DNA from: Rhodospirillales bacterium
Lineage (GTDB): Bacteria > Pseudomonadota > Alphaproteobacteria > SMXQ01
Assembly: GCA_018666775.1 (NCBI GenBank)
Contig: JABIXC010000002.1
Location: 1-64,000, forward strand
Reading direction: 5' to 3'
Length of the DNA stretch: 64,000 nucleotides
Shown: positions 1 through 64,000 of the stretch, piece after piece
Numbering within the stretch: position 1 is the first letter of the stretch
Layout: each line of letters begins with the position of its first letter
Translations under genes and position numbers: made by a program
Notes under the pieces: generated by a model
Told to the model about the DNA's origin: nothing
Database searches by the model: none
The model's input: the letters and a program-made list of their open reading frames with translations, nothing else

Positions 1-415
1 AAAACCATGGAAACCCGGCGCTTGCAATACCGCAAATACGCCGCTTAATATGATCAACCAGATGGGCCAGACCCTCTCTTAGATCAGGCCGCCAGATGTT
101 CCATTTTATATGACGACGGACAAACACACCGCAAGATCGGGCGCTCCTTCGACCACATGCGCAACCGGGTGCGATACATCCTGAAAGGCGCAGATCCTGA
201 TACCCGTCACTTCCTTGGCTGCACGAAAGCGGAACAGACATACATCAAGGGAAAACGCGCTGGCGTATCCCAGGACCTAAATAGGAAGGCGAGGTGTGCA
301 GCGGGTGCCGTCCAACCATCAGGGGCCAAGAAACCCACAAGGGAGATGTTGGAGGCAGCGAGTATTAGGAATTTTATCAAGGATGAGAGAAAGGAGGCTC
401 TGCAAGGGGCCATTG
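1..415. other. left-edge accessory DNA, no recognised gene
   Basis: I recognise no gene in this stretch. A short open frame ends at a TAA at 46-48 (last residues RLQYRKYAA) and could be the 3' end of a gene that starts outside the window, but it is too short to judge. After it comes one small open frame, listed separately. The stretch belongs to the same AT-richer accessory region as the integrase and the repeat protein to its right, so degenerate mobile-element remnants are plausible. I saw no inverted-repeat ends. Confidence 0.3.
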
Positions 416-432
416 TTAGTCCAGATTATTGA
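157..432 (+). CDS. small hypothetical ORF, doubtful
   Basis: A 91-residue, Lys/Arg-rich frame that I do not recognise. It converges on and slightly overlaps the 3' end of the Sel1-MORN-protease gene on the other strand. The frame stays open upstream of the ATG back to a stop at 46-48, so it may be the remnant of a longer gene. No Shine-Dalgarno sequence, signal peptide or known motif is visible. Its position at the edge of an integrase-linked element makes a decayed mobile-element gene possible. It may equally be non-coding. Confidence 0.2.
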   Translation: MRNRVRYILKGADPDTRHFLGCTKAEQTYIKGKRAGVSQDLNRKARCAAGAVQPSGAKKPTREMLEAASIRNFIKDERKEALQGAIVSPDY

Positions 433-2662
433 ACATAACCTTCTTGGACTTCATCTTCTGAATCTGTGCCACCGTCATCCAACACGACAAATAGTATGTC
501 CCATTAGAAATTATTTTTCCTAGCTTGGATTTTGAAATGGACCGTGTGTTTGGACGGGGTAAAGATACATTACTGCTCTCTAAAATATTTCTCACGACAC
601 TCGTTTTGATACCGAAGTTGGTATTTTCGGGTAGTGATCCAAATTTCTTCAGTACCTTCATTTTATCCAATCTTGCGACGGCAACACCGACCACATTGCC
701 CTTATCGTCGAGTATTGGACCACCACTGTTGCCAGGTTGCAGAGCAGCATCAATCTGGATGTTAGAGAAGTTATTCCCAATACCGGTAAGGGAACTGATA
801 ATGCCCTTGGTGACCTTAATCGATGTACTCACTTTGCGGCCAAAGGGATAGCCAGCGACATAAACGTCCTGAAGAAGTTCTGGCTTGTCATTGCTCAATG
901 GGAAGACTGTGGAAGGATGAAAATTTCCTTTCAGAAGAGCAAGATCATTCCTTGGATCAAAAGTAATCACAGTCGCCGCAATAGACTTGCCTTGGTGATG
1001 TATTTTGATGTGTTTACACCCTTTGATAACATGGTCGTTAGTGATGACATGCCCGTCATTGGAAACGGCAAATCCGCTTCCAGAGGATGCTCGAATAATT
1101 TTATTAGGGTCTAATTTCCTTTTGGGCGTACGGCGTGAACGTTTCCTAGCAGTTACAGATGGGGTCACTTTCTTAGAATATTCGAACTTTCCATTTTTCC
1201 ACATGCCCTCTGTCACACGTCCATTGGCAAACTTATAGGTGCCCGGTCCGTGCCTCTTGCCATTCCTGTATTCACCGACGTATTTGTCGCCAGACTTGGC
1301 GTAGGTATATGTGCCCTGTCCGTGCTTCTTACCATTTTTATATTCACCAGCGTGTGTGTCGCCAGACTTGGCGTAGGTATATGTGCCCTGTCCGTGCTTC
1401 TTTCTATTTCTGAATTCACCAACGTATTTATTACCAGACTTGGCAAAGTAAAAGGTGCCCTGTCCGTGCTTCTTGCCATTTCTCCATTCACCGACGTATT
1501 TGTCGCCAGACTTGGCAAAGTTAATAGTGCCCTGTCCACGAGGCTTACCATTTCTCCATTCACCGACGTATTCGTCGCCATTCGCCCACACATAAGTGCC
1601 CTGTCTGTTAAAATTTCCATTCCTGAATTCACCAACGTATTTGTCCCCTGCATATTTAGGCGGTGAATTCGCAACCACTGTTCCTTGGCACCCATCCCAC
1701 GAAGCAAAACCTGAAACAGGCCCAGTGAGGGGACTGCCATCGCACTCAGGCAGTGCAGAATGCACTCTGGCTTTTCGCGGGGAAGTGCGAGGCGTTCTAC
1801 GTGGAGATTTTTTTGCATCTGAGTTTGATTCAGTTGAGGAAGAAGGGGCTGGGTTTTGCGAAATTTTTGAATTAACCGAAGGGGGTGATTCAGGGTGCGA
1901 AGCTGCGGTGCTCGGTTTTGGCACCAAGCCCTTGCTGATCATAATCTTTAGCACCTTCTTAGCCTGTGTTAGTCCTTGGGCGGCTGCTTTGCGGAGCAAT
2001 TTGGCAGATTCTATGAAGTCTACTGCTACTCCTCGTCCTTTAGCGTAAAAGAGACCAAGATTAAATTGGGCTTCCGGTAGTCCCTGCTCAGCGGCCTTTT
2101 TATAAAACTTCGCAGCTTCAGAATAGTCTTGTGGAACACCAAGTCCTCTTGCATAGAAGACACCCAAATTGTATTGGGCCTTTGAAAATCCCTTTTTAGC
2201 TGCACTTTGGTACCATATTGCCGCTTCTCTATAGTCTTTTGGAACTCCAAAACCCCTTTCGTAGGAAAATCCAAGGTTGTAAAGGGCAATGGCCTCTCCC
2301 TGCTTCGCTGCCTCGCGGAACCAAGCAATGGCCTTTTTATAATCTTGAGGGACGCCATGGCCTGCTTGGTGTATGGCACCAAGGTTATTTTGGGCAAGCC
2401 CAAACCCTTGCACGGCAGCCTTGCTATAGAATTCAAAGGCCTTTTTATAATCTTGAGGGACGCCATAACCATTCTCATACATCACGCCTAGGTTATTTTG
2501 GGCCAAGGGAATTCCCCGCTGGGCAAGATGCGACCATTCTTTTAAGGCAGTACTGTAGTCGCCCTGATCATAGGCAACTTTTCCCTTCTGAAAATCCTGC
2601 GCCGTTGCAGGCAGAGCGATTAGCAGCGTGATGATGAAAAAAATCCTGGCAGTTATGCGCAT
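416..2662 (-). CDS. secreted Sel1-repeat / MORN-repeat / trypsin-like serine protease protein
   Basis: A 748-residue multidomain protein. The chosen ATG at 2662 gives a clean signal peptide (MRITARIFFIITLLIALPATA) and has AGGA about 6 nt upstream; a longer frame upstream adds no recognisable sequence. Domains in order: signal peptide 1-21; five to six 36-residue Sel1-like repeats (about 52-245, motif AQ-NLG-Y-G-GVPQDY); a Ser/Pro/Lys-rich linker (about 250-300); six full MORN repeats plus one partial (about 335-490, motif YVGE-RNGK-HGQGTY); and an S1C-type protease domain (about 520-705) with all three catalytic motifs visible: TNDHV (His), RNDLALL (Asp) and PGNSGGP (Ser). It is therefore probably an exported, active protease presented on two protein-interaction scaffolds. 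The substrate is unknown. It lies in the integrase-linked, AT-richer region, which suggests horizontal acquisition. Confidence 0.85.
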   Translation of the reverse strand: MRITARIFFIITLLIALPATAQDFQKGKVAYDQGDYSTALKEWSHLAQRGIPLAQNNLGVMYENGYGVPQDYKKAFEFYSKAAVQGFGLAQNNLGAIHQAGHGVPQDYKKAIAWFREAAKQGEAIALYNLGFSYERGFGVPKDYREAAIWYQSAAKKGFSKAQYNLGVFYARGLGVPQDYSEAAKFYKKAAEQGLPEAQFNLGLFYAKGRGVAVDFIESAKLLRKAAAQGLTQAKKVLKIMISKGLVPKPSTAASHPESPPSVNSKISQNPAPSSSTESNSDAKKSPRRTPRTSPRKARVHSALPECDGSPLTGPVSGFASWDGCQGTVVANSPPKYAGDKYVGEFRNGNFNRQGTYVWANGDEYVGEWRNGKPRGQGTINFAKSGDKYVGEWRNGKKHGQGTFYFAKSGNKYVGEFRNRKKHGQGTYTYAKSGDTHAGEYKNGKKHGQGTYTYAKSGDKYVGEYRNGKRHGPGTYKFANGRVTEGMWKNGKFEYSKKVTPSVTARKRSRRTPKRKLDPNKIIRASSGSGFAVSNDGHVITNDHVIKGCKHIKIHHQGKSIAATVITFDPRNDLALLKGNFHPSTVFPLSNDKPELLQDVYVAGYPFGRKVSTSIKVTKGIISSLTGIGNNFSNIQIDAALQPGNSGGPILDDKGNVVGVAVARLDKMKVLKKFGSLPENTNFGIKTSVVRNILESSNVSLPRPNTRSISKSKLGKIISNGTYYLSCWMTVAQIQKMKSKKVMFNNLD
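1190..1665 (-). repeat. 72-bp tandem repeats encoding MORN units
   Basis: The motif GTGCCC (+ strand) recurs at 1239, 1311, 1383, 1455, 1527 and 1596, giving a period of 72 bp (24 codons) with one 69-bp step. Units are close to identical in places, for example the shared segments around 1290-1310 and 1362-1382. The repeats are coding, each encoding one MORN motif. Such similarity at DNA level suggests recent unit duplication or active homogenisation, and copy-number variation between strains is likely. Confidence 0.85.
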
Positions 2663-3034
2663 ATCGATCCTACAGCCTATCAAGTGCCTTCCTCTACTGA
2701 TCACGATATCAAATGTGATAACTATTAATAGTTTCCGCCTTGGGGGAGGGCGTTGTTTAACAAAACATGCGCCCATGTATAATTGGTGTCAATAATCATG
2801 ACCGGTAAGGTTGCAGAAACGGTACAGGGGTGCGGCCTATAGCCTATTGATATATAAATATAATTTGGCCTTAAAATAGAAGAACGCCAGGTCGCAAAAC
2901 AGGTTTGATTTCAGTGTCTTACGTGCAGGCAACACGTACCTAGACTGGCAACAGGTGTCTTCGACCCAAAGGTAAGCTGCCTCGGACGATGAGAGCGTTT
3001 TATGACTATCATAGAGGCCTAAAATTTACTGCCA
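2663..3034. other. intergenic region between repeat protein and integrase
   Basis: About 370 bp without a supported gene, AT-rich in the middle (2850-2880). It should hold the leftward promoter of the Sel1-MORN-protease gene and the 3' end of the integrase transcript, both of which run leftward. The only structure noticed is a short inverted pair, ACGTG and CACGT, around 2920-2936. No copy of the tRNA-Ser 3' end was seen here. Confidence 0.4.
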
Positions 3035-4303
3035 TCACGATTGGTCTCCGTGGAGCGAGATAACTTCGGCAGTTTCATCACTGAAAGGTCTCGAGCAAAA
3101 ATCAGCCCACATTCCCATCAACCGCCCCCGCTTATCAAAAACATCAGATCGTGCATAAGCCTGCGTCACCTTATCACCAACTATATGGTGCAGAGCTGCT
3201 TCAGCAACGGTCAGAGGAAATGGTGCCTTGTCCTGGGCCCAGTTCGTAAAGGTTGAGCGAAAACCGTGTGCTGACATTTCAGGCCAATCTCGCTTGAGCC
3301 TCATGCGGTCTAGGACACTATCCATAGCCCCATTGGATAGCCCCCTCTTTGTACCAATTGAGGGGAATATAAAATCTGACTCCCTAAATTCCTTCATAGC
3401 CAAGAGCACAGAAACGGCATCATCGTTCAAAGGGACACGGTGCTCCTTCTTACGCTTCATATGATCTGCGGGACAGGTCCATACCCGTTTCTCGATATCT
3501 ATCTCACTCCATTGTGCCTTAAAGACCGTCCCTACACGACTTGCGGTCAGGATTGTATATTCAAGGGCCTTTGCGGCTACGCCTTTGCGTTGACGGAGGG
3601 CCTCCATGAATTCATTCATTAGATCATAGGGCAATGCGGGGTGGTGTCTCACCTCCCGGACGTCACTAGGCTTCGCTAAATGGTGCTCAAGGTTACCTCG
3701 CCATTCGGCAGGGTTGTCGCCCTCCCTAAGCCCCCTAGACTTGGCAGCATCTAGAACCGCCTGGATGCGCTGGCGAACCCTGACTGCTGTTTCCGTTTTA
3801 GTAGTCCATATAGGGTCCAGCACAATGAGGATATGATTTGTATCAATCAATTGAACAGGCAAATCCCCTATGGTGGGATAGGCATAGGTCTTGAGAGTGT
3901 TTTCCCATTGCTGACGATGCTTGGGATTTTTCCACCCCGCCTGTTTTCTTTTAAGAAAGGCCTCGGCTACACTTTTGAAAGTCTCGGCACTTAAGGCATC
4001 CATTTTCGTCTTAGCCATATTGGCCCGCCGGGAATCAATAGGGTCGATACCTTCCCTCACCCTTGCGGCTGCCTGCCTAGCCCGGTTACGCGCCTCAGAT
4101 AGCCCCACAGCCGGATAACGACCAAGACCCATCTTTCTCCGTTTCCTATTGAGCTGATAGCGGTAGTACCAAGATCTTGCACCACCCTCCTTTACACCGA
4201 GATACAGAGCGCCTTTTTCAATTTTCGCTGCAGATTGAGGGTCGCGATGCATTCCAAGCTTATCAATTGCCTGAACTGTTCTATCGGTCCATTTATCGGC
4301 CAT
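3035..4303 (-). CDS. int: tyrosine-type site-specific integrase (P4/DUF4102 family)
   Basis: A 422-residue integrase that catalyses recombination between an element and its attachment site. The chosen ATG (MADKWTDRTVQAIDKLG) has GGGAG about 9 nt upstream. It has an N-terminal arm-binding DUF4102 domain (about 1-85, with LGRYPAVGLSEAR), a SAM-like core-binding domain, and a catalytic domain with the Arg in LTASRVGTV, the His-x-x-Arg box HGFRST, a second His (LHHIVGD) and the Tyr in QAYARSD. All key residues are present, so it should be active. Its 5' end faces the 3' end of the tRNA-Ser gene 200 bp away, the classic layout for an island integrated at a tRNA. The element therefore extends leftward. 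Confidence 0.93.
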   Translation of the reverse strand: MADKWTDRTVQAIDKLGMHRDPQSAAKIEKGALYLGVKEGGARSWYYRYQLNRKRRKMGLGRYPAVGLSEARNRARQAAARVREGIDPIDSRRANMAKTKMDALSAETFKSVAEAFLKRKQAGWKNPKHRQQWENTLKTYAYPTIGDLPVQLIDTNHILIVLDPIWTTKTETAVRVRQRIQAVLDAAKSRGLREGDNPAEWRGNLEHHLAKPSDVREVRHHPALPYDLMNEFMEALRQRKGVAAKALEYTILTASRVGTVFKAQWSEIDIEKRVWTCPADHMKRKKEHRVPLNDDAVSVLLAMKEFRESDFIFPSIGTKRGLSNGAMDSVLDRMRLKRDWPEMSAHGFRSTFTNWAQDKAPFPLTVAEAALHHIVGDKVTQAYARSDVFDKRGRLMGMWADFCSRPFSDETAEVISLHGDQS

Positions 4304-4420
4304 TAGCTTTTTCTCCCTGCCAGTCCTGCGAGAACACACCATTGATGCACTAATAAGTAAATTTGTATAGCAAGGCACCATTCAGGGTACCACCTTATCC
4401 CGGATACCAAAGGTCTGCAA

Positions 4421-4500
4421 CGGACAAATACGGACAGAAAATAACAGAAACCACAATGTAACTGGGGTTTTTGTGGATGCTCATGAATGGTGGCGGACAG
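4421..4500. repeat. CGGACA repeats between integrase and tRNA-Ser
   Basis: CGGACA occurs at 4421 and 4431 as two near-identical 10-bp units (CGGACAAATA, CGGACAGAAA) and again at 4494-4499, immediately beside the tRNA 3' end. Repeats of this kind between an integrase gene and its tRNA target are candidate arm-type binding sites for the integrase N-terminal domain. This rests on position and repetition only. Confidence 0.4.
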
Positions 4501-4505
4501 TGTAA

Positions 4506-4597
4506 TGGCGGAGGGAGAGGGATTCGAACCCTCGATACGGGTTACCCCGTATACTGATTTAGCAAACCAGCGCCTTCAGCCACTCGGCCACCCCTCC
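4506..4597 (-). tRNA. tRNA-Ser (anticodon GCT)
   Basis: On the minus strand a 7-bp acceptor stem (GGAGGGG with TCCCTCC), the D-arm sequence GTGGCCGAGTGGCTGAAGG, the anticodon loop TTGCTAA (anticodon GCT, reading AGC/AGU), a long class II variable arm (TATACGGGGTAACCCGTA) and the T-arm GGTTCGAATCC are all visible. A genomic CCA is present at 4506-4508. The long variable arm fits tRNA-Ser. The adjacent integrase suggests that the 3' part of this gene is the attachment site and was rebuilt on integration. Confidence 0.95.
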
Positions 4598-4717
4598 GCA
4601 AAGCACCAAAGCGGTGCCGGGAACATGGTTCTAAATGGGGGGGGGATGGCTGTCAACGAAGCCGTATCAATAAGAATGCATCCAGAGCCAAAACCGGGCA
4701 CCGGATCAAGATATGGA

Positions 4718-5059
4718 TCAGGATTTAGACCAGGCCTGATAGCCGGTTTTCATGGCTTCCAGCGCCGTTTCCAACGCGTTTTCTGAAGCCGTATCTTTTT
4801 CCATCAGGCCGTTATAGGCGTCTCTGGCCTCTACAAAGGCAATCCAGAGTTCTGCCTGGGACACGGCACTGGCCGCCCGGCGTTCATGGTCAACCCGTTC
4901 CTTATCATCCACTTCAACAAGAAGCGTTTTCAGCCGCACGGCCACCTGATGGGCACCGGAAGCATAGGCATGATTGAATGCCGCTAAAATTTTATCAGAC
5001 AATCTGCGGTCAAACGGGGGCTTTCCCAGTTCATGATCCACTGAAACGCTTTCTTGCAT
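4718..5059 (-). CDS. conserved hypothetical protein
   Basis: A 113-residue, mostly helical, charged protein without signal peptide or membrane segment. I do not recognise the family. The ATG at 5059 (MQESVSVDHELGKPP) is preferred because GGAGGG lies 7 nt upstream; ATGs at 5074 and 5089 in the same frame have weaker sites. It is a single gene between the tRNA-Ser and a rightward small gene. The sequence has the balanced composition of a real coding region (heptad-like A/L spacing in the middle, one Cys-free chain). Confidence 0.6.
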   Translation of the reverse strand: MQESVSVDHELGKPPFDRRLSDKILAAFNHAYASGAHQVAVRLKTLLVEVDDKERVDHERRAASAVSQAELWIAFVEARDAYNGLMEKDTASENALETALEAMKTGYQAWSKS

Positions 5060-5257
5060 CTGGGCACCCTCCATCGTCTTGCCTTTCATTGTCCATTACC
5101 AGCCAGCCAAGGCGCCAGACCAGTCACGCAATCATCCCTATAACCAGAGCCCCAGCGGGCGTTGGTCATTTTAGACCACCAATGGTGGCCTATCGTTGTT
5201 AATTTTCCCTAAAAACCACACAAATTAGCCATCGGCCAAAAAAACTATCACTTTAGG

Positions 5258-5263
5258 TATAAT
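5258..5263 (+). promoter_or_regulatory. candidate -10 box for the small gene at 5351
   Basis: A perfect TATAAT sits in an AT-rich stretch 88 bp upstream of the ATG at 5351. No good -35 hexamer is visible at the expected spacing, so an activator or extended recognition may be needed. The rest of 5060-5350 shows no gene. Confidence 0.35.
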
Positions 5264-5350
5264 TTTGCTAAAATGTTTACAACTTTTTAATTACATCCAT
5301 AGGAGACTGTATCTGTCGCAAAGAGGTTATTCAAATCGGGGAGAATACAA

Positions 5351-5575
5351 ATGGCACTTTCAAAAAAATCAGCAGAAGCGCTTTTGGACTTGGTGGAAAT
5401 AAAGCTGAGTTGCATTCAGGTCTATGACCGCGAGGATGCCCGCGAAGTCAAAAAGCTTGAACAGTGCCGGAGAGAAATTCTCGAGCTTTTTGGAAAATCC
5501 AAAGCTGCTCAAAATGCCGAAATTATTCCCATTGATCGTCGAATTCCACCTGAGGCACGCGCCCGGGCAATATAA
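5351..5575 (+). CDS. small conserved hypothetical protein
   Basis: A 74-residue soluble protein with a charged, probably coiled or helical-hairpin N-terminal part (about 4-50) and a Pro/Arg-rich end (PIDRRIPPEARARAI). The start is supported by GGGGAG 8 nt upstream of the ATG. It stands alone, with a candidate -10 box upstream and two hairpins downstream, one of them an intrinsic terminator. That gives it its own transcription unit of small-gene type. Function unknown. Confidence 0.6.
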   Translation: MALSKKSAEALLDLVEIKLSCIQVYDREDAREVKKLEQCRREILELFGKSKAAQNAEIIPIDRRIPPEARARAI

Positions 5576-5618
5576 CAGTCCCAGTTATCGAAATCCCGGT
5601 TGCAGCGCCGGGTTCTAA

Positions 5619-5664
5619 GAGAGGGAACCGTGGCACCCCCCCCCCCTGACCGCGGTTCCCTCTC
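5619..5664. other. 12-bp perfect inverted repeat with poly-C loop
   Basis: GAGAGGGAACCG at 5619-5630 pairs perfectly with CGGTTCCCTCTC at 5653-5664. The 22-nt loop contains a run of eleven C residues (5636-5646). No T-tract follows directly, so it is not by itself a standard terminator; a true terminator lies just downstream. In RNA it would be a stable hairpin at the 3' end of the small upstream gene, and the C run is a likely slippage hotspot. Confidence 0.7.
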
Positions 5665-5673
5665 ACTTTATTT

Positions 5674-5699
5674 AAGGCGCCCTTATGGCGTCTTTTTTT
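5674..5699 (+). terminator. rho-independent terminator
   Basis: Stem AAGGCGCC/GGCGTCTT (8 bp with one G-U), loop CTTAT, followed by a run of T through 5699. It ends the transcript of the small gene at 5351. The last gene of the leftward GST operon also ends here, at 5706, but the T-tract favours the plus strand. Confidence 0.8.
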
Positions 5700-5705
5700 A
5701 TGAGA

Positions 5706-6347
5706 TCAAAGACCGTCATCTCTGGGTGGGATTTGCAGGCCTGTTTGCACGGCCGGGCGCGTCGCGATGTGATCAAACCAGGTTTTAAGCCTGGGAAAAC
5801 CCGCCAGATCAATTTCCTGCATCTGCCAACGGTGAATCCAGGGCCAGGCGGCAATATCGGCGATGGAATAATCATCGCCTGCAAGGTAGGTCCGGCCATC
5901 GTTAAGGCCTTTTTCAAAAGCCGCATAGATGCGGTTGTTTTCTTCTTTCCACAGATCAAGAAAATGATGGGGATCGCCCTTGTCGCGCAACCGGATCAGC
6001 CAGTGAACCTGCATGGCAGAAAAGGTCAAATGCGTTGAAGCATAAAACAGCCATTCCATGACTGTCGCCCGGGCCGCACCCGATGGGGGCAAAAACTTTC
6101 CCGATTTCTCTGCCAGATAGATAAGAATGGCGCCGGATTCAAACACCGAAACCGTTTCACCGTCGGGCCCATCATCATCGACAATTGCCGGGATGCGCCC
6201 GTTGGGATTAATGGCTTTGAACCACGCTTCCTTCTGTTCCTTCTTTTGAAGGTCCATGGACCGGACCGTATAAGGCAGCCCGGTTTCTTCGAGCATGATG
6301 GAAGCCTTGCGACCATTCGATGTCGCCTTGCTGTAAAGGGTGATCAT
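5706..6347 (-). CDS. glutathione S-transferase, Nu class / YfcG-like (copy 1, last gene of operon)
   Basis: A 213-residue GST, the most divergent of four tandem paralogues. The thioredoxin-like N-terminal domain (about 1-85) starts MITLYSKATSNGRK, keeping the Thr9/Asn11 pair that in YfcG-type enzymes contacts glutathione thiol, followed by the cis-Pro region GRIPAIVDDDGPDG and ESGAILIYLAEKSG. The all-helical C-terminal domain (about 95-205) has the usual DYSIADIAAWPW capping box. The copy lacks the WLMFQMG segment shared by the other three. The YfcG family has glutathione-dependent disulfide reductase or peroxidase activity rather than classical conjugation. It is last in the operon, 19 nt after copy 2. 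The ATG at 6347 gives the family N-terminus; a longer upstream frame is spurious. Confidence 0.9.
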   Translation of the reverse strand: MITLYSKATSNGRKASIMLEETGLPYTVRSMDLQKKEQKEAWFKAINPNGRIPAIVDDDGPDGETVSVFESGAILIYLAEKSGKFLPPSGAARATVMEWLFYASTHLTFSAMQVHWLIRLRDKGDPHHFLDLWKEENNRIYAAFEKGLNDGRTYLAGDDYSIADIAAWPWIHRWQMQEIDLAGFPRLKTWFDHIATRPAVQTGLQIPPRDDGL

Positions 6348-6366
6348 ATCCCTGCCCCCGAACGGA

Positions 6367-7059
6367 TTAGTGTTTGTCGTACTGGGTTTTGCCAAACATA
6401 AATTCCCAGGCCTTATCATCCATCTCTGCGCGGGGGATGCCTTCCAGAATCTTGTTGCCCTCAATTACCTGTGGGCGGGAATCGATTTGGTTAAACCAGC
6501 GCAAGACGTTGGGGAAATCTTCATGGGGCACGCCACGGCGTTCCGGATTACGGCACCACGGATAAATGGCCATATCGGCAATGGAATAATCCTTGCCTGC
6601 AATATATTCATTTTCGGCCAAACGCTTTTCCATCACCCCGTAAAGACGACGGACTTCGTTGCGATACCGATCCTGGGCGTAGGGAATGGGGTCTTTGGCA
6701 TAAACAATAAAATGATTGGCCTGGCCAAACATTGGCCCAACACCCCCCATCTGGAACATCAACCATTCCATAACCCGCGCCCGGGCCTCACCCGATGTTG
6801 GCAAAAACTGACCCGTTTTTTCCGCCAGATAAAACAAAATGGCCCCGGATTCGAACAAACTCATCGGTTTTCCATCGGGGCCATCATGATCAATGATGGC
6901 TGGAATTTTATTATTGATGCTGACTTCCAGAAATTCCGGCTTGAATTGATCCCCCGCCCGGATATCGATGGGGTGCGCATTGAATTCCAGCCCCGTTTCC
7001 TGAAGCATAATATGAACCTTGCGCCCGTTGGGCGTTGTCCAGGAATAAAGATCAATCAT
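6367..7059 (-). CDS. glutathione S-transferase, Nu class / YfcG-like (copy 2)
   Basis: A 230-residue cytoplasmic GST. The N-terminus MIDLYSWTTPNGRK keeps the Thr9 and Asn11 of the Nu class. SINNKIPAIIDHDGPDG and LFESGAILFYLAEKTGQF form the glutathione-binding half, and WLMFQMGGVGPMFGQANHF plus DYSIADMAIYPW the helical half. Of the four copies this looks closest to E. coli YfcG (memory of the family, not a search). It is third in an operon transcribed leftward, 35 nt after copy 3 and 19 nt before copy 1. Likely role: thiol/disulfide or peroxide detoxification with glutathione or glutathionylspermidine-like thiols. Confidence 0.92.
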   Translation of the reverse strand: MIDLYSWTTPNGRKVHIMLQETGLEFNAHPIDIRAGDQFKPEFLEVSINNKIPAIIDHDGPDGKPMSLFESGAILFYLAEKTGQFLPTSGEARARVMEWLMFQMGGVGPMFGQANHFIVYAKDPIPYAQDRYRNEVRRLYGVMEKRLAENEYIAGKDYSIADMAIYPWCRNPERRGVPHEDFPNVLRWFNQIDSRPQVIEGNKILEGIPRAEMDDKAWEFMFGKTQYDKH

Positions 7060-7094
7060 GGTGTTGCCTTTTCTTGTTAGGGCGTCTTAAAAAT

Positions 7095-7751
7095 TTATGC
7101 CGTACCCGCATCAATGCGGATTTTAGAGATTATGTCATCGACCCGTTTTGTCACCGGGCGTTCGCCCACCAGGGCAACCCAGCGCGCAATGTTGGGATAC
7201 GGCTCTAGGTCCGCCCCGAACCGATCAATAGAGCAACAATGGGGCATCAGGCCCATATCGGCGATGGAATACGTATCGCCCGCAATATATTCAGATTTGC
7301 CAAGACGGGAATTGATCACGCCCAGCAATCGATGGGCTTCCTTTACATATCGCTCTCTTGGGTATGCCATGTCGGGCTCGCCCGAGAGCGCGCGGGTATA
7401 AAAATAATGGGCTTCTGTGAACAACGCCCCCGGCGCGCCCATCTGGAACATCAGCCATTGCAGAACATCAAACCAGCTCCGTTCATCATCGGGCCGGAAT
7501 TGCCCGGTTTTTTCAGCAAGATAAATCAGAATAGCCCCGGATTCGAATACCGTTATCGGTTGTCCACCGGGGCCATCAGAATCGACGATGGCGGGCACCT
7601 TGTTATTGGGGTTAATGGCCAGAAATTCAGGCGCCAGCTGTTCTTTCTTTCGCAAATTCACCACGTGCTGGGTATAGGCCAGCCCCGTTTCCTCCAGCAT
7701 CATGAAAATCTTGCGGTTGTTGCCACTGGACCAGCAATAAAAATCAATCAT
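7095..7751 (-). CDS. glutathione S-transferase, Nu class / YfcG-like (copy 3)
   Basis: A 218-residue paralogue. The start (MIDFYCWSSGNNRK) is fixed by homology with its neighbours and by its position one base after the stop codon of copy 4, which implies translational coupling. The position equivalent to Thr9 is Ser, and a Cys stands at position 6, both different from the other copies. The rest is intact: NPNNKVPAIVDSDGPGG, ESGAILIYLAEKTGQF, WLMFQMGAPGALFTEAHYF, TYSIADMGLMP. The residue differences in the active-site loop suggest diverged substrate or redox behaviour, which is inference. Confidence 0.9.
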   Translation of the reverse strand: MIDFYCWSSGNNRKIFMMLEETGLAYTQHVVNLRKKEQLAPEFLAINPNNKVPAIVDSDGPGGQPITVFESGAILIYLAEKTGQFRPDDERSWFDVLQWLMFQMGAPGALFTEAHYFYTRALSGEPDMAYPRERYVKEAHRLLGVINSRLGKSEYIAGDTYSIADMGLMPHCCSIDRFGADLEPYPNIARWVALVGERPVTKRVDDIISKIRIDAGTA

Positions 7752-7752
7752 G

Positions 7753-8406
7753 CTACCGCTCCATCCCAACAGATTCACGCACGTCTTCGCAAATCTCTGC
7801 GGCCCGGATAACCGATGGGCGCTCAGCCATTTGATCGAACCAGCGCTTGAAATTGGGATAATCAGCAAAGTCCAAATTCCGTTTTTCCGGCTGCTGGCAC
7901 CACGGGAAAATCGCAATGTCGGCAATGGAGAAATCCTTGCCCGCGACAAAATCATTGTCTGCAAGCCGCAACTCCAGCACGCCCATCAACCGCTTTGCAT
8001 CTTCGACATAATGATCAAACCCCGCTTTCATGCCGGGCTGATCACGGCGGGAAACAAAATGGCCGGCCTGGCCAAACATGGGGCCAAGGTCCCCCATCTG
8101 GAACATCAACCATTGAATGGTAATGGAGCGCTGGCGGGGATCATCGGATAAAAACTTGCCAGTCTTATGGGCGAGATACATCAAAATCGCACCCGATTCG
8201 AACACTGAATACGGCTGCCCACCGGGGCCATCCAGATCAATGATGGCAGGGATTTTGTTGTTGGGGGAAATGGCCAAAAATTCCGGGCTGAATTGTTCGC
8301 CCCTGGCAAGCACGATGGGATTGATGCGGAATTCAAGCCCGCATTCCTCCAACATAATATAGACCTTGCGCGCGTTGCCCGTCGTCCATGAATGAACCTC
8401 AATCAT
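7753..8406 (-). CDS. glutathione S-transferase, Nu class / YfcG-like (copy 4, first gene of operon)
   Basis: A 217-residue GST, the promoter-proximal member of the four-gene array. N-terminus MIEVHSWTTGNARK (Thr9, Asn11 kept), then SPNNKIPAIIDLDGPGG, ESGAILMYLAHKTGKF, WLMFQMGDLGPMFGQAGHF and DFSIADIAIFPW. The ATG at 8406 has CAGGG 6-7 nt upstream; a longer frame upstream is not supported. Its TAG at 7753-7755 is separated by a single base from the ATG of copy 3. The 140 bp upstream must hold the operon promoter, but no convincing -35/-10 pair was seen. Confidence 0.9.
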   Translation of the reverse strand: MIEVHSWTTGNARKVYIMLEECGLEFRINPIVLARGEQFSPEFLAISPNNKIPAIIDLDGPGGQPYSVFESGAILMYLAHKTGKFLSDDPRQRSITIQWLMFQMGDLGPMFGQAGHFVSRRDQPGMKAGFDHYVEDAKRLMGVLELRLADNDFVAGKDFSIADIAIFPWCQQPEKRNLDFADYPNFKRWFDQMAERPSVIRAAEICEDVRESVGMER

Positions 8407-8547
8407 GCGATGCCCTGCCCCGTTTTTGCCCCCTGTTGTTATATAATTGTGAGGCACTGACATGTTTTCTACCACGGCCTCCCGCACGCGGAAAGCGCAA
8501 GTAGGCGATATTTCCCACTGATCACGGCATTGTTATCTGGGCTCAGC

Positions 8548-8859
8548 CTAGCTGGTGTGCAGTTCGCAGCGGCGTTTCCAGGTTTCTACGGAGGCGGTGC
8601 CGTGGTGGCGTTCCATGGTCTCTTCGTCTAGTTGGTCTAGAACCACGGGGTTGGTGGAACCGGGAGGCAGATAGGTAAAAGCATGATGGCCGTTTTCACC
8701 CTTGATCAGATGGCCATTGGGCATGGTAATCATATCCCCCGAAATGGAAACCTTGCGCCCATCGGTAAAGCACCACTGCCCGTCAATGGCATCGGCGCGA
8801 ACCGAGCCAGCAAATACCGACACAAAGAAAAGAAGCGATAACCCAAACCTGAAGCCCAT
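8548..8859 (-). CDS. small secreted hypothetical protein
   Basis: A 103-residue protein with a good signal peptide (MGFRFGLSLLFFVSVFAGSVRA, cleavage after about residue 22), giving a periplasmic domain of about 80 residues starting DAIDGQWCFTDGRKVSI. Two Cys (in QWCFTDG and KRRCELHT) could form a disulfide. GAGGTG lies 5-6 nt before the ATG. It follows gatB on the same strand after about 30 nt, so it may be co-transcribed with gatCAB. I recognise the type as a small conserved alphaproteobacterial periplasmic protein but not a named family. Confidence 0.7.
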   Translation of the reverse strand: MGFRFGLSLLFFVSVFAGSVRADAIDGQWCFTDGRKVSISGDMITMPNGHLIKGENGHHAFTYLPPGSTNPVVLDQLDEETMERHHGTASVETWKRRCELHTS

Positions 8860-8890
8860 TTCCGCACCTCATGTGTTATGTGATCGAATT

Positions 8891-10342
8891 CTAGTCTGAA
8901 AGTTTTTTACGCAAAATCTCGTTAACCGCACCGGGGTTGGCCTTGCCTTTGGTGGCCTGCATAATCTTGCCCACAAACCATCCGATCACTTTTTCATTGC
9001 CGGATTTGAATTGTTCCACCTGTTCCGGTGCCGATGCAATCACCTTGTCCACTTCGGCTTCAATGGCACCGGTATCGGTGATTTGTTTAAGGCCTTTTTC
9101 TTCAACGACGATGGCCGCACCTTTGCCCGATGCAACCATTTCTTCGAACACATCCTTGGCCAATCGGTTGGAAAGCGTGCCATCAGATATAAGATCCAAA
9201 AGTCCCCCAAGCGCATCTGCGCTCACAGGGCTGTCTCCGATATCAAGGCCTTGATCATTGAGCACCCGAAACAGTTCTCCGCCGATCCAGTTTGCGGCAA
9301 TTTTACCATCGCGCCCTGATGCTGCAGTTTCAAAATATTCGGCCGTTTCACGTTCTGCCACCAAAATGCCTGCGTCATAAGCAGACAAACCGTAATCAGC
9401 AATGAAGCGTGCACATTTTTCATCGGGCAGTTCTGGCAGGTCTGCTTTCAGTTTTTCCACCCATGCCGCATCAAGCACCAGCGGCAACAAATCCGGATCT
9501 GGAAAATAGCGATAATCATGCGCCTCTTCCTTGGACCGCATGGACCGGGTTTCGCATTTGACCGAGTCAAACAGGCGGGTTTCCTGAGCCACTTCGCCGC
9601 CATCTTCGATCAACTCGATCTGGCGGGCGGCTTCAAATTCAATGGCTTGGTGGACAAAGCGGATGGAATTGACGTTCTTGACCTCAGCGCGGGTACCCAA
9701 TGCTTCACCCGGGCGACGCACAGAGACGTTCACATCGGCGCGCATAGAGCCTTCTTCCATATTGCCATCGCAGGTGCCCAGATAGCGGACAATGGAACGC
9801 AGCTTGGTCAGGTATGCGCAGGCTTCTTCAGGGGAGCGAATGTCTGGTTCAGACACAATTTCCATCAACGCGACGCCACAACGGTTCAAATCCACATAGG
9901 TTGCCTTGGGGTCCTGATCATGGATGGATTTACCAGCATCCTGTTCCAGATGCAGGCGCGTGATGCCAATGTTTCGTTGGCTGCCATCTTCCATATCCAG
10001 AACCATCACGCCTTCGCCCACCACGGGCTGGGTGAATTGAGAAATTTGATAGCCTTGGGGAAGGTCTGGATAAAAATAATTTTTGCGATCAAACACGGAC
10101 ACCAGATTGATCTTTGCCCCCAGGCCAAGCCCCGTGCGCACGGCCTGTTCCACACAGACCCCATTGATCACCGGCAACATGCCGGGCATGGCCGCATCCA
10201 CCAAAGACACCTGAGAATTCGGTGCCGCACCAAAGGTGGTGGCAGCACCTGAAAACAATTTTGCATTGGAAATCACCTGGGCGTGAACCTCCAGCCCGAT
10301 GACCATTTCCCATTCACCGGTATTGCCTTGAAGCAAGCTCAT
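8891..10342 (-). CDS. gatB: aspartyl/glutamyl-tRNA(Asn/Gln) amidotransferase subunit B
   Basis: A 483-residue tRNA-binding and ATP-dependent activating subunit of GatCAB, which converts Glu-tRNA(Gln) and Asp-tRNA(Asn) to the amide forms. The N-terminal catalytic core opens with [13 protein letters not shown] and contains [18 protein letters not shown]. The C-terminal YqeY-like domain ends [15 protein letters not shown]. Length is standard. The start overlaps the gatA stop by 4 nt (ATGA), so translation is coupled. With aspS in the same window, the amidation route for Asn and/or Gln tRNA is likely used by this organism. Confidence 0.98.
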
Positions 10343-11817
10343 TTGGAACCTCCGGGGTTACAGGAAAATCCAGCGCGGGCCTCGATCGCGGCACCCACAT
10401 TGAAAACCGTTTCCTCATCAAAGCTTTGGCCCAAAATCTGTAACCCAAGGGGAAGCCCATCGTTATCCAAACCGGCCGGCACGGAAATGCCGGGAATACC
10501 AGCGAGCGATGCAGGCACTGTGAAGACATCATTTAAATACATGGCGATGGGATCGTCTTGTTTTTCACCAATGGCAAAGGCCGCCCCCGGTGTGGTCGGG
10601 GTCAGGATCACATCCACCTTTTTATAGGCTTCGGCAAAATCCTGGGCAATCAGGGTGCGGACCTTTTGGGCCTTTAAATAATAAGCATCGTAATACCCGG
10701 CCGATAATACATAGGTACCGATTAAAATGCGCCGCCGGACCTCGTCGCCAAAGCCTTCGGCGCGGGTGGCTTCATACATGTCGTCGAGATCACCGTCGAA
10801 GTCTGCGCGATTGCCATAGCGAACCCCATCATAGCGCGCCAGATTTGACGATGCCTCTGCCGGGGCCAGAATGTAATAAACCGGCAAGGCATGGGCGGTA
10901 TTGGGAAGGCTGATTTCCACTGGTTCCATGCCTGCATCAACCAACCATTCAACCCCTTGATCCCAGAGCTTGGAAACCTGTTCATCCATGCCATCAAGGC
11001 GATATTCTTTCGGGATGCCAACCTTCAGGCCTTTCAGGGGCTTTGAAAGGGCGGCTTCATAATCGGGAACGGGGCAATCAACGGACGTAGAATCTCTGGG
11101 GTCAAAACCTGCCATATGGCGCAACAAAATAGCCGAATCGCGTACCGTTCGGGTAATGGGTCCGGCCTGATCCAGCGATGATGCAAATGCCACCACCCCC
11201 CAACGCGAACAGCGCCCATAGGTGGGTTTCATCCCAACCACCCCACAAAAAGACGCTGGCTGGCGGATGGAGCCGCCGGTATCGGTCCCCGTCGCTGCAG
11301 TGCATAGCCCGGCGGCAACGGCGGTGGCAGACCCGCCACTGGACCCACCCGGAACCAAAGCGCTGTCATCATTATTGCGATGCCACGGATTTTCCACGGC
11401 CCCAAAATAACTGGTGCCGTTTGAGGACCCCATGGCAAATTCATCCAGATTGGTCTTGCCCAGCATGACCGCCCCTGCGTCCCATAAATTTTGGGTAACA
11501 AAAGATTCATACGGTGGCGTAAAGCCTTCAAGAATGCGCGATGCCGCCGTGGTTTGCACCCCATCGGTACAAAACAAATCCTTGATGCCAAGGGGAATGC
11601 CTTCCAGGGGGCGCGCAGTGCCATCTTTAATGCGCTGATCAGATTGTTTCGCAGCACTTAAGGCTGATTCCGGTGTTTCGGTAATATACGCGTTCAGATT
11701 TTGCGCTGATTCAATCGCAGAAATGTAATCCCCTGCCAATTCATGGGCCGAGAATTTTCCCGTCTCAAGACCATCTCTGGCATCGGCAATGGTCAGCCCC
11801 GGAAATGTAGAAGCCAT
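10339..11817 (-). CDS. gatA: aspartyl/glutamyl-tRNA(Asn/Gln) amidotransferase subunit A
   Basis: A 492-residue amidase-signature subunit that releases ammonia from glutamine for GatB. The catalytic Ser-cisSer-Lys motif is visible: Lys in [10 protein letters not shown], the Gly/Ser-rich block [16 protein letters not shown], and [16 protein letters not shown] with the nucleophilic Ser. It overlaps gatC by one base (TAATG) upstream and gatB by four bases downstream, so the three genes form one tightly coupled operon in the order C-A-B, a common bacterial order. Confidence 0.98.
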
Positions 11818-12110
11818 TATTCCACCACCTTGGGCACGGTGAAAAAGCCATCCCTGGCATCGGGCGCGTTGGCCAAAACCTTTTCATGAATATCCGTTCC
11901 GGTCACCTTGTCTTCGCGCCAGCGAAGCAAGGTTCCGTTGAGGCCAGATTGCGACATGGGCGCAACATTTTCCGTATCCACCGCATCCAACTGTTCAATC
12001 CAGCCTAAAATGGCCGAGAGTTCACCGGCAAGCCCATCAAGTTCATTTTCAGGCACCTTGATGCGGGCAAGAGATGCAATGCGAGCAACGGTAGCTTTAT
12101 CCAGCGACAT
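11817..12110 (-). CDS. gatC: aspartyl/glutamyl-tRNA(Asn/Gln) amidotransferase subunit C
   Basis: A 97-residue chaperone-like belt subunit that stabilises the GatA-GatB complex. Family hallmarks are the N-terminal helix [12 protein letters not shown], the stretch [22 protein letters not shown] and the C-terminal [14 protein letters not shown]. It is the first gene of the gatCAB operon and is divergent from ruvX, with about 100 bp between them carrying both promoters. Confidence 0.97.
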
Positions 12111-12210
12111 CTATAAAATGTTCCCAATATTGAAAAGGCTTTATGGCCCAAAGTGACCATAATTCAAGCCAAAGTTAAGGCCCCAAGCGGCCCGAAAGTT
12201 ATCATCGGCC

Positions 12211-12678
12211 ATGACCATCTGCAACCCCAGAGACCTTATAAACAGCCTTGCCCCCGGCAAACGCATTTTGGGTCTTGATCTTGGCACCAAAACCATCGGC
12301 CTTGCCCTAACTGATGTCGGGCACTGCATCGCAACGCCCATGGAAACCATCAAACGCACAAAACAGCTTGCTGATTTTGCCCGCCTTATGGACATCATTG
12401 AAACCCAAGGCGTTGGCGCCCTTGTCCTGGGCCTGCCCATCAATATGGATGACACCGAAGGCAAGCGGTGTCAGGCCACCCGCCAGTTCGCATCAGATTT
12501 TCTAAAGGGCATCGATATCCCGTTGGCATTCTGGGACGAACGGCTTTCTTCATCCGTTGCCCAAGATGCCCTGATTGAAGCCAACGTTCGACCAAAGAAA
12601 CGCAAGGCCGTGATCGATAAAATCGCAGCATCGGTTATTCTTCAGGGGTTTTTAGACAATATCGGCGCAAGAAATTGA
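12211..12678 (+). CDS. ruvX: Holliday junction resolvase-like / pre-16S rRNA nuclease (YqgF)
   Basis: A 155-residue RNase H-fold protein. The fold is marked by RILGLDLGTKTIGLALTD (first acidic residue), LVLGLPINMDDTEGKRC, FWDERLSSSVAQ (second acidic residue) and the C-terminal KKRKAVIDKIAASVILQGFL with the final Asp. The family processes the 5' end of 16S rRNA in E. coli and is also annotated as a Holliday junction resolvase. It is the first gene of a rightward group with pyrB, pyrC, plsY, dprA and topA, with a 136-bp gap before pyrB that has its own regulatory-looking sequence. Confidence 0.95.
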   Translation: MTICNPRDLINSLAPGKRILGLDLGTKTIGLALTDVGHCIATPMETIKRTKQLADFARLMDIIETQGVGALVLGLPINMDDTEGKRCQATRQFASDFLKGIDIPLAFWDERLSSSVAQDALIEANVRPKKRKAVIDKIAASVILQGFLDNIGARN

Positions 12679-12754
12679 TTGAAATTCGCATTTTATGCAC
12701 ATTTTAGTGCTATCCTGTGGATAAAATTAGATTATTTCGCTAAAATTCGACCAT

Positions 12755-12775
12755 AAATTGCGATTAACGCAATTT
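12755..12775. promoter_or_regulatory. perfect inverted repeat upstream of HTH-pyrB, candidate operator
   Basis: AAATTGCG (12755-12762) and CGCAATTT (12768-12775) form a perfect 8+8 bp inverted repeat with a 5-bp spacer (ATTAA), 40 bp before the ATG of pyrB. Related half-sites occur upstream in the same gap (AAATTCGC near 12685, TTTCGC and AAATTCG around 12736-12748). The size and spacing fit a dimeric HTH regulator, and the gene just downstream starts with an HTH domain, so autoregulation is an attractive but untested idea. Confidence 0.5.
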
Positions 12776-12814
12776 TATCTTGCGATCCCTGCAAAATAGC
12801 GTCACCCTATCCCC

Positions 12815-13990
12815 ATGCTCAATCCAGCCGGTAACATCATCACCAAATGCGGTGGCGCCAATGCGGTCGCCGAAATACTGGGGGTTCACCCCAGCAACGT
12901 CCACCGTTGGACCTATGAAAAAAGCCGGGGCGGTAGTGATGGCCTGATCCCTGCGCGCCACCATCAGGCCTTGATGGAATTTGCCCGCGCCCATGGCATC
13001 GACCTCTCCACCGATGATTTTTTCGCTACAGAGACCAAAACCGGTGAGACGTCTTTGGGCCCCCAATTCCGGTTTCGGCATATTCTTGGGATTGAAGGCT
13101 TAAGCGCCGAAGAAATCACGTTCTTGCTGGATCGCGCCGAAGGATATGTTGCGTTGAGCCGCAGCCGCCAGAAAAAGACCGATGTCTTGCGCGGGCTGAC
13201 CATCATCAACCTGTTTTTCGAAGATTCCACCCGAACCCGCACATCGTTTGAACTGGCTGGCAAACGTCTGGGCGGGGATGTCATCAATATGTCCGTGGCA
13301 ACATCGTCCATCCACAAGGGTGAATCCCTGATCGACACGGCCATGACCCTGAACGCCATGCGTCCCGATGTATTGGTTGTCCGCCACCCCCATTCCGGTG
13401 CGGTGGAATTGCTGTCCCAAAAGGTCACCTGTTCCGTCATCAACGGGGGCGATGGCAGCCACGAACACCCGACCCAGGCCCTGCTGGACGCCCTTACCAT
13501 CCGTCGACGCAAGGGGCGCCTTAATGACCTGAGGGTCGCCATTTGTGGCGATATTTCCCACAGCCGGGTTGCCCGGTCCAACATCCACCTGTTGACCACC
13601 ATGGGAGCGCAGGTGCGCGTCGTCGGTCCGCCAACCCTGATCCCGCCCAAGATCGATCGCATGGGCGCAGAGGTTTTTCACGATATGAAAGAAGGCCTGA
13701 AGGATTGCGATATTGTCATGATGCTGCGTTTGCAGCTGGAACGCATGCACGGCACATTCGTGCCTAGCCTGCGCGAACATTTTCATTTTTATGGCCTTGA
13801 TCGCGACAAGCTGGCACAGGCCAAACCCGATGCCCTGATCATGCATCCAGGTCCGGTTAACCGTGGCGTTGAAATAGACACCTCTGTTGCCGATGACATC
13901 GACCGGTCTGTCATCACCGAACAGGTCGAAATGGGGCTTGCGGTGCGCATGGCGTGCCTTGAAGCCGTCACCTTGGCGAACCCATCATGA
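12815..13990 (+). CDS. pyrB: aspartate carbamoyltransferase with N-terminal HTH domain
   Basis: A 391-residue protein, about 75-80 residues longer than the usual PyrB catalytic chain. From about residue 85 it is a complete aspartate carbamoyltransferase, making carbamoyl-aspartate for pyrimidine synthesis: carbamoyl-phosphate loop [28 protein letters not shown], aspartate-site [10 protein letters not shown] and the end [12 protein letters not shown]. Residues 1-70 form a small Cro/CI- or YdaS-like HTH domain ([20 protein letters not shown], then [26 protein letters not shown]), of a kind found as stand-alone alphaproteobacterial proteins. The frame is continuous. ATG 12815 has no clear Shine-Dalgarno, whereas an in-frame TTG at 13055 with GGTGAG 5 nt upstream would give a normal 311-residue PyrB, so both forms may be made. 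Its end overlaps pyrC by 4 nt. Confidence 0.9.
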
Positions 13991-15279
13991 ATGCAACTGC
14001 TTTCATCAATGTCCGGCTCATCGATCCCGAAACCGGGCTGGACGAGCACAGCGCTTTGTTGGTCAAAGACGGCCAAATCGCCGATTTCGGCCAGGGGCTT
14101 TTTGCCGATGGCGTGCCTGAAGGCATTGAAACCATAGACGGGGCAGGATTGGTCTTAACGCCAGCTCTGGTGGACATGCGGGTCACTCTCCATGAACCCG
14201 GTGAAACCCAAAAAGAAACCGTTCAAACTGCCGCCGATGCTGCCGTTTCCGGGGGCGTCACCACCCTTGTCGCACTGCCGGGCGTTGATCCAGTGACCGA
14301 TGATATTGCGCTGGTGGAATTCATGATTGCCCGGGGCCGAGAAACCGAAAAGATCAATGTCCACCCTTACGGCGCCGTTACCATGGGTGCAAAGGGCGAA
14401 AAACTGACAGAAATGGGCCTGCTGACCAATGCGGGTGCTGTTGCCTTCACCGATGGGGTTCGGGCCATTGCGGATCCACTGACCATGCGGCGCGCACTCG
14501 CCTATGCGTCCAGCTTTAATCTTTTGATCGTCCAGCATCCGGAAGAGCCAAACCTGGCGGCAGGCGGACAGATGAACGAAGGCGAAATCGCCACGCGCCT
14601 TGGTCTTCAAGGCATTCCGGGCTGCGCCGAAGTGATGATGATTGAGCGCGACCTGCATCTTGTTGAACTGACCGGGGGGCGCTATCACGTCGCCCATATT
14701 TCCACAAAGAAAGGCATTGATGCCGTGCGTCAGGCGAAAGCACGGGGGCTGAACGTCACCTGCGATACGGCACCACCCTATTTTGGCCTGAACGAATTGG
14801 AAATCGGTGAATACCGCACCTTTGCAAAACTTTCCCCGCCGTTGCGTGCCGAAGATGACCGATTGGCTGTGGTGGAAGGATTGCGGGACGGCACCATCGA
14901 CGTTATCGCGTCTGACCACCTGCCCCAGGACCCGGATTCAAAACGCCTGCCCTTTGATCAGGCCGAAGTGGGCATCACCAGCGTTGAAGCCCTGCTGCCC
15001 ATCGCACTGGAACTTTACCACAATCAAGTATTGCCCCTTGGCGGACTCCTTAAAACCATGACCGCCAACCCGGCCAACCTTTTGGGACTGAACGCCGGGC
15101 ACATCACAAAAGGCGCACCTGCCGACATCATTTTAATTGATCCAGATATGCCATGGCGGATCAGGGAATCAGACATCATCAGTAAATCAAAAAACACGTT
15201 GTTTGATGGCCGCCCGGTTCAGGGCCGATGCATCCGCACGGTCCATCAAGGCCAAACCGTTTATAAATTCGAAACCTGA
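13987..15279 (+). CDS. pyrC: dihydroorotase-like protein (PyrC/PyrX type, metal ligands missing)
   Basis: A 430-residue amidohydrolase of the class I dihydroorotase family, translationally coupled to pyrB. The canonical D-x-H-x-H metal motif is replaced by [10 protein letters not shown], so both first-strand His ligands are absent. Later positions are partly kept (His in VQHPEEP, His in HVAHIST, Asp in ASDHLPQD, where the usual second His is Gln). In several proteobacteria such PyrC-like partners are catalytically inactive and support assembly of the PyrB complex, with a separate true dihydroorotase elsewhere. That is the likely reading here. Length and the C-terminal [12 protein letters not shown] strand are typical of the family. 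Confidence 0.88.
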
Positions 15280-15299
15280 TACGGGGACATAGAGACATC

Positions 15300-15926
15300 A
15301 TGGCGGATATCATCTGGATCACTGTGGCAGCCCTTGCCATTGGCTATGGCTTCGGTTCCATTCCATTTGGCCTGTTGCTCACCCGGTTAGGGGGATTGGG
15401 CGATATTCGAACACTGGGATCGGGCAACATTGGGGCCACCAACGTACTTCGGACTGGCAACAAGACCATCGCACTGTTGACCCTGCTACTGGACATGGCC
15501 AAGGGGGCCGGGCCGGTGCTTTTGGCGATCCACTTCAGCCCAGATAACACCCTTCCCTATGCCGTGCTTGGGGTGGGTGCCGGGGCGGTGATTGGCCATG
15601 TCTTTCCCCTATGGCTTCGATTTAAAGGTGGCAAGGGTGTCGCCACCTTGTTTGGCGTTGTGGCGGGGCTGTGCTGGCCCGGGGCTTTATTAGCGCTTGC
15701 AACATGGCTTCTCAGTGCCATTGCCTTTCGCATGTCATCGGCCGCCGCCCTGGTGGCACTTATCGCAACACCCACCTATGTCTGGTGGTTTTATGACAAA
15801 ATAACCGCTGGTGTGGTGCTGGCCTTGGCCATTTTGGTCATTGCGCGGCACCGGGAAAACATTTCACGCCTGATCCAGGGCAATGAACCCCGCATTGAAT
15901 TCAGCAAAAAAGACGCTGCTGAATAG
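15300..15926 (+). CDS. plsY: acyl-phosphate:glycerol-3-phosphate acyltransferase
   Basis: A 208-residue inner-membrane enzyme that acylates glycerol-3-phosphate with acyl-phosphate in the first step of phospholipid synthesis. Family motifs are visible: GSIPFGLLLTRL, the LGSGNIGATNVLRTGNK loop, and the cytoplasmic HVFPLWLRFKGGKGVAT motif. Five or so hydrophobic segments fit the known topology. It sits 20 nt after pyrC, in the same transcriptional direction. Confidence 0.97.
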   Translation: MADIIWITVAALAIGYGFGSIPFGLLLTRLGGLGDIRTLGSGNIGATNVLRTGNKTIALLTLLLDMAKGAGPVLLAIHFSPDNTLPYAVLGVGAGAVIGHVFPLWLRFKGGKGVATLFGVVAGLCWPGALLALATWLLSAIAFRMSSAAALVALIATPTYVWWFYDKITAGVVLALAILVIARHRENISRLIQGNEPRIEFSKKDAAE

Positions 15927-15967
15927 AAATTGACAAGCAGCTTCGCTTCCCCCAATTTAATACCGTT

Positions 15968-17095
15968 ATGGTAGAAACAAAAACGCTTAGTACCGCCGAA
16001 AGAGTTGACTGGCTGCGTCTGATCCGCTCTGAGAATGTTGGCCCGGTGACCTTCCGCCAATTGATCGAACGTTTCACAACCCCAACAAATGCCCTTGATG
16101 CCTTGCCTGAACTCGCTAAACGCGGGGGCGGAAAACGAGCTATCCGTATTTGTACGAAATCCGATGCTGTAGCCGAGATGGAAAAGCTGGACCGCGCGGG
16201 CGGGCAGATGATTGCCATATGCGAACCCCAATACCCAGCCGCCCTTGCCAACATTCCTGACGCACCGCCGGTCCTGTCTGTTTTTGGTCAAGTGCATCTT
16301 TTGGAGCAACGCATGATCGCCATCGTGGGTGCCAGAAACGGGTCTGCCAATGGCGTCCGCTTTACTGAAACCCTTGCCCGTGAACTGGGTCAATCAGATT
16401 TGATGATCGCATCGGGCCTTGCCCGTGGCATTGATGCTGCGGCCCATCGCGGGGCCCTTAACAGTGGCACCGTTGGCGTTATGGCCGGTGGCGTGGACAT
16501 CATCTATCCCCGTGAAAACGATTCCTTATATGGGCAAATTTTAGAATCCGGGGCCTTGATTTCAGAACAACCCTTTGGAACCCGTCCCCAGGCACGGCAC
16601 TTCCCAACCCGCAACCGAATCGTTTCTGGCATAGCTTTGGGCACCGTCGTTATCGAAGCAACGCTTCGATCTGGCTCCCTGATCACGGCACGCCTTGCAG
16701 GCGAACAGGGACGCGACATCATGGCTGTGCCCGGCACCCCCATGGACCCCCGGGCACGGGGCACCAATAAATTGATCCGCGAAGGCGCCGTGCTTGTTGA
16801 AAGTGCGGATGATGTTCTAGAAGCAATGATCCCCATCCTGCGCCGTCCCATGACAGAGCATGACCCAAGCCCTTACCATTCCCCCGAGCCAGTAGCCGAG
16901 ATCAGCGAAATCGACATGGATGAGGCCCGGGAACAAATAATAAATGCCCTAGGCCAGGCACCTTCCACAATGGACGATATTGTGCGGACAAGCGGCGTTT
17001 CTTTGCAGTTTTCTGCCATGGTTTTTCTGGAATTGGAACTGGCTGGACGACTGGATCGCCACCCCGGCGGACAAGTTTCGCTTGCTTTTATCTGA
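15968..17095 (+). CDS. dprA: DNA-processing protein DprA
   Basis: A 375-residue Rossmann-fold protein that protects incoming single-stranded DNA and loads RecA during natural transformation. The core has IVGARNGSANGVRF, MIASGLARGIDAAAHRGAL, GVDIIYPREN, FPTRNRIVSGIALGTVVIEA and GTNKLIREGAVLV. A SAM-like N-terminal region and a C-terminal winged-helix (DLA/DprA-type, about 315-375) complete it. It lies between plsY and topA, a frequent neighbourhood for dprA. Its presence alone does not show that the strain is competent. Confidence 0.97.
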   Translation: MVETKTLSTAERVDWLRLIRSENVGPVTFRQLIERFTTPTNALDALPELAKRGGGKRAIRICTKSDAVAEMEKLDRAGGQMIAICEPQYPAALANIPDAPPVLSVFGQVHLLEQRMIAIVGARNGSANGVRFTETLARELGQSDLMIASGLARGIDAAAHRGALNSGTVGVMAGGVDIIYPRENDSLYGQILESGALISEQPFGTRPQARHFPTRNRIVSGIALGTVVIEATLRSGSLITARLAGEQGRDIMAVPGTPMDPRARGTNKLIREGAVLVESADDVLEAMIPILRRPMTEHDPSPYHSPEPVAEISEIDMDEAREQIINALGQAPSTMDDIVRTSGVSLQFSAMVFLELELAGRLDRHPGGQVSLAFI

Positions 17096-17195
17096 CGGTT
17101 AGCCCATTTAAGCGCCCCATTGCCCCCTTTTCTTGTTTCGGGAAACCCTGAACGGCCACATGCGGCCAGATACAAATGAGCAAATTGCGCGGAAT

Positions 17196-19916
17196 ATGAA
17201 TCTCGTTATCGTCGAATCACCGGCTAAAGCCAAAACCATCAACAATTACCTTGGACCAGATTTCAAGGTAGTCGCCTCTTTTGGCCATATTCGGGACCTG
17301 CCACCCAAGGACGGATCAGTCCGGCCCGACGAAGACTTCGCCATGTCCTGGACCCTGTCGCCAAAGGCCGATGGCCGCGTCAAAGACATGGTCAAATTCC
17401 TTAAAGGGGCCGACACCCTTTACCTTGCCACTGATCCGGATCGCGAAGGCGAGGCGATTTCATGGCATGTTCTGGAAGTACTTCGGGAAAAAGGCGCATT
17501 AGAAGGCGTTGCCGTCAAACGCGTTGTCTTTCATGAAATCACCAAAAGCGCCGTTCTTGGTGCTGTCGCCAATCCCCGTGATCTGGACCAGCCCCTGATT
17601 GAGGCCTATCTGGCACGCCGTGCCCTTGATTATCTGGTTGGGTTCACCTTGTCGCCGGTATTGTGGCGTAAATTACCAGGCAGCCGTTCTGCGGGCCGCG
17701 TACAATCCGTAGCCCTACGCCTTATTTGCGAACGCGAATCCGAAATAGAGCTTTTCAAGCCCCGTGAATACTGGACGGTCGAAACCGCCTTGACCACGGC
17801 GGCCAATGTCGGGTTTACAGCCCGGCTCACCCATCTTTCAGGCGACAAACTCGGCAAATTCGATATTCCCGATCAAGTCACATCGGATGGAGCTGTTGCC
17901 ACAATCAAGGGCGATATCCCCTATACCGTCACCTCGATTGATCGCAAGAAAACCAAGCGTAACCCACCGGCACCGTTCATCACCTCCACATTGCAGCAAG
18001 AAGCCTCTCGCAAGCTTGGCTTCGGCGCACGCCACACCATGCAGGTTGCCCAGCGCCTGTATGAAGGGATGGACATTGGTGGCGAAACCGTCGGCCTGAT
18101 CACCTATATGCGGACAGACTCGGTCAATTTATCAGGAGAAGCCCTGACCCAGGCCCGCGATCTCATCACCAAACATTTTGGGCCTGAATATCTGCCCGAC
18201 AGTCCCCGCACCTATCGTTCATCTGCCCGCAATGCCCAGGAAGCCCATGAAGCCATCCGCCCGACCAATATGGCCAGGCGCCCCGAAGACATCCGCAATG
18301 TTTTGGATACCGACCAGTTTCGCCTCTATGAGCTGGTCTGGAAACGGGCCGTTGCTTGCCAAATGGAAAGTGCACGCCTTGACCAGGTGGCCATAGAAGC
18401 AACCGGCACCGGGGCATCTGGCAATACCATCCTTCGGGCCAATGGATCTGTCATTTCCTTTGATGGTTTCTTGCGGCTGTATCAGGAAGGTCGCGATGAC
18501 CCCACTGACAATGGTGCAGATGGTGCAGATGGCAGAGATGCCGGTGACGGCGATCGCCTGCTGCCCAGCATGAACGAAGGGGAAACCCTGACCCTTGGCA
18601 CCGTCTCCCCGGAACAGCATTTCACCCAGCCCCCGCCGCGGTTTACCGAAGCCTCACTGGTTAAACGGCTGGAAGAACTTGGCATTGGCAGGCCTTCTAC
18701 CTATGCCTCCATCATATCGGTCCTGCAAGACCGCGATTATGTCGTTTTAGAAAGCAAACGCTTCACACCAGAAGACCGGGGCCGGGTTGTCACCGCCTTT
18801 CTGTCATCGTATTTCCCCCATTATGTGGAATATGATTTCACGGCACAGCTGGAAGAACAGCTTGATGACATTTCCGATGGCCGGGCCAATTGGAAATCAG
18901 TCTTAAGCGAATTCTGGACCGATTTCATCAAAGCGGTCGACGAAACAAAAGACCTGACCATCACGGAAGTGATCGACACACTGGATGAAGACCTTGGCCC
19001 GCATTTTTTCCCGGTTTCCGAAGAAATGGCCGCACCCAGAAAATGCCCGGGTTGTGACGATGGACGCCTTGGACTGAAGCTCGGAAAATTCGGGGCCTTT
19101 GTCGGGTGTTCCAATTATCCTGAATGCCGCTACACCCGAAAACTGATCATTGCCGGCCAGGAAGATGAGAGCGATGCAGCCCTTGCCGCAGGCCCCATTG
19201 AACTTGGCCTCAATCCTGAAACCGGCATCATGGTCACGGTTCGCAAAGGCCCATATGGGCCTTATATCCAGTTGGGCGAAGCCATCCCAGCGGAGGGCAA
19301 AGGAAAAACAAAGACCAAGGCGGTTAAACCAAAACGCACATCTCTTCCCAAAGGTATGAGCCCCATTGATGTTACCCTTGAATCTGCGCTTGGGTTGTTA
19401 TCGCTGCCCCGCGAAATTGGGCCGCACCCCGAAAATGACAAGCCCATTATTGCCGGCATCGGTCGCTTTGGCCCCTACGTTGAGCATGATGGCAAATATG
19501 CGTCTTTGCCCGCCGATGACAACATTTTGGAAATTGGCATCAACCGTGCCATTGATCTTTTGGCCAATGCCAAGCCAAAACGCGGCGGCCCAAGTTCCGG
19601 CAAGGAAATTGGCAAACACCCCGATGATGAAAAACCAGTGACCCTGCACAAGGGACGCTACGGCCCCTATGTCAAACATGGGCGTACCAACGCAACCGTA
19701 TCCAAGGACGTCGATCCTGAAACGCTAACTCTGGAACAAGCCCTGGAATTGATCGCCGCAAAACTGGTCAAAGACGGTGCGAAAAAAGCCGCGCCCAAAA
19801 AGAAGGCAGCCCCAAAGAAGAAAGCCAAGGCCAAGAAAAAGGCAGCCCCTAAAAAGAAGGCCGCGCCAAAGAAAAAAGCCGCCAAAAAACCCGCGGAAGA
19901 CCCGACAGAAGCCTGA
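17196..19916 (+). CDS. topA: DNA topoisomerase I
   Basis: A 906-residue type IA topoisomerase that relaxes negative supercoils. The ATG at 17196 (MNLVIVESPAKAKTINNYLG) gives the standard N-terminus; a longer frame upstream is not needed. Toprim domain about 1-120 (DPDREGEAISWH), active-site Tyr in GLITYMRTDSVNLS, one Cys4 zinc ribbon CPGC...CSNYPEC around 610, then repeated topoisomerase C-terminal domains (GRFGPYVEHDGKYASL, GRYGPYVKHGRTNATV). It ends in a Lys/Ala/Pro-rich tail of about 45 residues encoded by short repeats (19780-19895), which probably adds non-specific DNA or RNA binding. Confidence 0.98.
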   Translation: MNLVIVESPAKAKTINNYLGPDFKVVASFGHIRDLPPKDGSVRPDEDFAMSWTLSPKADGRVKDMVKFLKGADTLYLATDPDREGEAISWHVLEVLREKGALEGVAVKRVVFHEITKSAVLGAVANPRDLDQPLIEAYLARRALDYLVGFTLSPVLWRKLPGSRSAGRVQSVALRLICERESEIELFKPREYWTVETALTTAANVGFTARLTHLSGDKLGKFDIPDQVTSDGAVATIKGDIPYTVTSIDRKKTKRNPPAPFITSTLQQEASRKLGFGARHTMQVAQRLYEGMDIGGETVGLITYMRTDSVNLSGEALTQARDLITKHFGPEYLPDSPRTYRSSARNAQEAHEAIRPTNMARRPEDIRNVLDTDQFRLYELVWKRAVACQMESARLDQVAIEATGTGASGNTILRANGSVISFDGFLRLYQEGRDDPTDNGADGADGRDAGDGDRLLPSMNEGETLTLGTVSPEQHFTQPPPRFTEASLVKRLEELGIGRPSTYASIISVLQDRDYVVLESKRFTPEDRGRVVTAFLSSYFPHYVEYDFTAQLEEQLDDISDGRANWKSVLSEFWTDFIKAVDETKDLTITEVIDTLDEDLGPHFFPVSEEMAAPRKCPGCDDGRLGLKLGKFGAFVGCSNYPECRYTRKLIIAGQEDESDAALAAGPIELGLNPETGIMVTVRKGPYGPYIQLGEAIPAEGKGKTKTKAVKPKRTSLPKGMSPIDVTLESALGLLSLPREIGPHPENDKPIIAGIGRFGPYVEHDGKYASLPADDNILEIGINRAIDLLANAKPKRGGPSSGKEIGKHPDDEKPVTLHKGRYGPYVKHGRTNATVSKDVDPETLTLEQALELIAAKLVKDGAKKAAPKKKAAPKKKAKAKKKAAPKKKAAPKKKAAKKPAEDPTEA

Positions 19917-19971
19917 TTTCTGCCGAATTTGAGGCCCAAGCATTTAGACAAACCTGGGCCAGAGTCATGCT

Positions 19972-21603
19972 ATGCTGTGTTCGATCATGCAAGCGATACC
20001 TTATAAAGACAAAGCGATCCGATCTTGGCTTTCCTATACTGGAAAGGCCTTCGCAATCCTTTTTTTTGGCCTTATTTTTATCCTGCTGTCGGGATGCACG
20101 GGAGTTTTTGCCCCCAGTTCAAAATACCAGTCCGATCAGGCTGAACGGGTATTTTCAGCAGGGTTCGAAACCATCCAGGACAAATACATCGAAGCATTGC
20201 AGCCAGTTGATTTTGCACTTCACGGCGTAGAAAACATCGATGTCATCGACCCGGAACTGAATGTAACTGTCGCCAACGCAGTGGTGCACCTCACCCGTGG
20301 CACGGCGAAGGTTGAGACATTCACAACGCCCCAGTCTGGCGATGCCCATGGCTGGGGCCGCTTCGCTGCCCGGTTCATTAAAACCGCACGCAAAGCATCC
20401 CCACTTTTGCGCAAGGCATCAGCAGAAACCATTTACAAAGCCGTCTTCAACGGTGCCCTCGACACCCTTGATGTCCCGTCCCGATATGCAGGCCTGGAAT
20501 CAGCACAGGATTATCGCGCCAAACGCGATGGATTTGGTGGCATCGGCATCCGTTTAAATTTTCATCACGCCGACGTGGAAATCATTGCCATTATGCCCGG
20601 CACCCCCGCCGAAAAGAGTCTGCTGCGTGCAGGAGACATCATCACCCATGTCGACAACACCCCCGTCAAAGGGCTCGCCAACCGCCAAATCATCCAGATG
20701 CTTCGGGGAAAGGTCGGCACTGACGCCCTGATCTTGGTCAAACGAAAGGGCCGTGCGCCCCTTCGGGTTAATCTGACACGTGCCCATATTGTTTCACAGA
20801 CGGTCCACCTGAAGCGCGTTGGTCATCTGGCGATCATCCGCATTACCCGTTTCAACCACCACACAACGCGCAATCTGACACGTACCCTGAAACGCATCGG
20901 CAATCACCCCCACGGCATCATTTTAGACTTGCGTGGCAACCCCGGTGGTCTTCTTGATCAAGCCGTCTCCGTTTCTGATTTATTTTTAAAATCAGGCAAT
21001 ATTGTTTCGACACGGGGACGTCATCCAGAAAGTTTTCAGCTTTTCAAATCCACGGATCATGAAATGGCTGCAAACATTCCCATGGTGGTTCTGATCAACG
21101 GCCAATCTGCATCCTCTTCAGAAATTGTTGCAACCGCGCTGCAAGACCATGGTCGGGCAGTGGTCATTGGCACAAATTCATACGGCAAGGGCACCGTTCA
21201 AAACATCTCCCGACTGCCCAATGGTGGCGAAATGATTTTGACATGGGCACGGTTTCACACACCGTCGGGCTACATGCTGGAGCAGCTTGGGACCATGCCC
21301 AACATTTGCACCAGCTTTATCGAACACAAAGATATTGCTTTATCAGACCCAGATGGCAATCGCTGGATCCGGGCCCATATTCAGAAACAAATCACAGAAA
21401 ACATCATCTTGCTCTCGGCCTGGCGCACCCATTTGCGTTTCGACAAGAAGTCGGAAACAAACCTGCGTCAAAAATGCCCAAAACAGACAGAAAAGTCAGG
21501 GTTTGACCTAAAAATTGCAAAGTATTTGCTCGAAAACAAGGTGCTTTACGCCCAGGTTTTGGGCAGTTCCATGCCTGCCATCGCACATTCCAAGACCCAC
21601 TGA
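19972..21603 (+). CDS. S41 family C-terminal processing peptidase, lipoprotein
   Basis: A 543-residue envelope protease. An N-terminal hydrophobic segment ends in a lipobox (LLSGC, Cys42), so it is probably membrane-anchored in the periplasm. A PDZ domain (about 190-265, GFGGIGIRL, AEKSLLRAGDIITHVD) precedes the S41 domain with LDLRGNPGGLLDQA, the nucleophilic Ser in GQSASSSEI and the general-base Lys in NSYGKGTVQ. The Ser-Lys dyad is intact. CtpA-like enzymes trim or degrade envelope proteins. It lies between topA and rpmG, 55 nt after topA. The C-terminal 120 residues are less conserved. An alternative start is Met6. Confidence 0.9.
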   Translation: MLCSIMQAIPYKDKAIRSWLSYTGKAFAILFFGLIFILLSGCTGVFAPSSKYQSDQAERVFSAGFETIQDKYIEALQPVDFALHGVENIDVIDPELNVTVANAVVHLTRGTAKVETFTTPQSGDAHGWGRFAARFIKTARKASPLLRKASAETIYKAVFNGALDTLDVPSRYAGLESAQDYRAKRDGFGGIGIRLNFHHADVEIIAIMPGTPAEKSLLRAGDIITHVDNTPVKGLANRQIIQMLRGKVGTDALILVKRKGRAPLRVNLTRAHIVSQTVHLKRVGHLAIIRITRFNHHTTRNLTRTLKRIGNHPHGIILDLRGNPGGLLDQAVSVSDLFLKSGNIVSTRGRHPESFQLFKSTDHEMAANIPMVVLINGQSASSSEIVATALQDHGRAVVIGTNSYGKGTVQNISRLPNGGEMILTWARFHTPSGYMLEQLGTMPNICTSFIEHKDIALSDPDGNRWIRAHIQKQITENIILLSAWRTHLRFDKKSETNLRQKCPKQTEKSGFDLKIAKYLLENKVLYAQVLGSSMPAIAHSKTH

Positions 21604-21615
21604 TCACCCTCGCAC

Positions 21616-21643
21616 TTGACATAAGCCAGAACCTGACTATCTT
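21616..21643 (+). promoter_or_regulatory. sigma-70 type promoter for rpmG
   Basis: TTGACA (21616-21621) and TATCTT (21638-21643) are separated by 16 bp, 40 bp before the rpmG ATG. The -35 box is a perfect consensus and begins 12 nt after the end of the protease gene, giving rpmG its own promoter. Confidence 0.7.
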
Positions 21644-21682
21644 CCCGATCCTGATCTTCAGGCTCCAGACAAGGATAAGACC

Positions 21683-21850
21683 ATGGCCAAGTCAAATACC
21701 ATTAATATCAAGCTCGAATCCACTGCGGACACGGGGTTTTTCTATGTTGCAAAGAAAAATCCACGTACCCTGACCGAAAAGATGGAAAAGCGTAAATACG
21801 ACCCGGTTGCGCGCAAACATGTCATCTTCAAGGAAGCAAAAATCAAGTAA
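21683..21850 (+). CDS. rpmG: 50S ribosomal protein L33
   Basis: A 55-residue basic protein, [20 protein letters not shown]..., ending [10 protein letters not shown], with the family motif YVAKKNPRT followed by [12 protein letters not shown]. It has no Cys pairs, so it is the zinc-independent form. AAGGA lies 8 nt upstream of the ATG. It has its own promoter and ends at a strong hairpin terminator shared with the converging pleD gene. Confidence 0.96.
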
Positions 21851-21916
21851 TCCCCATTTTTGATTGGGCTTGATTGAATAAGGTTATGCCTGCCCACGTT
21901 TGGGTGGTGCAGCAAA

Positions 21917-21942
21917 ATAAAAGCCGGCATTGCCGGCTTTTA
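21917..21942. terminator. bidirectional rho-independent terminator
   Basis: A palindromic hairpin: ATAAAAGCCGGC, loop ATT, GCCGGCTTTTAT. T-tracts on both strands let it end rpmG from the left and pleD from the right. Confidence 0.9.
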
Positions 21943-21978
21943 TGCTGTGATTGGATTTTATCCTAGCGCTATGACGCC

Positions 21979-23385
21979 TTAGCCTCTGGCGGCATTGGAT
22001 GTCATTTCCAAATCATCAGATGACTCAACCACCTGGTTTCGGCCTGCCCGCTTGGCCGCGTAAAGTGCCTGATCTGTCCGCGCCATCAGTGCTTCTCCGG
22101 TAATGGAGTCCTTTTCAACAACGCTGAGACCGATACTGACGGTCACTGAAATATGCTCGCCCTCTTGTGCGCCCGTAAAGGGATAGCCCTCAATCACACT
22201 TCTTAAACGTTCTGCCACTTTCAGGGAAACCTGGCGACTGCACTCGGGCATAATGATGACAAATTCTTCGCCGCCCAAACGCGCCGCGGTATCAAATTCC
22301 CGAAGGTTGAGCACCATACAATTCGCAATCTCCTTGAGCACCCGATCACCAGCGGCATGACCATAGGTGTCATTGACCTTTTTAAAGAAATCAATATCCA
22401 GCATCAAAATGCTCAACGGTTTGCCGCTGTTAACCGCATCTGCAAGCGCCGTATCCAAATGGGCACAAAGGTAGCGGTGGTTATAAAGGCCTGTCAGATC
22501 ATCGGTAAGCGCCATGGACAGAGAGCGCTGGTAATTTTCCCGGAGCCGTTCACGATAGCGTTTCTGCTTCAGCTGTGAACGCACACGCGCTTTCACCTCA
22601 TTGGCATCAATTGGGCGGATCAGGTAGTCGTTAACGCCCAGCTCAAACCCCTTAACCAGATCACTCACTTCTTCTTCATCGATGATCAAAAGAATGGGCA
22701 GGGTCCGGTATTTTTCGATTGTCCGCAAATGCGAACAGAACCTCAAACCATCATCTTCATCAAGATGCCGGCTGGCCAGAATGATATCGAATGCCGCACC
22801 ATCAAGGCTCTCAACGGCATCCGCCGCCGTTTCCTTACACACAACGCTATGGCCATCCGAAGACAGCATATCTTGCAACCGTTCCCCGACATAAACATCG
22901 GGTTCCAGCACCAAAACATTGCCAGGAGAGGCATCATCAATGGCGAAACCGTCGCCGTCCATCATGCCGAACCGATCACATGTTTCTTCTCTCAAGCGCC
23001 ATTCATCCATGGCCCTTTTCATGCGCACCAGGGATCGAACCCGTGCAAAGAGTGTCAGGTCATTGACCGGCTTGGTCAGGAAATCATCGGCACCCGCTTC
23101 AATCCCTTTAACCCGATCATCGGTTCCGGAAAGTGCTGTAATCATAACCACCGGAATATGGGCTGTTTCCGGGTTTGCCTTCAGCCGACGGCAGGTTTCA
23201 AACCCATCCATTTCAGGCATCATGACATCAAGCAGGATAATGTCCGGGGAATCTGAAACAGCACATGCCAGGGCATCGGCGCCGCATTCTGCCATCATCA
23301 CCGTGTAATATTCAGCGATCAGTTTGGCTTCCAGCACCTTGAGATTGGTAGCAAGGTCATCGACGATGAGAACCCGAGCAGTCAT
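21979..23385 (-). CDS. pleD: PleD-type response regulator / diguanylate cyclase
   Basis: A 468-residue REC-REC-GGDEF protein that makes c-di-GMP when phosphorylated and controls polar development in Caulobacter. REC1 has the acidic pocket VDD and phospho-acceptor Asp53 (ILLDVMMPEMDG). REC2 (about 150-265) has lost the acceptor Asp (IILASRHLDEDDG) and acts as dimerisation adaptor, as in known PleD. The GGDEF domain has the active-site motif RLGGEEFVI and an intact inhibitory I-site REFD five residues before it, so product inhibition is expected. It starts 2 nt after the divK stop, forming the classic divK-pleD operon. Confidence 0.97.
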   Translation of the reverse strand: MTARVLIVDDLATNLKVLEAKLIAEYYTVMMAECGADALACAVSDSPDIILLDVMMPEMDGFETCRRLKANPETAHIPVVMITALSGTDDRVKGIEAGADDFLTKPVNDLTLFARVRSLVRMKRAMDEWRLREETCDRFGMMDGDGFAIDDASPGNVLVLEPDVYVGERLQDMLSSDGHSVVCKETAADAVESLDGAAFDIILASRHLDEDDGLRFCSHLRTIEKYRTLPILLIIDEEEVSDLVKGFELGVNDYLIRPIDANEVKARVRSQLKQKRYRERLRENYQRSLSMALTDDLTGLYNHRYLCAHLDTALADAVNSGKPLSILMLDIDFFKKVNDTYGHAAGDRVLKEIANCMVLNLREFDTAARLGGEEFVIIMPECSRQVSLKVAERLRSVIEGYPFTGAQEGEHISVTVSIGLSVVEKDSITGEALMARTDQALYAAKRAGRNQVVESSDDLEMTSNAARG

Positions 23386-23387
23386 GG

Positions 23388-23753
23388 TTAAGCCAAAATT
23401 CTTTGGATGGTTGAGATGAAATTATCCACCGAAATGGGTTTTGCGATATAGGCTTCACAGCCGCCTTCACGAATTTTTTCTTCATCCCCCTTCATGGCGA
23501 AAGCCGTCACGGCGATGATGGGAATGGATTTAAGATCATCATCAGCTTTCAGGATTTTGGTGATTTCCAATCCGGAAATTTCGGGGAGCTGGATATCAAG
23601 CAGGATTAAATCCGGATGATGTTCCCGGGCCAAGCCCACGGCTTCACGGCCATTTTTTGTCTGGACTGTTGCATAGCCATAGGCCTCCAAGAGATCATGG
23701 AACAACTTCATGTTCAGCTCATTGTCTTCAACGATCAAAACTGTCTGCACCAT
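23388..23753 (-). CDS. divK: single-domain response regulator DivK
   Basis: A 121-residue stand-alone REC domain with acceptor Asp53 ([13 protein letters not shown]), acidic pair VEDNE, the Thr in VTAFAMKGD and the Lys in YIAKPISVD. In Caulobacter DivK links the PleC/DivJ kinases to CtrA control. The ATG at 23753 matches the DivK N-terminus ([18 protein letters not shown]); an in-frame Met 7 codons upstream is possible. It is the first gene of the operon with pleD. The 185 bp upstream contain an inverted pair AACAA/TTGTT around 23869-23881 of unknown meaning. Confidence 0.93.
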
Positions 23754-23960
23754 AGGACCCCCTGATCCAATCATTTAAATGCTGTGCAAATATCTCCGTA
23801 AAACGCCATTTAGCGCACGCAAATACCCCAACATTCAGCAATCCACTCTGAATGTCCCCATATTGCAACAAATATTGTTAATTTTTGGTGATAGATCCCA
23901 AATTTAGGACTGTTTTATGCCCAAATCTCACTTCCAACAACTCTCAGTTGCACCCTGGAA

Positions 23961-24827
23961 TCAAGAGTCACATTTAGGGCGTTTCAGAGCCGTTATTTTT
24001 TCAAGGCTCGCATTGACACTGAAACTTCCGTAATCAAGCTCGAACCCATCGGCCACGCCGTTATCAAACAAACGAAGCCCCAGTTCGTAATCAGGGGTGG
24101 ATTTGGCACTTTTTGTCGGAAAAAAGGCCAGCCGCATATGCCATGAAGGGCGATTGGTCAGGCGGCGTTTGGCCCATTTTTTTGGAGGCGTTTTAATCGG
24201 TGCGAAAATCATCGCATTGACCTCTAAGGGGCCATCACTATTGGCCCCATCAAAAATCACCCGGTTGAGCCATTTTTTGCCTTGGCGCGCCGCACGGATC
24301 AGGTCAATCACATGAACCGTCGGGAAAATGGTTTTCCGGGACAAATCGAACCGCATCCCCTTGGGCCGGGAAAAATCTGCGTGCCCTTTGCCGCCTTTTC
24401 TCGCAAGCTTTGCCTTGCCCTCCAGATCATCGGTTACCGTCCCGTCGCGGGAATTTCGACTGGTAAACCGATATTTCAGGCCATCCAGCGTTTCAAAACT
24501 TGAAAAATTGGATTCCGTCGCAATGCGGTTTCCCTCATTGTCAAACAGGACCAGCTGAACCCGCTGTACCATCGTCCACCCGGAGCAGGACCTGGCCCAC
24601 TCCATCACCATGGTCCCTTTGGCACCCGTGATGTTGCCGCCTGAACGGACATGGCCAATTTTCATGGCATAGACCGCTTTATGAGGGGCCAGATTAATGG
24701 GTTTAGAGGCTGGCGCCGCATTCCCTGCCCCTGTCATCAATGGACCAAGCCCGATCAGGCCACCAAGCACGATCGCTTTGATATAGGGGACCCCACCTTG
24801 GCACCATTTATGTGACGATTTTTCCAT
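23961..24827 (-). CDS. eipB: periplasmic cell-envelope integrity protein EipB (DUF1849)
   Basis: A 288-residue exported protein. The ATG at 24827 has AGAGG 4-5 nt upstream and gives an N-terminal hydrophobic segment (AIVLGGLIGLGPLMTGAGNA) acting as signal peptide; a much longer frame upstream has no such support. The mature part matches DUF1849/EipB as I know it: LAPHKAVYAMKIG, then GTMVMEWARSCSGWTMVQRV and a long beta-rich body. EipB in Brucella is a periplasmic beta-spiral protein needed for envelope stress resistance. Two Cys (ARSCSGW and the near-terminal RPKCDS) could form the disulfide reported for that family. Single gene, divergent from the cyclase gene. Confidence 0.8.
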   Translation of the reverse strand: MEKSSHKWCQGGVPYIKAIVLGGLIGLGPLMTGAGNAAPASKPINLAPHKAVYAMKIGHVRSGGNITGAKGTMVMEWARSCSGWTMVQRVQLVLFDNEGNRIATESNFSSFETLDGLKYRFTSRNSRDGTVTDDLEGKAKLARKGGKGHADFSRPKGMRFDLSRKTIFPTVHVIDLIRAARQGKKWLNRVIFDGANSDGPLEVNAMIFAPIKTPPKKWAKRRLTNRPSWHMRLAFFPTKSAKSTPDYELGLRLFDNGVADGFELDYGSFSVNASLEKITALKRPKCDS

Positions 24828-24882
24828 ATGTCCTCTCAGGTTTCGGGCTGATTGGGCCCTGAATGAAGGGTGTTCATTCCTA

Positions 24883-24900
24883 TTGGCACAATTATGGCAT
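24883..24900 (+). promoter_or_regulatory. near-consensus sigma-54 promoter
   Basis: TTGGCACA, 4 bp (ATTA), then TGGCAT: the -24 element is perfect and the -12 element has one mismatch (TGGC for TTGC). It lies about 25 nt before the candidate small ORF at 24923 and 190 bp upstream of the better sigma-54 site for the cyclase. Weak evidence on its own. Confidence 0.3.
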
Positions 24901-24922
24901 TCTTTTCGGAACGGAGATAGAG

Positions 24923-25048
24923 ATGGCGCACCAACCAACACCCCATCATACGGCCCACCCCCCAGGCGGCAGTTCTTGCCGCATGTTGGGTGCAAAAATG
25001 ACTGAAAATTCAAAAATGGTAAAAAATTCCGATTCGAAAATCATATAA
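24923..25048 (+). CDS. possible 41-residue small protein
   Basis: The ATG has GGAG 7 nt upstream (CGGAGATAGAG). The product begins MAHQPTPHHTAHPPGGSSC: His/Pro-rich at first, then Lys/Ser/Asn-rich, with one Cys and no membrane segment. No family recognised. It occupies the otherwise empty 378-bp gap between eipB and the diguanylate cyclase, downstream of a sigma-54-like sequence. It could equally be non-coding leader. Confidence 0.25.
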   Translation: MAHQPTPHHTAHPPGGSSCRMLGAKMTENSKMVKNSDSKII

Positions 25049-25075
25049 CCAATTGAAAAATATGAATTTTCTGTT

Positions 25076-25091
25076 TGGCACGGGCTTTGCA
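25076..25091 (+). promoter_or_regulatory. consensus sigma-54 (RpoN) promoter of the diguanylate cyclase
   Basis: TGGCACG (25076-25082), 4 bp, TTGCA (25087-25091): a full match to the -24/-12 consensus TGGCACG-N4-TTGCW, preceded by T. The start of transcription should be about 25102, leaving a leader of about 100 nt that contains a small hairpin (GTCTG/CAGAC, 25113-25126) and a 10-codon frame at 25155-25187. Transcription would need RpoN and an enhancer-binding protein. No enhancer motif was identified. Confidence 0.7.
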
Positions 25092-25205
25092 GATGAATTG
25101 GTGGCGGTATAGGTCTGCGATCAGACGGCCGCTGGCATTGATGAAGATGAATTAATGAAACCGCTAGACCGGTTAAAGAAACTTTAGATAGAGATTGAAA
25201 GCATC

Positions 25206-25952
25206 ATGACGCGCAAACCGTTTGACACCGAAAAGAGCACTGTTCCGCACGCTTCTGCGAGTGAGTCCTCCCTCATCTCTGATATTGGATCAACTGCGAG
25301 CAAGCTGCTGTCAACCATCAGCCAAGGCCGGAAGAACCGCAAAAAAACTGACGGCGAACTTGCCACGCCGCTGGTGGAGCAAGCGCTTGATGCCGCATCG
25401 GAAGTTGAAAACTTTCTGACCGAACAATCGGCGCGCATTGCCTATCTTGAAAACCTGACCCTGACCGATGAATTGACTGGCCTGTTCAACCGTCGCGGTT
25501 TCAACGAACAAGTGCGCCGCACCCTGGCATCCGCCAGTCGATATGGCGACGATGGTGTTCTGGTCATTTGCGATCTCGATAATTTCAAGGAAATCAACGA
25601 CACCTACGGTCATCTGGTGGGCGACATCGTTCTCAGGCATGTTGCCAAGGCCATTGAGGCCCAGGTTCGTGAAACAGATTTGGTTTCCCGCCTCGGCGGT
25701 GATGAATTCGCTGTTCTTATGGTCCAGACCAATTGGCGCGATGGCCTTAAACGCGCACAAATGCTCAACCGGGTCATCAACCGAACCATTGTTACCTATG
25801 ATGGCCACGAAATCACAGTCAGTGGCAGCCTTGGGGTTGAACCCTTTGGCCCTGCAGACGAAGAAACAAACCTGATTGCCCGCGCTGATATGGCGATGTA
25901 CGTCAACAAGCGCAAGAAGGCTTCCATCGCGCTCAACACGGCCGCAGAATAA
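25206..25952 (+). CDS. GGDEF diguanylate cyclase
   Basis: A 248-residue soluble cyclase making c-di-GMP. The first 75 residues are Ser/Lys-rich, followed by a short helical segment (about 60-85) that may dimerise. There is no recognised sensor domain or membrane segment. The GGDEF domain (about 85-240) is complete: DELTGLFNRRGF, DLDNFKEINDTYGHLVGD, the active site RLGGDEFAVL and an I-site RETD five residues before it. It should be active and feedback-inhibited. It is a single gene behind a consensus sigma-54 promoter, so its output is probably tied to an RpoN programme such as nitrogen or flagellar control (inference). Confidence 0.92.
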   Translation: MTRKPFDTEKSTVPHASASESSLISDIGSTASKLLSTISQGRKNRKKTDGELATPLVEQALDAASEVENFLTEQSARIAYLENLTLTDELTGLFNRRGFNEQVRRTLASASRYGDDGVLVICDLDNFKEINDTYGHLVGDIVLRHVAKAIEAQVRETDLVSRLGGDEFAVLMVQTNWRDGLKRAQMLNRVINRTIVTYDGHEITVSGSLGVEPFGPADEETNLIARADMAMYVNKRKKASIALNTAAE

Positions 25953-26019
25953 GCCGGTAGCCGGTTATAATCCGTATTATGAATTGAAGTCCGGGCTCTA
26001 TGCTCGGCTAACGACGCGG

Positions 26020-26937
26020 CTAATTGCCAGATTGATTAAATGCAATCTGATCAAAAATGGCCCGATCAAAGGCCGTCTCGGCAAAATTTCCCTGATCAAA
26101 GATGGCCTGATCAAAAACAGACGCCACCAAACAGGTCTCGCCAGTCCGTTTCGGGCTACAGGTCCTGACGAGCCATGCTGAGCCATAGCCTGCATGGCGT
26201 GCCCGCTGGCGCAGGTCCCGGGCATCTCTTTGGGTCAGAGGCCCGCTAACCACGCGATATACCGTACGCCCCTTAACAAAGGCCGATATCACCTCGGGTT
26301 TGCCATTCAGATGATCAATCGAATTTGCGGCATGGTTTGCGGCTTGTTCGGCATCGGCCGCGCTGGCATAGCTGGCCAATGAGACATAATAATTCAGATT
26401 TTCCGGGGTCAAATTCCCTTTACGACCACTGGCATCCTCACGGGCGGCACCATGATGAACCGTCGCGGTTTCAGGGGGCGAAATATGAAGGGCATCAAGA
26501 ACGGGGGATGCGGTCGATTTTTGGATCTTCTTTGCGGCCCCATTCCGGGTCGGGTTCATTTCCGGTGAAAATGCCGGTGACGCCGTAATAACATCGCCCG
26601 GGCCGGCTGCCGGGGCAATACTGGCAATGGCGGCCAGTTCACTATCACTCGGCATGGCAATGGGCATATCCACATTCAACACCGCATCTGCTCCCAAAAG
26701 TGCAATCTGATCCAGATCCCGCACCTTTTTGTCACGACACACGGGCTGGCCTTCAATGGCCCGAAACAACGAACAATCGCGTTCCGTCGCAGCCGATAAC
26801 AAATGATCGGTATTGGTTTTCCCAGTCACCACCAAACTCAGACCACTGATGGCCTGATTCACCATGGAAACCTGCTGTGGCAAGCCCACGCAGCCCGCAA
26901 GCAAGACCGGAAAAAGGAATGGTATAATGCGCTTCAT
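26020..26937 (-). CDS. SPOR-domain lipoprotein with pentapeptide-like C-terminal tail
   Basis: A 305-residue envelope lipoprotein. The ATG at 26937 (MKRIIPFLFPVLLAGC) gives a lipobox with Cys16 and has GGGGGA about 9 nt upstream. The middle is low in known motifs (Cys in ERDCSLF and GQPVCRDKK). A SPOR domain (about 195-270: YYVSLASYASAADAEQAANH, then VYRVVSGPLTQRDARDLRQRA) should bind denuded peptidoglycan, typically at the septum. After it comes a run of six five-residue units: FDQAI FDQGN FAETA FDRAI FDQIA FNQSGN, matching the period and central Phe of pentapeptide repeats. The encoding DNA carries repeated GATCAAA blocks. This tail is unusual for a SPOR protein. Confidence 0.8.
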   Translation of the reverse strand: MKRIIPFLFPVLLAGCVGLPQQVSMVNQAISGLSLVVTGKTNTDHLLSAATERDCSLFRAIEGQPVCRDKKVRDLDQIALLGADAVLNVDMPIAMPSDSELAAIASIAPAAGPGDVITASPAFSPEMNPTRNGAAKKIQKSTASPVLDALHISPPETATVHHGAAREDASGRKGNLTPENLNYYVSLASYASAADAEQAANHAANSIDHLNGKPEVISAFVKGRTVYRVVSGPLTQRDARDLRQRARHAGYGSAWLVRTCSPKRTGETCLVASVFDQAIFDQGNFAETAFDRAIFDQIAFNQSGN

Positions 26938-27004
26938 AGCAGAGTCCCCCTCGTGACTCATTTTGCACAACGCATGAATACTGCGCCATAGGACACTGAT
27001 TTTA

Positions 27005-27056
27005 CTATTATTTTTGTAGCTGACAGGCGTTAATATTAGATAAAATTTTATCTAAT
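27005..27056 (-). promoter_or_regulatory. promoter with abutting 22-bp palindrome, upstream of SPOR lipoprotein
   Basis: Read on the minus strand: -35 TTAACG (27033-27028), 17 bp, -10 TAATAG (27010-27005), about 68 bp before the ATG at 26937. Immediately upstream of the -35, 27035-27056 is a perfect 22-bp palindrome made of ATTAGATAAAA and its reverse complement. This is the usual location for an activator dimer, or a strong UP-like AT-rich element. Confidence 0.5.
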
Positions 27057-27101
27057 TGGAAGGGCATACCCAAAAACCCCACCTTTCTGCCGTTTTAAGG
27101 G

Positions 27102-28928
27102 CTATTTTTCCGGTTCTTCCGTCTTTTTATCCGAAACCTTGACCGGAGGGGGCGCAAATCGCAAATGCAATTCCTTGAACCGGGCATCATCAATTTGTGC
27201 TGGCGCGCCCAGCATCAAATCCTGAGCATTCTGGTTCATCGGGAACAGGATCACTTCGCGAATGTTGGGCTCATCGGCAATGAGCATGACCATGCGGTCA
27301 ATCCCCGGCGCTGACCCCCCATGGGGCGGTGCCCCATAACGGAGCGCCGACAACATGCCCCCAAAACGGCTTTCCAGTTCATCTTTCTCATAGCCCGCAA
27401 TCGCAAAGGCCTTTTCCATGATCTCAGGTTTGTGGTTTCGGATGGCCCCTGATGACAGCTCAATGCCATTGCAGATGATGTCATACTGCCATGCCTTGAT
27501 ATCCAGCGGGTCCATGGTCTCAAGCGCTTCCAGCTCACCCTGGGGCATGGAAAACGGATTATGGCTAAACTTGATGCCACCGGTTTCATCGTCATGTTCG
27601 AACATCGGGAAATCAACCACCCAACAAAATTCAAAACAATTCGGTTTGAGCAATTCCAGTTCATCCCCAAGGCGGGTGCGCGCATTGCCCGCAAGCTCTG
27701 CTGCTGCCGGGGCATCGCCTGCGGCAAAGAACACCGCATCCCCATTCCCTACTCCGGTAATTTCGCGCAATTTAGCAAGCCTGGCTTCATCCAGATGCTG
27801 GGCAATGGGGCCCTTGGCCGTGCCATCATCGTTGAAGATGATATAGCCAAGTCCACCGGCACCCAGTTCCTTGCGGGCCCAATCATTTAACTTGTCAAAG
27901 AAGCTTCTGGGCTTGGATGCGGCCCCCGGGGCTGGAATGGCCCTGACCGCGCAGCCTTTGCCCACCAGCTTTGCAAAGAGCGAGAAATCAGACCCGGCAA
28001 AGACATCACTGACATCACTGATGAGAATGGGATTGCGCAAATCTGGCTTGTCGCTGCCATATTTCAGCATGGCCTCATCAAAGGGAATGCGCACAAAGGG
28101 TGGTTTTGATACTTCCCGGCCATCGGCGAATTCTTCGAAAACGCCTGCCAAAACAGGTTCCAATGCCGCGAAGACATCATCTTGGGTGCAAAACGACATT
28201 TCCACATCAAGCTGGTAAAATTCGCCCGGCGACCGATCTGCGCGCGCATCTTCATCCCTGAAACACGGGGCGATCTGAAAATATTTATCGAACCCTGCAA
28301 TCATCAAAAGCTGCTTGAACTGCTGGGGCGCCTGGGGAAGGGCATAAAAATGGCCCGGATGAACCCTGGATGGCACCAGATAATCGCGCGCACCTTCCGG
28401 AGAAGACGCGGTCAGGATTGGCGTTTGGTATTCACGGAATCCCGATCCCGTCAAACGACTGCGAATGGATGAAATAATATCACTGCGCAGGATCATGTTG
28501 CGCTGCATTTTTTCCCGTCTGAGATCAAGAAAGCGATAGGTAAGCCGGGTGTCTTCGCCATAATCATTATCGGAATTAACCTGCAATGGCAGTGCATCGG
28601 CCTCGGATAGAATCTCAAACTGTTCTATCGCTACTTCCACATGGCCGGTGGGCAATTTCGCGTTGATGGTCTCATCACTGCGCGCCACCACTTTACCAAC
28701 GATGCTGACCACAAATTCAAGGCGCGCGGCCTCCACCGCCTTGAAGGTATCGGCGGACGAATCGATCACGCACTGGGTCAGGCCATAATGATCCCTAAGA
28801 TCAATAAACAAAAGATTGCCATGATCCCTCTGGCGATTAATCCATCCAGAAAGCCGCACCGTTTCACCGATGTGCTCTGGTCTGATATCCCCGCAGGTAT
28901 GGGTCCGGTAAGGGTGCATTTCGCTCAC
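27102..28928 (-). CDS. aspS: aspartyl-tRNA synthetase
   Basis: A 608-residue class II synthetase of bacterial type, charging tRNA(Asp). It has the N-terminal anticodon-binding OB fold (about 1-110), motif 2 ([24 protein letters not shown] region), the bacterial GAD insertion in the middle, and motif 3 ([14 protein letters not shown]). A Lys/Glu-rich C-terminal tail ([11 protein letters not shown]) follows. With GatCAB nearby, the enzyme may be non-discriminating and also make Asp-tRNA(Asn), but that cannot be decided from sequence alone. Divergent from rnd with 171 bp between. Confidence 0.98.
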
Positions 28929-29053
28929 AAATTTTCTCCAAGACGCGCTTATGGGTTCGCTTGGGAAAAGCCATGCTTAGGGGGCAATTGTCAAGAAAAG
29001 ACCTGCATTTTGGGCAATTCTCACGAAATCCGCCTCCCAAATGATAATTTGGT

Positions 29054-29072
29054 GGCTTTGTTGTTCAAAGCC
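29054..29072. promoter_or_regulatory. 7-bp inverted repeat in rnd promoter region
   Basis: GGCTTTG (29054-29060) and CAAAGCC (29066-29072) flank a 5-bp spacer, 15 bp before a TATAGC that could be the -10 of rnd, which begins at 29100. It may be an operator or chance. Confidence 0.3.
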
Positions 29073-29099
29073 GAATGTTTTCGTGTATAGCTTCCCCCC

Positions 29100-30263
29100 A
29101 TGATCATCCTCAAAGATACCGAATCCTTGGCCCAGTTCTGCGACTCGCTAACTGGCGCCGATTTTGTCACCGTTGACACTGAATTCATGCGCGAACGCAC
29201 CTATTGGCCGGAACTCTGTCTGGTCCAATTGGGTGGGCCCGATGAAGCGGCGATCGTCGACCCATTGGCCAAAGGCATTGATTTAAGTCCGCTGTTCAAG
29301 CTGGTCAATGATGAGCCCGTTCTCAAGGTTTTCCATGCAGCCCGTCAGGATCTCGAGATTTTTCACCATTTAACGGGGAAAATCCCAACCCCCATTTTTG
29401 ATACACAGGTTGCCGGAATGGTGTGCGGGTTTGGTGAGTCTGTGGGGTATGAAACCCTGGTTGCAAAGCTTGTGAAAACCAGTGTCGACAAATCCATGCG
29501 CTTTACCGATTGGTCTCGCCGGCCTTTATCAGAAAAACAGCTCCAATATGCGCTATCAGACGTCACCCATCTGCGGGTTGCTTATGAAAAGCTGGCCCTG
29601 AAAATGAAGCCGACCAATCGCCATCAGTGGGTCGAAGATGAAATGGCCATCCTCAACTCTCCCAACACCTATCTGCCGCCCCCCGAAGACGCGTGGCGCC
29701 GGATCAAATTTCGGGGAAACCGCCCCCGGTTTATCTGCGTCCTGCGCGAACTTGCTGCCTTGCGCGAACGCATGGCCCGGGAACGCAATGTCCCGCGCAA
29801 CCGCATTATGCGCGATGATATGATTCTTGATATTGCCGCCCGGGCACCAGAAACCGCCGATGCCTTGGCCCAAACCCGTTCTGTCGGCCGATCCGGTCTG
29901 CCTGCCGCATTAACCAGTGCAATCCTGGAAGCCGTGGCAAGGGGCAAGGCCATCCCCGAAGCTGACTGCCCGGTGGTCGAAAAGAAAGCGCCCCTGCCCC
30001 ACGGCACCGGCCCCTTGATGGATTTGCTAAAGGTTCTGCTTAAAATGAAATGCGAAGAAAATGGTGTCGCCCAGAAACTGGTGGCGTCATCAGCGGAACT
30101 TGAAAAAATTGCCGCAGCCCCGGTTGGCAAAGAACCCGATAGCCGTGTGCTTACGGGTTGGCGTCGTGAATTATTCGGTGAAGATGCGCTTCAGCTTAAA
30201 ACGGGCCGCCTCGCCCTTTCTGCCAAAGGCAGCGCAATACAGATCATTCCGCTTCAAGATTGA
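29100..30263 (+). CDS. rnd: ribonuclease D
   Basis: A 387-residue 3'-5' exoribonuclease that trims tRNA and other small RNAs. DEDDy catalytic motifs are present: VTVDTEFMRE (Asp, Glu), HAARQDLEIF (Asp) and LQYALSDVTHL (Tyr, Asp). Two HRDC-like regions follow, about 205-285 and 300-370 (RELAALRERMARERNVPRNRIMRDD). Length is typical. It is a single rightward gene between the divergent aspS and the converging ppx. Confidence 0.96.
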   Translation: MIILKDTESLAQFCDSLTGADFVTVDTEFMRERTYWPELCLVQLGGPDEAAIVDPLAKGIDLSPLFKLVNDEPVLKVFHAARQDLEIFHHLTGKIPTPIFDTQVAGMVCGFGESVGYETLVAKLVKTSVDKSMRFTDWSRRPLSEKQLQYALSDVTHLRVAYEKLALKMKPTNRHQWVEDEMAILNSPNTYLPPPEDAWRRIKFRGNRPRFICVLRELAALRERMARERNVPRNRIMRDDMILDIAARAPETADALAQTRSVGRSGLPAALTSAILEAVARGKAIPEADCPVVEKKAPLPHGTGPLMDLLKVLLKMKCEENGVAQKLVASSAELEKIAAAPVGKEPDSRVLTGWRRELFGEDALQLKTGRLALSAKGSAIQIIPLQD

Positions 30264-30287
30264 TCGACTGGCATAATATTCCCGTAA

Positions 30288-31823
30288 TTAATGCGCAATA
30301 ACCGATTGTCGGCCCAAACGCCTAGCCAAACCCGAAAGGCGTTGCTGGCAAATATCGCTGATGAGATAGGCGTGTTCTTCAGGCAATCTCAACGTCAATT
30401 CCTTATGGCTAAGTTCCAGATTGGCATTTTCTAAAATGCCATCAACCCCGCCCGAAAGTGTGTTTGCAAATTGCAAGGCACGGCCAATCAGCATGGCGTG
30501 ATCAAGGGCATATTCGCCAATCAACGGGGCAACCTGATCCTTGAACGACCCACTGACCTCGCCGCCATACCGGGCACTCACCGCAAAGGCCAACATGATG
30601 CGTTCAGGGTGGCTGATCCCAGAAAACGACATATGCAAAACTCTGGAAAAACTACCATCAGCGCGATAATCAGGGTGATCGCGCCAACAGATTTCCGAAA
30701 GCATCGCAGCGGCCCGGCGCACGCGCGTGTAGGCAGGGTCTTCTCCGGGGAATAACGGATCAATCCAGTGCCCCATAAATTCGCTTGTTCCCCCGAACCG
30801 CGACACCCGCCCGGCCCAATCGGCACAGCCAATGACAAGCGGGTCACGGGCACGCTCAGATTCCCCCAATTGTTTATAAAGCCACCCTTCCCGGAGCCCA
30901 TGGGCAGAAAAAATAACCCGGGCCGGATTGGCCCGTGCCAGAAGGCCTTCCATGACCACGGCTGCCAATGGCAAGGTCGAAAGCCTGCTCTTTGAAATAC
31001 CCGGAATTTGCCCAAGGGATTCCGGCCCAAGATTGGCAACCAATCGCAAGACATCCAACGCTTCCTGGCGGCTCAGGCTATAGCCGTGGATCACATGCAG
31101 GGGGTAATCGGTATGGGCCATGTGCAGCCCGGCAAAGGCCCGCCATGCCCCCCCCACGGGATAAAAATTGCGCCCCACGACATCGCCCAACCAATCCACC
31201 TGGGATAATGCCTTATCCACCAATGTCCGGGCTTTTGCCATGTCTCTACCGACAATGGCATCAAGACGCAGCACCCCCAATGGCAAGGTTGTCTGCTGGC
31301 CGATGTCACCCCTGTTAAGGGCGACAATTTCAAGGCTGCCCCCGCCCAAATCCCCCATCATGCCATTGGCATCAGGAATGCCAGAGATCACGCCAAGCGC
31401 AGAGGCTTCGGCCTCTTCGTCTCCGCTGAGAACCGATACGGGTGCGCCGATTATTTTTTCAACTCTGGCCACAAATTCATCGCCATCATCGGCGCTGCGA
31501 ACCGCCTCTGTTGCCAATACATGCCAGGATTCCACACCCAATTTTCTGCCAATGCTGACAAAACGGCGAAGATGTAGGATCGCACTGCGAACACCATGGG
31601 GGTCCAGACGAAAGCCTTGCCCCTCTTGTTCGCGCCCCGGGCCAAACCCCCGGCCCAAGCCACACAATGCCCGTTCATTGGAAATAGGAACCGGAACCCG
31701 TGCCTGATCTCCATCCCCCACCTTGAACACGACCATGCGGACAGAATTGGAACCGATATCAACAACCGCTTTCAGGCCAGAACCATTTGGTTGAGGGGGC
31801 TCTTGGGAATCAAAAGAAGACAC
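30288..31823 (-). CDS. ppx: exopolyphosphatase / Ppx-GppA phosphatase
   Basis: A 511-residue ASKHA-fold phosphatase that degrades polyphosphate or pppGpp. It shows AVVDIGSNSVRMVVF, the catalytic Glu region LATEAVRSADDGDEF, SGDEEAEASALGV, and GMMGDLGGGSLEIV. A C-terminal HD-like region (about 310-500) completes the long form. It begins with GTG, two nt after the ppk stop, so synthesis and breakdown of polyphosphate are encoded in one operon. Confidence 0.96.
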   Translation of the reverse strand: MSSFDSQEPPQPNGSGLKAVVDIGSNSVRMVVFKVGDGDQARVPVPISNERALCGLGRGFGPGREQEGQGFRLDPHGVRSAILHLRRFVSIGRKLGVESWHVLATEAVRSADDGDEFVARVEKIIGAPVSVLSGDEEAEASALGVISGIPDANGMMGDLGGGSLEIVALNRGDIGQQTTLPLGVLRLDAIVGRDMAKARTLVDKALSQVDWLGDVVGRNFYPVGGAWRAFAGLHMAHTDYPLHVIHGYSLSRQEALDVLRLVANLGPESLGQIPGISKSRLSTLPLAAVVMEGLLARANPARVIFSAHGLREGWLYKQLGESERARDPLVIGCADWAGRVSRFGGTSEFMGHWIDPLFPGEDPAYTRVRRAAAMLSEICWRDHPDYRADGSFSRVLHMSFSGISHPERIMLAFAVSARYGGEVSGSFKDQVAPLIGEYALDHAMLIGRALQFANTLSGGVDGILENANLELSHKELTLRLPEEHAYLISDICQQRLSGLARRLGRQSVIAH

Positions 31824-31825
31824 AA

Positions 31826-34027
31826 TTATTTACGCTTTCTAATAAGGCTTTTTAAAATTTTGCTTGAAGTAGGCCCCTTTGTCGAGCGGCCAGAGAGCGA
31901 TGGGTTGGTCATAAAATATTCATGGGCACTGAATGGCACGCCATCTGTGTTTTCTGTATCGGGCTTGAGACGCTGGTACCCACCATCTGGGCCAAGCGAC
32001 CAGCTTTGGACAGTGTCTTTCAGGTTTGCAGCCATGATTTCATCAAGCACCTGAGCATGAACCGTGGGGTTTTCCAGAGGGACCATTGTCTCAATACGCC
32101 TGTTAAGATTTCTGGGCATCCAGTCCGCAGAAGAAATAAATACCTTTGCGTCTTTTGATGGCAGCCCTGCCCCGGCCCCGAAACAAATGATGCGGGCATG
32201 TTCCAGAAACCGTCCGACGATGCTTTTGACCCGGATATTTTCCGACACGCCCACAATGCCCGGCCGAAGACAACAGATGCCCCGAACCACAAGATCAATT
32301 TTCACCCCTGCATTCGATGCCCTGTAAAGCGCATCGATGATATCGCCATCAACCAATTGGTTCATCTTGGCCCAGATTGCCGCCGGTCGGCCCGAGCGGG
32401 CATGGTCTATTTCACCATCAATATGGGCCATTAAGGTTTCGCGCAAATTAACCGGGGACACAGCTATTTTTTCAAATTTTTCCGAACGGGCATAGCCCGT
32501 CATCAGGTTGAACAACCGGGCCGCATCCCGACACAATGCCCGGTCACTGGTAAACAGGGAAAGATCGGCATAGGTCCGTGCATTCACCGGATGATAATTC
32601 CCGGTCCCGAAATGGGCATAACTTTTCAAGCCCGATTTTTCCCGCCGGGTAATCAATGACAGTTTTGCATGGGTCTTTAAATTGACAGACCCAAAGATCA
32701 CTTGGGCACCGGCACGTTCAAGGTCGCGGCTCCAGCGGATATTCGCTTCTTCGTCGAAACGGGCCTGCAGCTCCACCATGACCGTGACCGACTTGCCTGC
32801 CTCTGCTGTCTTGATCAAGGCACCAATGATCGGGGAATCCCGGCTGGTTCGGTACAGCGATTGTTTGATGGAAACCACCGATGGGTCATCGGCCGCCTGA
32901 TGCAGGAACTGCACCACCACATCAAAACTTTCATAAGGGTGGTGGACAATCATGTCCTTGGCCTTGATGGCCGCAAACGCGTCCCCACCAAAGGCCTCTA
33001 TGCGTTCTGGAAAGCGTGAATGATACGGTTTGAATTGCAATTCAGGACGTGCGTCCACCAGTTCAAGGATGTCTGCAAGTCCGGCCAAACCATCAATATC
33101 AAAAACATGGGCGCCGGAAACATCCAGGGCGCTGACAATAAAGCCCCGCAATTGAAGGGCGATGGGTGTCATGAAGGTCAAGCGGATCACGGACCCCCGT
33201 CGCCTGCGTTCCAGTGCCGTTGACATGACCCTGACCAGGTCTTCTGCCTTTTCCTCTAATTCAAGTTCGGTATCCCTGACAACGCGGAAAACCCCCTGAT
33301 CAATGACCTGATAACCCGGGAACAGACGGTCGAGAAACAGGATGATCAAATTTTCCAGCGTAATAAATCGCGTGGCGGTGCCGGGAATGCGGATAAACCG
33401 ATTTAATTGTGACGCCAAAGGCACCAAGGCCCGCACCGGCTCTAAATCATCGCCATTCGTTTTATTGGCCTTCCCCTTGCCCGTTGCCAGGCTCAGCGCT
33501 TTCAGTTCCAGAATTAAACTAAGCCCCAAATTCGGAATAAAAGGAAAGGGTTGTGCCGGATCAATGGCTGTGGGCGTCAGTACCGGAAAGACCTGCTCCA
33601 TGAAATAACGCTCTAACCACACCCGTTCGGGCTCGGTAATATCACCTCGGGACACCACGGAAATGCCCTCTTCGCGCAGGGCGTCACACAAGATGGCCCA
33701 GCACCCCTGTTGCTGTTCCAAAATGATCGCTGACGCATTGCTAATAGCGGCCAGTTGTTCCTGTACCGTCATCCCGTCATCGGCACAATGATTGTGGCCC
33801 CCGCGCTGCTGTGCCATCAGGCCAGCGGCACGCACCATATAAAATTCGTTGATGTTTTTTGCAGAAATGCTGAGAAAACGCACCCGCTCTAAAATCGGAT
33901 GGGCCGTATTCATGGCCTCTTCGATGACCCGCCTGTTAAAGGCCAGCCATGATAATTCGCGGTTGATAAACCGTTCCGGGCCAAGGGGCAGGCCGGAAGA
34001 TTTTTCTGAGGCGAATTTATCCGTCAT
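31826..34027 (-). CDS. ppk1: polyphosphate kinase 1
   Basis: A 733-residue kinase that makes polyphosphate from ATP. The N-terminal domain begins FINRELSWLAFNRRVIEEA. The PLD-like catalytic domains carry IKQSLYRTSRDSPI, the autophosphorylated His in YAHFGTGNYHPVNARTYADL and the second His region. ATG 34027 is preferred; a TTG two codons upstream is possible. It is co-transcribed with ppx downstream, and 84 bp separate it from the HdaA gene upstream on the same strand. Confidence 0.97.
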   Translation of the reverse strand: MTDKFASEKSSGLPLGPERFINRELSWLAFNRRVIEEAMNTAHPILERVRFLSISAKNINEFYMVRAAGLMAQQRGGHNHCADDGMTVQEQLAAISNASAIILEQQQGCWAILCDALREEGISVVSRGDITEPERVWLERYFMEQVFPVLTPTAIDPAQPFPFIPNLGLSLILELKALSLATGKGKANKTNGDDLEPVRALVPLASQLNRFIRIPGTATRFITLENLIILFLDRLFPGYQVIDQGVFRVVRDTELELEEKAEDLVRVMSTALERRRRGSVIRLTFMTPIALQLRGFIVSALDVSGAHVFDIDGLAGLADILELVDARPELQFKPYHSRFPERIEAFGGDAFAAIKAKDMIVHHPYESFDVVVQFLHQAADDPSVVSIKQSLYRTSRDSPIIGALIKTAEAGKSVTVMVELQARFDEEANIRWSRDLERAGAQVIFGSVNLKTHAKLSLITRREKSGLKSYAHFGTGNYHPVNARTYADLSLFTSDRALCRDAARLFNLMTGYARSEKFEKIAVSPVNLRETLMAHIDGEIDHARSGRPAAIWAKMNQLVDGDIIDALYRASNAGVKIDLVVRGICCLRPGIVGVSENIRVKSIVGRFLEHARIICFGAGAGLPSKDAKVFISSADWMPRNLNRRIETMVPLENPTVHAQVLDEIMAANLKDTVQSWSLGPDGGYQRLKPDTENTDGVPFSAHEYFMTNPSLSGRSTKGPTSSKILKSLIRKRK

Positions 34028-34117
34028 TTCCAAAACCCGATCCGTTTCTGAACCTCACTTAAACTTTATCAATTATAGATTTTGTTGCAGATAAAAGCCA
34101 GATTGGGCACGGGGCAC

Positions 34118-34822
34118 CTAATCAGCATCAAGGGCTAACAATTCCCGCACCAAAGGCACCGTCACGGCCCGGCCTTCGGCCAAAGCCCGGGCATCGGCTG
34201 CGGCCACCAGACAGCGCGCCGCATCGAAACTGCGCTCCATCCGCGCTGCCAGAAAATTTATGACTTCTGCGCTGACATGGACTTGGCGGTCAGAAAACAG
34301 CTTGACCAAAAGCGGCCCCATCAGCCCGTCATCAGGCAAGCCAATCTCGGCCACCCCAATGGCCCCAAGCCGCGATGCCAAATCCGGTAGCTGGACGGGC
34401 CAACGCGCAGGTGCCGAATTCCCTGTCAGCAAAAGCATGCCGCGCAGGGTTTGGACATGGTTCAGGAAATGAAACAGCATCTGTTCTGAATTCGCATTGC
34501 CCATGCATCGGTCTGCGCCGTCAAAAACAACCGGGGTATCCATATCCCCTGATTCCATCAATTCGGCCAAATCATCAATGCCTATAAATCTTGCATTGCA
34601 TTTGGCCGCCCAAACCCGGGCCAGATGACTTTTGCCAGAACCCGCAGGCCCAACAACCGCCAATGCCGGCCCCGGCCAATCGGGCCAACGATCAATCCAC
34701 GCGAGCGCTTCCCCATTGCAGGGCGCTTCCAGAAAATCTTCGCCATCAAGGCTTTGATGCGGGGTAAAGGGCAGGGTTAATTGAGAAAAACTGTCAGGCG
34801 TATTCCGGCCAGATTTTTTCAC
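34118..34822 (-). CDS. hdaA: DnaA-related regulatory ATPase HdaA
   Basis: A 234-residue short DnaA-like AAA+ protein lacking the DnaA DNA-binding domain. Walker A is VVGPAGSGKSHLARVW, and a Walker B-like stretch is TPVVFDGADRCM. In Caulobacter HdaA works with the beta clamp to stimulate DnaA-ATP hydrolysis and prevent over-initiation. The N-terminal QLTLPF motif fits clamp binding. It overlaps the AI-2E permease gene by 4 nt, so it belongs to the DUF2066-CDP-alcohol-permease operon. Confidence 0.92.
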   Translation of the reverse strand: MKKSGRNTPDSFSQLTLPFTPHQSLDGEDFLEAPCNGEALAWIDRWPDWPGPALAVVGPAGSGKSHLARVWAAKCNARFIGIDDLAELMESGDMDTPVVFDGADRCMGNANSEQMLFHFLNHVQTLRGMLLLTGNSAPARWPVQLPDLASRLGAIGVAEIGLPDDGLMGPLLVKLFSDRQVHVSAEVINFLAARMERSFDAARCLVAAADARALAEGRAVTVPLVRELLALDAD

Positions 34823-35904
34823 GGCCCGCCATCCTCACCTGGCTTACTGCTGGCCCCAAGATAAAGCGGGCTTTTCAAATATTGATGGACGCCAAAGCGA
34901 ACCAGAACCCCGATGACCGCCGCCAGCGGCACGGCCAGCAGAACACCGACAAAACCCAGCAAAACACCCCCAGCCAGCAAGGCAAAAATGATCCACACCG
35001 GATGCAGCTGGATCCGGTGTCCCACTAATTTTGGCGTCAGGAAATTACCTTCACCGATCTGACCCACCACGAAAATAGCCGCCACAATCGCTATCGGTTG
35101 CCAATCACCAAACTGGGCACAGGCCATACCCACGGCAACCACAAAACCACCGATGGCACCAACGAAAGGCACAAATGACAACAGGCCTGCAAACAACCCA
35201 ATGACCAGACCAAATTCAAGCCCCACAAGGCTGAGCGTCACGCCGTAAAAAGCAGCCAAGATCAAACAAACCAGCCCCATGCCACGGACAAAGCCCGCAA
35301 TCATATCATCGGCTTCATTGACCAGCGCCTGAATGGTTTCCCCATGTTGCCTGGGCAACCAGCCCTTGGTGGTAGTAAGAATCTTGTCCCAATCGCGCAA
35401 CAGATAAAAGGCAACAATGGGGGTGATAACAATCAGGGAAATCAGGTTCAATAACGCAATCCCACCGCTCCAAATGCTGGCGAGCAGACCCCCGGCAAGT
35501 TTCAGGGCATCCCCGGCAAAACCGCCAACCGCACCTTTCAGGCGTTCAAGGTCTGCGGGAGAGAGTTCTGAGCTAACCCGCACCAGAACCGAGCCTAGAC
35601 GCTCTTGCAACACCCGCATCACGTCAGGCAATTTCCGGGCAAGGTCCAACAATTGTGCTTCGACCAGCGGGGTCAATAAAACCAGCCCTGCCCCGAAACA
35701 CAAAAAGAAAAACACCAAAACCAAAGAGGTCGCCAATGACCGGTTCATCTTCGCCCGCGACAAACGCTCCACCACCGGGTCCAGAAAATAGGCCACTAAC
35801 AATCCGGTTACGAAAGGCAATAAAATTGGGCTGAACAGATGCAGCAACAAACCGAAAACGACAAACCCCAAAAGCCAGGTCAGGGTGATCCGGGAAAGGT
35901 TCAT
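34819..35904 (-). CDS. AI-2E family (PerM-like) membrane transporter
   Basis: A 361-residue polytopic membrane protein with about eight hydrophobic segments. The ATG at 35904 has GGAGG 7 nt upstream and overlaps the preceding gene by 4 nt; a longer frame is spurious. Family signs are the N-terminal LLPFVTGLLVAYFLDPVVERL, the central soluble amphipathic region (about 100-150) and the C-terminal half with IGEGNFLTPKLVGHRIQLHPVWI. The family includes TqsA/PerM-type exporters; the substrate here is unknown. Its operon partners concern phospholipid and replication control. Confidence 0.93.
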   Translation of the reverse strand: MNLSRITLTWLLGFVVFGLLLHLFSPILLPFVTGLLVAYFLDPVVERLSRAKMNRSLATSLVLVFFFLCFGAGLVLLTPLVEAQLLDLARKLPDVMRVLQERLGSVLVRVSSELSPADLERLKGAVGGFAGDALKLAGGLLASIWSGGIALLNLISLIVITPIVAFYLLRDWDKILTTTKGWLPRQHGETIQALVNEADDMIAGFVRGMGLVCLILAAFYGVTLSLVGLEFGLVIGLFAGLLSFVPFVGAIGGFVVAVGMACAQFGDWQPIAIVAAIFVVGQIGEGNFLTPKLVGHRIQLHPVWIIFALLAGGVLLGFVGVLLAVPLAAVIGVLVRFGVHQYLKSPLYLGASSKPGEDGGP

Positions 35905-36446
35905 GACTGATCCTCCAGTGAAGATGCTTGAATTGTCCAGCGGACAACATAAACCGCACCGGAAAGAACGGTGGTCAACGCGGCCAGCCAAATCAGGATT
36001 GTTAGCGCCATGTCATAGTCAACATCAAGCGCCAATAAGGCCAGCACGAACCCAGCCAGAATAATCTGTGTTGCTGTATTGACCTTGCTAACAAACAGGG
36101 GGGTCATCTGCAGACTTTGGGTCAAGGTATGATAGAGCATCGCCCCACCAATGATCAGAATATCGCGGAACACAACCAAAATGACGATCCAACTCGGCAA
36201 ATAACCCTCGATCCCGAAGGTGATAAAAACACCCATCAGCAATGCCTTATCGGCCAGTGGATCAAGATACGCCCCAAGCACAGATTTGGCCTCAAGATAG
36301 CGCGCAAGAAAGCCATCCACCGCATCAGAAATGCCCGCACCGACAAACAGCCAAAAGGCCAGAACCATCTGGGAATCAACAATGGCCCAGACCAGAATTG
36401 GTACGGACAACAAGCGGGCGAGCGATATAAAATTGGGGATATTCAA
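35901..36446 (-). CDS. CDP-alcohol phosphatidyltransferase
   Basis: A 181-residue integral membrane enzyme transferring a phosphatidyl group from CDP-diacylglycerol to an alcohol. The signature D-x2-DG-x2-AR-x8-G-x3-D-x3-D is intact in SDAVDGFLARYLEAKSVLGAYLDPLADKA. Five to six membrane segments are visible. It resembles PgsA-like phosphatidylglycerophosphate synthases, but the acceptor alcohol cannot be assigned, so no symbol is given. It overlaps neighbours on both sides by 4 nt (ATGA). Confidence 0.93.
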   Translation of the reverse strand: MNIPNFISLARLLSVPILVWAIVDSQMVLAFWLFVGAGISDAVDGFLARYLEAKSVLGAYLDPLADKALLMGVFITFGIEGYLPSWIVILVVFRDILIIGGAMLYHTLTQSLQMTPLFVSKVNTATQIILAGFVLALLALDVDYDMALTILIWLAALTTVLSGAVYVVRWTIQASSLEDQS

Positions 36447-37738
36447 GGGGTTACAACCGGGTTCAGTGGCGGGGTTGATCTTGTTTTTTGAGCACCACGG
36501 TCTTGTGGCTTACCAAAATGAAGATTCCAGTAGATAGGCCCCCTCGAAAGATTAAGGTCGCTCTGGCTTAACGCTACGGTCAATTGATCTTCGTCTCCAA
36601 GAAAATTTAGTCTGATACGGGCCGTCTTCTTTGAAATATATATCAGATCGCTTCGACGAACAAAGGCAACCTGTTTCAATCGTTTTTTAATATCCAGCCA
36701 ATCAGCCAGAGAAGTGATGGGCACTTCTGCCGTTAATTCAGTTCCGGTATCGAAACGCAAACGGTTCGCGCGTTTCCAACCCTCTTCAACCTGGACAACC
36801 ACCGCCCGTGCCGCCCGTTTCAGGCCTTCCTCAATGGGCTCGCCCGGGACCAGATCAAAAGACATAAGCCGGGTCTGTTCCAACCGGGTCGTGCCCACCC
36901 TGCTCATGGTGACCTGAAGACGGTGCGCCGTGGCCGGTTTCTTGGTTATCTTGTTTTCAGCACCCTCTGACTTTGCATCTGCTTTTAGCCCTGACTTTGG
37001 CGTTCCCACATGCTGGCGGACGATCACCACCAAGACATCCACGGCACCATAGCGTTTGGCGATTGCGGACAATTGTTTGTCATTCCCACGCACTGCCTGC
37101 TCAGCCCCGATCAAAGAGATATCGCGAAGGTCCCCCTTGGGGTGAATCAGCGGCACCAGTCCATCCGATGAAGGCTGGGCCAGAAAGGATGCCCGCCAGG
37201 GATTGGGATTGTCCCACAGCGAATAGGCACCAGAGACTTCATAAATGGGTAAAACCAGCACGGGTTTGCTGCGCGTTTCTGCAAACCCGATGCCGTAGCC
37301 CCGCAAAAGTCCCCGCACGGCATCGCTTTTAAAACGAACCTTAAGGGTTGCGAGATACCGGACCTTTGACGTCTTTTCATCGATCACTTCAAAATCGCGG
37401 ACCAAATCAGCCAACAATGCCGGGTTAACCTTAGGCAGGCGCGAAATGTCTTCGTTCAGGGCAATGCGGGCCAAAAGCCGCTGCATGGCCTTGGCCTGAC
37501 CAGCAAAAAGGGCCTTATCGCGGGCCAGGGCCGCGGTCTTGGCGGTCATATCCACCTTGGATTCAGCAATGGTATAGACATTTTTGGCAGCAAGGCTTGA
37601 GTCCGAAAATGCGATTGCAAGCGAACAAAAAACCAAAGACCACACAAAAGACTTCACCAAACGCCCCCCCAAAAGCCGGCCCGCCCTGAGATGAGGCGAA
37701 AAACCGGTCAAGACATTGATCATATGCGATTGAATCAT
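36443..37738 (-). CDS. DUF2066 domain-containing exported protein
   Basis: A 431-residue protein of the DUF2066 family. A hydrophobic segment (SFVWSLVFCSLAIAFSDSSLAA) acts as signal sequence, followed by VYTIAESKVDMTAKTAALARDKALFAGQAKAMQRLLARI, typical of the family N-terminus. The start is uncertain: ATG 37738 or 37723, neither with a strong ribosome site. It is the first gene of the four-gene operon DUF2066, CDP-alcohol transferase, AI-2E permease, HdaA, and divergent from purM. Function unknown. Confidence 0.85.
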   Translation of the reverse strand: MIQSHMINVLTGFSPHLRAGRLLGGRLVKSFVWSLVFCSLAIAFSDSSLAAKNVYTIAESKVDMTAKTAALARDKALFAGQAKAMQRLLARIALNEDISRLPKVNPALLADLVRDFEVIDEKTSKVRYLATLKVRFKSDAVRGLLRGYGIGFAETRSKPVLVLPIYEVSGAYSLWDNPNPWRASFLAQPSSDGLVPLIHPKGDLRDISLIGAEQAVRGNDKQLSAIAKRYGAVDVLVVIVRQHVGTPKSGLKADAKSEGAENKITKKPATAHRLQVTMSRVGTTRLEQTRLMSFDLVPGEPIEEGLKRAARAVVVQVEEGWKRANRLRFDTGTELTAEVPITSLADWLDIKKRLKQVAFVRRSDLIYISKKTARIRLNFLGDEDQLTVALSQSDLNLSRGPIYWNLHFGKPQDRGAQKTRSTPPLNPVVTP

Positions 37739-37823
37739 TACAAACCGCCGCAGATATATTAAACAGATACGGTAAACAGGCCGCAAACTTAATTGACGTG
37801 TCACAGGATCAAACCCCGTACCA

Positions 37824-38951
37824 TTGAATTTGTCTATCAAAGGGCTGGAATGCAAGGAGAAACCCATTAAACGCGCAACCTACAGAGACGCCGGTGTCGA
37901 CATAGACGCGGGCAACGCATTGGTCCAAAAGATTGCACCCATGGCAAAGGCGACGGACCGAAGCGGGTGCATGTCTGGTCTGGGTGGGTTTGGCGCATTG
38001 TTTGATGTAAAAGCCGCAGGCTTTAAAGACCCTGTTCTTGTCGCCGCCACCGATGGCGTTGGCACCAAATTACGCCTTGCTATTGATACCGGTCTTTTCG
38101 ATACCGTGGGCGTTGATCTGGTGGCCATGTGCGTTAACGATCTGGTCGTTCAAGGTGCAGAACCCCTGTTCTTTCTGGATTATCTGGCCACTGGCGCGCT
38201 GGAGGTTGATGCAGCAGCCCGGGTCATTGCGGGCATCGCAGATGGCTGTCAACAGGCCGGTTGTGCACTGATTGGTGGTGAAACTGCTGAAATGCCTGGC
38301 ATGTATGGTGATGGGGACTTTGACCTTGCTGGTTTTTCCGTCGGCGCCGTTGAACGCGACCAAGTATTGACGGGCGCCACCATCACGCCCGGTGATGTGG
38401 TGTTAGGGCTGGCATCCAATGGGCTCCATTCCAACGGGTTTTCACTGGTGCGGCGCGTGGTGGCCGATGGCAATCTGGATTGGAACGATCCCGCGCCATT
38501 TGCGCCCAAACGCAGCCTTGGCGAAGCGTTGCTTGATCCAACCAGAATTTACGTCAAAAGCTGCCTTGGCGCGATTGCCCTGAAAAATGCCCAAACCGGT
38601 CTTTCCGCCATTAAAGGCCTCGCCCATATCACCGGAGGCGGGTTGAGCGAAAACATCCCAAGAATTTTACCCAAAGGCCAACGCGCGGTTCTTGATGCAA
38701 CCTTTTGGGATTTACCGGACGTTTTTGCATGGCTTCGCGATGCGGGCAACATTGCAGATGAAGAACTGGCACGCACCTTTAACTGTGGGATTGGCATGGT
38801 TGTCATCACAACCCCCGAAGATGCCGATGGGGTCATCAAAGCCTTGAACAAAGGGGGCGAGCGCGTATCTAAAATCGGGGTTATTGATGTCGCCCCTGAC
38901 AACAGCACAGACACAATCGTTGAAAACACGGGAACGGCATGGCGCGGCTAA
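37824..38951 (+). CDS. purM: phosphoribosylformylglycinamidine cyclo-ligase (AIR synthetase)
   Basis: Makes aminoimidazole ribotide in purine synthesis. Family blocks are clear: [15 protein letters not shown], the Gly-rich loop [39 protein letters not shown] and the C-terminal [15 protein letters not shown]. The start is ambiguous. The frame opens with TTG at 37824 (375 residues) without a well-placed ribosome site, and no ATG lies near the N-terminus. A perfect AAGGAG at 37854-37859 sits 6 nt before an ATT codon at 37866, which would give the family-typical 361-residue protein. The gene overlaps purN by 13 nt. Confidence 0.95.
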
Positions 38952-39595
38952 AAATCGGGGTTCTAATTTCGGGATCAGGCACCAACCTTCAGGCGCTGCT
39001 GGATGCGGCTGGCGCATCGGATTATCCGGGCGAAATCAAACTCGTCATATCCAACAAAGCCGATGCCCATGGTCTTGAGCGTGCCCGCAAGGCAGGGGTT
39101 GAGACCCGGGTCATTCCCCATGGTGATTTTCCAGATCGTGAACGTTTTGATGACGCGCTCGATGGGGCCCTTCGCGATGCGGGCTGTGAACTGATCTGTC
39201 TGGCCGGGTTTATGCGAATTTTAACGGACAAATTTGTGACCGATTGGGACGAAAGAATGCTCAACATTCATCCATCCCTGCTGCCCGCCTTTCGGGGGCT
39301 TGATGTTCACCAGCGCACCCTTAACGCTGGCGTGCGCATCACGGGGTGTACCGTACATTTCGTCCAGCCAGAACTGGATGCGGGACCCATCATTGTCCAG
39401 GGCGCTGTGCCAGTTCGTTCCCAAGACGATGAAAAAAGTCTGGCCGCCCGCATTCTTGCCGTGGAACACAGAATTTACCCCTTGGCGGTGCGCCTCATTG
39501 GGGAAGGCCGGGTTCGGGTTGAAAATGGCCGGGTTATCATCGATGACACAGACCTTGCCCCAAATGATGCCCATCTGATCAGCCCTGAGCGATAA
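38939..39595 (+). CDS. purN: phosphoribosylglycinamide formyltransferase
   Basis: A 218-residue folate-dependent GAR transformylase. It has the N-terminal [20 protein letters not shown], the catalytic block [14 protein letters not shown], the Asn-His-Asp set seen in [20 protein letters not shown] and the Asp in [17 protein letters not shown]. Its start overlaps the end of purM, so the two purine genes are coupled. A hairpin terminator follows. Confidence 0.97.
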
Positions 39596-39615
39596 GCCCC
39601 CTCCCCCCAACGAAC

Positions 39616-39650
39616 AAAGCCTCCGACACAATCTGTGCAGGAGGCTTTAT
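39616..39650 (+). terminator. rho-independent terminator after purN
   Basis: AAAGCCTCC (39616-39624) pairs with GGAGGCTTT (39640-39648), followed by ATTTAT. It ends purMN and separates it from the small oxidase-subunit gene. Confidence 0.75.
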
Positions 39651-39713
39651 TTATGGTGCCGGGGGCGCTATAGAAGGGGCAGAACAATGACCCGTTATTT
39701 CAAGGAGCACACC

Positions 39714-39836
39714 ATGGCCGAATTCGATGATCTCAAGTCCCACGAAGAAATGTGGGATAATTTCGTCACACTGGTCACCTACAGCACCATTGCGATTGTA
39801 GCGACCCTGGCACTTTTGTTCCTGTTCGTGGCCTAA
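39714..39836 (+). CDS. aa3-type cytochrome c oxidase subunit IV
   Basis: A 40-residue protein: a polar N-terminus (MAEFDDLKSHEEMWDNF) and one membrane segment (TYSTIAIVATLALLFLFVA). This is the layout of the short bacterial subunit IV family of aa3 oxidases in alphaproteobacteria, where it wraps round the catalytic subunits and is encoded away from the main operon. AAGGAG lies 8 nt upstream of the ATG. Monocistronic between two hairpins. Confidence 0.85.
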   Translation: MAEFDDLKSHEEMWDNFVTLVTYSTIAIVATLALLFLFVA

Positions 39837-39839
39837 CAA

Positions 39840-39864
39840 AGGCCCCGTGAAGGTTTTGGGGCCT
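39840..39864. terminator. hairpin between oxidase subunit IV and ndk
   Basis: AGGCCCC (39840-39846) pairs with GGGGCCT (39858-39864), loop of 11. Convergent genes end on both sides. The minus-strand copy is followed by TTTGTT, so it may end ndk; the plus-strand side has no T-tract. Confidence 0.45.
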
Positions 39865-39888
39865 AAAGGCCCTCCCCTTCAGAGCTGA

Positions 39889-40311
39889 TTAGCTCACAAT
39901 TTCCAGTTCAGAAAAGAAGAAGGCAATTTCTTCGGCTGCCGTGTCCGGTGCATCGGATCCGTGCACGGAATTGGCTTCGATGGATTCTGCAAAGTCTTTG
40001 CGGATGGTGCCGTCATCAGCATTAGCCGGATTGGTTGCACCCATGATTTCACGGTTGCGTGCGATGGCGTTTTCGCCTTCCAGCACCTGAGGGATCACCG
40101 GGCCAGAAATCATGAAGTCACAAAGGTCGTTAAAGAACGCCCTTTCCTTGTGCACCCCATAAAATACTTCTGCCTGTTCACGGGTCAACTGGATACGCTT
40201 TTGAGCGATAATCCGAAGGCCCCCTTTTTCAAAACGGGCGTTGATTTCACCGGTCAAATTGCGCCGGGTCGCATCGGGTTTAATAATCGAAAGTGTTCGT
40301 TCAAGTGCCAT
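39889..40311 (-). CDS. ndk: nucleoside-diphosphate kinase
   Basis: A 140-residue kinase balancing NTP pools. It starts [21 protein letters not shown]; a longer frame upstream is spurious. The catalytic His is in [16 protein letters not shown]. Family length is exact. A single leftward gene with its 3' end facing the oxidase subunit gene. Confidence 0.98.
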
Positions 40312-40416
40312 TGAAATAGATGCTCCAAAAGGTTTAGCGGCGCGCCTTATAGACGGATCGAAGGCCAAGGGCAAGGGTCAGGCAAAAAATCTACATTCTG
40401 AAAACCATTGTTTGCC

Positions 40417-40881
40417 CTATAACGCCTGCTTTTCCCAGCCCCCGGATTCTCCCTGACGCCAATAAGTCAGGTCGTAACCCATTGATTTATATGCCTGCCA
40501 ATGAGAACGGGCGCTGTCCAGGGCAATTTGATCATTGCCATCAAACATTTCCAGACAACGCTGATAATCGGCAACCATTTCTGAGGGCACCCCATCGGCC
40601 AGAACCAGAACCGTCGCCTGATTGGGATTGTCGTCCCCAACCGTCAGCCAGATGGGCTGGCCCTGAGACTGCGCCTCATCGAAGCCATCCTTAACCGAGC
40701 CATGGGGCAGAAACGAATCATTTGCATACGTCCACAGCGATGCATTCAACGCTGCCAATTGCTCTGGAGAGCCGGCTTTGACCACCGCCTTCAGGCCATT
40801 GGCCAGGACCTTTTCCAAAAGCCGGGGCAAGGCGGTTCCCAAAGGGGACTGTTCCAGATGATAAAAAGCGATTTCGGTCAC
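40417..40881 (-). CDS. holC: DNA polymerase III subunit chi
   Basis: A 154-residue clamp-loader accessory that contacts single-stranded DNA-binding protein. It opens TEIAFYHLEQSPLGTALPRLL and continues with AALNASLWTYANDSFLPHGS, the usual chi pattern, and ends in YKSMGYDLTYWRQGESGGWEKQA. The start codon is GTG. It follows pepA by 9 nt on the same strand, the common pepA-holC pairing. Confidence 0.95.
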   Translation of the reverse strand: MTEIAFYHLEQSPLGTALPRLLEKVLANGLKAVVKAGSPEQLAALNASLWTYANDSFLPHGSVKDGFDEAQSQGQPIWLTVGDDNPNQATVLVLADGVPSEMVADYQRCLEMFDGNDQIALDSARSHWQAYKSMGYDLTYWRQGESGGWEKQAL

Positions 40882-40890
40882 GATGTGCGC

Positions 40891-42411
40891 TCACGATCCT
40901 TCGTAATGATCTGCGACCAATCGATCCAAAAGCCTGACACCAAATCCAGTGCCCCCGCCCGGGACCGTTGGCGCATCCTTGCCCGACCACGACACTCCGG
41001 CAATATCAAGATGGGCCCAGGGCACATCGTTGACAAAACGCTGCAGGAACTGGGCTGCAGTGATGGACCCGGCCCCGCCGCCCGAAGAAATATTCTGCAC
41101 ATCGGCTGCCTTGGAATCAATTTGCCGGTCATATGCTTTTCCCAGAGGCATCCGCCAGAGCTTTTCATCCATAGCCTTGCCCGCATCTAAAAGCTGGTCC
41201 GATAGTTTGTCATTATTGGAAAACAGCCCCGCATGATGGGCACCAAGGGCCATAATGATGGCCCCGGTCAAGGTCGCAAGATCGACCATAAACTGCGGCT
41301 TGAAGCGTTTTTGGCAGTACCACAATGCATCGGCCAACACCAACCGCCCTTCGGCATCGGTATTCAAAACCTCAATAGTTTGGCCGGAATAGGATTTAAC
41401 GATATCACCGGGCCGCTGTGCCCTCCCTGAGGGCATATTTTCAACCAGACCAACGATCCCAACCGCATTGACCTTTGCCTTACGGGCGGCCAGCGCCTGC
41501 ATCAGGCCGATCACCACGCCAGACCCTGCCATGTCCCATTTCATGTCTTCCATGCCCTTTGATGGCTTGATGGAGATCCCACCGGTATCAAAGGTGACCC
41601 CCTTGCCAACAAAGGCCACAGGGGCTGCTTTTTTGCCTTTTGCCGAAGCACCATTCCATTGCATGACCACCAATCGGGGGGGCCGGGCGCTGCCCATGCC
41701 CACGCCCAAAAGCGCCCCAAAGCCCAGTTTCTTCATTTTCTTTTCGTCCAGCACTTCAACCTTGACCCCAAGGCGCGATAATTTACGCGCTTCACGGGCC
41801 AGTGTTTCAGGATAAATCACATTGGCCGGTTCAGAGACGAGGTTACGGGTGGAGAAAACGCCCCCCGCCACCGCATCCAGACGCCTAAACAAACGCCCCG
41901 ATGCCGCCATTGCCGTCGCTGGCACCTGCACGTCAAGACGATCAAGTGCCGGTTTGTTTTCCTTTTTTTCCGTGGTCCGATATTTGTCGAAACGATAACT
42001 TCTAAGCCGTGCCCCAACCCCAACATGGGCTGCCAATTCTGCAATGCTCAACTTGCAGCCTTTAGGCACCTCTACCAAAACTGCCGCGCGTTCATCGCCA
42101 CTGGCACCCAACTGGGCGGTCGCTACCCCACCGGCCTGTTCAGCCACCAGGTCCTTCACCTCAGAACCCTTACCAAGGCCAACGACGATAACGCGGCTAA
42201 TCGATCCCTTGCCGGGAGCCAAAACCACCAGGGTCTGGCCCGCGTTTGCCTTGAACCGGCTAGCCCCCATGGCGCGCTTGATGGCGCCGCCAAGGGTTTT
42301 GTCAAACGCTAGGGCACAAGCCAGCAATCTCGGGGCATTCTTGTTCTGGTCTGCGAATACGACCACAGCACCTTTTTTTGGTGTTTGGGGCTTTGAAAAT
42401 GCAATCTTCAT
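40891..42411 (-). CDS. pepA: leucyl aminopeptidase (M17)
   Basis: A 506-residue cytosolic di-metal aminopeptidase. The ATG at 42411 (MKIAFSKPQTPKKGA) has GGGAG about 8 nt upstream. The catalytic C-terminal domain has GKGVTFDTGGISIKPSKGMEDMKWDM, the signature NTDAEGRLVLADAL with metal ligands, and ATLTGAIIMALG. In some bacteria PepA also binds DNA and regulates carbamoyl-phosphate synthesis; nothing here shows that role. Co-transcribed with holC. Confidence 0.97.
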   Translation of the reverse strand: MKIAFSKPQTPKKGAVVVFADQNKNAPRLLACALAFDKTLGGAIKRAMGASRFKANAGQTLVVLAPGKGSISRVIVVGLGKGSEVKDLVAEQAGGVATAQLGASGDERAAVLVEVPKGCKLSIAELAAHVGVGARLRSYRFDKYRTTEKKENKPALDRLDVQVPATAMAASGRLFRRLDAVAGGVFSTRNLVSEPANVIYPETLAREARKLSRLGVKVEVLDEKKMKKLGFGALLGVGMGSARPPRLVVMQWNGASAKGKKAAPVAFVGKGVTFDTGGISIKPSKGMEDMKWDMAGSGVVIGLMQALAARKAKVNAVGIVGLVENMPSGRAQRPGDIVKSYSGQTIEVLNTDAEGRLVLADALWYCQKRFKPQFMVDLATLTGAIIMALGAHHAGLFSNNDKLSDQLLDAGKAMDEKLWRMPLGKAYDRQIDSKAADVQNISSGGGAGSITAAQFLQRFVNDVPWAHLDIAGVSWSGKDAPTVPGGGTGFGVRLLDRLVADHYEGS

Positions 42412-42583
42412 AGGTCTTTCTCCCGAGGGACATGCTGAAACATAGATTTTGGGAACATTTATTCCCAATCTGGGCCGCGAGTGTAACCACAGGGTTGCAA
42501 AAAATCTGCCCCAAAATTGCGAACCCGCCCCCCGACCGCTCCAAGGGGCTAAAAAGTAATTTTAAGCCAGCAAAGCCTAAAGG

Positions 42584-43759
42584 ATGGCGGAACAAAACAA
42601 GACGCTTATAATAGAGAAGATGAACTGCACATTTCGCTACATGCTGCGCCAACTTGTTTGGCCGCTCTTTTTCGCAGTCATCGCCATTTCCGGCATTGTC
42701 TGGATGTCGCAATCCCTTCGTTTTGTCGATTTGGTCCTTAATCGAGGCCTGCCGTCATATAACCTTTTCCATCTGGCATTTCTGGTGTTGCCCATGTTTA
42801 CGTCGGTGTTCCTGCCGATCATCCTGTTTGGGGTTATCATCTTTTCCTACACCCGGATGAACATGGACAGCGAACTGGTCATTTGGCGGGCAGCCGGGAT
42901 CAGCCCATTGCGCCTTGCAGCACCTGGATTGAGTGCTGCCATGCTGGTGGTTATCTTGTGTTATGCGCTGAACCTTTATTTCATGCCCGGAGCCTACCGC
43001 CAGTTCAAAGACATCCAGCATGCGATCCGAAACAATTATTCCCAGGTCTTGCTGCGCGAAGGCGCTTTCAACGAAATCGGGACCGGGTTGACGGTTTACA
43101 TTCGCGAACGGGGCCCTAATGGCGAATTGTTCGGCATTCTTGCCCATGATCGGCGAAACAAGGGCCAGCCCATCACGGTGATGGCTGAACGCGGGGCCAT
43201 GGTCAACACCGATAACGGGCCAAGGGTCGTCATGATTAAGGGCAACCGGCAATCGATCAAGCGCACAGGCGATGACCTGTCCATCCTCTATTTTGACCGC
43301 TACACCCTTGATCTACATAATCAGGGCACCAAAGGTGGTCCCCGTTGGCGAGAGCCCAAGGAACGCTTTCTCCATGAATTATTCCAAATCCGTCAATCGG
43401 GACCTCACGCCGCCAGCGATAAGCGTTACGAACTCAAACTTTATGCTGAAGGCCATCAGCGTCTGGCATCCCCTTTGCTGGCACTGGCCTTTACGTTGTT
43501 GGCGCTTTCTGCCCTGTTAACCGGGGATTTCAAACGCGGTGGACAGGGAAGCCGTATCATCGCCGCAACCCTTTTCATGTTGGTGACCCAGGCAATCAAC
43601 ATCAGTCTTTTCAGCTTTGCCGGTTCGAGCTTTATGGCAGTGCCCTTTATGTATCTATTACCCATTTCGATTATTTGTGCATGTGCATGGATTTTGTTTC
43701 GGGAAAAATCACGGTTGCGGCCAACGACCCGCCCCCCGACCCTGTCAGCGAAGGCATAG
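42584..43759 (+). CDS. lptF: LPS export ABC transporter permease LptF
   Basis: A 391-residue permease with six membrane segments and a large periplasmic beta-jellyroll domain (about 125-270), part of LptB2FG, which extracts lipopolysaccharide from the inner membrane. Family marks are YMLRQLVWPLFFAVIAISGIVW, LPIILFGVIIFSYTRMNMDSELVIWRAAG and the coupling-helix area. An in-frame ATG at 42620 could be the real start, since 42584 has a poorly spaced ribosome site. lptG follows 9 nt later. Confidence 0.96.
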   Translation: MAEQNKTLIIEKMNCTFRYMLRQLVWPLFFAVIAISGIVWMSQSLRFVDLVLNRGLPSYNLFHLAFLVLPMFTSVFLPIILFGVIIFSYTRMNMDSELVIWRAAGISPLRLAAPGLSAAMLVVILCYALNLYFMPGAYRQFKDIQHAIRNNYSQVLLREGAFNEIGTGLTVYIRERGPNGELFGILAHDRRNKGQPITVMAERGAMVNTDNGPRVVMIKGNRQSIKRTGDDLSILYFDRYTLDLHNQGTKGGPRWREPKERFLHELFQIRQSGPHAASDKRYELKLYAEGHQRLASPLLALAFTLLALSALLTGDFKRGGQGSRIIAATLFMLVTQAINISLFSFAGSSFMAVPFMYLLPISIICACAWILFREKSRLRPTTRPPTLSAKA

Positions 43760-43768
43760 GTTAGCTTT

Positions 43769-44875
43769 ATGGCGACAGTCACCCCGGTCTTCTCAACCCT
43801 TTCGCTGTATCTTTCACGGCGTTTTTTGTTTGGGTTTTTTGTCGTGTTACTCTCGATCGGTTCCATCATCTTCTTGATTGATATTGTTGAACTGATGCGC
43901 CGCAGCGGCACCCGATCAGACATCACCTTTCAAATCGTCCTTCAACTGGCATTGTTGAAACTGCCCTATATGTTGCAAAAAATTCTGCCCTTCACGGTTT
44001 TATTTGGCTCCATGCATGCCCTGTGGCGCATGACACGGACCAGCGAGCTTATTATTGCCCGGGCATCCGGGGTTTCGGTTTGGCAATTTCTGGCGCCTGC
44101 ATTTTGCGTGGCCGCGCTGATTGGGGCATTTTTTGTTGCCGTCATAAACCCAGTGGGGTCGTCCATGCTGTTGCGTTACGAACAACTGGAAGCAAAATTA
44201 TTTCAAGGCCGCGCATCCCTGCTTTCCGTTTCAGAAGCAGGGTTATGGCTGCGCCAATCTGATGCCCAGGGCCGGGCCGTCATCCATGCCCAACGCATGG
44301 CACCGGGAAAAATCATCCTGAGCAAAGTGACCATCTATCTTTACGACACCGAAAACCGCTTTACCGGCCGGTTGGATGCCCCCCGCGCCCAGTTGGAAAA
44401 GGGGCACTGGCTATTAAGCAATGTTTTGGTTACAGCCCCGGGACAGCCTTCCAGCAGGGAACCGGTCTATAAAATTCCCACCGACTGGACAGCTGCAAAA
44501 ATTCAGGACAGTTTTTCTTCGCCCGAAACCCTGTCCTTCTGGAATTTTCCCGGGTTCATCGCCATACTGGATCAGGCTGGGTTTACTGCGGCGCGGCACA
44601 AGGTTTACTGGTACTCTCTTTTGGCGCTGCCCATTATGCTCGCTGCCATGGTTCTGGTTGCCGCCAGTTTTTCATTGCGCACGGCCAGACGCGGCGGCGT
44701 TGCCACACTGATCGGGGTGGGCGTGTTGTTCAGCTTTTTTCTTTTCTTCCTGTCCGATGTGGCTTTCACCCTTGGCCTGTCATCGGCAATCCCGGCTTTT
44801 CTTGCAGCCTTCACCCCGGCAATGGTAACCCTTTTAATTGGATTATCTATTTTGATGCATTTGGAAGAAAGCTAG
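43769..44875 (+). CDS. lptG: LPS export ABC transporter permease LptG
   Basis: A 368-residue partner of LptF with the same fold. It opens LSLYLSRRFLFGFFVVLLSIGSIIFLIDIVELMRRS and contains the coupling region MHALWRMTRTSELIIARASGVS, then a periplasmic domain and two C-terminal membrane segments. It lies between lptF and lptD, so the inner-membrane motor subunits and the outer-membrane translocon are in one operon. The ATPase LptB is not in this window. Confidence 0.96.
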   Translation: MATVTPVFSTLSLYLSRRFLFGFFVVLLSIGSIIFLIDIVELMRRSGTRSDITFQIVLQLALLKLPYMLQKILPFTVLFGSMHALWRMTRTSELIIARASGVSVWQFLAPAFCVAALIGAFFVAVINPVGSSMLLRYEQLEAKLFQGRASLLSVSEAGLWLRQSDAQGRAVIHAQRMAPGKIILSKVTIYLYDTENRFTGRLDAPRAQLEKGHWLLSNVLVTAPGQPSSREPVYKIPTDWTAAKIQDSFSSPETLSFWNFPGFIAILDQAGFTAARHKVYWYSLLALPIMLAAMVLVAASFSLRTARRGGVATLIGVGVLFSFFLFFLSDVAFTLGLSSAIPAFLAAFTPAMVTLLIGLSILMHLEES

Positions 44876-44877
44876 GC

Positions 44878-44910
44878 ATGAACGACAAATACGTGGCCTT
44901 CTGGCGATGA
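44878..44910 (+). CDS. 10-codon minigene overlapping the lptD start
   Basis: MNDKYVAFWR, then TGA overlapping the lptD ATG as ATGA. lptD itself has no visible Shine-Dalgarno, while the minigene has a purine-rich stretch (GGAAGAAAG) upstream. It may serve to couple lptD translation to ribosomes ending the minigene. Too short to judge as a protein. Confidence 0.25.
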   Translation: MNDKYVAFWR

Positions 44911-47156
44911 CACAAACAAACGAACAACCGACCCGGCCCGTGACCCTGATGTTGGCTCAAACGCTGCTTGTTTGCGCAGCGTTTGTCATGGGGCCTATCA
45001 TCCAGATTGACGCAACATCAAATGCCGGTGCCGCCCAGGCCCAGGCCCAGGCGACAAAACAAAAAAGCATCAAGATCGCGCCATACGTGATTCTTCGGGC
45101 CGATGAAATTTCATTTAACGATAAATCCAAAATTGCCACGGCCAGAGGCAAGGTTGAAATTTCTCATAAGGGTCGGTTTTTACGCGCTGATACTGTGACC
45201 TATGAAGAAAAGACCGACACCTTCTCAGTGATCGGGAACGTCACTATGGTTGAACCCAATGGTGATGTTATCTTTGGCGAGCGTAGCCAATTTACAAACC
45301 AGTTCAAGGACGGCTTCATCGAAGGCTTTCGCATGTTGTTTACCGACAACACACGACTGGCGGCACCCGGCGGCCAGCGCACTGGCGGGGTCATCACCAG
45401 ACTACGCAATGCTATTTTCTCGCCCTGCAACCTATGTGAAAAGGACCCCTCGCGCGCACCACTATGGCGCATTCGTTCGGTTCGCGTCATCCATGATGGT
45501 GAGGCAAAGAATATCAGTTACAAAGACGCCTATTTTGAATTTTTTGGGGTCCCCGTTGCGTACACGCCATATTTTTCTCATCCTGATCCAAATGTAAAAA
45601 GACGTTCCGGCTTTCTTACCCCTAGCTACAGTGAGAATACAGATTTTGGATTTAGTGTGCGACTACCATACTTCTGGGCACTTTCAGAACAAGAGGATGT
45701 CACGCTGACCCCCATTCTCAACACCAATGAAGCCTCCGTCCTTCATGCCGAATATCGCCGCAGCTTCACCAATGGTGAATTGTCCGTTGATACCTCCATC
45801 ACCAATCCGGAACGGCGTGAAGGGGAGACAAAAATCGGCGGCAATGAGATTCGGGGGCATGTGCTTCTTGATGGAAAATTCAGTATCAACCCCACCTGGC
45901 GCACAAATTTCCAATATCAGCGCACCAGTGACGACACCTACCTTCGGCGTTATAGCTTTCATGCTCCGGATAACCAAACCCTGACGTCTTCGGCCAATAT
46001 TGAAGGCTTCCAGGGCCATAAGTATGTGCAACTTAGCGGCTATCATTTCCACGGTTTGCGTGAAACCGATAACCCGGACGAAGCGCCCCTGGTAATGCCC
46101 TTTGGCCAATACAGTTTTGTATCGGAATCAAAAGCCGCCGGCTCATATATAACAGCCGATGCCAGCATGCTGGCCATGCACCGCGACGATGGTGTCGATA
46201 GCCGGAGACTTTCGTTAAAGGGCGGATGGCATTTACCCTATACGGCGCCGGGTGGGGACATTTATGAAATGTCCGCCCTGTTGCAATCAGACATATATTC
46301 CGTGAGCGATGTTACCAATGAAAGCGGAACGGGAACGCAAGATGGCTTTACAGGCAGGGTCCAACCGCAACTCAGCTTCAAATGGCGTTATCCCTTCGTT
46401 CGCAAGGAAAAGGCATCTTCGCAACTGCTTGAACCCATTGTGTCACTAATCGTGTCCCCAAATGGTGGCAACCCATCCAAAATCCCCAATGAAGACAGTC
46501 AGGATATCGAATTTGACGACACCAATCTGTTTTCCGCCAATCGATACACCGGCGTTGACCGGGTTGATGGTGGGCAACGTCTTGTCTATGGCCTCAACTG
46601 GGGCCTTTATGGAGACAAGGGGGGCAGTATTGAAGCCTTTCTGGGCCAAAGCCTTCGACTGCGGTCAGCAACAAACTTTGCTTCGGGCTCTGGCCTTCGC
46701 GATAAAAAATCTGACTTGGTCGGCAAGCTACGCATTAATCCCAACAGCTATTTAGATTTTCTATACCGATTCAGGATTGATCCTGATGGCCCCACAGCCA
46801 ATCGGAACGAATTTGCGGTATCCGCTGGGCCGTCTCGCTTTCGTGCGAGCCTGAATTATATCTTTATCAGCGAAGAAGCGGGTACGGGTGAATTTGGCGA
46901 TCGTGAGGAAATCACAGGTACCCTTAATGCTGAAATTGATAAATTCTGGCAAGCACGGGCTTATATCCGTAAAGATTTGACCGATAATGGGGGGCTTATC
47001 TCTGAATCTTTGGGACTTAGATATGCAGATGAATGTTTTATCTTTGATGCAACCTTTACCCGAAGCTTTACACAGGATCGCGACCTGAAGCCCATAGACA
47101 CCCTCCTTTTTATGCTTACTTTCAAGCATCTGGGCGCGGTCAGAGGTGCTGGTTGA
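44907..47156 (+). CDS. lptD: LPS-assembly protein LptD
   Basis: A 749-residue outer-membrane beta-barrel that inserts lipopolysaccharide into the outer leaflet. A signal segment (about 12-45), an N-terminal OstA/jellyroll domain (about 60-185: ADEISFNDKSKIATARGKVEI) and the barrel (about 230-749) are visible. Cys pattern: CNLC around 172 and one near the C-terminus (ADECFIFDATF), fewer than in E. coli LptD, so the disulfide arrangement differs. The C-terminal strand region LMLTFKHLGAVRGAG is typical. It is followed by surA, its periplasmic chaperone. Confidence 0.97.
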   Translation: MTQTNEQPTRPVTLMLAQTLLVCAAFVMGPIIQIDATSNAGAAQAQAQATKQKSIKIAPYVILRADEISFNDKSKIATARGKVEISHKGRFLRADTVTYEEKTDTFSVIGNVTMVEPNGDVIFGERSQFTNQFKDGFIEGFRMLFTDNTRLAAPGGQRTGGVITRLRNAIFSPCNLCEKDPSRAPLWRIRSVRVIHDGEAKNISYKDAYFEFFGVPVAYTPYFSHPDPNVKRRSGFLTPSYSENTDFGFSVRLPYFWALSEQEDVTLTPILNTNEASVLHAEYRRSFTNGELSVDTSITNPERREGETKIGGNEIRGHVLLDGKFSINPTWRTNFQYQRTSDDTYLRRYSFHAPDNQTLTSSANIEGFQGHKYVQLSGYHFHGLRETDNPDEAPLVMPFGQYSFVSESKAAGSYITADASMLAMHRDDGVDSRRLSLKGGWHLPYTAPGGDIYEMSALLQSDIYSVSDVTNESGTGTQDGFTGRVQPQLSFKWRYPFVRKEKASSQLLEPIVSLIVSPNGGNPSKIPNEDSQDIEFDDTNLFSANRYTGVDRVDGGQRLVYGLNWGLYGDKGGSIEAFLGQSLRLRSATNFASGSGLRDKKSDLVGKLRINPNSYLDFLYRFRIDPDGPTANRNEFAVSAGPSRFRASLNYIFISEEAGTGEFGDREEITGTLNAEIDKFWQARAYIRKDLTDNGGLISESLGLRYADECFIFDATFTRSFTQDRDLKPIDTLLFMLTFKHLGAVRGAG

Positions 47157-47300
47157 ACAACCGGGCCCTTGGCCTGTATTCTCCCCCTAAAATTGCCGCA
47201 TGGGATAAGATGCGGTATTTATTCTTGAAAGTTGACAGGACGATCCAGCCCCATGGTGGTTAATTTCTTTCACAGGCAATCTGTTAAAAGCCGAGGGCAC

Positions 47301-48611
47301 ATGCGTCGTGCTCAAAAAATATGGGCGACCTGTTTGCCTGCATTCATGGCATTCGCGATCTTCGGCACGACGATTTCCTCAAATGCATCCGAAATGCCAA
47401 AAGCCTCCGTTTTAGATATTCTGGCGGTGGTCAATGAATACCCGGTTTCGGCTTATGACCTGAACCAGCGTCTTGATCTTATTATCCGTTCATCAACGCT
47501 GCCCAACACGCCCCGTGCACGGCTCAGTCTGGCACCCAGGGTTTTAAAATCCCTGATCAATGAAGCCCTTCAATTGCAAGAAGCAAAGCGTTTAAAAATT
47601 GTCGTTTCACAGCCCGAAATGAACAGGGCGCTGCGATTGGTTGAAAAACAAAACCGTTTGCAGCCCAACAAGATTTTTCCCTTTTTAAAATCCCGACAAA
47701 TAGGGCAAACAACCTTATTGCGCCAAATCCGTGCTGCCCTTGCCTGGCAGGTTGTGGTTCGCCGCAGATACGCCCATTCAACCATTATTACAGATGAAGA
47801 AATTGACAGGACCCTTGCGCGCTTCAAGGAAAGTGCAAAAAGTCCCCGATTGCTGGCTGCTGAAATTTTTCTTCCCCTGGACAACCCCTCCCAGGAAGCA
47901 ACGGTTCGCAACACTGCCAATAAAATTATTGAAGAAATAAAAGCAGGCGCAAATTTTGCACTGCTCGCCCGGCAATTTTCCCAAAGTGAATCAGCACGCC
48001 ACGGCGGCGACCTTGGCTGGATACAACCGGGGCAGCTGGATCCTCAAATCGAGAAGGTTCTGAAAACGCTCCCCATCAAAGCCCTTTCCATGCCCATCCG
48101 CACCGCTGCTGGATACACCATCGTTTTATTGCGCAATCGACGGGCACCGCCTGAACAAAAGGCAGGAAACACGATCGTCAGCTTGCGCCAAATCATCCTT
48201 GAAGCCCCAAATGGGGCGCGTCCGGATGAACTGCAAAGCCAATTATCCCTTGCCGATACCATCCAAAAAAGTGTTCGCGGTTGTGACGATTTCGCAGCAA
48301 TCGCCAAAGAACTGGGGATAAAACGCTCTGGCAATATCATCCAGGTCAAGATCAAGGAATTGTCGAAAAACCTTCGAACGCTGGTCACCACCATCAAAAC
48401 CGGCGCTGTATCCCCACCGCTGCGGTCTCCAGAGGGCGTTAAAATGATCATGGTGTGCAACAGAAGTAATTCCGGGGGCGGGGGCGCTAATCTGCCCAAT
48501 CGCAATAAAATCCGAACCCTTCTGCTTGGCCGTCGACTTGAAATTCAGGCACGGCGTTACCTGCGTGATCTGCGCCAAACCGCATTTTTGGATATTCGTG
48601 CGTGGCGATAA
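47301..48611 (+). CDS. surA: periplasmic chaperone / peptidyl-prolyl isomerase SurA
   Basis: A 436-residue protein that escorts outer-membrane proteins. ATG 47301 (MRRAQKIWATCLPAFMAFAIF) gives a signal peptide ending near SSNAS and has GAGGG 4-5 nt upstream; earlier in-frame starts at 47232 (TTG) and 47253 are less likely. The SurA_N chaperone domain (AVVNEYPVSAYDLNQRLDLI) is followed by a clear parvulin domain (FSQSESARHGGDLGWIQPGQL) and a second, degenerate one. Its end overlaps pdxA by 10 nt. Confidence 0.94.
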   Translation: MRRAQKIWATCLPAFMAFAIFGTTISSNASEMPKASVLDILAVVNEYPVSAYDLNQRLDLIIRSSTLPNTPRARLSLAPRVLKSLINEALQLQEAKRLKIVVSQPEMNRALRLVEKQNRLQPNKIFPFLKSRQIGQTTLLRQIRAALAWQVVVRRRYAHSTIITDEEIDRTLARFKESAKSPRLLAAEIFLPLDNPSQEATVRNTANKIIEEIKAGANFALLARQFSQSESARHGGDLGWIQPGQLDPQIEKVLKTLPIKALSMPIRTAAGYTIVLLRNRRAPPEQKAGNTIVSLRQIILEAPNGARPDELQSQLSLADTIQKSVRGCDDFAAIAKELGIKRSGNIIQVKIKELSKNLRTLVTTIKTGAVSPPLRSPEGVKMIMVCNRSNSGGGGANLPNRNKIRTLLLGRRLEIQARRYLRDLRQTAFLDIRAWR

Positions 48612-49651
48612 CACCAAAAGCGGGACCATTGGTCCTAACAATGGGAGAGCCCGCCGGAATCGGTGGCGAGATCACCCTTAAAGCTTGGCTTGCACGCACA
48701 AACCAATCAGCCACACCCTTTTTTACTGTTGCTGACCCCGATCACCTGTCGGCCACTGCTGCTGCTTTGGGCTTTGATGTCGCGATCAAAACCATCGAGA
48801 ACCCCGAAGATGCATGGGATGTTTTCGACACGGCCTTGCCCGTTATGGCCGAACCCCTTCCCGGCCCTGTCACGCCGGGCCAGCCAAGCAAAGCCAATGC
48901 AAGTGCTGTCATAGCGTCAATACGGCGGGCTGCAGAATTCGTCCGCACGAAAGAATCCTGTGCCATGGTCACCAATCCCATTCACAAGAAAATTCTGGCA
49001 GACACGGGGTTTTCCCATCCCGGACACACTGAATATTTGGCGGAACTAACCGATACTGAGACCCCCATCATGATGCTGGCCTGCCCGGGGCTGCGGGTGG
49101 TGCCCGTGACCATCCATGTTGCCTTGAACAAAGCCATCAAAATGCTCAGCACTGATGCCATAAAAGGCGCGGCACGCATAACCGCACGGGCATTGACCAC
49201 CGATTTTGGTATCCCCACCCCTCGCCTTGCTATCGCTGCGCTTAATCCCCACGCCGGAGAAGACGGGATGATGGGTGAAGAAGACGAAACCATCATCGCC
49301 CCGGCCATCCAGACATTGGCACAAGAAGGCATCGATGTTTTTGGGCCCGCCGCACCAGACAGTTTGTTTCATACCCGGGCCAGAAAAACCTATGATGCGG
49401 TCATCTGCATGTATCATGATCAAGCCCTGATCCCGCTAAAGACGGTTGATTTTGATCAAGGCGTCGACATCACCCTTGGCCTTCCCATTGTCCGCACCTC
49501 CCCTGATCACGGCACCGCTTTTGATATCGCCGGGCGCGGCATTGCCCGTGAATCCAGTTTGTTGGCAGCCATGGACATGGCACTTGAAATCGCCCAAAAC
49601 CGTTCTTCAGCAAAGCTAGGAAAGGTAATTGGCCGCCATGGACCCCGATAA
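48602..49651 (+). CDS. pdxA: 4-hydroxythreonine-4-phosphate dehydrogenase
   Basis: A 349-residue enzyme of pyridoxal phosphate synthesis. It shows LTMGEPAGIGGEITLKAW, VTNPIHKKILADTGFSHPGHTEYLAELT, the metal-binding ALNPHAGEDGMMG and YHDQALIPLKTVDFDQGVDITLGLPIVRTSPDHGTAFDIAG. The start is a GTG inside the end of surA. It overlaps rsmA by 14 nt; surA-pdxA-rsmA is a widely conserved order. Confidence 0.97.
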   Translation: MAITPKAGPLVLTMGEPAGIGGEITLKAWLARTNQSATPFFTVADPDHLSATAAALGFDVAIKTIENPEDAWDVFDTALPVMAEPLPGPVTPGQPSKANASAVIASIRRAAEFVRTKESCAMVTNPIHKKILADTGFSHPGHTEYLAELTDTETPIMMLACPGLRVVPVTIHVALNKAIKMLSTDAIKGAARITARALTTDFGIPTPRLAIAALNPHAGEDGMMGEEDETIIAPAIQTLAQEGIDVFGPAAPDSLFHTRARKTYDAVICMYHDQALIPLKTVDFDQGVDITLGLPIVRTSPDHGTAFDIAGRGIARESSLLAAMDMALEIAQNRSSAKLGKVIGRHGPR

Positions 49652-50528
49652 AAATGATGCCATTGCCAATCAGCCCCCGCTTCGTGATGTCATTGCGCGC
49701 GCGGGCCTTAATGCACGGAAATCATTGGGGCAGCATTTTTTGCTCGACCTCAACCTCACCACACGCATTGCCCGCGCAGCAGGTGACATCAATGGCGCCA
49801 CGGTCATTGAAATTGGCCCGGGCCCTGGTGGGCTGACCCGCTCGATCCTTGCCGAAGGGGCCGATCATATTATCGCCATCGAAAAGGACCACCGCTGTCG
49901 CGCTGCTCTTCAGCCTCTGGTCGATGCAGCAAAGGGCCGTCTGGAATTGATTGATGCCGATGCATTGGAACTGGTCGAGCCCGACTTTATTCGGGCCCAC
50001 GGATTTGATCCAAAACAGATCTGCCTGATTGCCAACCTGCCCTATAACATTGCCACCGAGCTGATCGTTCGGTGGCTGCGTCTGACCTATGATGATCCCG
50101 AATTATTCAAGGCCATGGTCATCACCATCCAAAAAGAAGTGGGCGCGCGCCTGTGTGCAAGCCCCCATTCAAAGGCCTATGGCCGGCTTTCGGTTATGAG
50201 CCAATGGCTGTGCAAAGCAGATATCGTTTTTGATATTGGTGCCCGCGCTTTTACCCCGCCGCCCAATGTCACCTCCAGTGTGATTCGCCTGATCCCAAGG
50301 CCCCAACCCATCGCACCCGCACCCTGGGATGAAATGCAGGGCATGGTTCGCCACGCCTTTGGACAGCGGCGCAAGATGCTGCGTTCCAGCCTCAAAAGCC
50401 TTGGCGCTGATGTTGACCTTGGTGCCTTGTTTGCAGACTCTGGCGTAGCCCCCGATGTTCGGGCAGAAGCCGTTGATGTGGAAGGGTTTTGTGCCTTGGC
50501 CCGGGCATGGGCGGATCAACGAAAATAA
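49638..50528 (+). CDS. rsmA: 16S rRNA (adenine1518/1519-N6)-dimethyltransferase
   Basis: A 296-residue KsgA methyltransferase acting late in 30S assembly. It shows SLGQHFLLDLNLTTRIA, the SAM-binding VIEIGPGPGGLTRSIL and the catalytic LIANLPYNIATELIVRWL, then the C-terminal FGQRRKMLRSSLKSLG. ATG 49638 is chosen over the TTG at 49629. It converges on gmk. Confidence 0.97.
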   Translation: MDPDKNDAIANQPPLRDVIARAGLNARKSLGQHFLLDLNLTTRIARAAGDINGATVIEIGPGPGGLTRSILAEGADHIIAIEKDHRCRAALQPLVDAAKGRLELIDADALELVEPDFIRAHGFDPKQICLIANLPYNIATELIVRWLRLTYDDPELFKAMVITIQKEVGARLCASPHSKAYGRLSVMSQWLCKADIVFDIGARAFTPPPNVTSSVIRLIPRPQPIAPAPWDEMQGMVRHAFGQRRKMLRSSLKSLGADVDLGALFADSGVAPDVRAEAVDVEGFCALARAWADQRK

Positions 50529-50543
50529 GCACGTATTGGCCCG

Positions 50544-51179
50544 TTATTGGCCTTCGCGTAAAGACCGGACAAAATTATCAAGACCAACCAGGCGGTCACG
50601 CTTGATCCGTTCGGCGGCCAATATGGCCTGCACTTCGGCGACACTTTCTTCGATGTCATCATTGACGATGATGTAGTCATATTCACGGTAATGGCTCATC
50701 TCATCAGCCGCCTTTGACATGCGGCTGGCCACAACTTCTTCGCTGTCTTGGGCACGGGTATTCAGGCGCCGCTCCAGTTCATGGGTGGAGGGTGGCAAAA
50801 TAAAGACGCTGGCCACATCGGGGGCCGCATTCTGGGCCAGTTGCTGGGTCCCCTGCCAATCAATATCGAACAAAATATCCCGACCTGATTCCAGAAATTC
50901 GTCTACATCCGCGCGCGGGGTGCCGTAATAATTATCAAAGACCTGCGCATATTCCAGAAATTCCTGACGATTGATCATCAGGTTGAATTCTGTTGGATCA
51001 ACAAATTTATAATCAATGCCCTGGGTTTCGCCCGGGCGTTTGGATCGCGTCGTCACAGAAACTGACATCATCAAATTAGGGTCACGTTCCAAAAGCAATC
51101 GTGACAGGGTTGTCTTGCCCGCACCTGAAGGCGAAGACAATATCAACATCACACCACGGCGTCGTATTCCTGTTTCCAT
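50544..51179 (-). CDS. gmk: guanylate kinase
   Basis: A 211-residue kinase phosphorylating GMP/dGMP. The P-loop is SSPSGAGKTTLSRLLL; then SVTTRSKRPGETQGIDYKFV and ILFDIDWQGTQQL. ATG 51179 (METGIRRRGVM) is chosen; a TTG three codons earlier is possible. It follows yicC by 23 nt, a common pairing, and is last in the fatty-acid operon direction. Confidence 0.97.
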   Translation of the reverse strand: METGIRRRGVMLILSSPSGAGKTTLSRLLLERDPNLMMSVSVTTRSKRPGETQGIDYKFVDPTEFNLMINRQEFLEYAQVFDNYYGTPRADVDEFLESGRDILFDIDWQGTQQLAQNAAPDVASVFILPPSTHELERRLNTRAQDSEEVVASRMSKAADEMSHYREYDYIIVNDDIEESVAEVQAILAAERIKRDRLVGLDNFVRSLREGQ

Positions 51180-51202
51180 CCTGATCAACCCGTTCCCAAA
51201 AC

Positions 51203-52090
51203 CTACTGTATATTTTGAACCTGTTCGCGAAACTGCTCAATAGCCGCCTTCAGGGCAAGCCCCGTTCTGGTCAGTTCAAGGTCTTGAGACTTTGAACACA
51301 GCGTATTTGCTTCGCGGTTAAATTCCTGAGATAGAAAATCCAGTCGACGCCCCACAGCATCCCCCGATGCCAACAGTTCGCGTGCCTGCGCAATATGTGC
51401 ATCCAGGCGATCAATTTCTTCGCGTATATCAGCCTTGCCCACCATCATGGCAATTTCCTGAGCCAAACGGTCTTCCGGTGGGCTTTGGGATGCCTCCAGA
51501 AATTCAGCAATCTGGTTTTTAACTCTGGCAGCGATGGCATCGGGCTGGGCTGCCGCCAAGGTGCGGGCCGCCCCCGATAGGGTTTCAATTTCATCGACAA
51601 ACCCCAAAAGCACCAAAAGCATGCGCGCACCCTCTTCGCGACGGGCTTCGGCGATTTTGTCCAATGCAGAACCAAGGCTTTTCACCATAGCCTGTTCACG
51701 CGAACGCCTGACAGCATCGCTATCTGTGGCTTCTTCTGCTTCTAAAATGCCGCGCAACCTTAACAAACCATCGACCTGGGGCGGCTTCGCCCCGGTTTTG
51801 GCCTGCACGGTTTCGGCAATGGCCAACACATGGTTCAAAAGATCTTCATTCAATTTGTATCCGGCAATTTCAGGTGCCGCGGTCAGATTGAGATTAAGGT
51901 TAAAACTGCCGCGTTTGAATTTTTTAGAGGCCTGATCGCGGGCCTGAATTTCAAGCGCTTCCATGCCTGAGGGAAGGCGGACCCGGATGTCCAACCCACG
52001 ATTGTTGACGCTGCGTACTTCCCAACGCCAGGAAAATGCCTCATGGGCACCCTCTTCACGGGCAAACCCCGTCATGCTTTCAATGGACAT
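51203..52090 (-). CDS. yicC: YicC/YloC family endoribonuclease
   Basis: A 295-residue protein with the family start IESMTGFAREEG, EVRSVNNRGLDIRVRLP and the C-terminal DFLSQEFNREANTLCSKSQDLELTRTGLALKAAIEQFREQVQNIQ. YicC-type proteins are reported as RNases acting on small or structured RNAs; E. coli YicC degrades RyhB. It lies between mltG and gmk. Confidence 0.95.
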   Translation of the reverse strand: MSIESMTGFAREEGAHEAFSWRWEVRSVNNRGLDIRVRLPSGMEALEIQARDQASKKFKRGSFNLNLNLTAAPEIAGYKLNEDLLNHVLAIAETVQAKTGAKPPQVDGLLRLRGILEAEEATDSDAVRRSREQAMVKSLGSALDKIAEARREEGARMLLVLLGFVDEIETLSGAARTLAAAQPDAIAARVKNQIAEFLEASQSPPEDRLAQEIAMMVGKADIREEIDRLDAHIAQARELLASGDAVGRRLDFLSQEFNREANTLCSKSQDLELTRTGLALKAAIEQFREQVQNIQ

Positions 52091-52213
52091 GACTTAAAAA
52101 CCGCCGATCTTCTTGTTTAAATACTGCTCGCCAATATATCCCGTAGGGGAACCCCCAACAAGGTGACAATTATTTTGACCAACACCGCTCACCTGGGGAT
52201 CAGTTGTTTGGGA

Positions 52214-53266
52214 TCAATGCTTTGGGCCAACCGTTTTTTTACCGGTTTTCTTTACCAATTTCTTTTTGGATTTACCCAGCCGCCGGTCACGGATTTTTCG
52301 CCATTGGCGAACATTTCGATTATGGCTTTTCAGGGTCTTGGCAAAGACATGGCCCCCCTTGCCATCAGCGACAAAATACAGCGCATCACTTTTCAAAGGA
52401 TGAAGCACGGCCAGAAAGGCCGCACGGCTCGGATTGGCAATGGGTTCTGGTGGCAGGTCTTTATGAAGATAAGTATTGAACGGATTTGGTTTTTTCAGGT
52501 CCGCGCGCGTCAACGCACGGCCCAAAACCCGCCCTGATGCAGATGTTTCAATCGCAACCCCATAGGCAACCGTTGGATCGGATTGCAGGGGCATTTTTAA
52601 ACGCAAACGATTGATAAAGACGGCGGCAACCTTCGCCCGTTCTGCGGCCACACCGGTTTCCTTTTCGACAATGGATGCAAGAATGATCGCATCATGGGGC
52701 GATTTGAACGGCAAATTTTGCGCACGCCTTCCCCACCGGAATGCAATTTCATTGATCATGGCCGCTTCCATACGGGTAATCAGGTTTGACCGGGTGTCGC
52801 CATACAAATAATGGTAGGTGTCGGGAAACAGTGCACCTTCTGCGGGAATGCTATCAATGGGTCCTGACAACCCATACGCTGCACGCAATGCAATAATGGC
52901 CTGGGTCGATGTCATCCCTTCGGGCAGGGTAAATTTACGCACCACCGTTTTACCGGCAACAAGAATATCCGTGATTTCGCGGGGGCTGACATGGGATTGA
53001 AAACTGTATTCACCGGCCTGAATTCGCCCTTGATTACCGGTCAATCGCACGCCCATTTTGAAAATGAATTCAGAAGGAATGATCCCATGGCGTTTCAGCA
53101 AACCGGCAATGGTACTGAGCCCTGCCCCTTTGGGAATGACCACCAAAGCGTTGCCTTTAAGGGAGCCCGGGTGTTCAAAGCCATTAAAAATAGCCGCAAC
53201 ACCCAGCAGGGCCGCCAAACAAACAGCACCTGCCAAAAGCCCTAAACGACGGTTTCGACTACCCAT
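52214..53266 (-). CDS. mltG: endolytic transglycosylase MltG
   Basis: A 350-residue membrane-anchored enzyme that cuts nascent peptidoglycan strands and sets their length. One N-terminal membrane segment (GLLAGAVCLAALLGVAAIF), then a LysM-like region, then the YceG domain with EGALFPDTYHYLYGDT, the catalytic Glu in ASIVEKETGV and PLQSDPTVAYG. A Lys-rich tail ends the protein. It starts 11 nt after fabF. Confidence 0.96.
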   Translation of the reverse strand: MGSRNRRLGLLAGAVCLAALLGVAAIFNGFEHPGSLKGNALVVIPKGAGLSTIAGLLKRHGIIPSEFIFKMGVRLTGNQGRIQAGEYSFQSHVSPREITDILVAGKTVVRKFTLPEGMTSTQAIIALRAAYGLSGPIDSIPAEGALFPDTYHYLYGDTRSNLITRMEAAMINEIAFRWGRRAQNLPFKSPHDAIILASIVEKETGVAAERAKVAAVFINRLRLKMPLQSDPTVAYGVAIETSASGRVLGRALTRADLKKPNPFNTYLHKDLPPEPIANPSRAAFLAVLHPLKSDALYFVADGKGGHVFAKTLKSHNRNVRQWRKIRDRRLGKSKKKLVKKTGKKTVGPKH

Positions 53267-53277
53267 TGGCCCGCGCC

Positions 53278-54540
53278 TTAGGCGTATTCCGAGAAGACAA
53301 GAGAGGCGTTCGTCCCGCCAAAACCAAACGAATTGGAAAGCGCGTGACGGACCGGTTTTTCCTTGGCCGTCAAGGGCACCAGATCAATATCGCAGCCTTC
53401 AGACGGGTTTTCCAAATTAAGCGTTGGCGGCAAAACCCCGTCACGAATGGCAAGCATGGCAAATATCGCCTCCACCGCACCCGCTGCCCCCAAAAGATGC
53501 CCAATGGCAGACTTGGTTGATGACATGGATAATTTATAGGCATGGTCACCAAACAGCCGCTTGACGGCATTCAACTCAATCGCATCACCCAGCGGCGTGG
53601 ATGTTCCATGGGCATTGATGTAATCGATGTCTTCTAGATTAAGGCCCGCACGCTTGATCGCAGCCGTCATGGCGCGATACCCACCATTACCATCACTGGC
53701 AGGTGCGGTAATATGATACGCGTCTCCGGACATGCCATAGCCCGTCAGTTCGGCATAAATTTTAGCGCCGCGCCTTTTGGCGTGTTCCAGTTCTTCCAGA
53801 ACAACAACGCCAGCACCTTCACCCATGACAAACCCATCACGATCCCGGTCCCATGGTCGTGATCCCTGTTCCGGGGTGTCGTTAAAGCCGGTGGACAAGG
53901 CCTTTGCTGAAGAAAAACCAGCGTATGCGAGCCTGCAAACGGCCGCTTCTGTACCACCAGCAACCATCACATCGGCATCATCCATCTGGATCATGCGCCC
54001 GGCATCGCCAATGGCATGGGCACCGGTTGCGCACGCCGTCACAACGGCATGGTTGGGCCCGCGAAAGCCGTATTTAATGGAGACATGGCCCGATGCCAGA
54101 TTAATCAAGGCTGATGGGATGAAAAATGGGCTGATCCGGCGCGCACCACGCTCATTCAACTTTATGGCCGATTCGGCAATGGCCGGAAGCCCACCGATGC
54201 CCGATCCAATCATCACACCGGTGCGTTCGCAATCTTCATCGCCTTCAGGTTTCCAGCCGGAATCTTCGACTGCCTGAATGGCAGCCCCCATGGAAAACAC
54301 AATGAAGCGATCCATCTTGCGCTGCTCTTTGGGCAACACCCAGTCATCGGCATCAAAGATGGCTTTCCCGGCATCGCCTGTCGGAATTTCACCACCAATG
54401 CGGCACGGCAGATCAGAAACATCAAAGGACTCGATCGCCCGAATGCCTGTTTCACTTTCTTTAACACGATTCCAGACCGCATCAGCCCCACACCCAAGGG
54501 GGGTAACAAGGCCAAGACCGGTAACAACAACACGTCTCAT
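53278..54540 (-). CDS. fabF: 3-oxoacyl-ACP synthase II
   Basis: A 420-residue condensing enzyme for fatty-acid elongation. The Cys-His-His triad is visible: VTACATGAHAIG, NAHGTSTPLGDAIE and KSAIGHLLGAAGAVEA; the thiolase fold starts RRVVVTGLGLVTPLG. It lies 63 bp after acpP and is followed by mltG, the order seen in many proteobacteria. Confidence 0.98.
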   Translation of the reverse strand: MRRVVVTGLGLVTPLGCGADAVWNRVKESETGIRAIESFDVSDLPCRIGGEIPTGDAGKAIFDADDWVLPKEQRKMDRFIVFSMGAAIQAVEDSGWKPEGDEDCERTGVMIGSGIGGLPAIAESAIKLNERGARRISPFFIPSALINLASGHVSIKYGFRGPNHAVVTACATGAHAIGDAGRMIQMDDADVMVAGGTEAAVCRLAYAGFSSAKALSTGFNDTPEQGSRPWDRDRDGFVMGEGAGVVVLEELEHAKRRGAKIYAELTGYGMSGDAYHITAPASDGNGGYRAMTAAIKRAGLNLEDIDYINAHGTSTPLGDAIELNAVKRLFGDHAYKLSMSSTKSAIGHLLGAAGAVEAIFAMLAIRDGVLPPTLNLENPSEGCDIDLVPLTAKEKPVRHALSNSFGFGGTNASLVFSEYA

Positions 54541-54603
54541 GGCTGCTCGGATGTAGTTTGAGTTTTACATTTACCCGACATCAGGCCGGGTTCTGAGCAC
54601 AGA

Positions 54604-54837
54604 TTAGGAATTCGCTTCAATATAAGTAATGGCATCCTTCACGGTGAGGATTTTTTCAGCTGCGTCATCAGGGATTTCGCAGCTAAATTCTTCCTCAAAT
54701 GCCATGACGAGCTCAACCGTATCAAGGCTATCTGCCCCAAGGTCGTCGATAAAACTCGCGGTTTCTGTAACCTTGGCGTCATCAACGCCCAGATGTTCAA
54801 CAACGATCTTGGTTACGCGTTCAGCTACATCGCTCAT
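54604..54837 (-). CDS. acpP: acyl carrier protein
   Basis: A 77-residue acidic carrier of growing acyl chains. The phosphopantetheine site Ser37 is in [19 protein letters not shown]. It is separated from fabG by 166 bp, which contains a short hairpin (ACGGCA/TGCCGT, 54900-54913), so acpP probably has an extra promoter for its high expression. Confidence 0.99.
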
Positions 54838-55003
54838 TTTTTATCTTTCCTCGGATAACGATCCCGGTCTGGGAATTGGTTGGTTTGCCTATTTTTATCA
54901 CGGCAAGTGCCGTTTCGTAACATACTTTTCCAGCCTTGACTAGCCTCTGAGCCGCCGCTGAACCAGCATCAATCTAGGCCATAATTTAGCCTTTAAAAAA
55001 TCA

Positions 55004-55741
55004 TCAAATCATGGCCATGCCACCATTAACATGGAGGGTTTGGCCTGTTACATAGGCCGCGTCTTCACTGGCCAGATAAAGGGCCGCAGCGGCAATGTCT
55101 GCTGGTTCCCCAAAACGTGCCTGGGGAATCACCCCCAAAAGCCGTTCGCGTTGTTCTTCTGCCAAGCCATCGGTCATTGGCGTGGTAATAAACCCGGGCG
55201 CGATACAATTGGCCGTAATGCCCCTTGATGCCACCTCTGCTGCCAAAGATTTGGTTAATCCAATCAATCCTGCCTTGGATGCTGCGTAATTGGCCTGGCC
55301 CATATTCCCGGTAACCCCCACCACCGATGTGATTGAGATGATCCGGCCCCAGCGCTTTTTCATCATGCCCCTGAGCATTGCCCGCGACAGGCGGAATGCA
55401 GCTGTTAAATTAACATCCAGAACCTGCTGCCAGTCTTCATCCTTCATGCGCATCATTAATCCATCGCGGGTAAGACCGGCATTGTTGATCAAGATATCGA
55501 CGCCGCCCAAGGCATCATCGGCCGATGAAGCCAGTTGCGTAACGCCATCGGGCGTTGAAAGATCCGCTGGCACCACAAGGGCACCATCACCCAGTTCATC
55601 AGCCAAGGCATCAAGGGCATCAACCCGCGTTCCAGAAAGCGCCACTTTGGCACCGGCAGCATGCAGCGTGCGGGCGATGGCCCCCCCGATTCCGCCACTG
55701 GCACCCGTCACAAGCGCCCCTTTGCCATCAAGATCAAACAT
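55004..55741 (-). CDS. fabG: 3-oxoacyl-ACP reductase
   Basis: A 245-residue short-chain dehydrogenase reducing ketoacyl-ACP with NADPH. It has the cofactor loop VTGASGGIGGAIA, the NNAG motif, the catalytic Ser (SITSVVG) and the Tyr-x3-Lys in NYAASKAGL, and the C-terminal VTGQTLHVNGGMAM. It follows fabD by 66 bp. Confidence 0.98.
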   Translation of the reverse strand: MFDLDGKGALVTGASGGIGGAIARTLHAAGAKVALSGTRVDALDALADELGDGALVVPADLSTPDGVTQLASSADDALGGVDILINNAGLTRDGLMMRMKDEDWQQVLDVNLTAAFRLSRAMLRGMMKKRWGRIISITSVVGVTGNMGQANYAASKAGLIGLTKSLAAEVASRGITANCIAPGFITTPMTDGLAEEQRERLLGVIPQARFGEPADIAAAALYLASEDAAYVTGQTLHVNGGMAMI

Positions 55742-55807
55742 GTTCCATTTCCCTAATTTTTTTAACGCCGATAGAATACAGATGTAGGCAACCCTGAGAA
55801 AGCCCTG

Positions 55808-56740
55808 TTACATAAATGCCTCTATTTCCTCAGGCGTATTAAGCGCAACCGCTTCAAGTTCCTTGTCAATGCGCCGGGCAAGGCCGGACAGAACCTTTCC
55901 GGCGCCCACTTCCACCAGCCTTTCAACACCATTTTCCTTCATCCACAGAACCGATTCGCGCCACCTGACCATGCCAGTCACCTGATCCACCAACAAAGTG
56001 CGGATTTCGTCGGGATCATCCACCGCTGAGGCCTTTATGTTGGCAACCAACGGGACTTTAGGTGCCAAAAGATCTGCCTCTTTAAGGGCGTTGGCCATCA
56101 CATCGGCCGCAGGGGCCATCAGGGCACAATGAAAGGGGGCGGAAACCGGCAACATAATGGCCCGACGCGCCCCTTGCGCGCTGGCGAGCGCCAAGGCACG
56201 GGTTACGGCGGCTTCATCGCCACTGACCACCACCTGGCCCGGTGCATTATCATTGGCTGCCGTACAGACATCGTCTTCGGCCGCTTCTGCTGCCAGCGCC
56301 GCCACGGCATCAAAATCAAGGCCCAAAATGGCCGCCATGGCCCCTTTGCCAACGGGGACGGCTGCTTGCATGGCTTGGCCCCGGGTGCGCAACAAACGGG
56401 CGGCATCAGGGATGGTGAAGGCCCCGGCTGCGGCCAGCGCAGAATATTCCCCAAGGGAATGCCCCGCCACGAACAGGGCCGCATCGGCCAAATTCAGCCC
56501 GCCTTCTTTTTCCAAAATCGCCATAACCGCCAGACTGACCGCCATCAAGGCCGGCTGGGCATTTTCGGTCAATGTCAGGGAATCGATGGGGCCTTCAAAC
56601 ATAATCTGGCTCAGATTCTGGCCCAAAGCCTCATCAACTGCCCCAAAAACCTCGCGGGCCGGGATAAATGCTTCTGAAAGTGCCTTGCCCATGCCCACCG
56701 ATTGGGACCCTTGGCCGGGGAATATGAAAGCCTGTTTCAC
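55808..56740 (-). CDS. fabD: malonyl-CoA:ACP transacylase
   Basis: A 310-residue enzyme loading malonyl onto ACP. It has FIFPGQGSQSVGMGKAL, the nucleophile motif AGHSLGEYSALAA and the His in PVSAPFHCALM. The start is GTG. It is the first gene of the leftward fabD-fabG-acpP-fabF-mltG-yicC-gmk group and divergent from rpsF. Confidence 0.97.
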   Translation of the reverse strand: MKQAFIFPGQGSQSVGMGKALSEAFIPAREVFGAVDEALGQNLSQIMFEGPIDSLTLTENAQPALMAVSLAVMAILEKEGGLNLADAALFVAGHSLGEYSALAAAGAFTIPDAARLLRTRGQAMQAAVPVGKGAMAAILGLDFDAVAALAAEAAEDDVCTAANDNAPGQVVVSGDEAAVTRALALASAQGARRAIMLPVSAPFHCALMAPAADVMANALKEADLLAPKVPLVANIKASAVDDPDEIRTLLVDQVTGMVRWRESVLWMKENGVERLVEVGAGKVLSGLARRIDKELEAVALNTPEEIEAFM

Positions 56741-56848
56741 GCTAAACCTCTGTTCATTGGTTAAAGTAAGGAATGCATGAGTGATAACGCCCCACTCTTC
56801 CCTGTCAAGGCCGCCGTAAAGCCGCCTTCAAAAGATTTGGTTTAGCCC

Positions 56849-56876
56849 TTGATTGGCGGGGGGTTTTGTGTATATT
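56849..56876 (+). promoter_or_regulatory. sigma-70 type promoter for the rpsF operon
   Basis: TTGATT (56849-56854), 16 bp, TATATT (56871-56876), giving a leader of about 100 nt before rpsF. Confidence 0.65.
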
Positions 56877-56896
56877 TCGCGACCTCAACATTCCTT

Positions 56897-56918
56897 GCCG
56901 GTTACAGCGGTTACCGGC
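56897..56918 (+). promoter_or_regulatory. hairpin in the rpsF leader
   Basis: GCCGGT (56897-56902) pairs with ACCGGC (56913-56918), loop TACAGCGGTT. It lies in the 5' leader of rpsF-rpsR, where many bacteria carry an S6:S18-binding element for autogenous control. The match to that element was not tested, so this is a candidate. Confidence 0.4.
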
Positions 56919-56983
56919 TAGGGACGGAAGGCCAGCCACGATGGATATGGCACCGCCCCGGGAACAACCATAAGGAGTGTCAC

Positions 56984-57493
56984 ATGCCGCTTTATGAAAA
57001 CGTGTTTATTGCACGTCAAGATATCACCTCGTCTCAGGCAGAAGCCCTGGCCGAGACCTTCTCTGAAATTGTTGTCAAATCCGGCGGAACCGTTTCCAAA
57101 AAGGAAGCATGGGGCCTGCGTAATCTGGCCTATCGGGTCAAGAAAAACCGGAAAGGGCATTACACCCTTCTCAACATTGACGGGCCACCCGCCGCCATCA
57201 GTGAAATGGAACGCAACATGCGTATCCATGACGATGTGCTTCGCTTCCTGACCATTCGTGTTGACGAACTTGAAGAAGGCCCCTCGCCAATCTTGAAGGG
57301 TCGTGATGAAAGGCCAGCGCGGGGCGGACGCCCCCCTCGCCATGAGGAATCCCGTCCGGCAGCAAAACCAGCCACGCCTGTTAAGGCCGAAGCTGACCCA
57401 GCCGAAGCTGACCCAGCCGAAGCTGCACCGGCTGAAGCTGCACCGGCTGAAGCTGCTACGACCGAAGCTGCCGACAAGGGAGAAGAATCATGA
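56984..57493 (+). CDS. rpsF: 30S ribosomal protein S6
   Basis: A 169-residue S6, with AAGGAG 8 nt before the ATG. The ferredoxin-like core (about 1-95) starts [15 protein letters not shown] and includes [21 protein letters not shown] long non-standard tail follows: basic (about 105-125), then Ala/Glu/Pro repeats of the type AEADP and AEAAP encoded by short DNA repeats (57400-57470). It overlaps rpsR by 4 nt. Confidence 0.97.
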
Positions 57494-57729
57494 GTGAACA
57501 AGGCCAACGTCGTCCGTTCTTTCGTCGCCGCAAGACGTGCCCGTTTACAGGCTCTAATGCGCCAAAGATCGACTACAAGGATGTCCGCATGCTCCAGCGT
57601 TTCATTTCTGAACGCGGAAAAATCGTGCCTTCTCGCATTACCGCCGTTTCCACAAAGAAACAGCGTGAATTGTCGAAGGCAATCAAGCGGGCGCGTCATC
57701 TGGCACTTTTGCCGTTTGTTATTAAATAG
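57490..57729 (+). CDS. rpsR: 30S ribosomal protein S18
   Basis: A 79-residue basic protein that binds S6 in the platform of the 30S subunit. [26 protein letters not shown] and [28 protein letters not shown] are the family blocks. Its start overlaps the end of rpsF (ATGA), ensuring matched synthesis. Confidence 0.99.
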
Positions 57730-57845
57730 CGTGTTTTGGATGGCTTTTGGGATGGCTTGCAGGCCGCTCCCTTAAGTTGCCAAACTTGCCGGAAACAGTT
57801 TTGGGCGCATCAGTACGCTGATGGCCCAGCCAAAAGGTTCCAGCC

Positions 57846-58793
57846 ATGCAAAAAGATGCCTTACTCGCCATAGCCGCAGGGCTTGCAAGTGCGGTTCTGC
57901 ATCTTTCCACCCAGTGGAGCGTGATTGGCGCATTGTTTTTTACCCTTCTGGCCCCACTGCCTTTGTTTATGGCGGGATTTGGGCTGGGACTTACCAGAGC
58001 ATTGCCGGGACTTGTCGTCGCAGGCATTGTTGTTTGGGGGGGAGCCGATTTTAATCGGTTTGTTTTGTTTTTAGCAGCCGACCTGTTGCCGGTGGCTTTG
58101 GTTGTACGGTTCGCCCTTTTAAATCGCCAAACGGGTGATAGCGAAACCGACGTACAGTGGTATCCGCCGGGTCTGGTTCTGACCTGGATTGCACTGTACG
58201 GGGCCGGGGCCTTTGTTTTGGCGATGGTGATTACCGGATCAGGCCCAGGTGGGCTTCAGGCATCGGTGAACCAATATGTGGACGGATTTCAGAATCTGTT
58301 TGCAAAAGCAAGCCAGAACAAGCCGGCTTTGGTTCAGATGCTGGATTCCATCAAGCGGGTGTTTCCCTTCTTGGTGGTCACATGGTGGATCATCATTGTC
58401 GCCGCCAACGCGGCCTGGGGGCAAAAAATTCTGGTCCGATTGGGCCAAAACCGGCGGCCAACGCCGGATTTCAGGACCATTGAACTGGCGCCATGGCTGG
58501 CGTCTGGAATGGTTGCAGCCACAGTGGCTGGATTGTTAGGATCGGGATGGCTGGGCTTTGTGGCAACCAATGTTGCCCTTATCCTCGGTATCCCCTATTT
58601 TCTCGTCGGACTTGCGGTCATTCACGCTGTTTCGACGAAATGGAAAGGGCGGACGGCTGTTTTATTAAGCGTCTACCTGATGTTATTTATGTTTGGATGG
58701 CCGGCACTGTTAATTGCCGGATTGGGTGTTATGGAGCCTTGGGCTAGGGTTAGGGCGCGTTATGGTGCGCCAAACCACACAGACCGGGCCTGA
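57846..58793 (+). CDS. DUF2232 family membrane protein
   Basis: A 315-residue polytopic membrane protein with about eight hydrophobic segments (for example LFFTLLAPLPLFMAGFGLGL and FLVVTWWIIIVAANAAWG). It lies between rpsR and rplI, the usual site of this conserved alphaproteobacterial gene. The family is related to the YybS group. Function unknown. Confidence 0.88.
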   Translation: MQKDALLAIAAGLASAVLHLSTQWSVIGALFFTLLAPLPLFMAGFGLGLTRALPGLVVAGIVVWGGADFNRFVLFLAADLLPVALVVRFALLNRQTGDSETDVQWYPPGLVLTWIALYGAGAFVLAMVITGSGPGGLQASVNQYVDGFQNLFAKASQNKPALVQMLDSIKRVFPFLVVTWWIIIVAANAAWGQKILVRLGQNRRPTPDFRTIELAPWLASGMVAATVAGLLGSGWLGFVATNVALILGIPYFLVGLAVIHAVSTKWKGRTAVLLSVYLMLFMFGWPALLIAGLGVMEPWARVRARYGAPNHTDRA

Positions 58794-58818
58794 TTGGGTT
58801 AATGAAAGGAAGATCGTA

Positions 58819-59469
58819 ATGGAAGTTATTTTGCTGGAGCGTATTGAGAAACTGGGACAGATGGGTGACACCATCACGGTCAAGCCGGGCTTTGCCCGCA
58901 ATTACCTGTTGCCCCAAAACAAAGCCCTTCGCGCGACCAAAGAAAATCAGAAAAGTTTTGAAGCGCGGCGCGGTGAACTCGAAGCTGCCAATGCCGAACG
59001 ACGGAGCAGTGCAGAAAAATCTGCGGGCACGATTGATGGCATTACGGTGATTTTGGTTCGCCAAGCCAGTGATTCAGGCCAGCTTTATGGTTCTGTCCGT
59101 CCCCGCGATATCGCTGCTATTTTGCGCGAAAAAGATGCCGAGGTTGACCGCACCCAGATCCGGCTTGATATGCCCATCAAAATGGTTGGCATCCATACCG
59201 TCCGTGTGGCCATCCACCCGGAAGTGGTCGTGGAAGTCACCGTCAATGTGGCACGTTCTGAAGAAGAAGCAGAACTTCAGGCCCAGGGTAAATCCATGAT
59301 TGGCTCCGGTGCCGCCGATGCTGTTGCGGAAGCCGCCTTTGCAGACGAAGCAGACGAAAGCGCCGACGAAGAATTAGCTGAAGACGGTGCAGAAGAAATC
59401 GCTGAAGATGGCGCAGAAGACGTTGCAGAAGTTTCCGAGACAGAAGAAAAATCTTCCGAAACGGAATAA
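58819..59469 (+). CDS. rplI: 50S ribosomal protein L9
   Basis: A 216-residue L9, against about 150 in most bacteria. ATG 58819 has AAGGA 8 nt upstream. The N-domain is standard (MEVILLERIEKLGQMGD, TVKPGFARNYLLPQNKALRAT), then the connecting helix and C-domain (GQLYGSVRPRDIAAIL). About 65 extra residues form an acidic Ala/Glu/Asp tail. It ends at a strong terminator. Confidence 0.97.
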   Translation: MEVILLERIEKLGQMGDTITVKPGFARNYLLPQNKALRATKENQKSFEARRGELEAANAERRSSAEKSAGTIDGITVILVRQASDSGQLYGSVRPRDIAAILREKDAEVDRTQIRLDMPIKMVGIHTVRVAIHPEVVVEVTVNVARSEEEAELQAQGKSMIGSGAADAVAEAAFADEADESADEELAEDGAEEIAEDGAEDVAEVSETEEKSSETE

Positions 59470-59483
59470 CCAGACTGTTCCTA

Positions 59484-59526
59484 AACCGCCCAGGCGTTCC
59501 AGCACGCCTGGGCGGTTTTGTTTTAT
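59484..59526 (+). terminator. rho-independent terminator after rplI
   Basis: AACCGCCCAGGCG (59484-59496) pairs with CGCCTGGGCGGTT (59505-59517), a 13-bp perfect stem, followed by TTGTTTTAT. It ends the rpsF-rpsR-DUF2232-rplI operon. Confidence 0.93.
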
Positions 59527-59559
59527 CCCCATAGTTATCAAGGTGTGGATTATTTTTTT

Positions 59560-59585
59560 GAGCATATGCAAATTGCTTGATGCTC
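59560..59585. promoter_or_regulatory. nested inverted repeat upstream of dnaB
   Basis: GAGCAT (59560-59565) and ATGCTC (59580-59585) flank an inner pair GCAA/TTGC, 31 bp before the dnaB ATG. It could be an operator or a leader hairpin; dnaB has no clear Shine-Dalgarno. Confidence 0.3.
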
Positions 59586-59615
59586 CGATCCACGTAAGCC
59601 TGTACCCTCTCCTTC

Positions 59616-61139
59616 ATGGTTGATCTAACGCCCGAACAGAATGTCACGCCGCTTCGCGGTAATGGCCCCCACGATACTTACGTTGATGTGCCCGATCTGC
59701 CCCATAATTTTGAGGCAGAACAAGCCCTTTTGGGTGCCATCCTTATCAACAATGAAGCCCACACCCGGGTTTCCGAATTTCTGCTGGGCGAGCATTTTTA
59801 TGATCCCGTTCATGGCCGCATTTATGATGCCTGCGCAAAATTGATTGAACGCCATCAGGTTGCCAATCCGGTTACGCTGCAAAGCTTGTTTGAGGGCGAT
59901 GAAGCCCTGAGCGATGCGGGGGGAGCCAAATATCTTGGCCGTCTCGCCGCTACTGCCGTCACCGTGATCAATGCGGGGGATTATGGGCGAACCCTGTTTG
60001 ACCTGCATCTGCGGCGCAAATTAATCGAATTGTCGGGCGAAATCCGCACCGAAGCCGCCAGCCCCGATCTAGATACCTCCGCCATCCGCCAGATTGAAAC
60101 CACGGAACAACACCTGTTTGATCTGGCCACCACCGGTGAATATGAAGGCGGGTTTCGGTCCTTTACCGATGTCCTGACCACCACCATTGAAATGGCCGAA
60201 GCCGCCTATAAACGTGACGGCAAGCTGACGGGGACAACCACCGGGTTCACAGATATGGACAAGCTTTTAGGCGGGTTGCAGCCATCCGATCTGGTTATTC
60301 TGGCGGGACGCCCATCCATGGGCAAAACCGCCCTGGCCACCAACATTGCCTATAATGCAGCCAAGGCATGCCGCATGGTGGTCAACGAACAAGGCCAAAA
60401 AACTGTCGCTGACGGTGCGGTTGTCGGGTTCTTTTCCCTTGAAATGTCATCAGAACAATTGGCAACGCGTATTCTGGCCGAAGCCTCTGGCATATCATCT
60501 GACCGCATTCGCAAGGGCGAATTGTCCAATAAGGAATTCCAGAAAGTGGTCGAAGCCAATCAGGAACTGGCGCGCATTCCGTTCTTTATCGATGACACCC
60601 CTGCCCTTTCTATTGGCCAGTTGCGCACCCGCGCCCGGCGTCTGAAACGCCAACACGGGCTTTCGATGATCGTGGTGGATTATCTGCAATTGCTGCGCGC
60701 CACCCTTGACCGTTCCAGTGAAAACCGGGTTCAGGAAGTTTCCGAAATTACCCGTGGCCTGAAGGCATTGGCAAAGGAACTGAATGTGCCGGTGGTAGCC
60801 CTGTCACAGCTATCGCGTGCGGTTGAACAACGCGAAGACAAACGGCCCCAATTATCAGACCTTCGGGAATCTGGCTCCATTGAACAAGACGCCGATGTGG
60901 TGATGTTTCTCTATCGTGAAGAATATTATCTGTCCCGTCTTGAGCCAGAAATGGGAACAGAAGACCACGAAAAATGGCAGATGCGGATGGAAGAAAGCCA
61001 CAATTTGGCAGAAGCCATCGTTGGCAAACAGCGCCATGGCCCGACCGGAACCATCAAGATGGTCTTCACCGGCGAATTGACCCGCTTCAGTGATTACATC
61101 CCACCTGACCGTCTGCCCGATCAGAACGTGCCCTTCTGA
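59616..61139 (+). CDS. dnaB: replicative DNA helicase
   Basis: A 507-residue hexameric helicase. The N-terminal domain starts NFEAEQALLGAILINNEAH. The RecA-like domain has Walker A LAGRPSMGKTALATNIAYNA, the FFSLEMSSEQLATRI block, the Walker B region LSMIVVDYLQLL and SEITRGLKALAKELNVPVVALSQLSR. No intein is visible. It is followed 4 nt later by alr. Confidence 0.98.
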   Translation: MVDLTPEQNVTPLRGNGPHDTYVDVPDLPHNFEAEQALLGAILINNEAHTRVSEFLLGEHFYDPVHGRIYDACAKLIERHQVANPVTLQSLFEGDEALSDAGGAKYLGRLAATAVTVINAGDYGRTLFDLHLRRKLIELSGEIRTEAASPDLDTSAIRQIETTEQHLFDLATTGEYEGGFRSFTDVLTTTIEMAEAAYKRDGKLTGTTTGFTDMDKLLGGLQPSDLVILAGRPSMGKTALATNIAYNAAKACRMVVNEQGQKTVADGAVVGFFSLEMSSEQLATRILAEASGISSDRIRKGELSNKEFQKVVEANQELARIPFFIDDTPALSIGQLRTRARRLKRQHGLSMIVVDYLQLLRATLDRSSENRVQEVSEITRGLKALAKELNVPVVALSQLSRAVEQREDKRPQLSDLRESGSIEQDADVVMFLYREEYYLSRLEPEMGTEDHEKWQMRMEESHNLAEAIVGKQRHGPTGTIKMVFTGELTRFSDYIPPDRLPDQNVPF

Positions 61140-61143
61140 TCCC

Positions 61144-62280
61144 ATGTCATTGCAAGATCAGGCATCAAGCGCCGGCGGCATTCTCACCATTGACCTTGAT
61201 GCCATCAAAGCCAATTACCACCAGCTGAATGATCGGCTGAGAGATGGCTGTACGCTGGGTGCCGTGGTCAAGGCCGATGCTTATGGATTAGGGATGGCGC
61301 GCGTTGCACCCGCACTTTGGTCCGCAGGCTGCAAAACTTTCTTTGTGGCACTGATGCATGAAGGCCTGGCGCTTCGTGCCTTGCTGCCCGATGCCCAAAT
61401 TCAGGTCTTTAACGGCACCGATGCGGAAAGCGCACCGGCAATGGCTGCGGCCGGGTTAATCCCCGTGCTCAACCATCCGGGACAGATTGAAGCCTGGCAC
61501 ATGGAAGCCACACGTCTTGGCAAATCCCTCCCCGCCATAATTCATGTCGATACCGGCATGACCCGTCTGGGTCTGGATGGCCAAGAGATCAAGGCGCTGG
61601 TTGAAGCGGGCAAGCACCGGGATGGCCTCAATATTGGTACCATCATGAGCCACCTTGCCTGTGCCGATGATGCGGATCATGCCATGAATGCCCATCAGCT
61701 TGAAAATTTCAAAACAACCCTCAAAATCATGGCCCCATTGGGCGATCTGGGCGCAAGCCTCGCCAATTCATCCGCCATCTTTCTTGGGGATCAATATCAC
61801 TTTGATCTAACCCGTCCTGGCTCTGCCCTTTACGGCATCACCCCCCATGGATTGAAGGATGGCACCCCCCCGAACCCGATGGCGCAAGTCATTACATTAC
61901 AAGGAAAAATTCTTCAAATCCGTGGAATTGACACGCCATCAAGCGTTGGTTATGGTGCCACCCATCAAGCAGAGAAAGGCCAAAAAATTGCCATCGTTGG
62001 GGTCGGTTACGCCGACGGTTATCTCCGCTCTCTTTCGAATTCGGCCACTGCCATCCTTGGCGGCATCCGGGTTCCCGTGGTAGGCCGCGTATCCATGGAT
62101 TTGATCACTCTTGATGTTACCAATGTTCCCGACCAGGTTGCCCGTCCCGGCGCCTTGGTGGACCTGATTGGACCGGATCATTCCGTCGATACCCTCGCGC
62201 GCGAAGCAGGCACCATTGGCTATGAAATCCTGACGGCTCTTGGCCCCCGGTTCCACCAAAACTATTTGGAAACCGCATGA
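61144..62280 (+). CDS. alr: alanine racemase
   Basis: A 378-residue PLP enzyme making D-alanine for peptidoglycan. The PLP Lys is in GAVVKADAYGLGMARV, with HVDTGMTRLGLD and the catalytic Tyr region SVGYGATHQAEKGQKIAIVGVGYADGY. The dnaB-alr order is widespread. Its stop overlaps the mlaE start by 4 nt. Confidence 0.97.
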   Translation: MSLQDQASSAGGILTIDLDAIKANYHQLNDRLRDGCTLGAVVKADAYGLGMARVAPALWSAGCKTFFVALMHEGLALRALLPDAQIQVFNGTDAESAPAMAAAGLIPVLNHPGQIEAWHMEATRLGKSLPAIIHVDTGMTRLGLDGQEIKALVEAGKHRDGLNIGTIMSHLACADDADHAMNAHQLENFKTTLKIMAPLGDLGASLANSSAIFLGDQYHFDLTRPGSALYGITPHGLKDGTPPNPMAQVITLQGKILQIRGIDTPSSVGYGATHQAEKGQKIAIVGVGYADGYLRSLSNSATAILGGIRVPVVGRVSMDLITLDVTNVPDQVARPGALVDLIGPDHSVDTLAREAGTIGYEILTALGPRFHQNYLETA

Positions 62281-63113
62281 GCGACGCTGCAAAAGCCAGA
62301 ACAACAAAAGACGGAGCACCCCCCCCCGAGCCAATCATTGTTCGGATGCTGGCCCCGTTTGGTCGCGTCTTTCTGGACTTTCTAGCCACCGTTGGAAAAT
62401 TATCCATCTTTACCGGGCGCGCCCTTCGCCATTCTGTCACAGCCCCCTTTTATTGGCGCCTGACGCTCCGCCAGATGATCGACATCGGCTATTATTCACT
62501 GCCCGTTGTGGGCATGACAGCAATTTTCACCGGCATGGTTTTGGCCTTGCAGAGTTATTCCGGGTTTTCACGGTTTTCTGCCGAAGGGGCCGTTGCGACC
62601 GTCGTGGTTTTATCCATGACCCGGGAATTAGGCCCCGTGCTGGCCGGGCTGATGGTTGCCGGGCGCATTGGCGCCTCTATGGCTGCCGAAATTGGCACCA
62701 TGAAGGTCACCGAACAGATCGATGCCTTAACAACGCTTTCGACCAACCCTTACAAATATCTGGTCGCCCCCAGGCTTATTGCCGGGCTTTTGATGATGCC
62801 TTTATTGGTGGCGGTGGCCGATATCATTGGCGTGTTTGGCGGGTTTTTGATTGCGGTTAACAAACTTGATTTCAATGCTGCCAACTATCTGACCCAGACC
62901 TTTGAATTTCTGGAAACAAAAGATGTGGTTTCTGGTCTGGTTAAGGCTGCCGTTTTTGGCTTCGTCATCTCTTTGATGGGGTGTTATCACGGCTATAATT
63001 CCAAGGGCGGTGCTCAGGGTGTGGGAACGGCCACCATCAATGCCGTGGTTTCATCGCTGATTTTGATCTTGATTTTCAACTACATCATCACGGAAATGTT
63101 CTTCGACATATGA
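62277..63113 (+). CDS. mlaE: phospholipid transport permease MlaE
   Basis: A 278-residue permease of the Mla ABC system that moves phospholipids across the envelope to maintain outer-membrane asymmetry. It has five or so membrane segments and the family block RELGPVLAGLMVAGRIGASMAAEIGTMKVTEQIDAL. It overlaps alr and mlaF by 4 nt each. The substrate-binding MlaD is not in this window. Confidence 0.95.
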   Translation: MSDAAKARTTKDGAPPPEPIIVRMLAPFGRVFLDFLATVGKLSIFTGRALRHSVTAPFYWRLTLRQMIDIGYYSLPVVGMTAIFTGMVLALQSYSGFSRFSAEGAVATVVVLSMTRELGPVLAGLMVAGRIGASMAAEIGTMKVTEQIDALTTLSTNPYKYLVAPRLIAGLLMMPLLVAVADIIGVFGGFLIAVNKLDFNAANYLTQTFEFLETKDVVSGLVKAAVFGFVISLMGCYHGYNSKGGAQGVGTATINAVVSSLILILIFNYIITEMFFDI

Positions 63114-63886
63114 CCGAAATTCCGCCAAAAATTCGCCTTCGGGGTGTCAAAAAATCTTTCGGTCCAAAGGTCGTGCTCGATGGCGTGGATTTAGATATTG
63201 CTGTGGGCGAGTCCGTCGTGGTGATCGGTGGATCCGGCACTGGCAAATCGGTAATGCTTAAATGCATTCTTGGCCTTTTGGAACCCGATGAAGGGTCCAT
63301 ACAAATTGACGGCCAGGAAGTCACCGACATGTCCACTGCGGACCGTGAACAGATGATGACTAAATTTGGCATGTTGTTTCAGGGCGGCGCATTGTTTGAC
63401 AGCCTGCCGGTTTGGCAAAACGTGGCCTTTGGCCTGATGCAGGCGCAACGCATGGATGCCGATATTGCCCATGGCATTGCCATAGAAAAGCTTGCCTCCG
63501 TTGGGCTTGGCGCGGATGTGGCAGCCTTATCGCCTGCAGAATTATCCGGCGGCATGCAAAAGCGTGTGGCACTGGCCCGGGCGATTGCCACACGCCCGGA
63601 GATTATCTTTTTTGATGAACCCACGACCGGCCTTGATCCGATCATGGGTGATGTCATCAACGACCTGATCGTCAAATGTGTGCAGGAATTGGGCGCATCC
63701 ACCCTTTCCATTACCCACGACATGGCAAGTGCCCGAAAAATCGCCAACCGCGTGGCCATGCTGCATCAGGGTGAAATTGTTTGGCAAGGGCCGGTTGCCG
63801 ACATCGATCATTCAAACAATGATTACGTTGATCAGTTCATTCATGGGCGGGCCGAAGGTCCCATCCAGATGCAAATTTCATCATGA
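63110..63886 (+). CDS. mlaF: phospholipid transport ATP-binding protein MlaF
   Basis: A 258-residue ABC ATPase driving MlaE. Walker A is GGSGTGKSVMLKCIL, the signature LSGGMQKRVALARAI, and Walker B IIFFDEPTTGLDPIMG. Translationally coupled to mlaE; radA starts 26 nt downstream. Confidence 0.96.
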   Translation: MTEIPPKIRLRGVKKSFGPKVVLDGVDLDIAVGESVVVIGGSGTGKSVMLKCILGLLEPDEGSIQIDGQEVTDMSTADREQMMTKFGMLFQGGALFDSLPVWQNVAFGLMQAQRMDADIAHGIAIEKLASVGLGADVAALSPAELSGGMQKRVALARAIATRPEIIFFDEPTTGLDPIMGDVINDLIVKCVQELGASTLSITHDMASARKIANRVAMLHQGEIVWQGPVADIDHSNNDYVDQFIHGRAEGPIQMQISS

Positions 63887-63911
63887 TGGTTTCAAACGCG
63901 GGACACTGATC

Positions 63912-64000
63912 ATGGCGCAACCGCAATCAAGATATGTATGCCAGCAATGTGATGCCCAGCACCGCCAATGGATGGGACAATGTACCACCTGCGGTGCCTG
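63912..64000 (+). CDS. radA: DNA repair protein RadA (5' end only)
   Basis: The first 29 codons are present before the window ends. The start MAQPQSRYVCQQCDAQ and the following CTTCGA give the two halves of the RadA N-terminal Cys4 zinc finger (CQQC...CTTC). RadA is a RecA-like branch-migration helicase used in recombinational repair. The rest lies outside the window. Confidence 0.88.
   Translation, partial: MAQPQSRYVCQQCDAQHRQWMGQCTTCGA

Follow-up and report, generated by a model that had tools for sequence, protein, structure and literature searches.

What does an exported protease that carries two kinds of repeats do beside an integrase and a tRNA gene? The question is raised by a gene near the start of the window, as the whole 64,000-nucleotide stretch of Rhodospirillales DNA analysed here is called. 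The first-pass annotation had described an exported protein joining Sel1 and MORN repeats to an intact S1C protease domain, and had taken it for an accessory factor on a tRNA-linked element, perhaps for interaction with other cells, membranes or phage. The analysis confirms the observation and, on the whole, partly supports the interpretation.

Domain layout and protease fold

The gene and its product are composed of the following parts.
416..2662, minus strand: gene for the exported Sel1-MORN-Trypsin_2 protease, 748 aa, stop included, ORF intact
2597..2662, minus strand: residues 1-22 of the translation, by eye an apparent type I signal peptide (ATA-Q)
1928..2596, minus strand: Sel1 solenoid of six helix pairs, residues 23-245 (PF08238, 3.5e-54; AF2 pLDDT >90)
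1697..1927, minus strand: disordered Ser/Pro/Lys-rich linker, residues 246-322, of which 73 residues (about 250-322) are disordered in the AF2 model (pLDDT mostly <50)
1175..1696, minus strand: MORN sheet, residues 323-496; cysteines 307 and 325 belong to its N-cap (PF02493, 1.6e-33; AF2; cysteine positions)
569..1117, minus strand: Trypsin_2 protease domain, residues 516-698, with the triad H544/D573/S646 and Cys549 (PF13365, 1e-28; AF2; Foldseek)
419..568, minus strand: conserved C-terminal tail, residues 699-748, TYYLSCWMT with Cys727 (alignments; co-occurrence with Cys549; AF2)

All three Pfam families are matched far above their cut-offs (Sel1, 179.7 against 30.7 bits; MORN, 113 against 22.5; Trypsin_2, 101 against 27.6), PF08238 in five stretches, and the catalytic triad is intact. 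The N-terminus, MRITARIFFIITLLIALPATAQ, reads by eye as a type I signal peptide, and AGGA is present in the bases 5' of the ATG. The description as an exported protein with Sel1, MORN and protease parts thus holds. In the AF2 model of the whole chain, the Sel1 solenoid is followed by the linker, the MORN sheet (here 325-496), a second, short linker and finally the tailed protease (domain at about 516-698), although the arrangement of these domains is not predicted because the pTM is low (0.43). The protease with its tail modelled alone has a mean pLDDT of 92.5, and the tail is predicted to form a helix, a strand and a helix.

The nearest folds found by Foldseek are DegS lacking its PDZ domain, which is the best match, and the protease domains of HtrA1. 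This raises the alternative that the protein is a host periplasmic quality-control protease of the HtrA/Deg type, which adjoins an integrase by chance and uses its repeats only for tethering misfolded envelope proteins. The chymotrypsin fold and the His-Asp-Ser triad are indeed those of HtrA/Deg (S1C) proteases such as DegS, DegP and HtrA1, and to this extent the earlier term S1C stands. Membership in the HtrA/Deg family is rejected, however, since Pfam finds no PDZ domain in the protein and none of the equivalog models reaches its cut-off (TIGR02037, 98.6 against 416.2 bits; DegS, HhoA and others lower); the C-terminal tail and the N-terminal scaffolds are also different. Without a PDZ domain, its regulation must differ from that of DegS and DegP. 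In addition, further trypsin-fold proteases are encoded in the source genome, and at least one of them (C19) resembles the DegP/DegQ type by eye. MarP (Rv3671c), a periplasmic chymotrypsin-fold protease that is stabilised by a disulfide, is also among the Foldseek matches (3k6y), although the window protein lacks the N-terminal membrane domain of MarP, and membership is rejected on the score of NCBIfam NF033740 (88.3 against a cut-off of 250 bits). Assignment to a known anti-phage defence system is likewise rejected, the PADLOC matches (RT-Protease_XI and others) being generic trypsin-domain similarity over the protease.

Cysteine occurs at just four positions in the protein, 307, 325, 549 and 727. 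In 138 trypsin-fold proteins two cysteine positions were compared, one five residues past the catalytic His and the other within the last 45 residues of the chain: both cysteines are present in 76, both are absent from 55 and one alone is present in 7, so that the pair is found in 76 of the 83 proteins having either one, in rows that are related proteins and hence not phylogenetically independent. Because of this co-occurrence a disulfide between Cys549 and Cys727 is predicted with reasonable confidence, and it would fasten the tail to that side of the barrel on which the active site lies. A tail held in this way would stabilise or gate the protease in the oxidising periplasm, in place of a PDZ domain.

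The tRNA-Ser(GCT) locus

Three further features surround the protease gene.
3035..4303, minus strand: tyrosine recombinase integrase (Arm-DNA-bind_3, Phage_int_M and Phage_integrase by Pfam; PHROG phrog_1, 1.8e-45)
4506..4597, minus strand: tRNA-Ser (GCT), probable integration site, with the element on the 3' side of the tRNA (tRNA call; synteny in relatives without integrase)
157..432, plus strand: 91-aa ORF at the contig edge, without a Pfam, NCBIfam or PHROG match

The integrase sits 3' of the tRNA gene, as in an element integrated at a tRNA, and the neighbourhood reported by the first-pass annotation is thereby borne out. So is its remark on AT-richer sequence: the GC content of the gene is 46.4%, against a mean of 53.1% (SD 1.7%, minimum 48.8%) for same-sized windows in the rest of the 64 kb. 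Contig C2 begins at the first base of the window, so that it does not reach the far end of the element. The small ORF at the edge may be a remnant of the next gene of the element, which is uncertain. A search of the assembly for a further copy of the tRNA 3' end (att repeat) gave none, and with the far end missing the boundaries of the element are therefore unproven. In two genomes of the same family (G001 and G010) tRNA-Ser(GCT) adjoins a homologue of the neighbouring gene at 4718-5089, and a third (G007) matches this gene together with a stretch of the tRNA. On the other side of the tRNA site, where some of the loci are short, none of the three was found to have an integrase. The protease gene is absent from the other genomes of the family, in which the best matches are HtrA-type proteases and a distant Sel1-trypsin protein (G009), and this absence argues against a quality-control protease of the host.

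In the 4.5 kb of the element that the contig covers, no structural, lysis or replication gene of a phage is seen. Four consecutive glutathione S-transferase-like ORFs, by eye an apparent tandem array, lie at 5706-8487 on the minus strand of the window.

A clade with exchanged fronts

The trypsin-fold proteins that share the tail are of three kinds by their front, which is Sel1, MORN or another domain. Sel1-Trypsin_2-tail proteins are common in Alphaproteobacteria, and MORN-Trypsin_2-tail proteins occur in several alphaproteobacterial families (L070, G114, G203, G289 and G066); an example of the third kind is a PnrA/Bmp-like domain on a tail-bearing trypsin in SAR116 (locus L072). An extended form of the tail motif, TYYLSCWMTxAQIxxMxSxKVxF, is found with small departures in the window protein, L070, G114, G399, G401 and G407. 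The front of this closest set is MORN in L070, G114, G399 and G401, with up to about 16 units, and Sel1 in G407. In the IQ-TREE tree of the protease core the window protein, the four MORN-type proteins and the Sel1-type protein form a clade of six rows with support of 97/95. Since G407 with its Sel1 front and the window protein with both fronts group with the MORN rows, fronts have been exchanged inside this SCWMT clade. The nearest protease cores (69-73% identity; G114, G399, G401 and G407) all belong to another order, which fits horizontal transfer.

The MORN-Trypsin_2-SCWMT proteins (L070; L194 of G114; L248 of G399; L249 of G401) resemble the window protein in the MORN N-cap, in the core (65-73% identity) and in a nearly identical tail motif, and two of the four have an integrase neighbour; they differ in lacking Sel1, and L248 and L249 carry about 11-16 MORN units. 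The alphaproteobacterial Sel1-Trypsin_2-ECWx proteins share the tail cysteine and the His-loop cysteine with it, although they are without MORN and the SCWMT extension and lie elsewhere in the tree. A Tryp-(Sel1)6 architecture of then unknown function was reported in 2008 for Pelodictyon luteolum YP_374752.1 (PMC2605481); it likewise combines Sel1 repeats with a trypsin-fold protease in a single chain, but lacks MORN and has the trypsin first in the reported order. No description of a MORN-trypsin protein or of the triple fusion was found in the literature searched, which covers few subscription journals, and the SCWMT-tail clade is undescribed there, whereas the pairwise fusions are already known or recurrent.

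Sel1, MORN and Trypsin_2 in one chain were found in the window only, among the best matches, ranked by a protease-MORN model, that were opened in 385 genomes of the class, 27 of the order of G114 and 398 of the phylum, a survey that is not exhaustive. The three modules together are thus unusual, as had been supposed, to the extent that the roughly 800 sampled Pseudomonadota genomes gave no second triple. The pairwise fusions are nevertheless widespread, and the window protein is therefore a rearrangement of known parts. A unique architecture as the main point is rejected, because Sel1-trypsin and MORN-trypsin fusions both recur.

The junction suggests how the fusion arose. In MORN-only relatives the mature part opens with (S/A)LPxC...W..C, or a sequence much like it, and MORN units come next; the window protein has the same N-cap, SALPEC...WDGC, after its linker, the end of which is the ALPxC stretch. 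In G203 a Sel1 gene (L195 1122-2303) and a MORN-trypsin gene (L195 3559-5013) stand unfused, 1.3 kb apart. On the simplest reading, a gene for a signal peptide plus Sel1 would have become attached to the mature portion of a MORN-trypsin gene, as the N-cap in common with MORN-only relatives and the unfused neighbours in G203 and L264 suggest. A wrong joining of a Sel1 half and a MORN-trypsin half in assembly could be suspected, because only 416 bases separate the gene from the edge of the contig and the three-part fusion is seen once; it is highly improbable, as the frame is single and unbroken, a natural linker and the conserved MORN N-cap stand at the junction, and GC is alike along the whole gene.

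Two other loci with protease genes were noted by eye. At L063 2413-3624 in G004, of the window's own family, one protein combines MORN repeats with an apparent retropepsin-type aspartic protease (DSGAS motif), a further pairing of MORN and protease. L199 991-7531 in G289, possibly another island, combines a Lon-protease-like ORF and a helicase-like fragment with a MORN-trypsin gene whose product has a lipobox.

Mobile elements, phage and a possible role at the envelope

A tyrosine recombinase lies within 1.5 kb of a tail-bearing protease gene in four independent loci (the window, G114, G401 and SAR116 L072), whereas about 95 other loci gave only two integrase-like matches, both more than 3 kb away, in a comparison made after the fact on 103 loci in total, some of them duplicates. 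A tRNA gene stands beside the integrase in three of the four, the window, L072 (tRNA-Ser) and G114 (tRNA-Val). This recurrence argues against chance adjacency to a host quality-control protease, although many tail-bearing relatives, for example in Bradyrhizobium, G090 and G407, are in ordinary chromosomal surroundings; taken with the evidence above, such a housekeeping role is rather improbable.

MORN-trypsin genes are also present on two IMG/VR phage contigs. L264/L280 is prophage-like: it encodes an integrase, a repressor of the S24 type and a VapE/DNA polymerase protein, along with a RuvC-like protein and a helicase that were both recognized by eye; after these phage-type genes come caspase-FGE, MORN-trypsin-tail and Sel1 genes. 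In L268 (IMGVR_UViG_3300020205_003425) a permuted trypsin-tail-MORN gene at 7695-9413 lies between a tail-fibre gene and the genes for an endolysin and an integrase. A search of viral contigs with an SCWMT DNA pattern gave no match, and the first two protein scans of them gave one MORN-only phage array and otherwise nothing. Another viral contig, L150 (IMGVR_UViG_3300031801_001120), has three consecutive MORN-repeat genes among virion-like genes at 4680-7483. A member of the phage protein family phrog_4756 is encoded near the MORN-trypsin gene in two contigs (L070 6376-7569; L194 3878-5470); its search in the source genome gave no match, and the control was silent as well.

The region L264 6868-11544 (IMGVR_UViG_3300028844_006665) contains five frames, including the MORN-trypsin gene and two Sel1-type genes, with near-identical leaders, M[RK]KLTAxxCLTxxVLxG. 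The DNA just 5' of the ATG is alike too, and L195 and L253 share the leader more weakly. The leaders look like a shared cassette, which could help module shuffling. At L072 7536-9482, in the SAR116 tRNA-integrase locus of the PnrA/Bmp-like-trypsin protein, there is a gene combining MORN and a caspase (Peptidase_C14).

These gene sets allow the alternative of an exported protease cascade borne by phages, in which the window protein would be a fused version that acts in sensing at the envelope and in cell death or exclusion. In L264 a caspase gene is clustered with MORN-trypsin and Sel1 genes, a MORN-caspase gene lies beside a tail-bearing protease and an integrase in L072, and the leader recurs among the L264 genes and in two relatives. 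Architectures that join MORN or Sel1 to a metacaspase are also listed for an aquatic community (PMC4933709), i.e. the same two repeat types on a protease of aquatic bacteria, although the domain is a caspase and not a trypsin. No paper on MORN, phage and caspase together was found in the literature searched, in which few subscription journals are covered. No caspase gene is found near the window gene, however, and a regex scan of the relatives' loci gave L072 only, and later also L264; moreover, the leader of the window protein differs from that of L264. A cascade is hence quite unlikely here.

A secreted factor against other cells, gained by horizontal transfer and serving predation, virulence or nutrient proteolysis, would account for the export signal and the repeat scaffolds, Sel1 and MORN repeats being known interaction modules. 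No secretion system, toxin or immunity gene is seen near the window gene, though, and a lipobox recognized by eye in L248, L249, L199 and L264 suggests that these relatives are retained in the envelope of their own cell, so that this alternative is very unlikely.

The reading preferred here, with a probability of roughly 0.6 as a whole, is that the exported trypsin-fold protease is cargo of an element at tRNA-Ser(GCT), belongs to a clade with exchangeable fronts and has a role at the envelope. Its architecture, triad, tail and clade, its linkage to an integrase and a tRNA, and the fact that phage and prophage contigs carry MORN-trypsin genes, are read from the sequences themselves. The part of the reading that concerns mobile cargo and a modular clade, in which the protease core and the SCWMT-type tail are constant while the front is MORN, Sel1 or both, is very probably correct. 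An accessory factor on a tRNA-linked element, as first proposed, is well supported by the recurring adjacency to integrase and tRNA, the tRNA site without integrase in relatives, the nearest relatives in another order and the MORN-trypsin genes on prophage and phage contigs. A role with other cells, membranes or phage may be envisaged, its linkage to phage being circumstantial.

On the preferred reading the protease would be exported from a gene carried beside the integrase of the inserted element. Its Sel1 and MORN repeats would bind a partner in the envelope and thereby place the protease, which would cut an envelope protein or an incoming protein and so protect the cell that carries the gene, whether through superinfection exclusion or through defence of the envelope. 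Prophage genes are well known, as a class, for altering their host so that phages are excluded (see, e.g., the review PMC11436027). Such a phage-exclusion or envelope-defence role is proposed only tentatively.

As a wider and speculative picture, against which the odds are considerable, temperate phages as well as integrative elements in alphaproteobacteria, marine and other, might carry exported lysogenic-conversion proteases of an undescribed class, whose MORN and Sel1 sensor cassettes are swapped or fused, and which, sometimes with exported caspases, cut incoming phage or competitor proteins at the envelope. The natural series of modules, MORN only, Sel1 only and both, together with the predicted tail disulfide, would make scaffold selectivity directly testable. 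Envelope proteases are usually viewed as host housekeeping, and a constant protease and tail with swapped scaffolds, sited repeatedly at integrases and in prophages, would point to envelope control that is borne by phages.

Follow-up and report, generated by a model that had tools for sequence, protein, structure and literature searches.

A conserved sigma-54 promoter element and a predicted flagellar-type enhancer in front of a sensorless diguanylate cyclase gene of Alphaproteobacteria

When a diguanylate cyclase carries no sensor domain of its own, what could decide when it makes c-di-GMP? The question is raised by a gene in the 64,000-nucleotide stretch of DNA analysed here (the window), which a preliminary description had placed behind a consensus sigma-54 promoter and, on that basis, under transcriptional control by an RpoN-dependent activator. 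In Alphaproteobacteria, the coupling between the flagellum and c-di-GMP has been described at the protein level, with DgcB of Caulobacter as a stator-associated cyclase (in passages of PMC7885107 and PMC3764195).

The cyclase gene and its surroundings

The gene is located at 25206..25952 on the plus strand and encodes a protein of 248 amino acids, identified by Pfam (GGDEF, 4.3e-41), by alignment and by a structure model. The ATG at 25206 is the first in-frame start codon downstream of the promoter element and fits the protein alignment. GGDEF was the sole domain recognised by Pfam, in agreement with the earlier statement that the protein has no sensor domain. The GGDEF motif at residues 164-168 and the I-site (RxxD) residues R155 and D158 were invariant in an alignment of 13 sequences, and judged by these residues the protein should be an active cyclase. 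In an AlphaFold2 model built from four sequences, helices spanned residues 20-47 and 53-86, the GGDEF fold was confident, and pLDDT was below 50 at residues 1-29. A short upstream ORF of 10 codons (ATG AAA CCG ... TAG) is also present at 25155-25187 of the window, within what should be the mRNA leader of the cyclase.

The divergent neighbour, at 23961..24827 on the minus strand, encodes an EipB-like envelope protein (Pfam EipB_like 5.7e-70, run on 23961-24830), with its ATG at 24827 placed by eye. Beyond it on the minus strand are a single receiver-domain protein at 23388..23774 (Pfam Response_reg), called DivK-type from its context, and a PleD-type protein with two receiver domains and a GGDEF domain (Pfam) at 21979..23385. 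The cyclase had been called an orphan, which is right for its domain make-up and not for its setting, as its start lies about 1.4-1.8 kb from the DivK-type and PleD-type genes. Of the 10 family genomes that carry the cyclase, 8 have a PleD-type match no more than 5 kb away and on the other strand, with the copy in the window confirmed by Pfam and the rest taken from match coordinates; in G003 and G008 there was no PleD-type match on the contig with the cyclase. A tRNA-Ser (gct) at 4506-4597 on the minus strand was the sole RNA gene detected in the window.

The promoter element

The sigma-54 -24/-12 element is located at 25076..25091 on the plus strand. Its sequence, TGGCACGGGCTTTGCA, is an exact TGGCACG-N4-TTGC followed by A, with GG at -24, GC at -12 and the correct spacing between them, as is required of a sigma-54 promoter. 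Transcription would be expected to start at 25102 on the same strand, 12 bases past the C of the -12 element.

A single sequence match is weak evidence, and by count the site is unremarkable. There were 25 sites with two or fewer mismatches in the window, compared with 32 expected from shuffled sequences, which is fewer than chance would give. The exact element occurs at three sites in the 2.41 Mb genome, and the remaining two are both within predicted reading frames. At one mismatch or fewer, the pattern was found 66+53 times in the genome against 25+30 for the reversed control, an excess that may be caused by composition. Motif counts on their own (25 against 32, and three exact sites) are therefore uninformative as proof of a promoter, and the low number of near-matches and the two exact matches inside reading frames are in favour of a chance motif without function. 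The element can be judged to be above chance because it is conserved in front of orthologous cyclase genes.

An orthologue of the cyclase was present in 10 of the 11 family genomes, the window's own included and G009 being the exception (the order-level set consists of the same 11 genomes). The -24/-12 element is found at the corresponding position in all ten orthologues; in G001 and G002 it starts with AGGC or GGGC instead of TGGC. It has been kept although the remaining intergenic sequence aligns poorly, between genes whose proteins are 55-70% identical to that of the window. As a control, 15 of 20 loci of other GGDEF genes from the same family genomes were scored, and the element preceded none of the 15.

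Across the class, a profile search (E<=1e-55) detected the cyclase family in 92 of 385 genomes; further members exist or are likely below this cut-off, such as L357 of G212, which was recognised by eye. The class orthologues from outside the family numbered 87, of which 85 were scored; G232 and G145, which were among the weakest matches, were left out. The element weights were our own and follow the -24/-12 consensus. At a cut-off of 18.5 out of 20.7, which was chosen after the scores had been seen, 79 of the 85 carried the element. A score of at least 19 was reached by 78 of 85, whereas dinucleotide shuffles gave 0.8 on average and the reverse strand gave 1; a score of at least 18 was reached by 79 of 85, compared with 4.6 and 6, respectively. 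A Rhodospirillaceae MAG (L112) and Azospirillum sp. TSH64 (L113) have TGGCACG-N4-TTGCT, and Roseospirillum parvum (L128) has TGGCACG-N4-GTGCT. These named relatives of the gene suggest that the window is alphaproteobacterial. Good elements were spread over 40 of the 44 family-level groups. They were missing from six of the 85 orthologues (G308, G275, G283, G383, G068 and G376), and four of these six genomes have FlbD.

Conservation of the site in relatives had been suggested as a check on the promoter, and with the element carried by all 10 family orthologues and by 79 of 85 in the class, both the sequence and its conservation bear out the site upstream of the GGDEF gene. We consider it almost certain that 25076-25091 is a real promoter of this cyclase. 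Promoter and cyclase appear, from these sequences, to be a conserved unit and not an isolated case.

The enhancer

Upstream of the promoter is a feature that went unnoticed in the preliminary description. At 24968..24980, the palindrome GGCA-N5-TGCC (GGCAGTTCTTGCC) is predicted to be an enhancer (upstream activating sequence), being both conserved and phased with the promoter. In the window, its left edge is 108 bases before the -24 element and the gap between the two is 95 bases. In the family alignment, the block lies about 108-110 bases upstream of the -24 element and is exact in 8 of 10 genomes; the blocks of G003 and G004 each differ by one mismatch, and an exact copy lies closer to the promoter in G003. 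An exact copy within 220 bases upstream was found for 9 of 10 family and 36 of 79 class orthologues.

When the 79 class upstream regions were scanned for all 4-mer dyads with gaps of 0-12, GGCA-N5-TGCC was the top dyad (36/79), and the second, CGGC-N7-GCCG (20/79), is the same palindrome moved one base outwards. No exact copy was found in 43 of the 79 class promoters, and no copy with one mismatch or fewer in 10 of them. The exact copies, 43 from the class and 10 from the family (53 in all), were spaced from their promoters by helical turns, with a period of 10.7-10.8 bp; the phasing (R=0.64) was reached by none of 2000 random sets, in a statistic that ignores relatedness. Helical phasing of this kind is a requirement of an activator that loops from a sigma-54 enhancer. 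As the element is conserved in 40 of the 44 family-level groups and the enhancer is phased, a chance motif is very improbable here.

In the window's own genome (G000), GGCA-N5-TGCC occurs at 160 places per strand, whereas its reversed form occurs at 35. This excess may be due to composition or codon phase, and some of the places could be further targets. Being this common, the palindrome alone cannot serve as a list of a regulon.

The same enhancer in front of flagellar genes

The enhancer followed, after 40-70 bases, by TGGCAY-N6-TGC was searched for in the 385 class genomes. This pattern was present in 114 of them, compared with 18 for the reversed control (table count), and had no match in G000 because the gap at the window promoter is 95 bases. 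Reading frames were inspected behind 50 pattern sites (the first-listed loci and a hand-picked 20), some of which were inside reading frames, and 32 downstream proteins, chosen by eye from these 50 sites, were scanned. Among the 32, 18 were flagellar (FlgE, FlgF, FlgK and flagellin), and the others included one P-II protein, one transglycosylase, one TPR protein and one GGDEF-only protein resembling this cyclase (L357). The remaining 10 matched no family in the scan. In a FlbD-positive member of the window's own family (G001), a pattern site (C15:20341-20432) lies just before a rod-protein match on the same strand.

Six of the ten proteins without a match share an undescribed motif, and genes for a protein family with a INPLQHIPIVSTIYRE-like motif are found repeatedly, immediately downstream of the flagellar-type enhancer and sigma-54 pattern (L317, L321, L325, L335, L353 and L370; also L322, L362, L368 and L371). 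The family had no Pfam or NCBIfam match where scanned, and is perhaps an undescribed flagellum-related protein. At L323, in a genome with no FlbD match, the gene behind a pattern site is a nitrogen gene of the P-II (glnB/glnK) type.

In Caulobacter, the sigma-54 activator that acts on flagellar genes of this kind is FlbD (as stated in part of PMC3096577). It was found, at E<=1e-130 with NF050807, in 186 of the 385 genomes, some of which are incomplete, with no more than four candidates being scored in each; for G005-G010, activators were looked for with PF00158 instead. FlbD was present in 70 of the 92 genomes with the cyclase and in 116 of the 293 without it (Fisher p 1e-9, ignoring relatedness). 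Of the 114 pattern genomes, 84 had FlbD and 30 had no FlbD match.

Presumably, the ftr sites bound by FlbD in Caulobacter resemble the GGCA-N5-TGCC palindrome, which looks like a FlbD-type enhancer, and the upstream region of the cyclase gene suggests that this gene was ancestrally part of the flagellar sigma-54 regulon. Because the same enhancer precedes flagellar genes, the ancestral input was probably the FlbD flagellar programme, and we regard ancestral control of the cyclase by FlbD as likely.

No FlbD was detected at E<=1e-130 in 22 of the 92 cyclase genomes. Among scored cyclase promoters, the enhancer was about as frequent in FlbD-negative (8/16) as in FlbD-positive genomes (28/63), so FlbD may have been missed in some genomes, may have been lost recently, or the site may have a second reader. 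In the window genome, the promoter could be driven by another sigma-54 activator that is unassembled or too divergent for PF00158. Retention of the enhancer in FlbD-negative genomes and an assembly that is 98% complete in 19 contigs would allow for this. However, the PF00158 matches in G000 were NtrC, NtrX and three weak partial ones in long AAA proteins, and G010 shows the same set of two; we consider another activator improbable.

Candidate activators in the window genome

The window genome (2.41 Mb, 98% complete, 19 contigs) has rpoN, in a frame of 544 amino acids on C7 (PF00309, 7.3e-19). FlbD had no match in it at E<=1e-130, and PF00460 (flagellar rod proteins), the flagellar family searched, had none either. 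This bacterium appears to be aflagellate, and its lineage would have lost its flagella rather than lacked them from the outset. Within the family, G010 likewise has no rod-protein match and, by PF00158, activators of the NtrC and NtrX types only, and has kept the cyclase, the element and the enhancer. A fragment of PF00158 was detected in a short stretch of G003 and could be a cut activator.

Five PF00158 matches were found in G000, of which NtrC and NtrX, whose genes are close together on C17, were the only full sigma-54 activators. The GAFTGA motif is present in the NtrC of this genome and not in its NtrX. In Caulobacter, both NtrX and NtrC are without GAFTGA (part of PMC10274813). NtrC can be named as the present activator by elimination, because it is the sole GAFTGA activator found; this is a tentative choice, in which our confidence falls just short of even.

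The P-II promoters of the family have a different site, which speaks against NtrC as the protein that reads the enhancer. These promoters (L286-L312) have -24/-12 elements and palindromes like TGCCTAATATTTAGGCA, which are probably NtrC sites. The NtrC-type site drawn by eye from them, TGCC-N9-GGCA, was exact in 6 of 26 P-II promoters and present with one mismatch or fewer in 18 of 26; in the family cyclase promoters it was exact in none of 10 and within one mismatch in 3 of 10, the window's not among them. Conversely, exact GGCA-N5-TGCC was found in 1 of 26 P-II promoters versus 9 of 10 cyclase promoters. On these comparisons, the enhancer does not appear to be of the NtrC type.

A different reader of the enhancer, here or in general, could be NtrX, which would bind CAA-N2-5-TTG and control the promoter directly or with NtrC. 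NtrX is present in the window genome, and copies of the enhancer such as GGCAATTCTTGCC fit the NtrX site CAAN2-5TTG of S. meliloti (part of PMC9223101). In addition, NtrX of R. sphaeroides binds before a diguanylate cyclase/phosphodiesterase gene (part of PMC7240162), and Phaeobacter inhibens is non-motile when ntrX is mutated (part of PMC12363192). The CAA-N-TTG site of NtrX speaks for this reading; against it are the lack of GAFTGA in the NtrX of this genome and the flagellar genes that follow the same enhancer elsewhere. Moreover, the window's own copy is CAG-N3-TTG, and CAA-N3-TTG was found in 18 of 79 class promoters compared with 36 of 79 for GGCA-N5-TGCC. We therefore consider it improbable that NtrX reads the enhancer.

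It could also be that the promoter and enhancer are a relic in the window genome, with the gene being little expressed or expressed from another promoter. This would fit with the missing FlbD and rod-protein matches, with an enhancer that does not look like an NtrC site, and with G009, which also has no rod-protein match and has no cyclase orthologue. However, both the window genome and G010 have an exact element and an exact enhancer, and the motifs of the cyclase are intact. A relic is thus rather unlikely, though of greater weight than NtrX or an activator that escaped detection.

Discussion

The reading we lean towards, with modest confidence, is that of a flagellar-type sigma-54 cyclase unit in a lineage that has lost its flagella and FlbD, with NtrC as the most likely activator now. 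A family of sensorless cyclases would be spread across the class, its promoter often accompanied by the phased GGCA-N5-TGCC in the same way as those of hook, rod and filament genes. Ancestrally, FlbD would bind the enhancer after an early stage of flagellum assembly and loop to the RNA polymerase with sigma-54, switching on the cyclase together with the late flagellar genes, and c-di-GMP synthesis would thereby follow flagellum assembly. In the window lineage, flagella and FlbD would have been lost while the cyclase, promoter and enhancer stayed, and transcription would now need a remaining sigma-54 activator, most likely NtrC. FlbD binding, the order of expression, the take-over by NtrC and the output of c-di-GMP are what we infer within this scheme.

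RpoN-dependent transcriptional control, as first proposed, thus holds in kind, given the sigma-54 promoter, rpoN, an NtrC with GAFTGA and the conserved enhancer; what does not hold is the picture of an isolated case. The activator behind it can be specified to the extent that the ancestral input was probably flagellar, through FlbD, for which, as for rod proteins, this genome has no match. A bolder proposal is that Alphaproteobacteria share an undescribed unit, in which a sensorless cyclase belongs to the late FlbD/sigma-54 programme and has been taken over by NtrC or NtrX after flagellar loss; as a whole this is doubtful.

The arrangement resembles the FlbD/sigma-54 flagellar regulon of Caulobacter crescentus (FlbD, FliX and ftr enhancers) in having a sigma-54 promoter with an upstream enhancer, and the same enhancer and promoter precede flgE, flgF, flgK and flagellin genes in genomes of the class. 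It differs in that the target here is a diguanylate cyclase, in a genome without a FlbD or rod-protein match. By analogy, DgcB of Caulobacter would be the closest functional precedent, being an alphaproteobacterial diguanylate cyclase tied to the flagellum. However, in the passages of PMC7885107 and PMC3764195 that concern it, this tie is at the level of the protein (stator, activity) and not of the promoter. The active-site residue mutated in DgcB is E261 (same passages), compared with E167 in this cyclase, so the N-terminus of DgcB is longer. PleD shares the GGDEF domain and differs in having two receiver domains, compared with none in this cyclase.

Other c-di-GMP genes show parts of the arrangement. 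RSP_0335 of R. sphaeroides is similar in that an NtrC-family regulator (NtrX) acts at a c-di-GMP gene, but it is annotated as a cyclase/phosphodiesterase, and the site proposed in that part of PMC7240162 is GCAN9TGC, not GGCA-N5-TGCC. In E. coli, sigma-54 promoters have been predicted before the cyclase genes yeaJ and yhjK, but these are other proteins from another bacterial class, and the part of PMC3162934 that lists them makes no link to a flagellar enhancer. In the open-licence literature (PMC), no description was found of a cyclase family of this kind under the control of FlbD or sigma-54.

If a sensorless cyclase is preceded by a conserved sigma-54 promoter and a flagellar-type enhancer in 40 family-level groups, the coupling between flagellum and c-di-GMP would be partly transcriptional, and this would be testable in many flagellated strains. 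The genomes without FlbD or rod-protein matches raise the question of why a flagellar switch would be retained once the flagellum has been lost. If true, the take-over by NtrC or NtrX would have turned a flagellar signal into a nutrient one.
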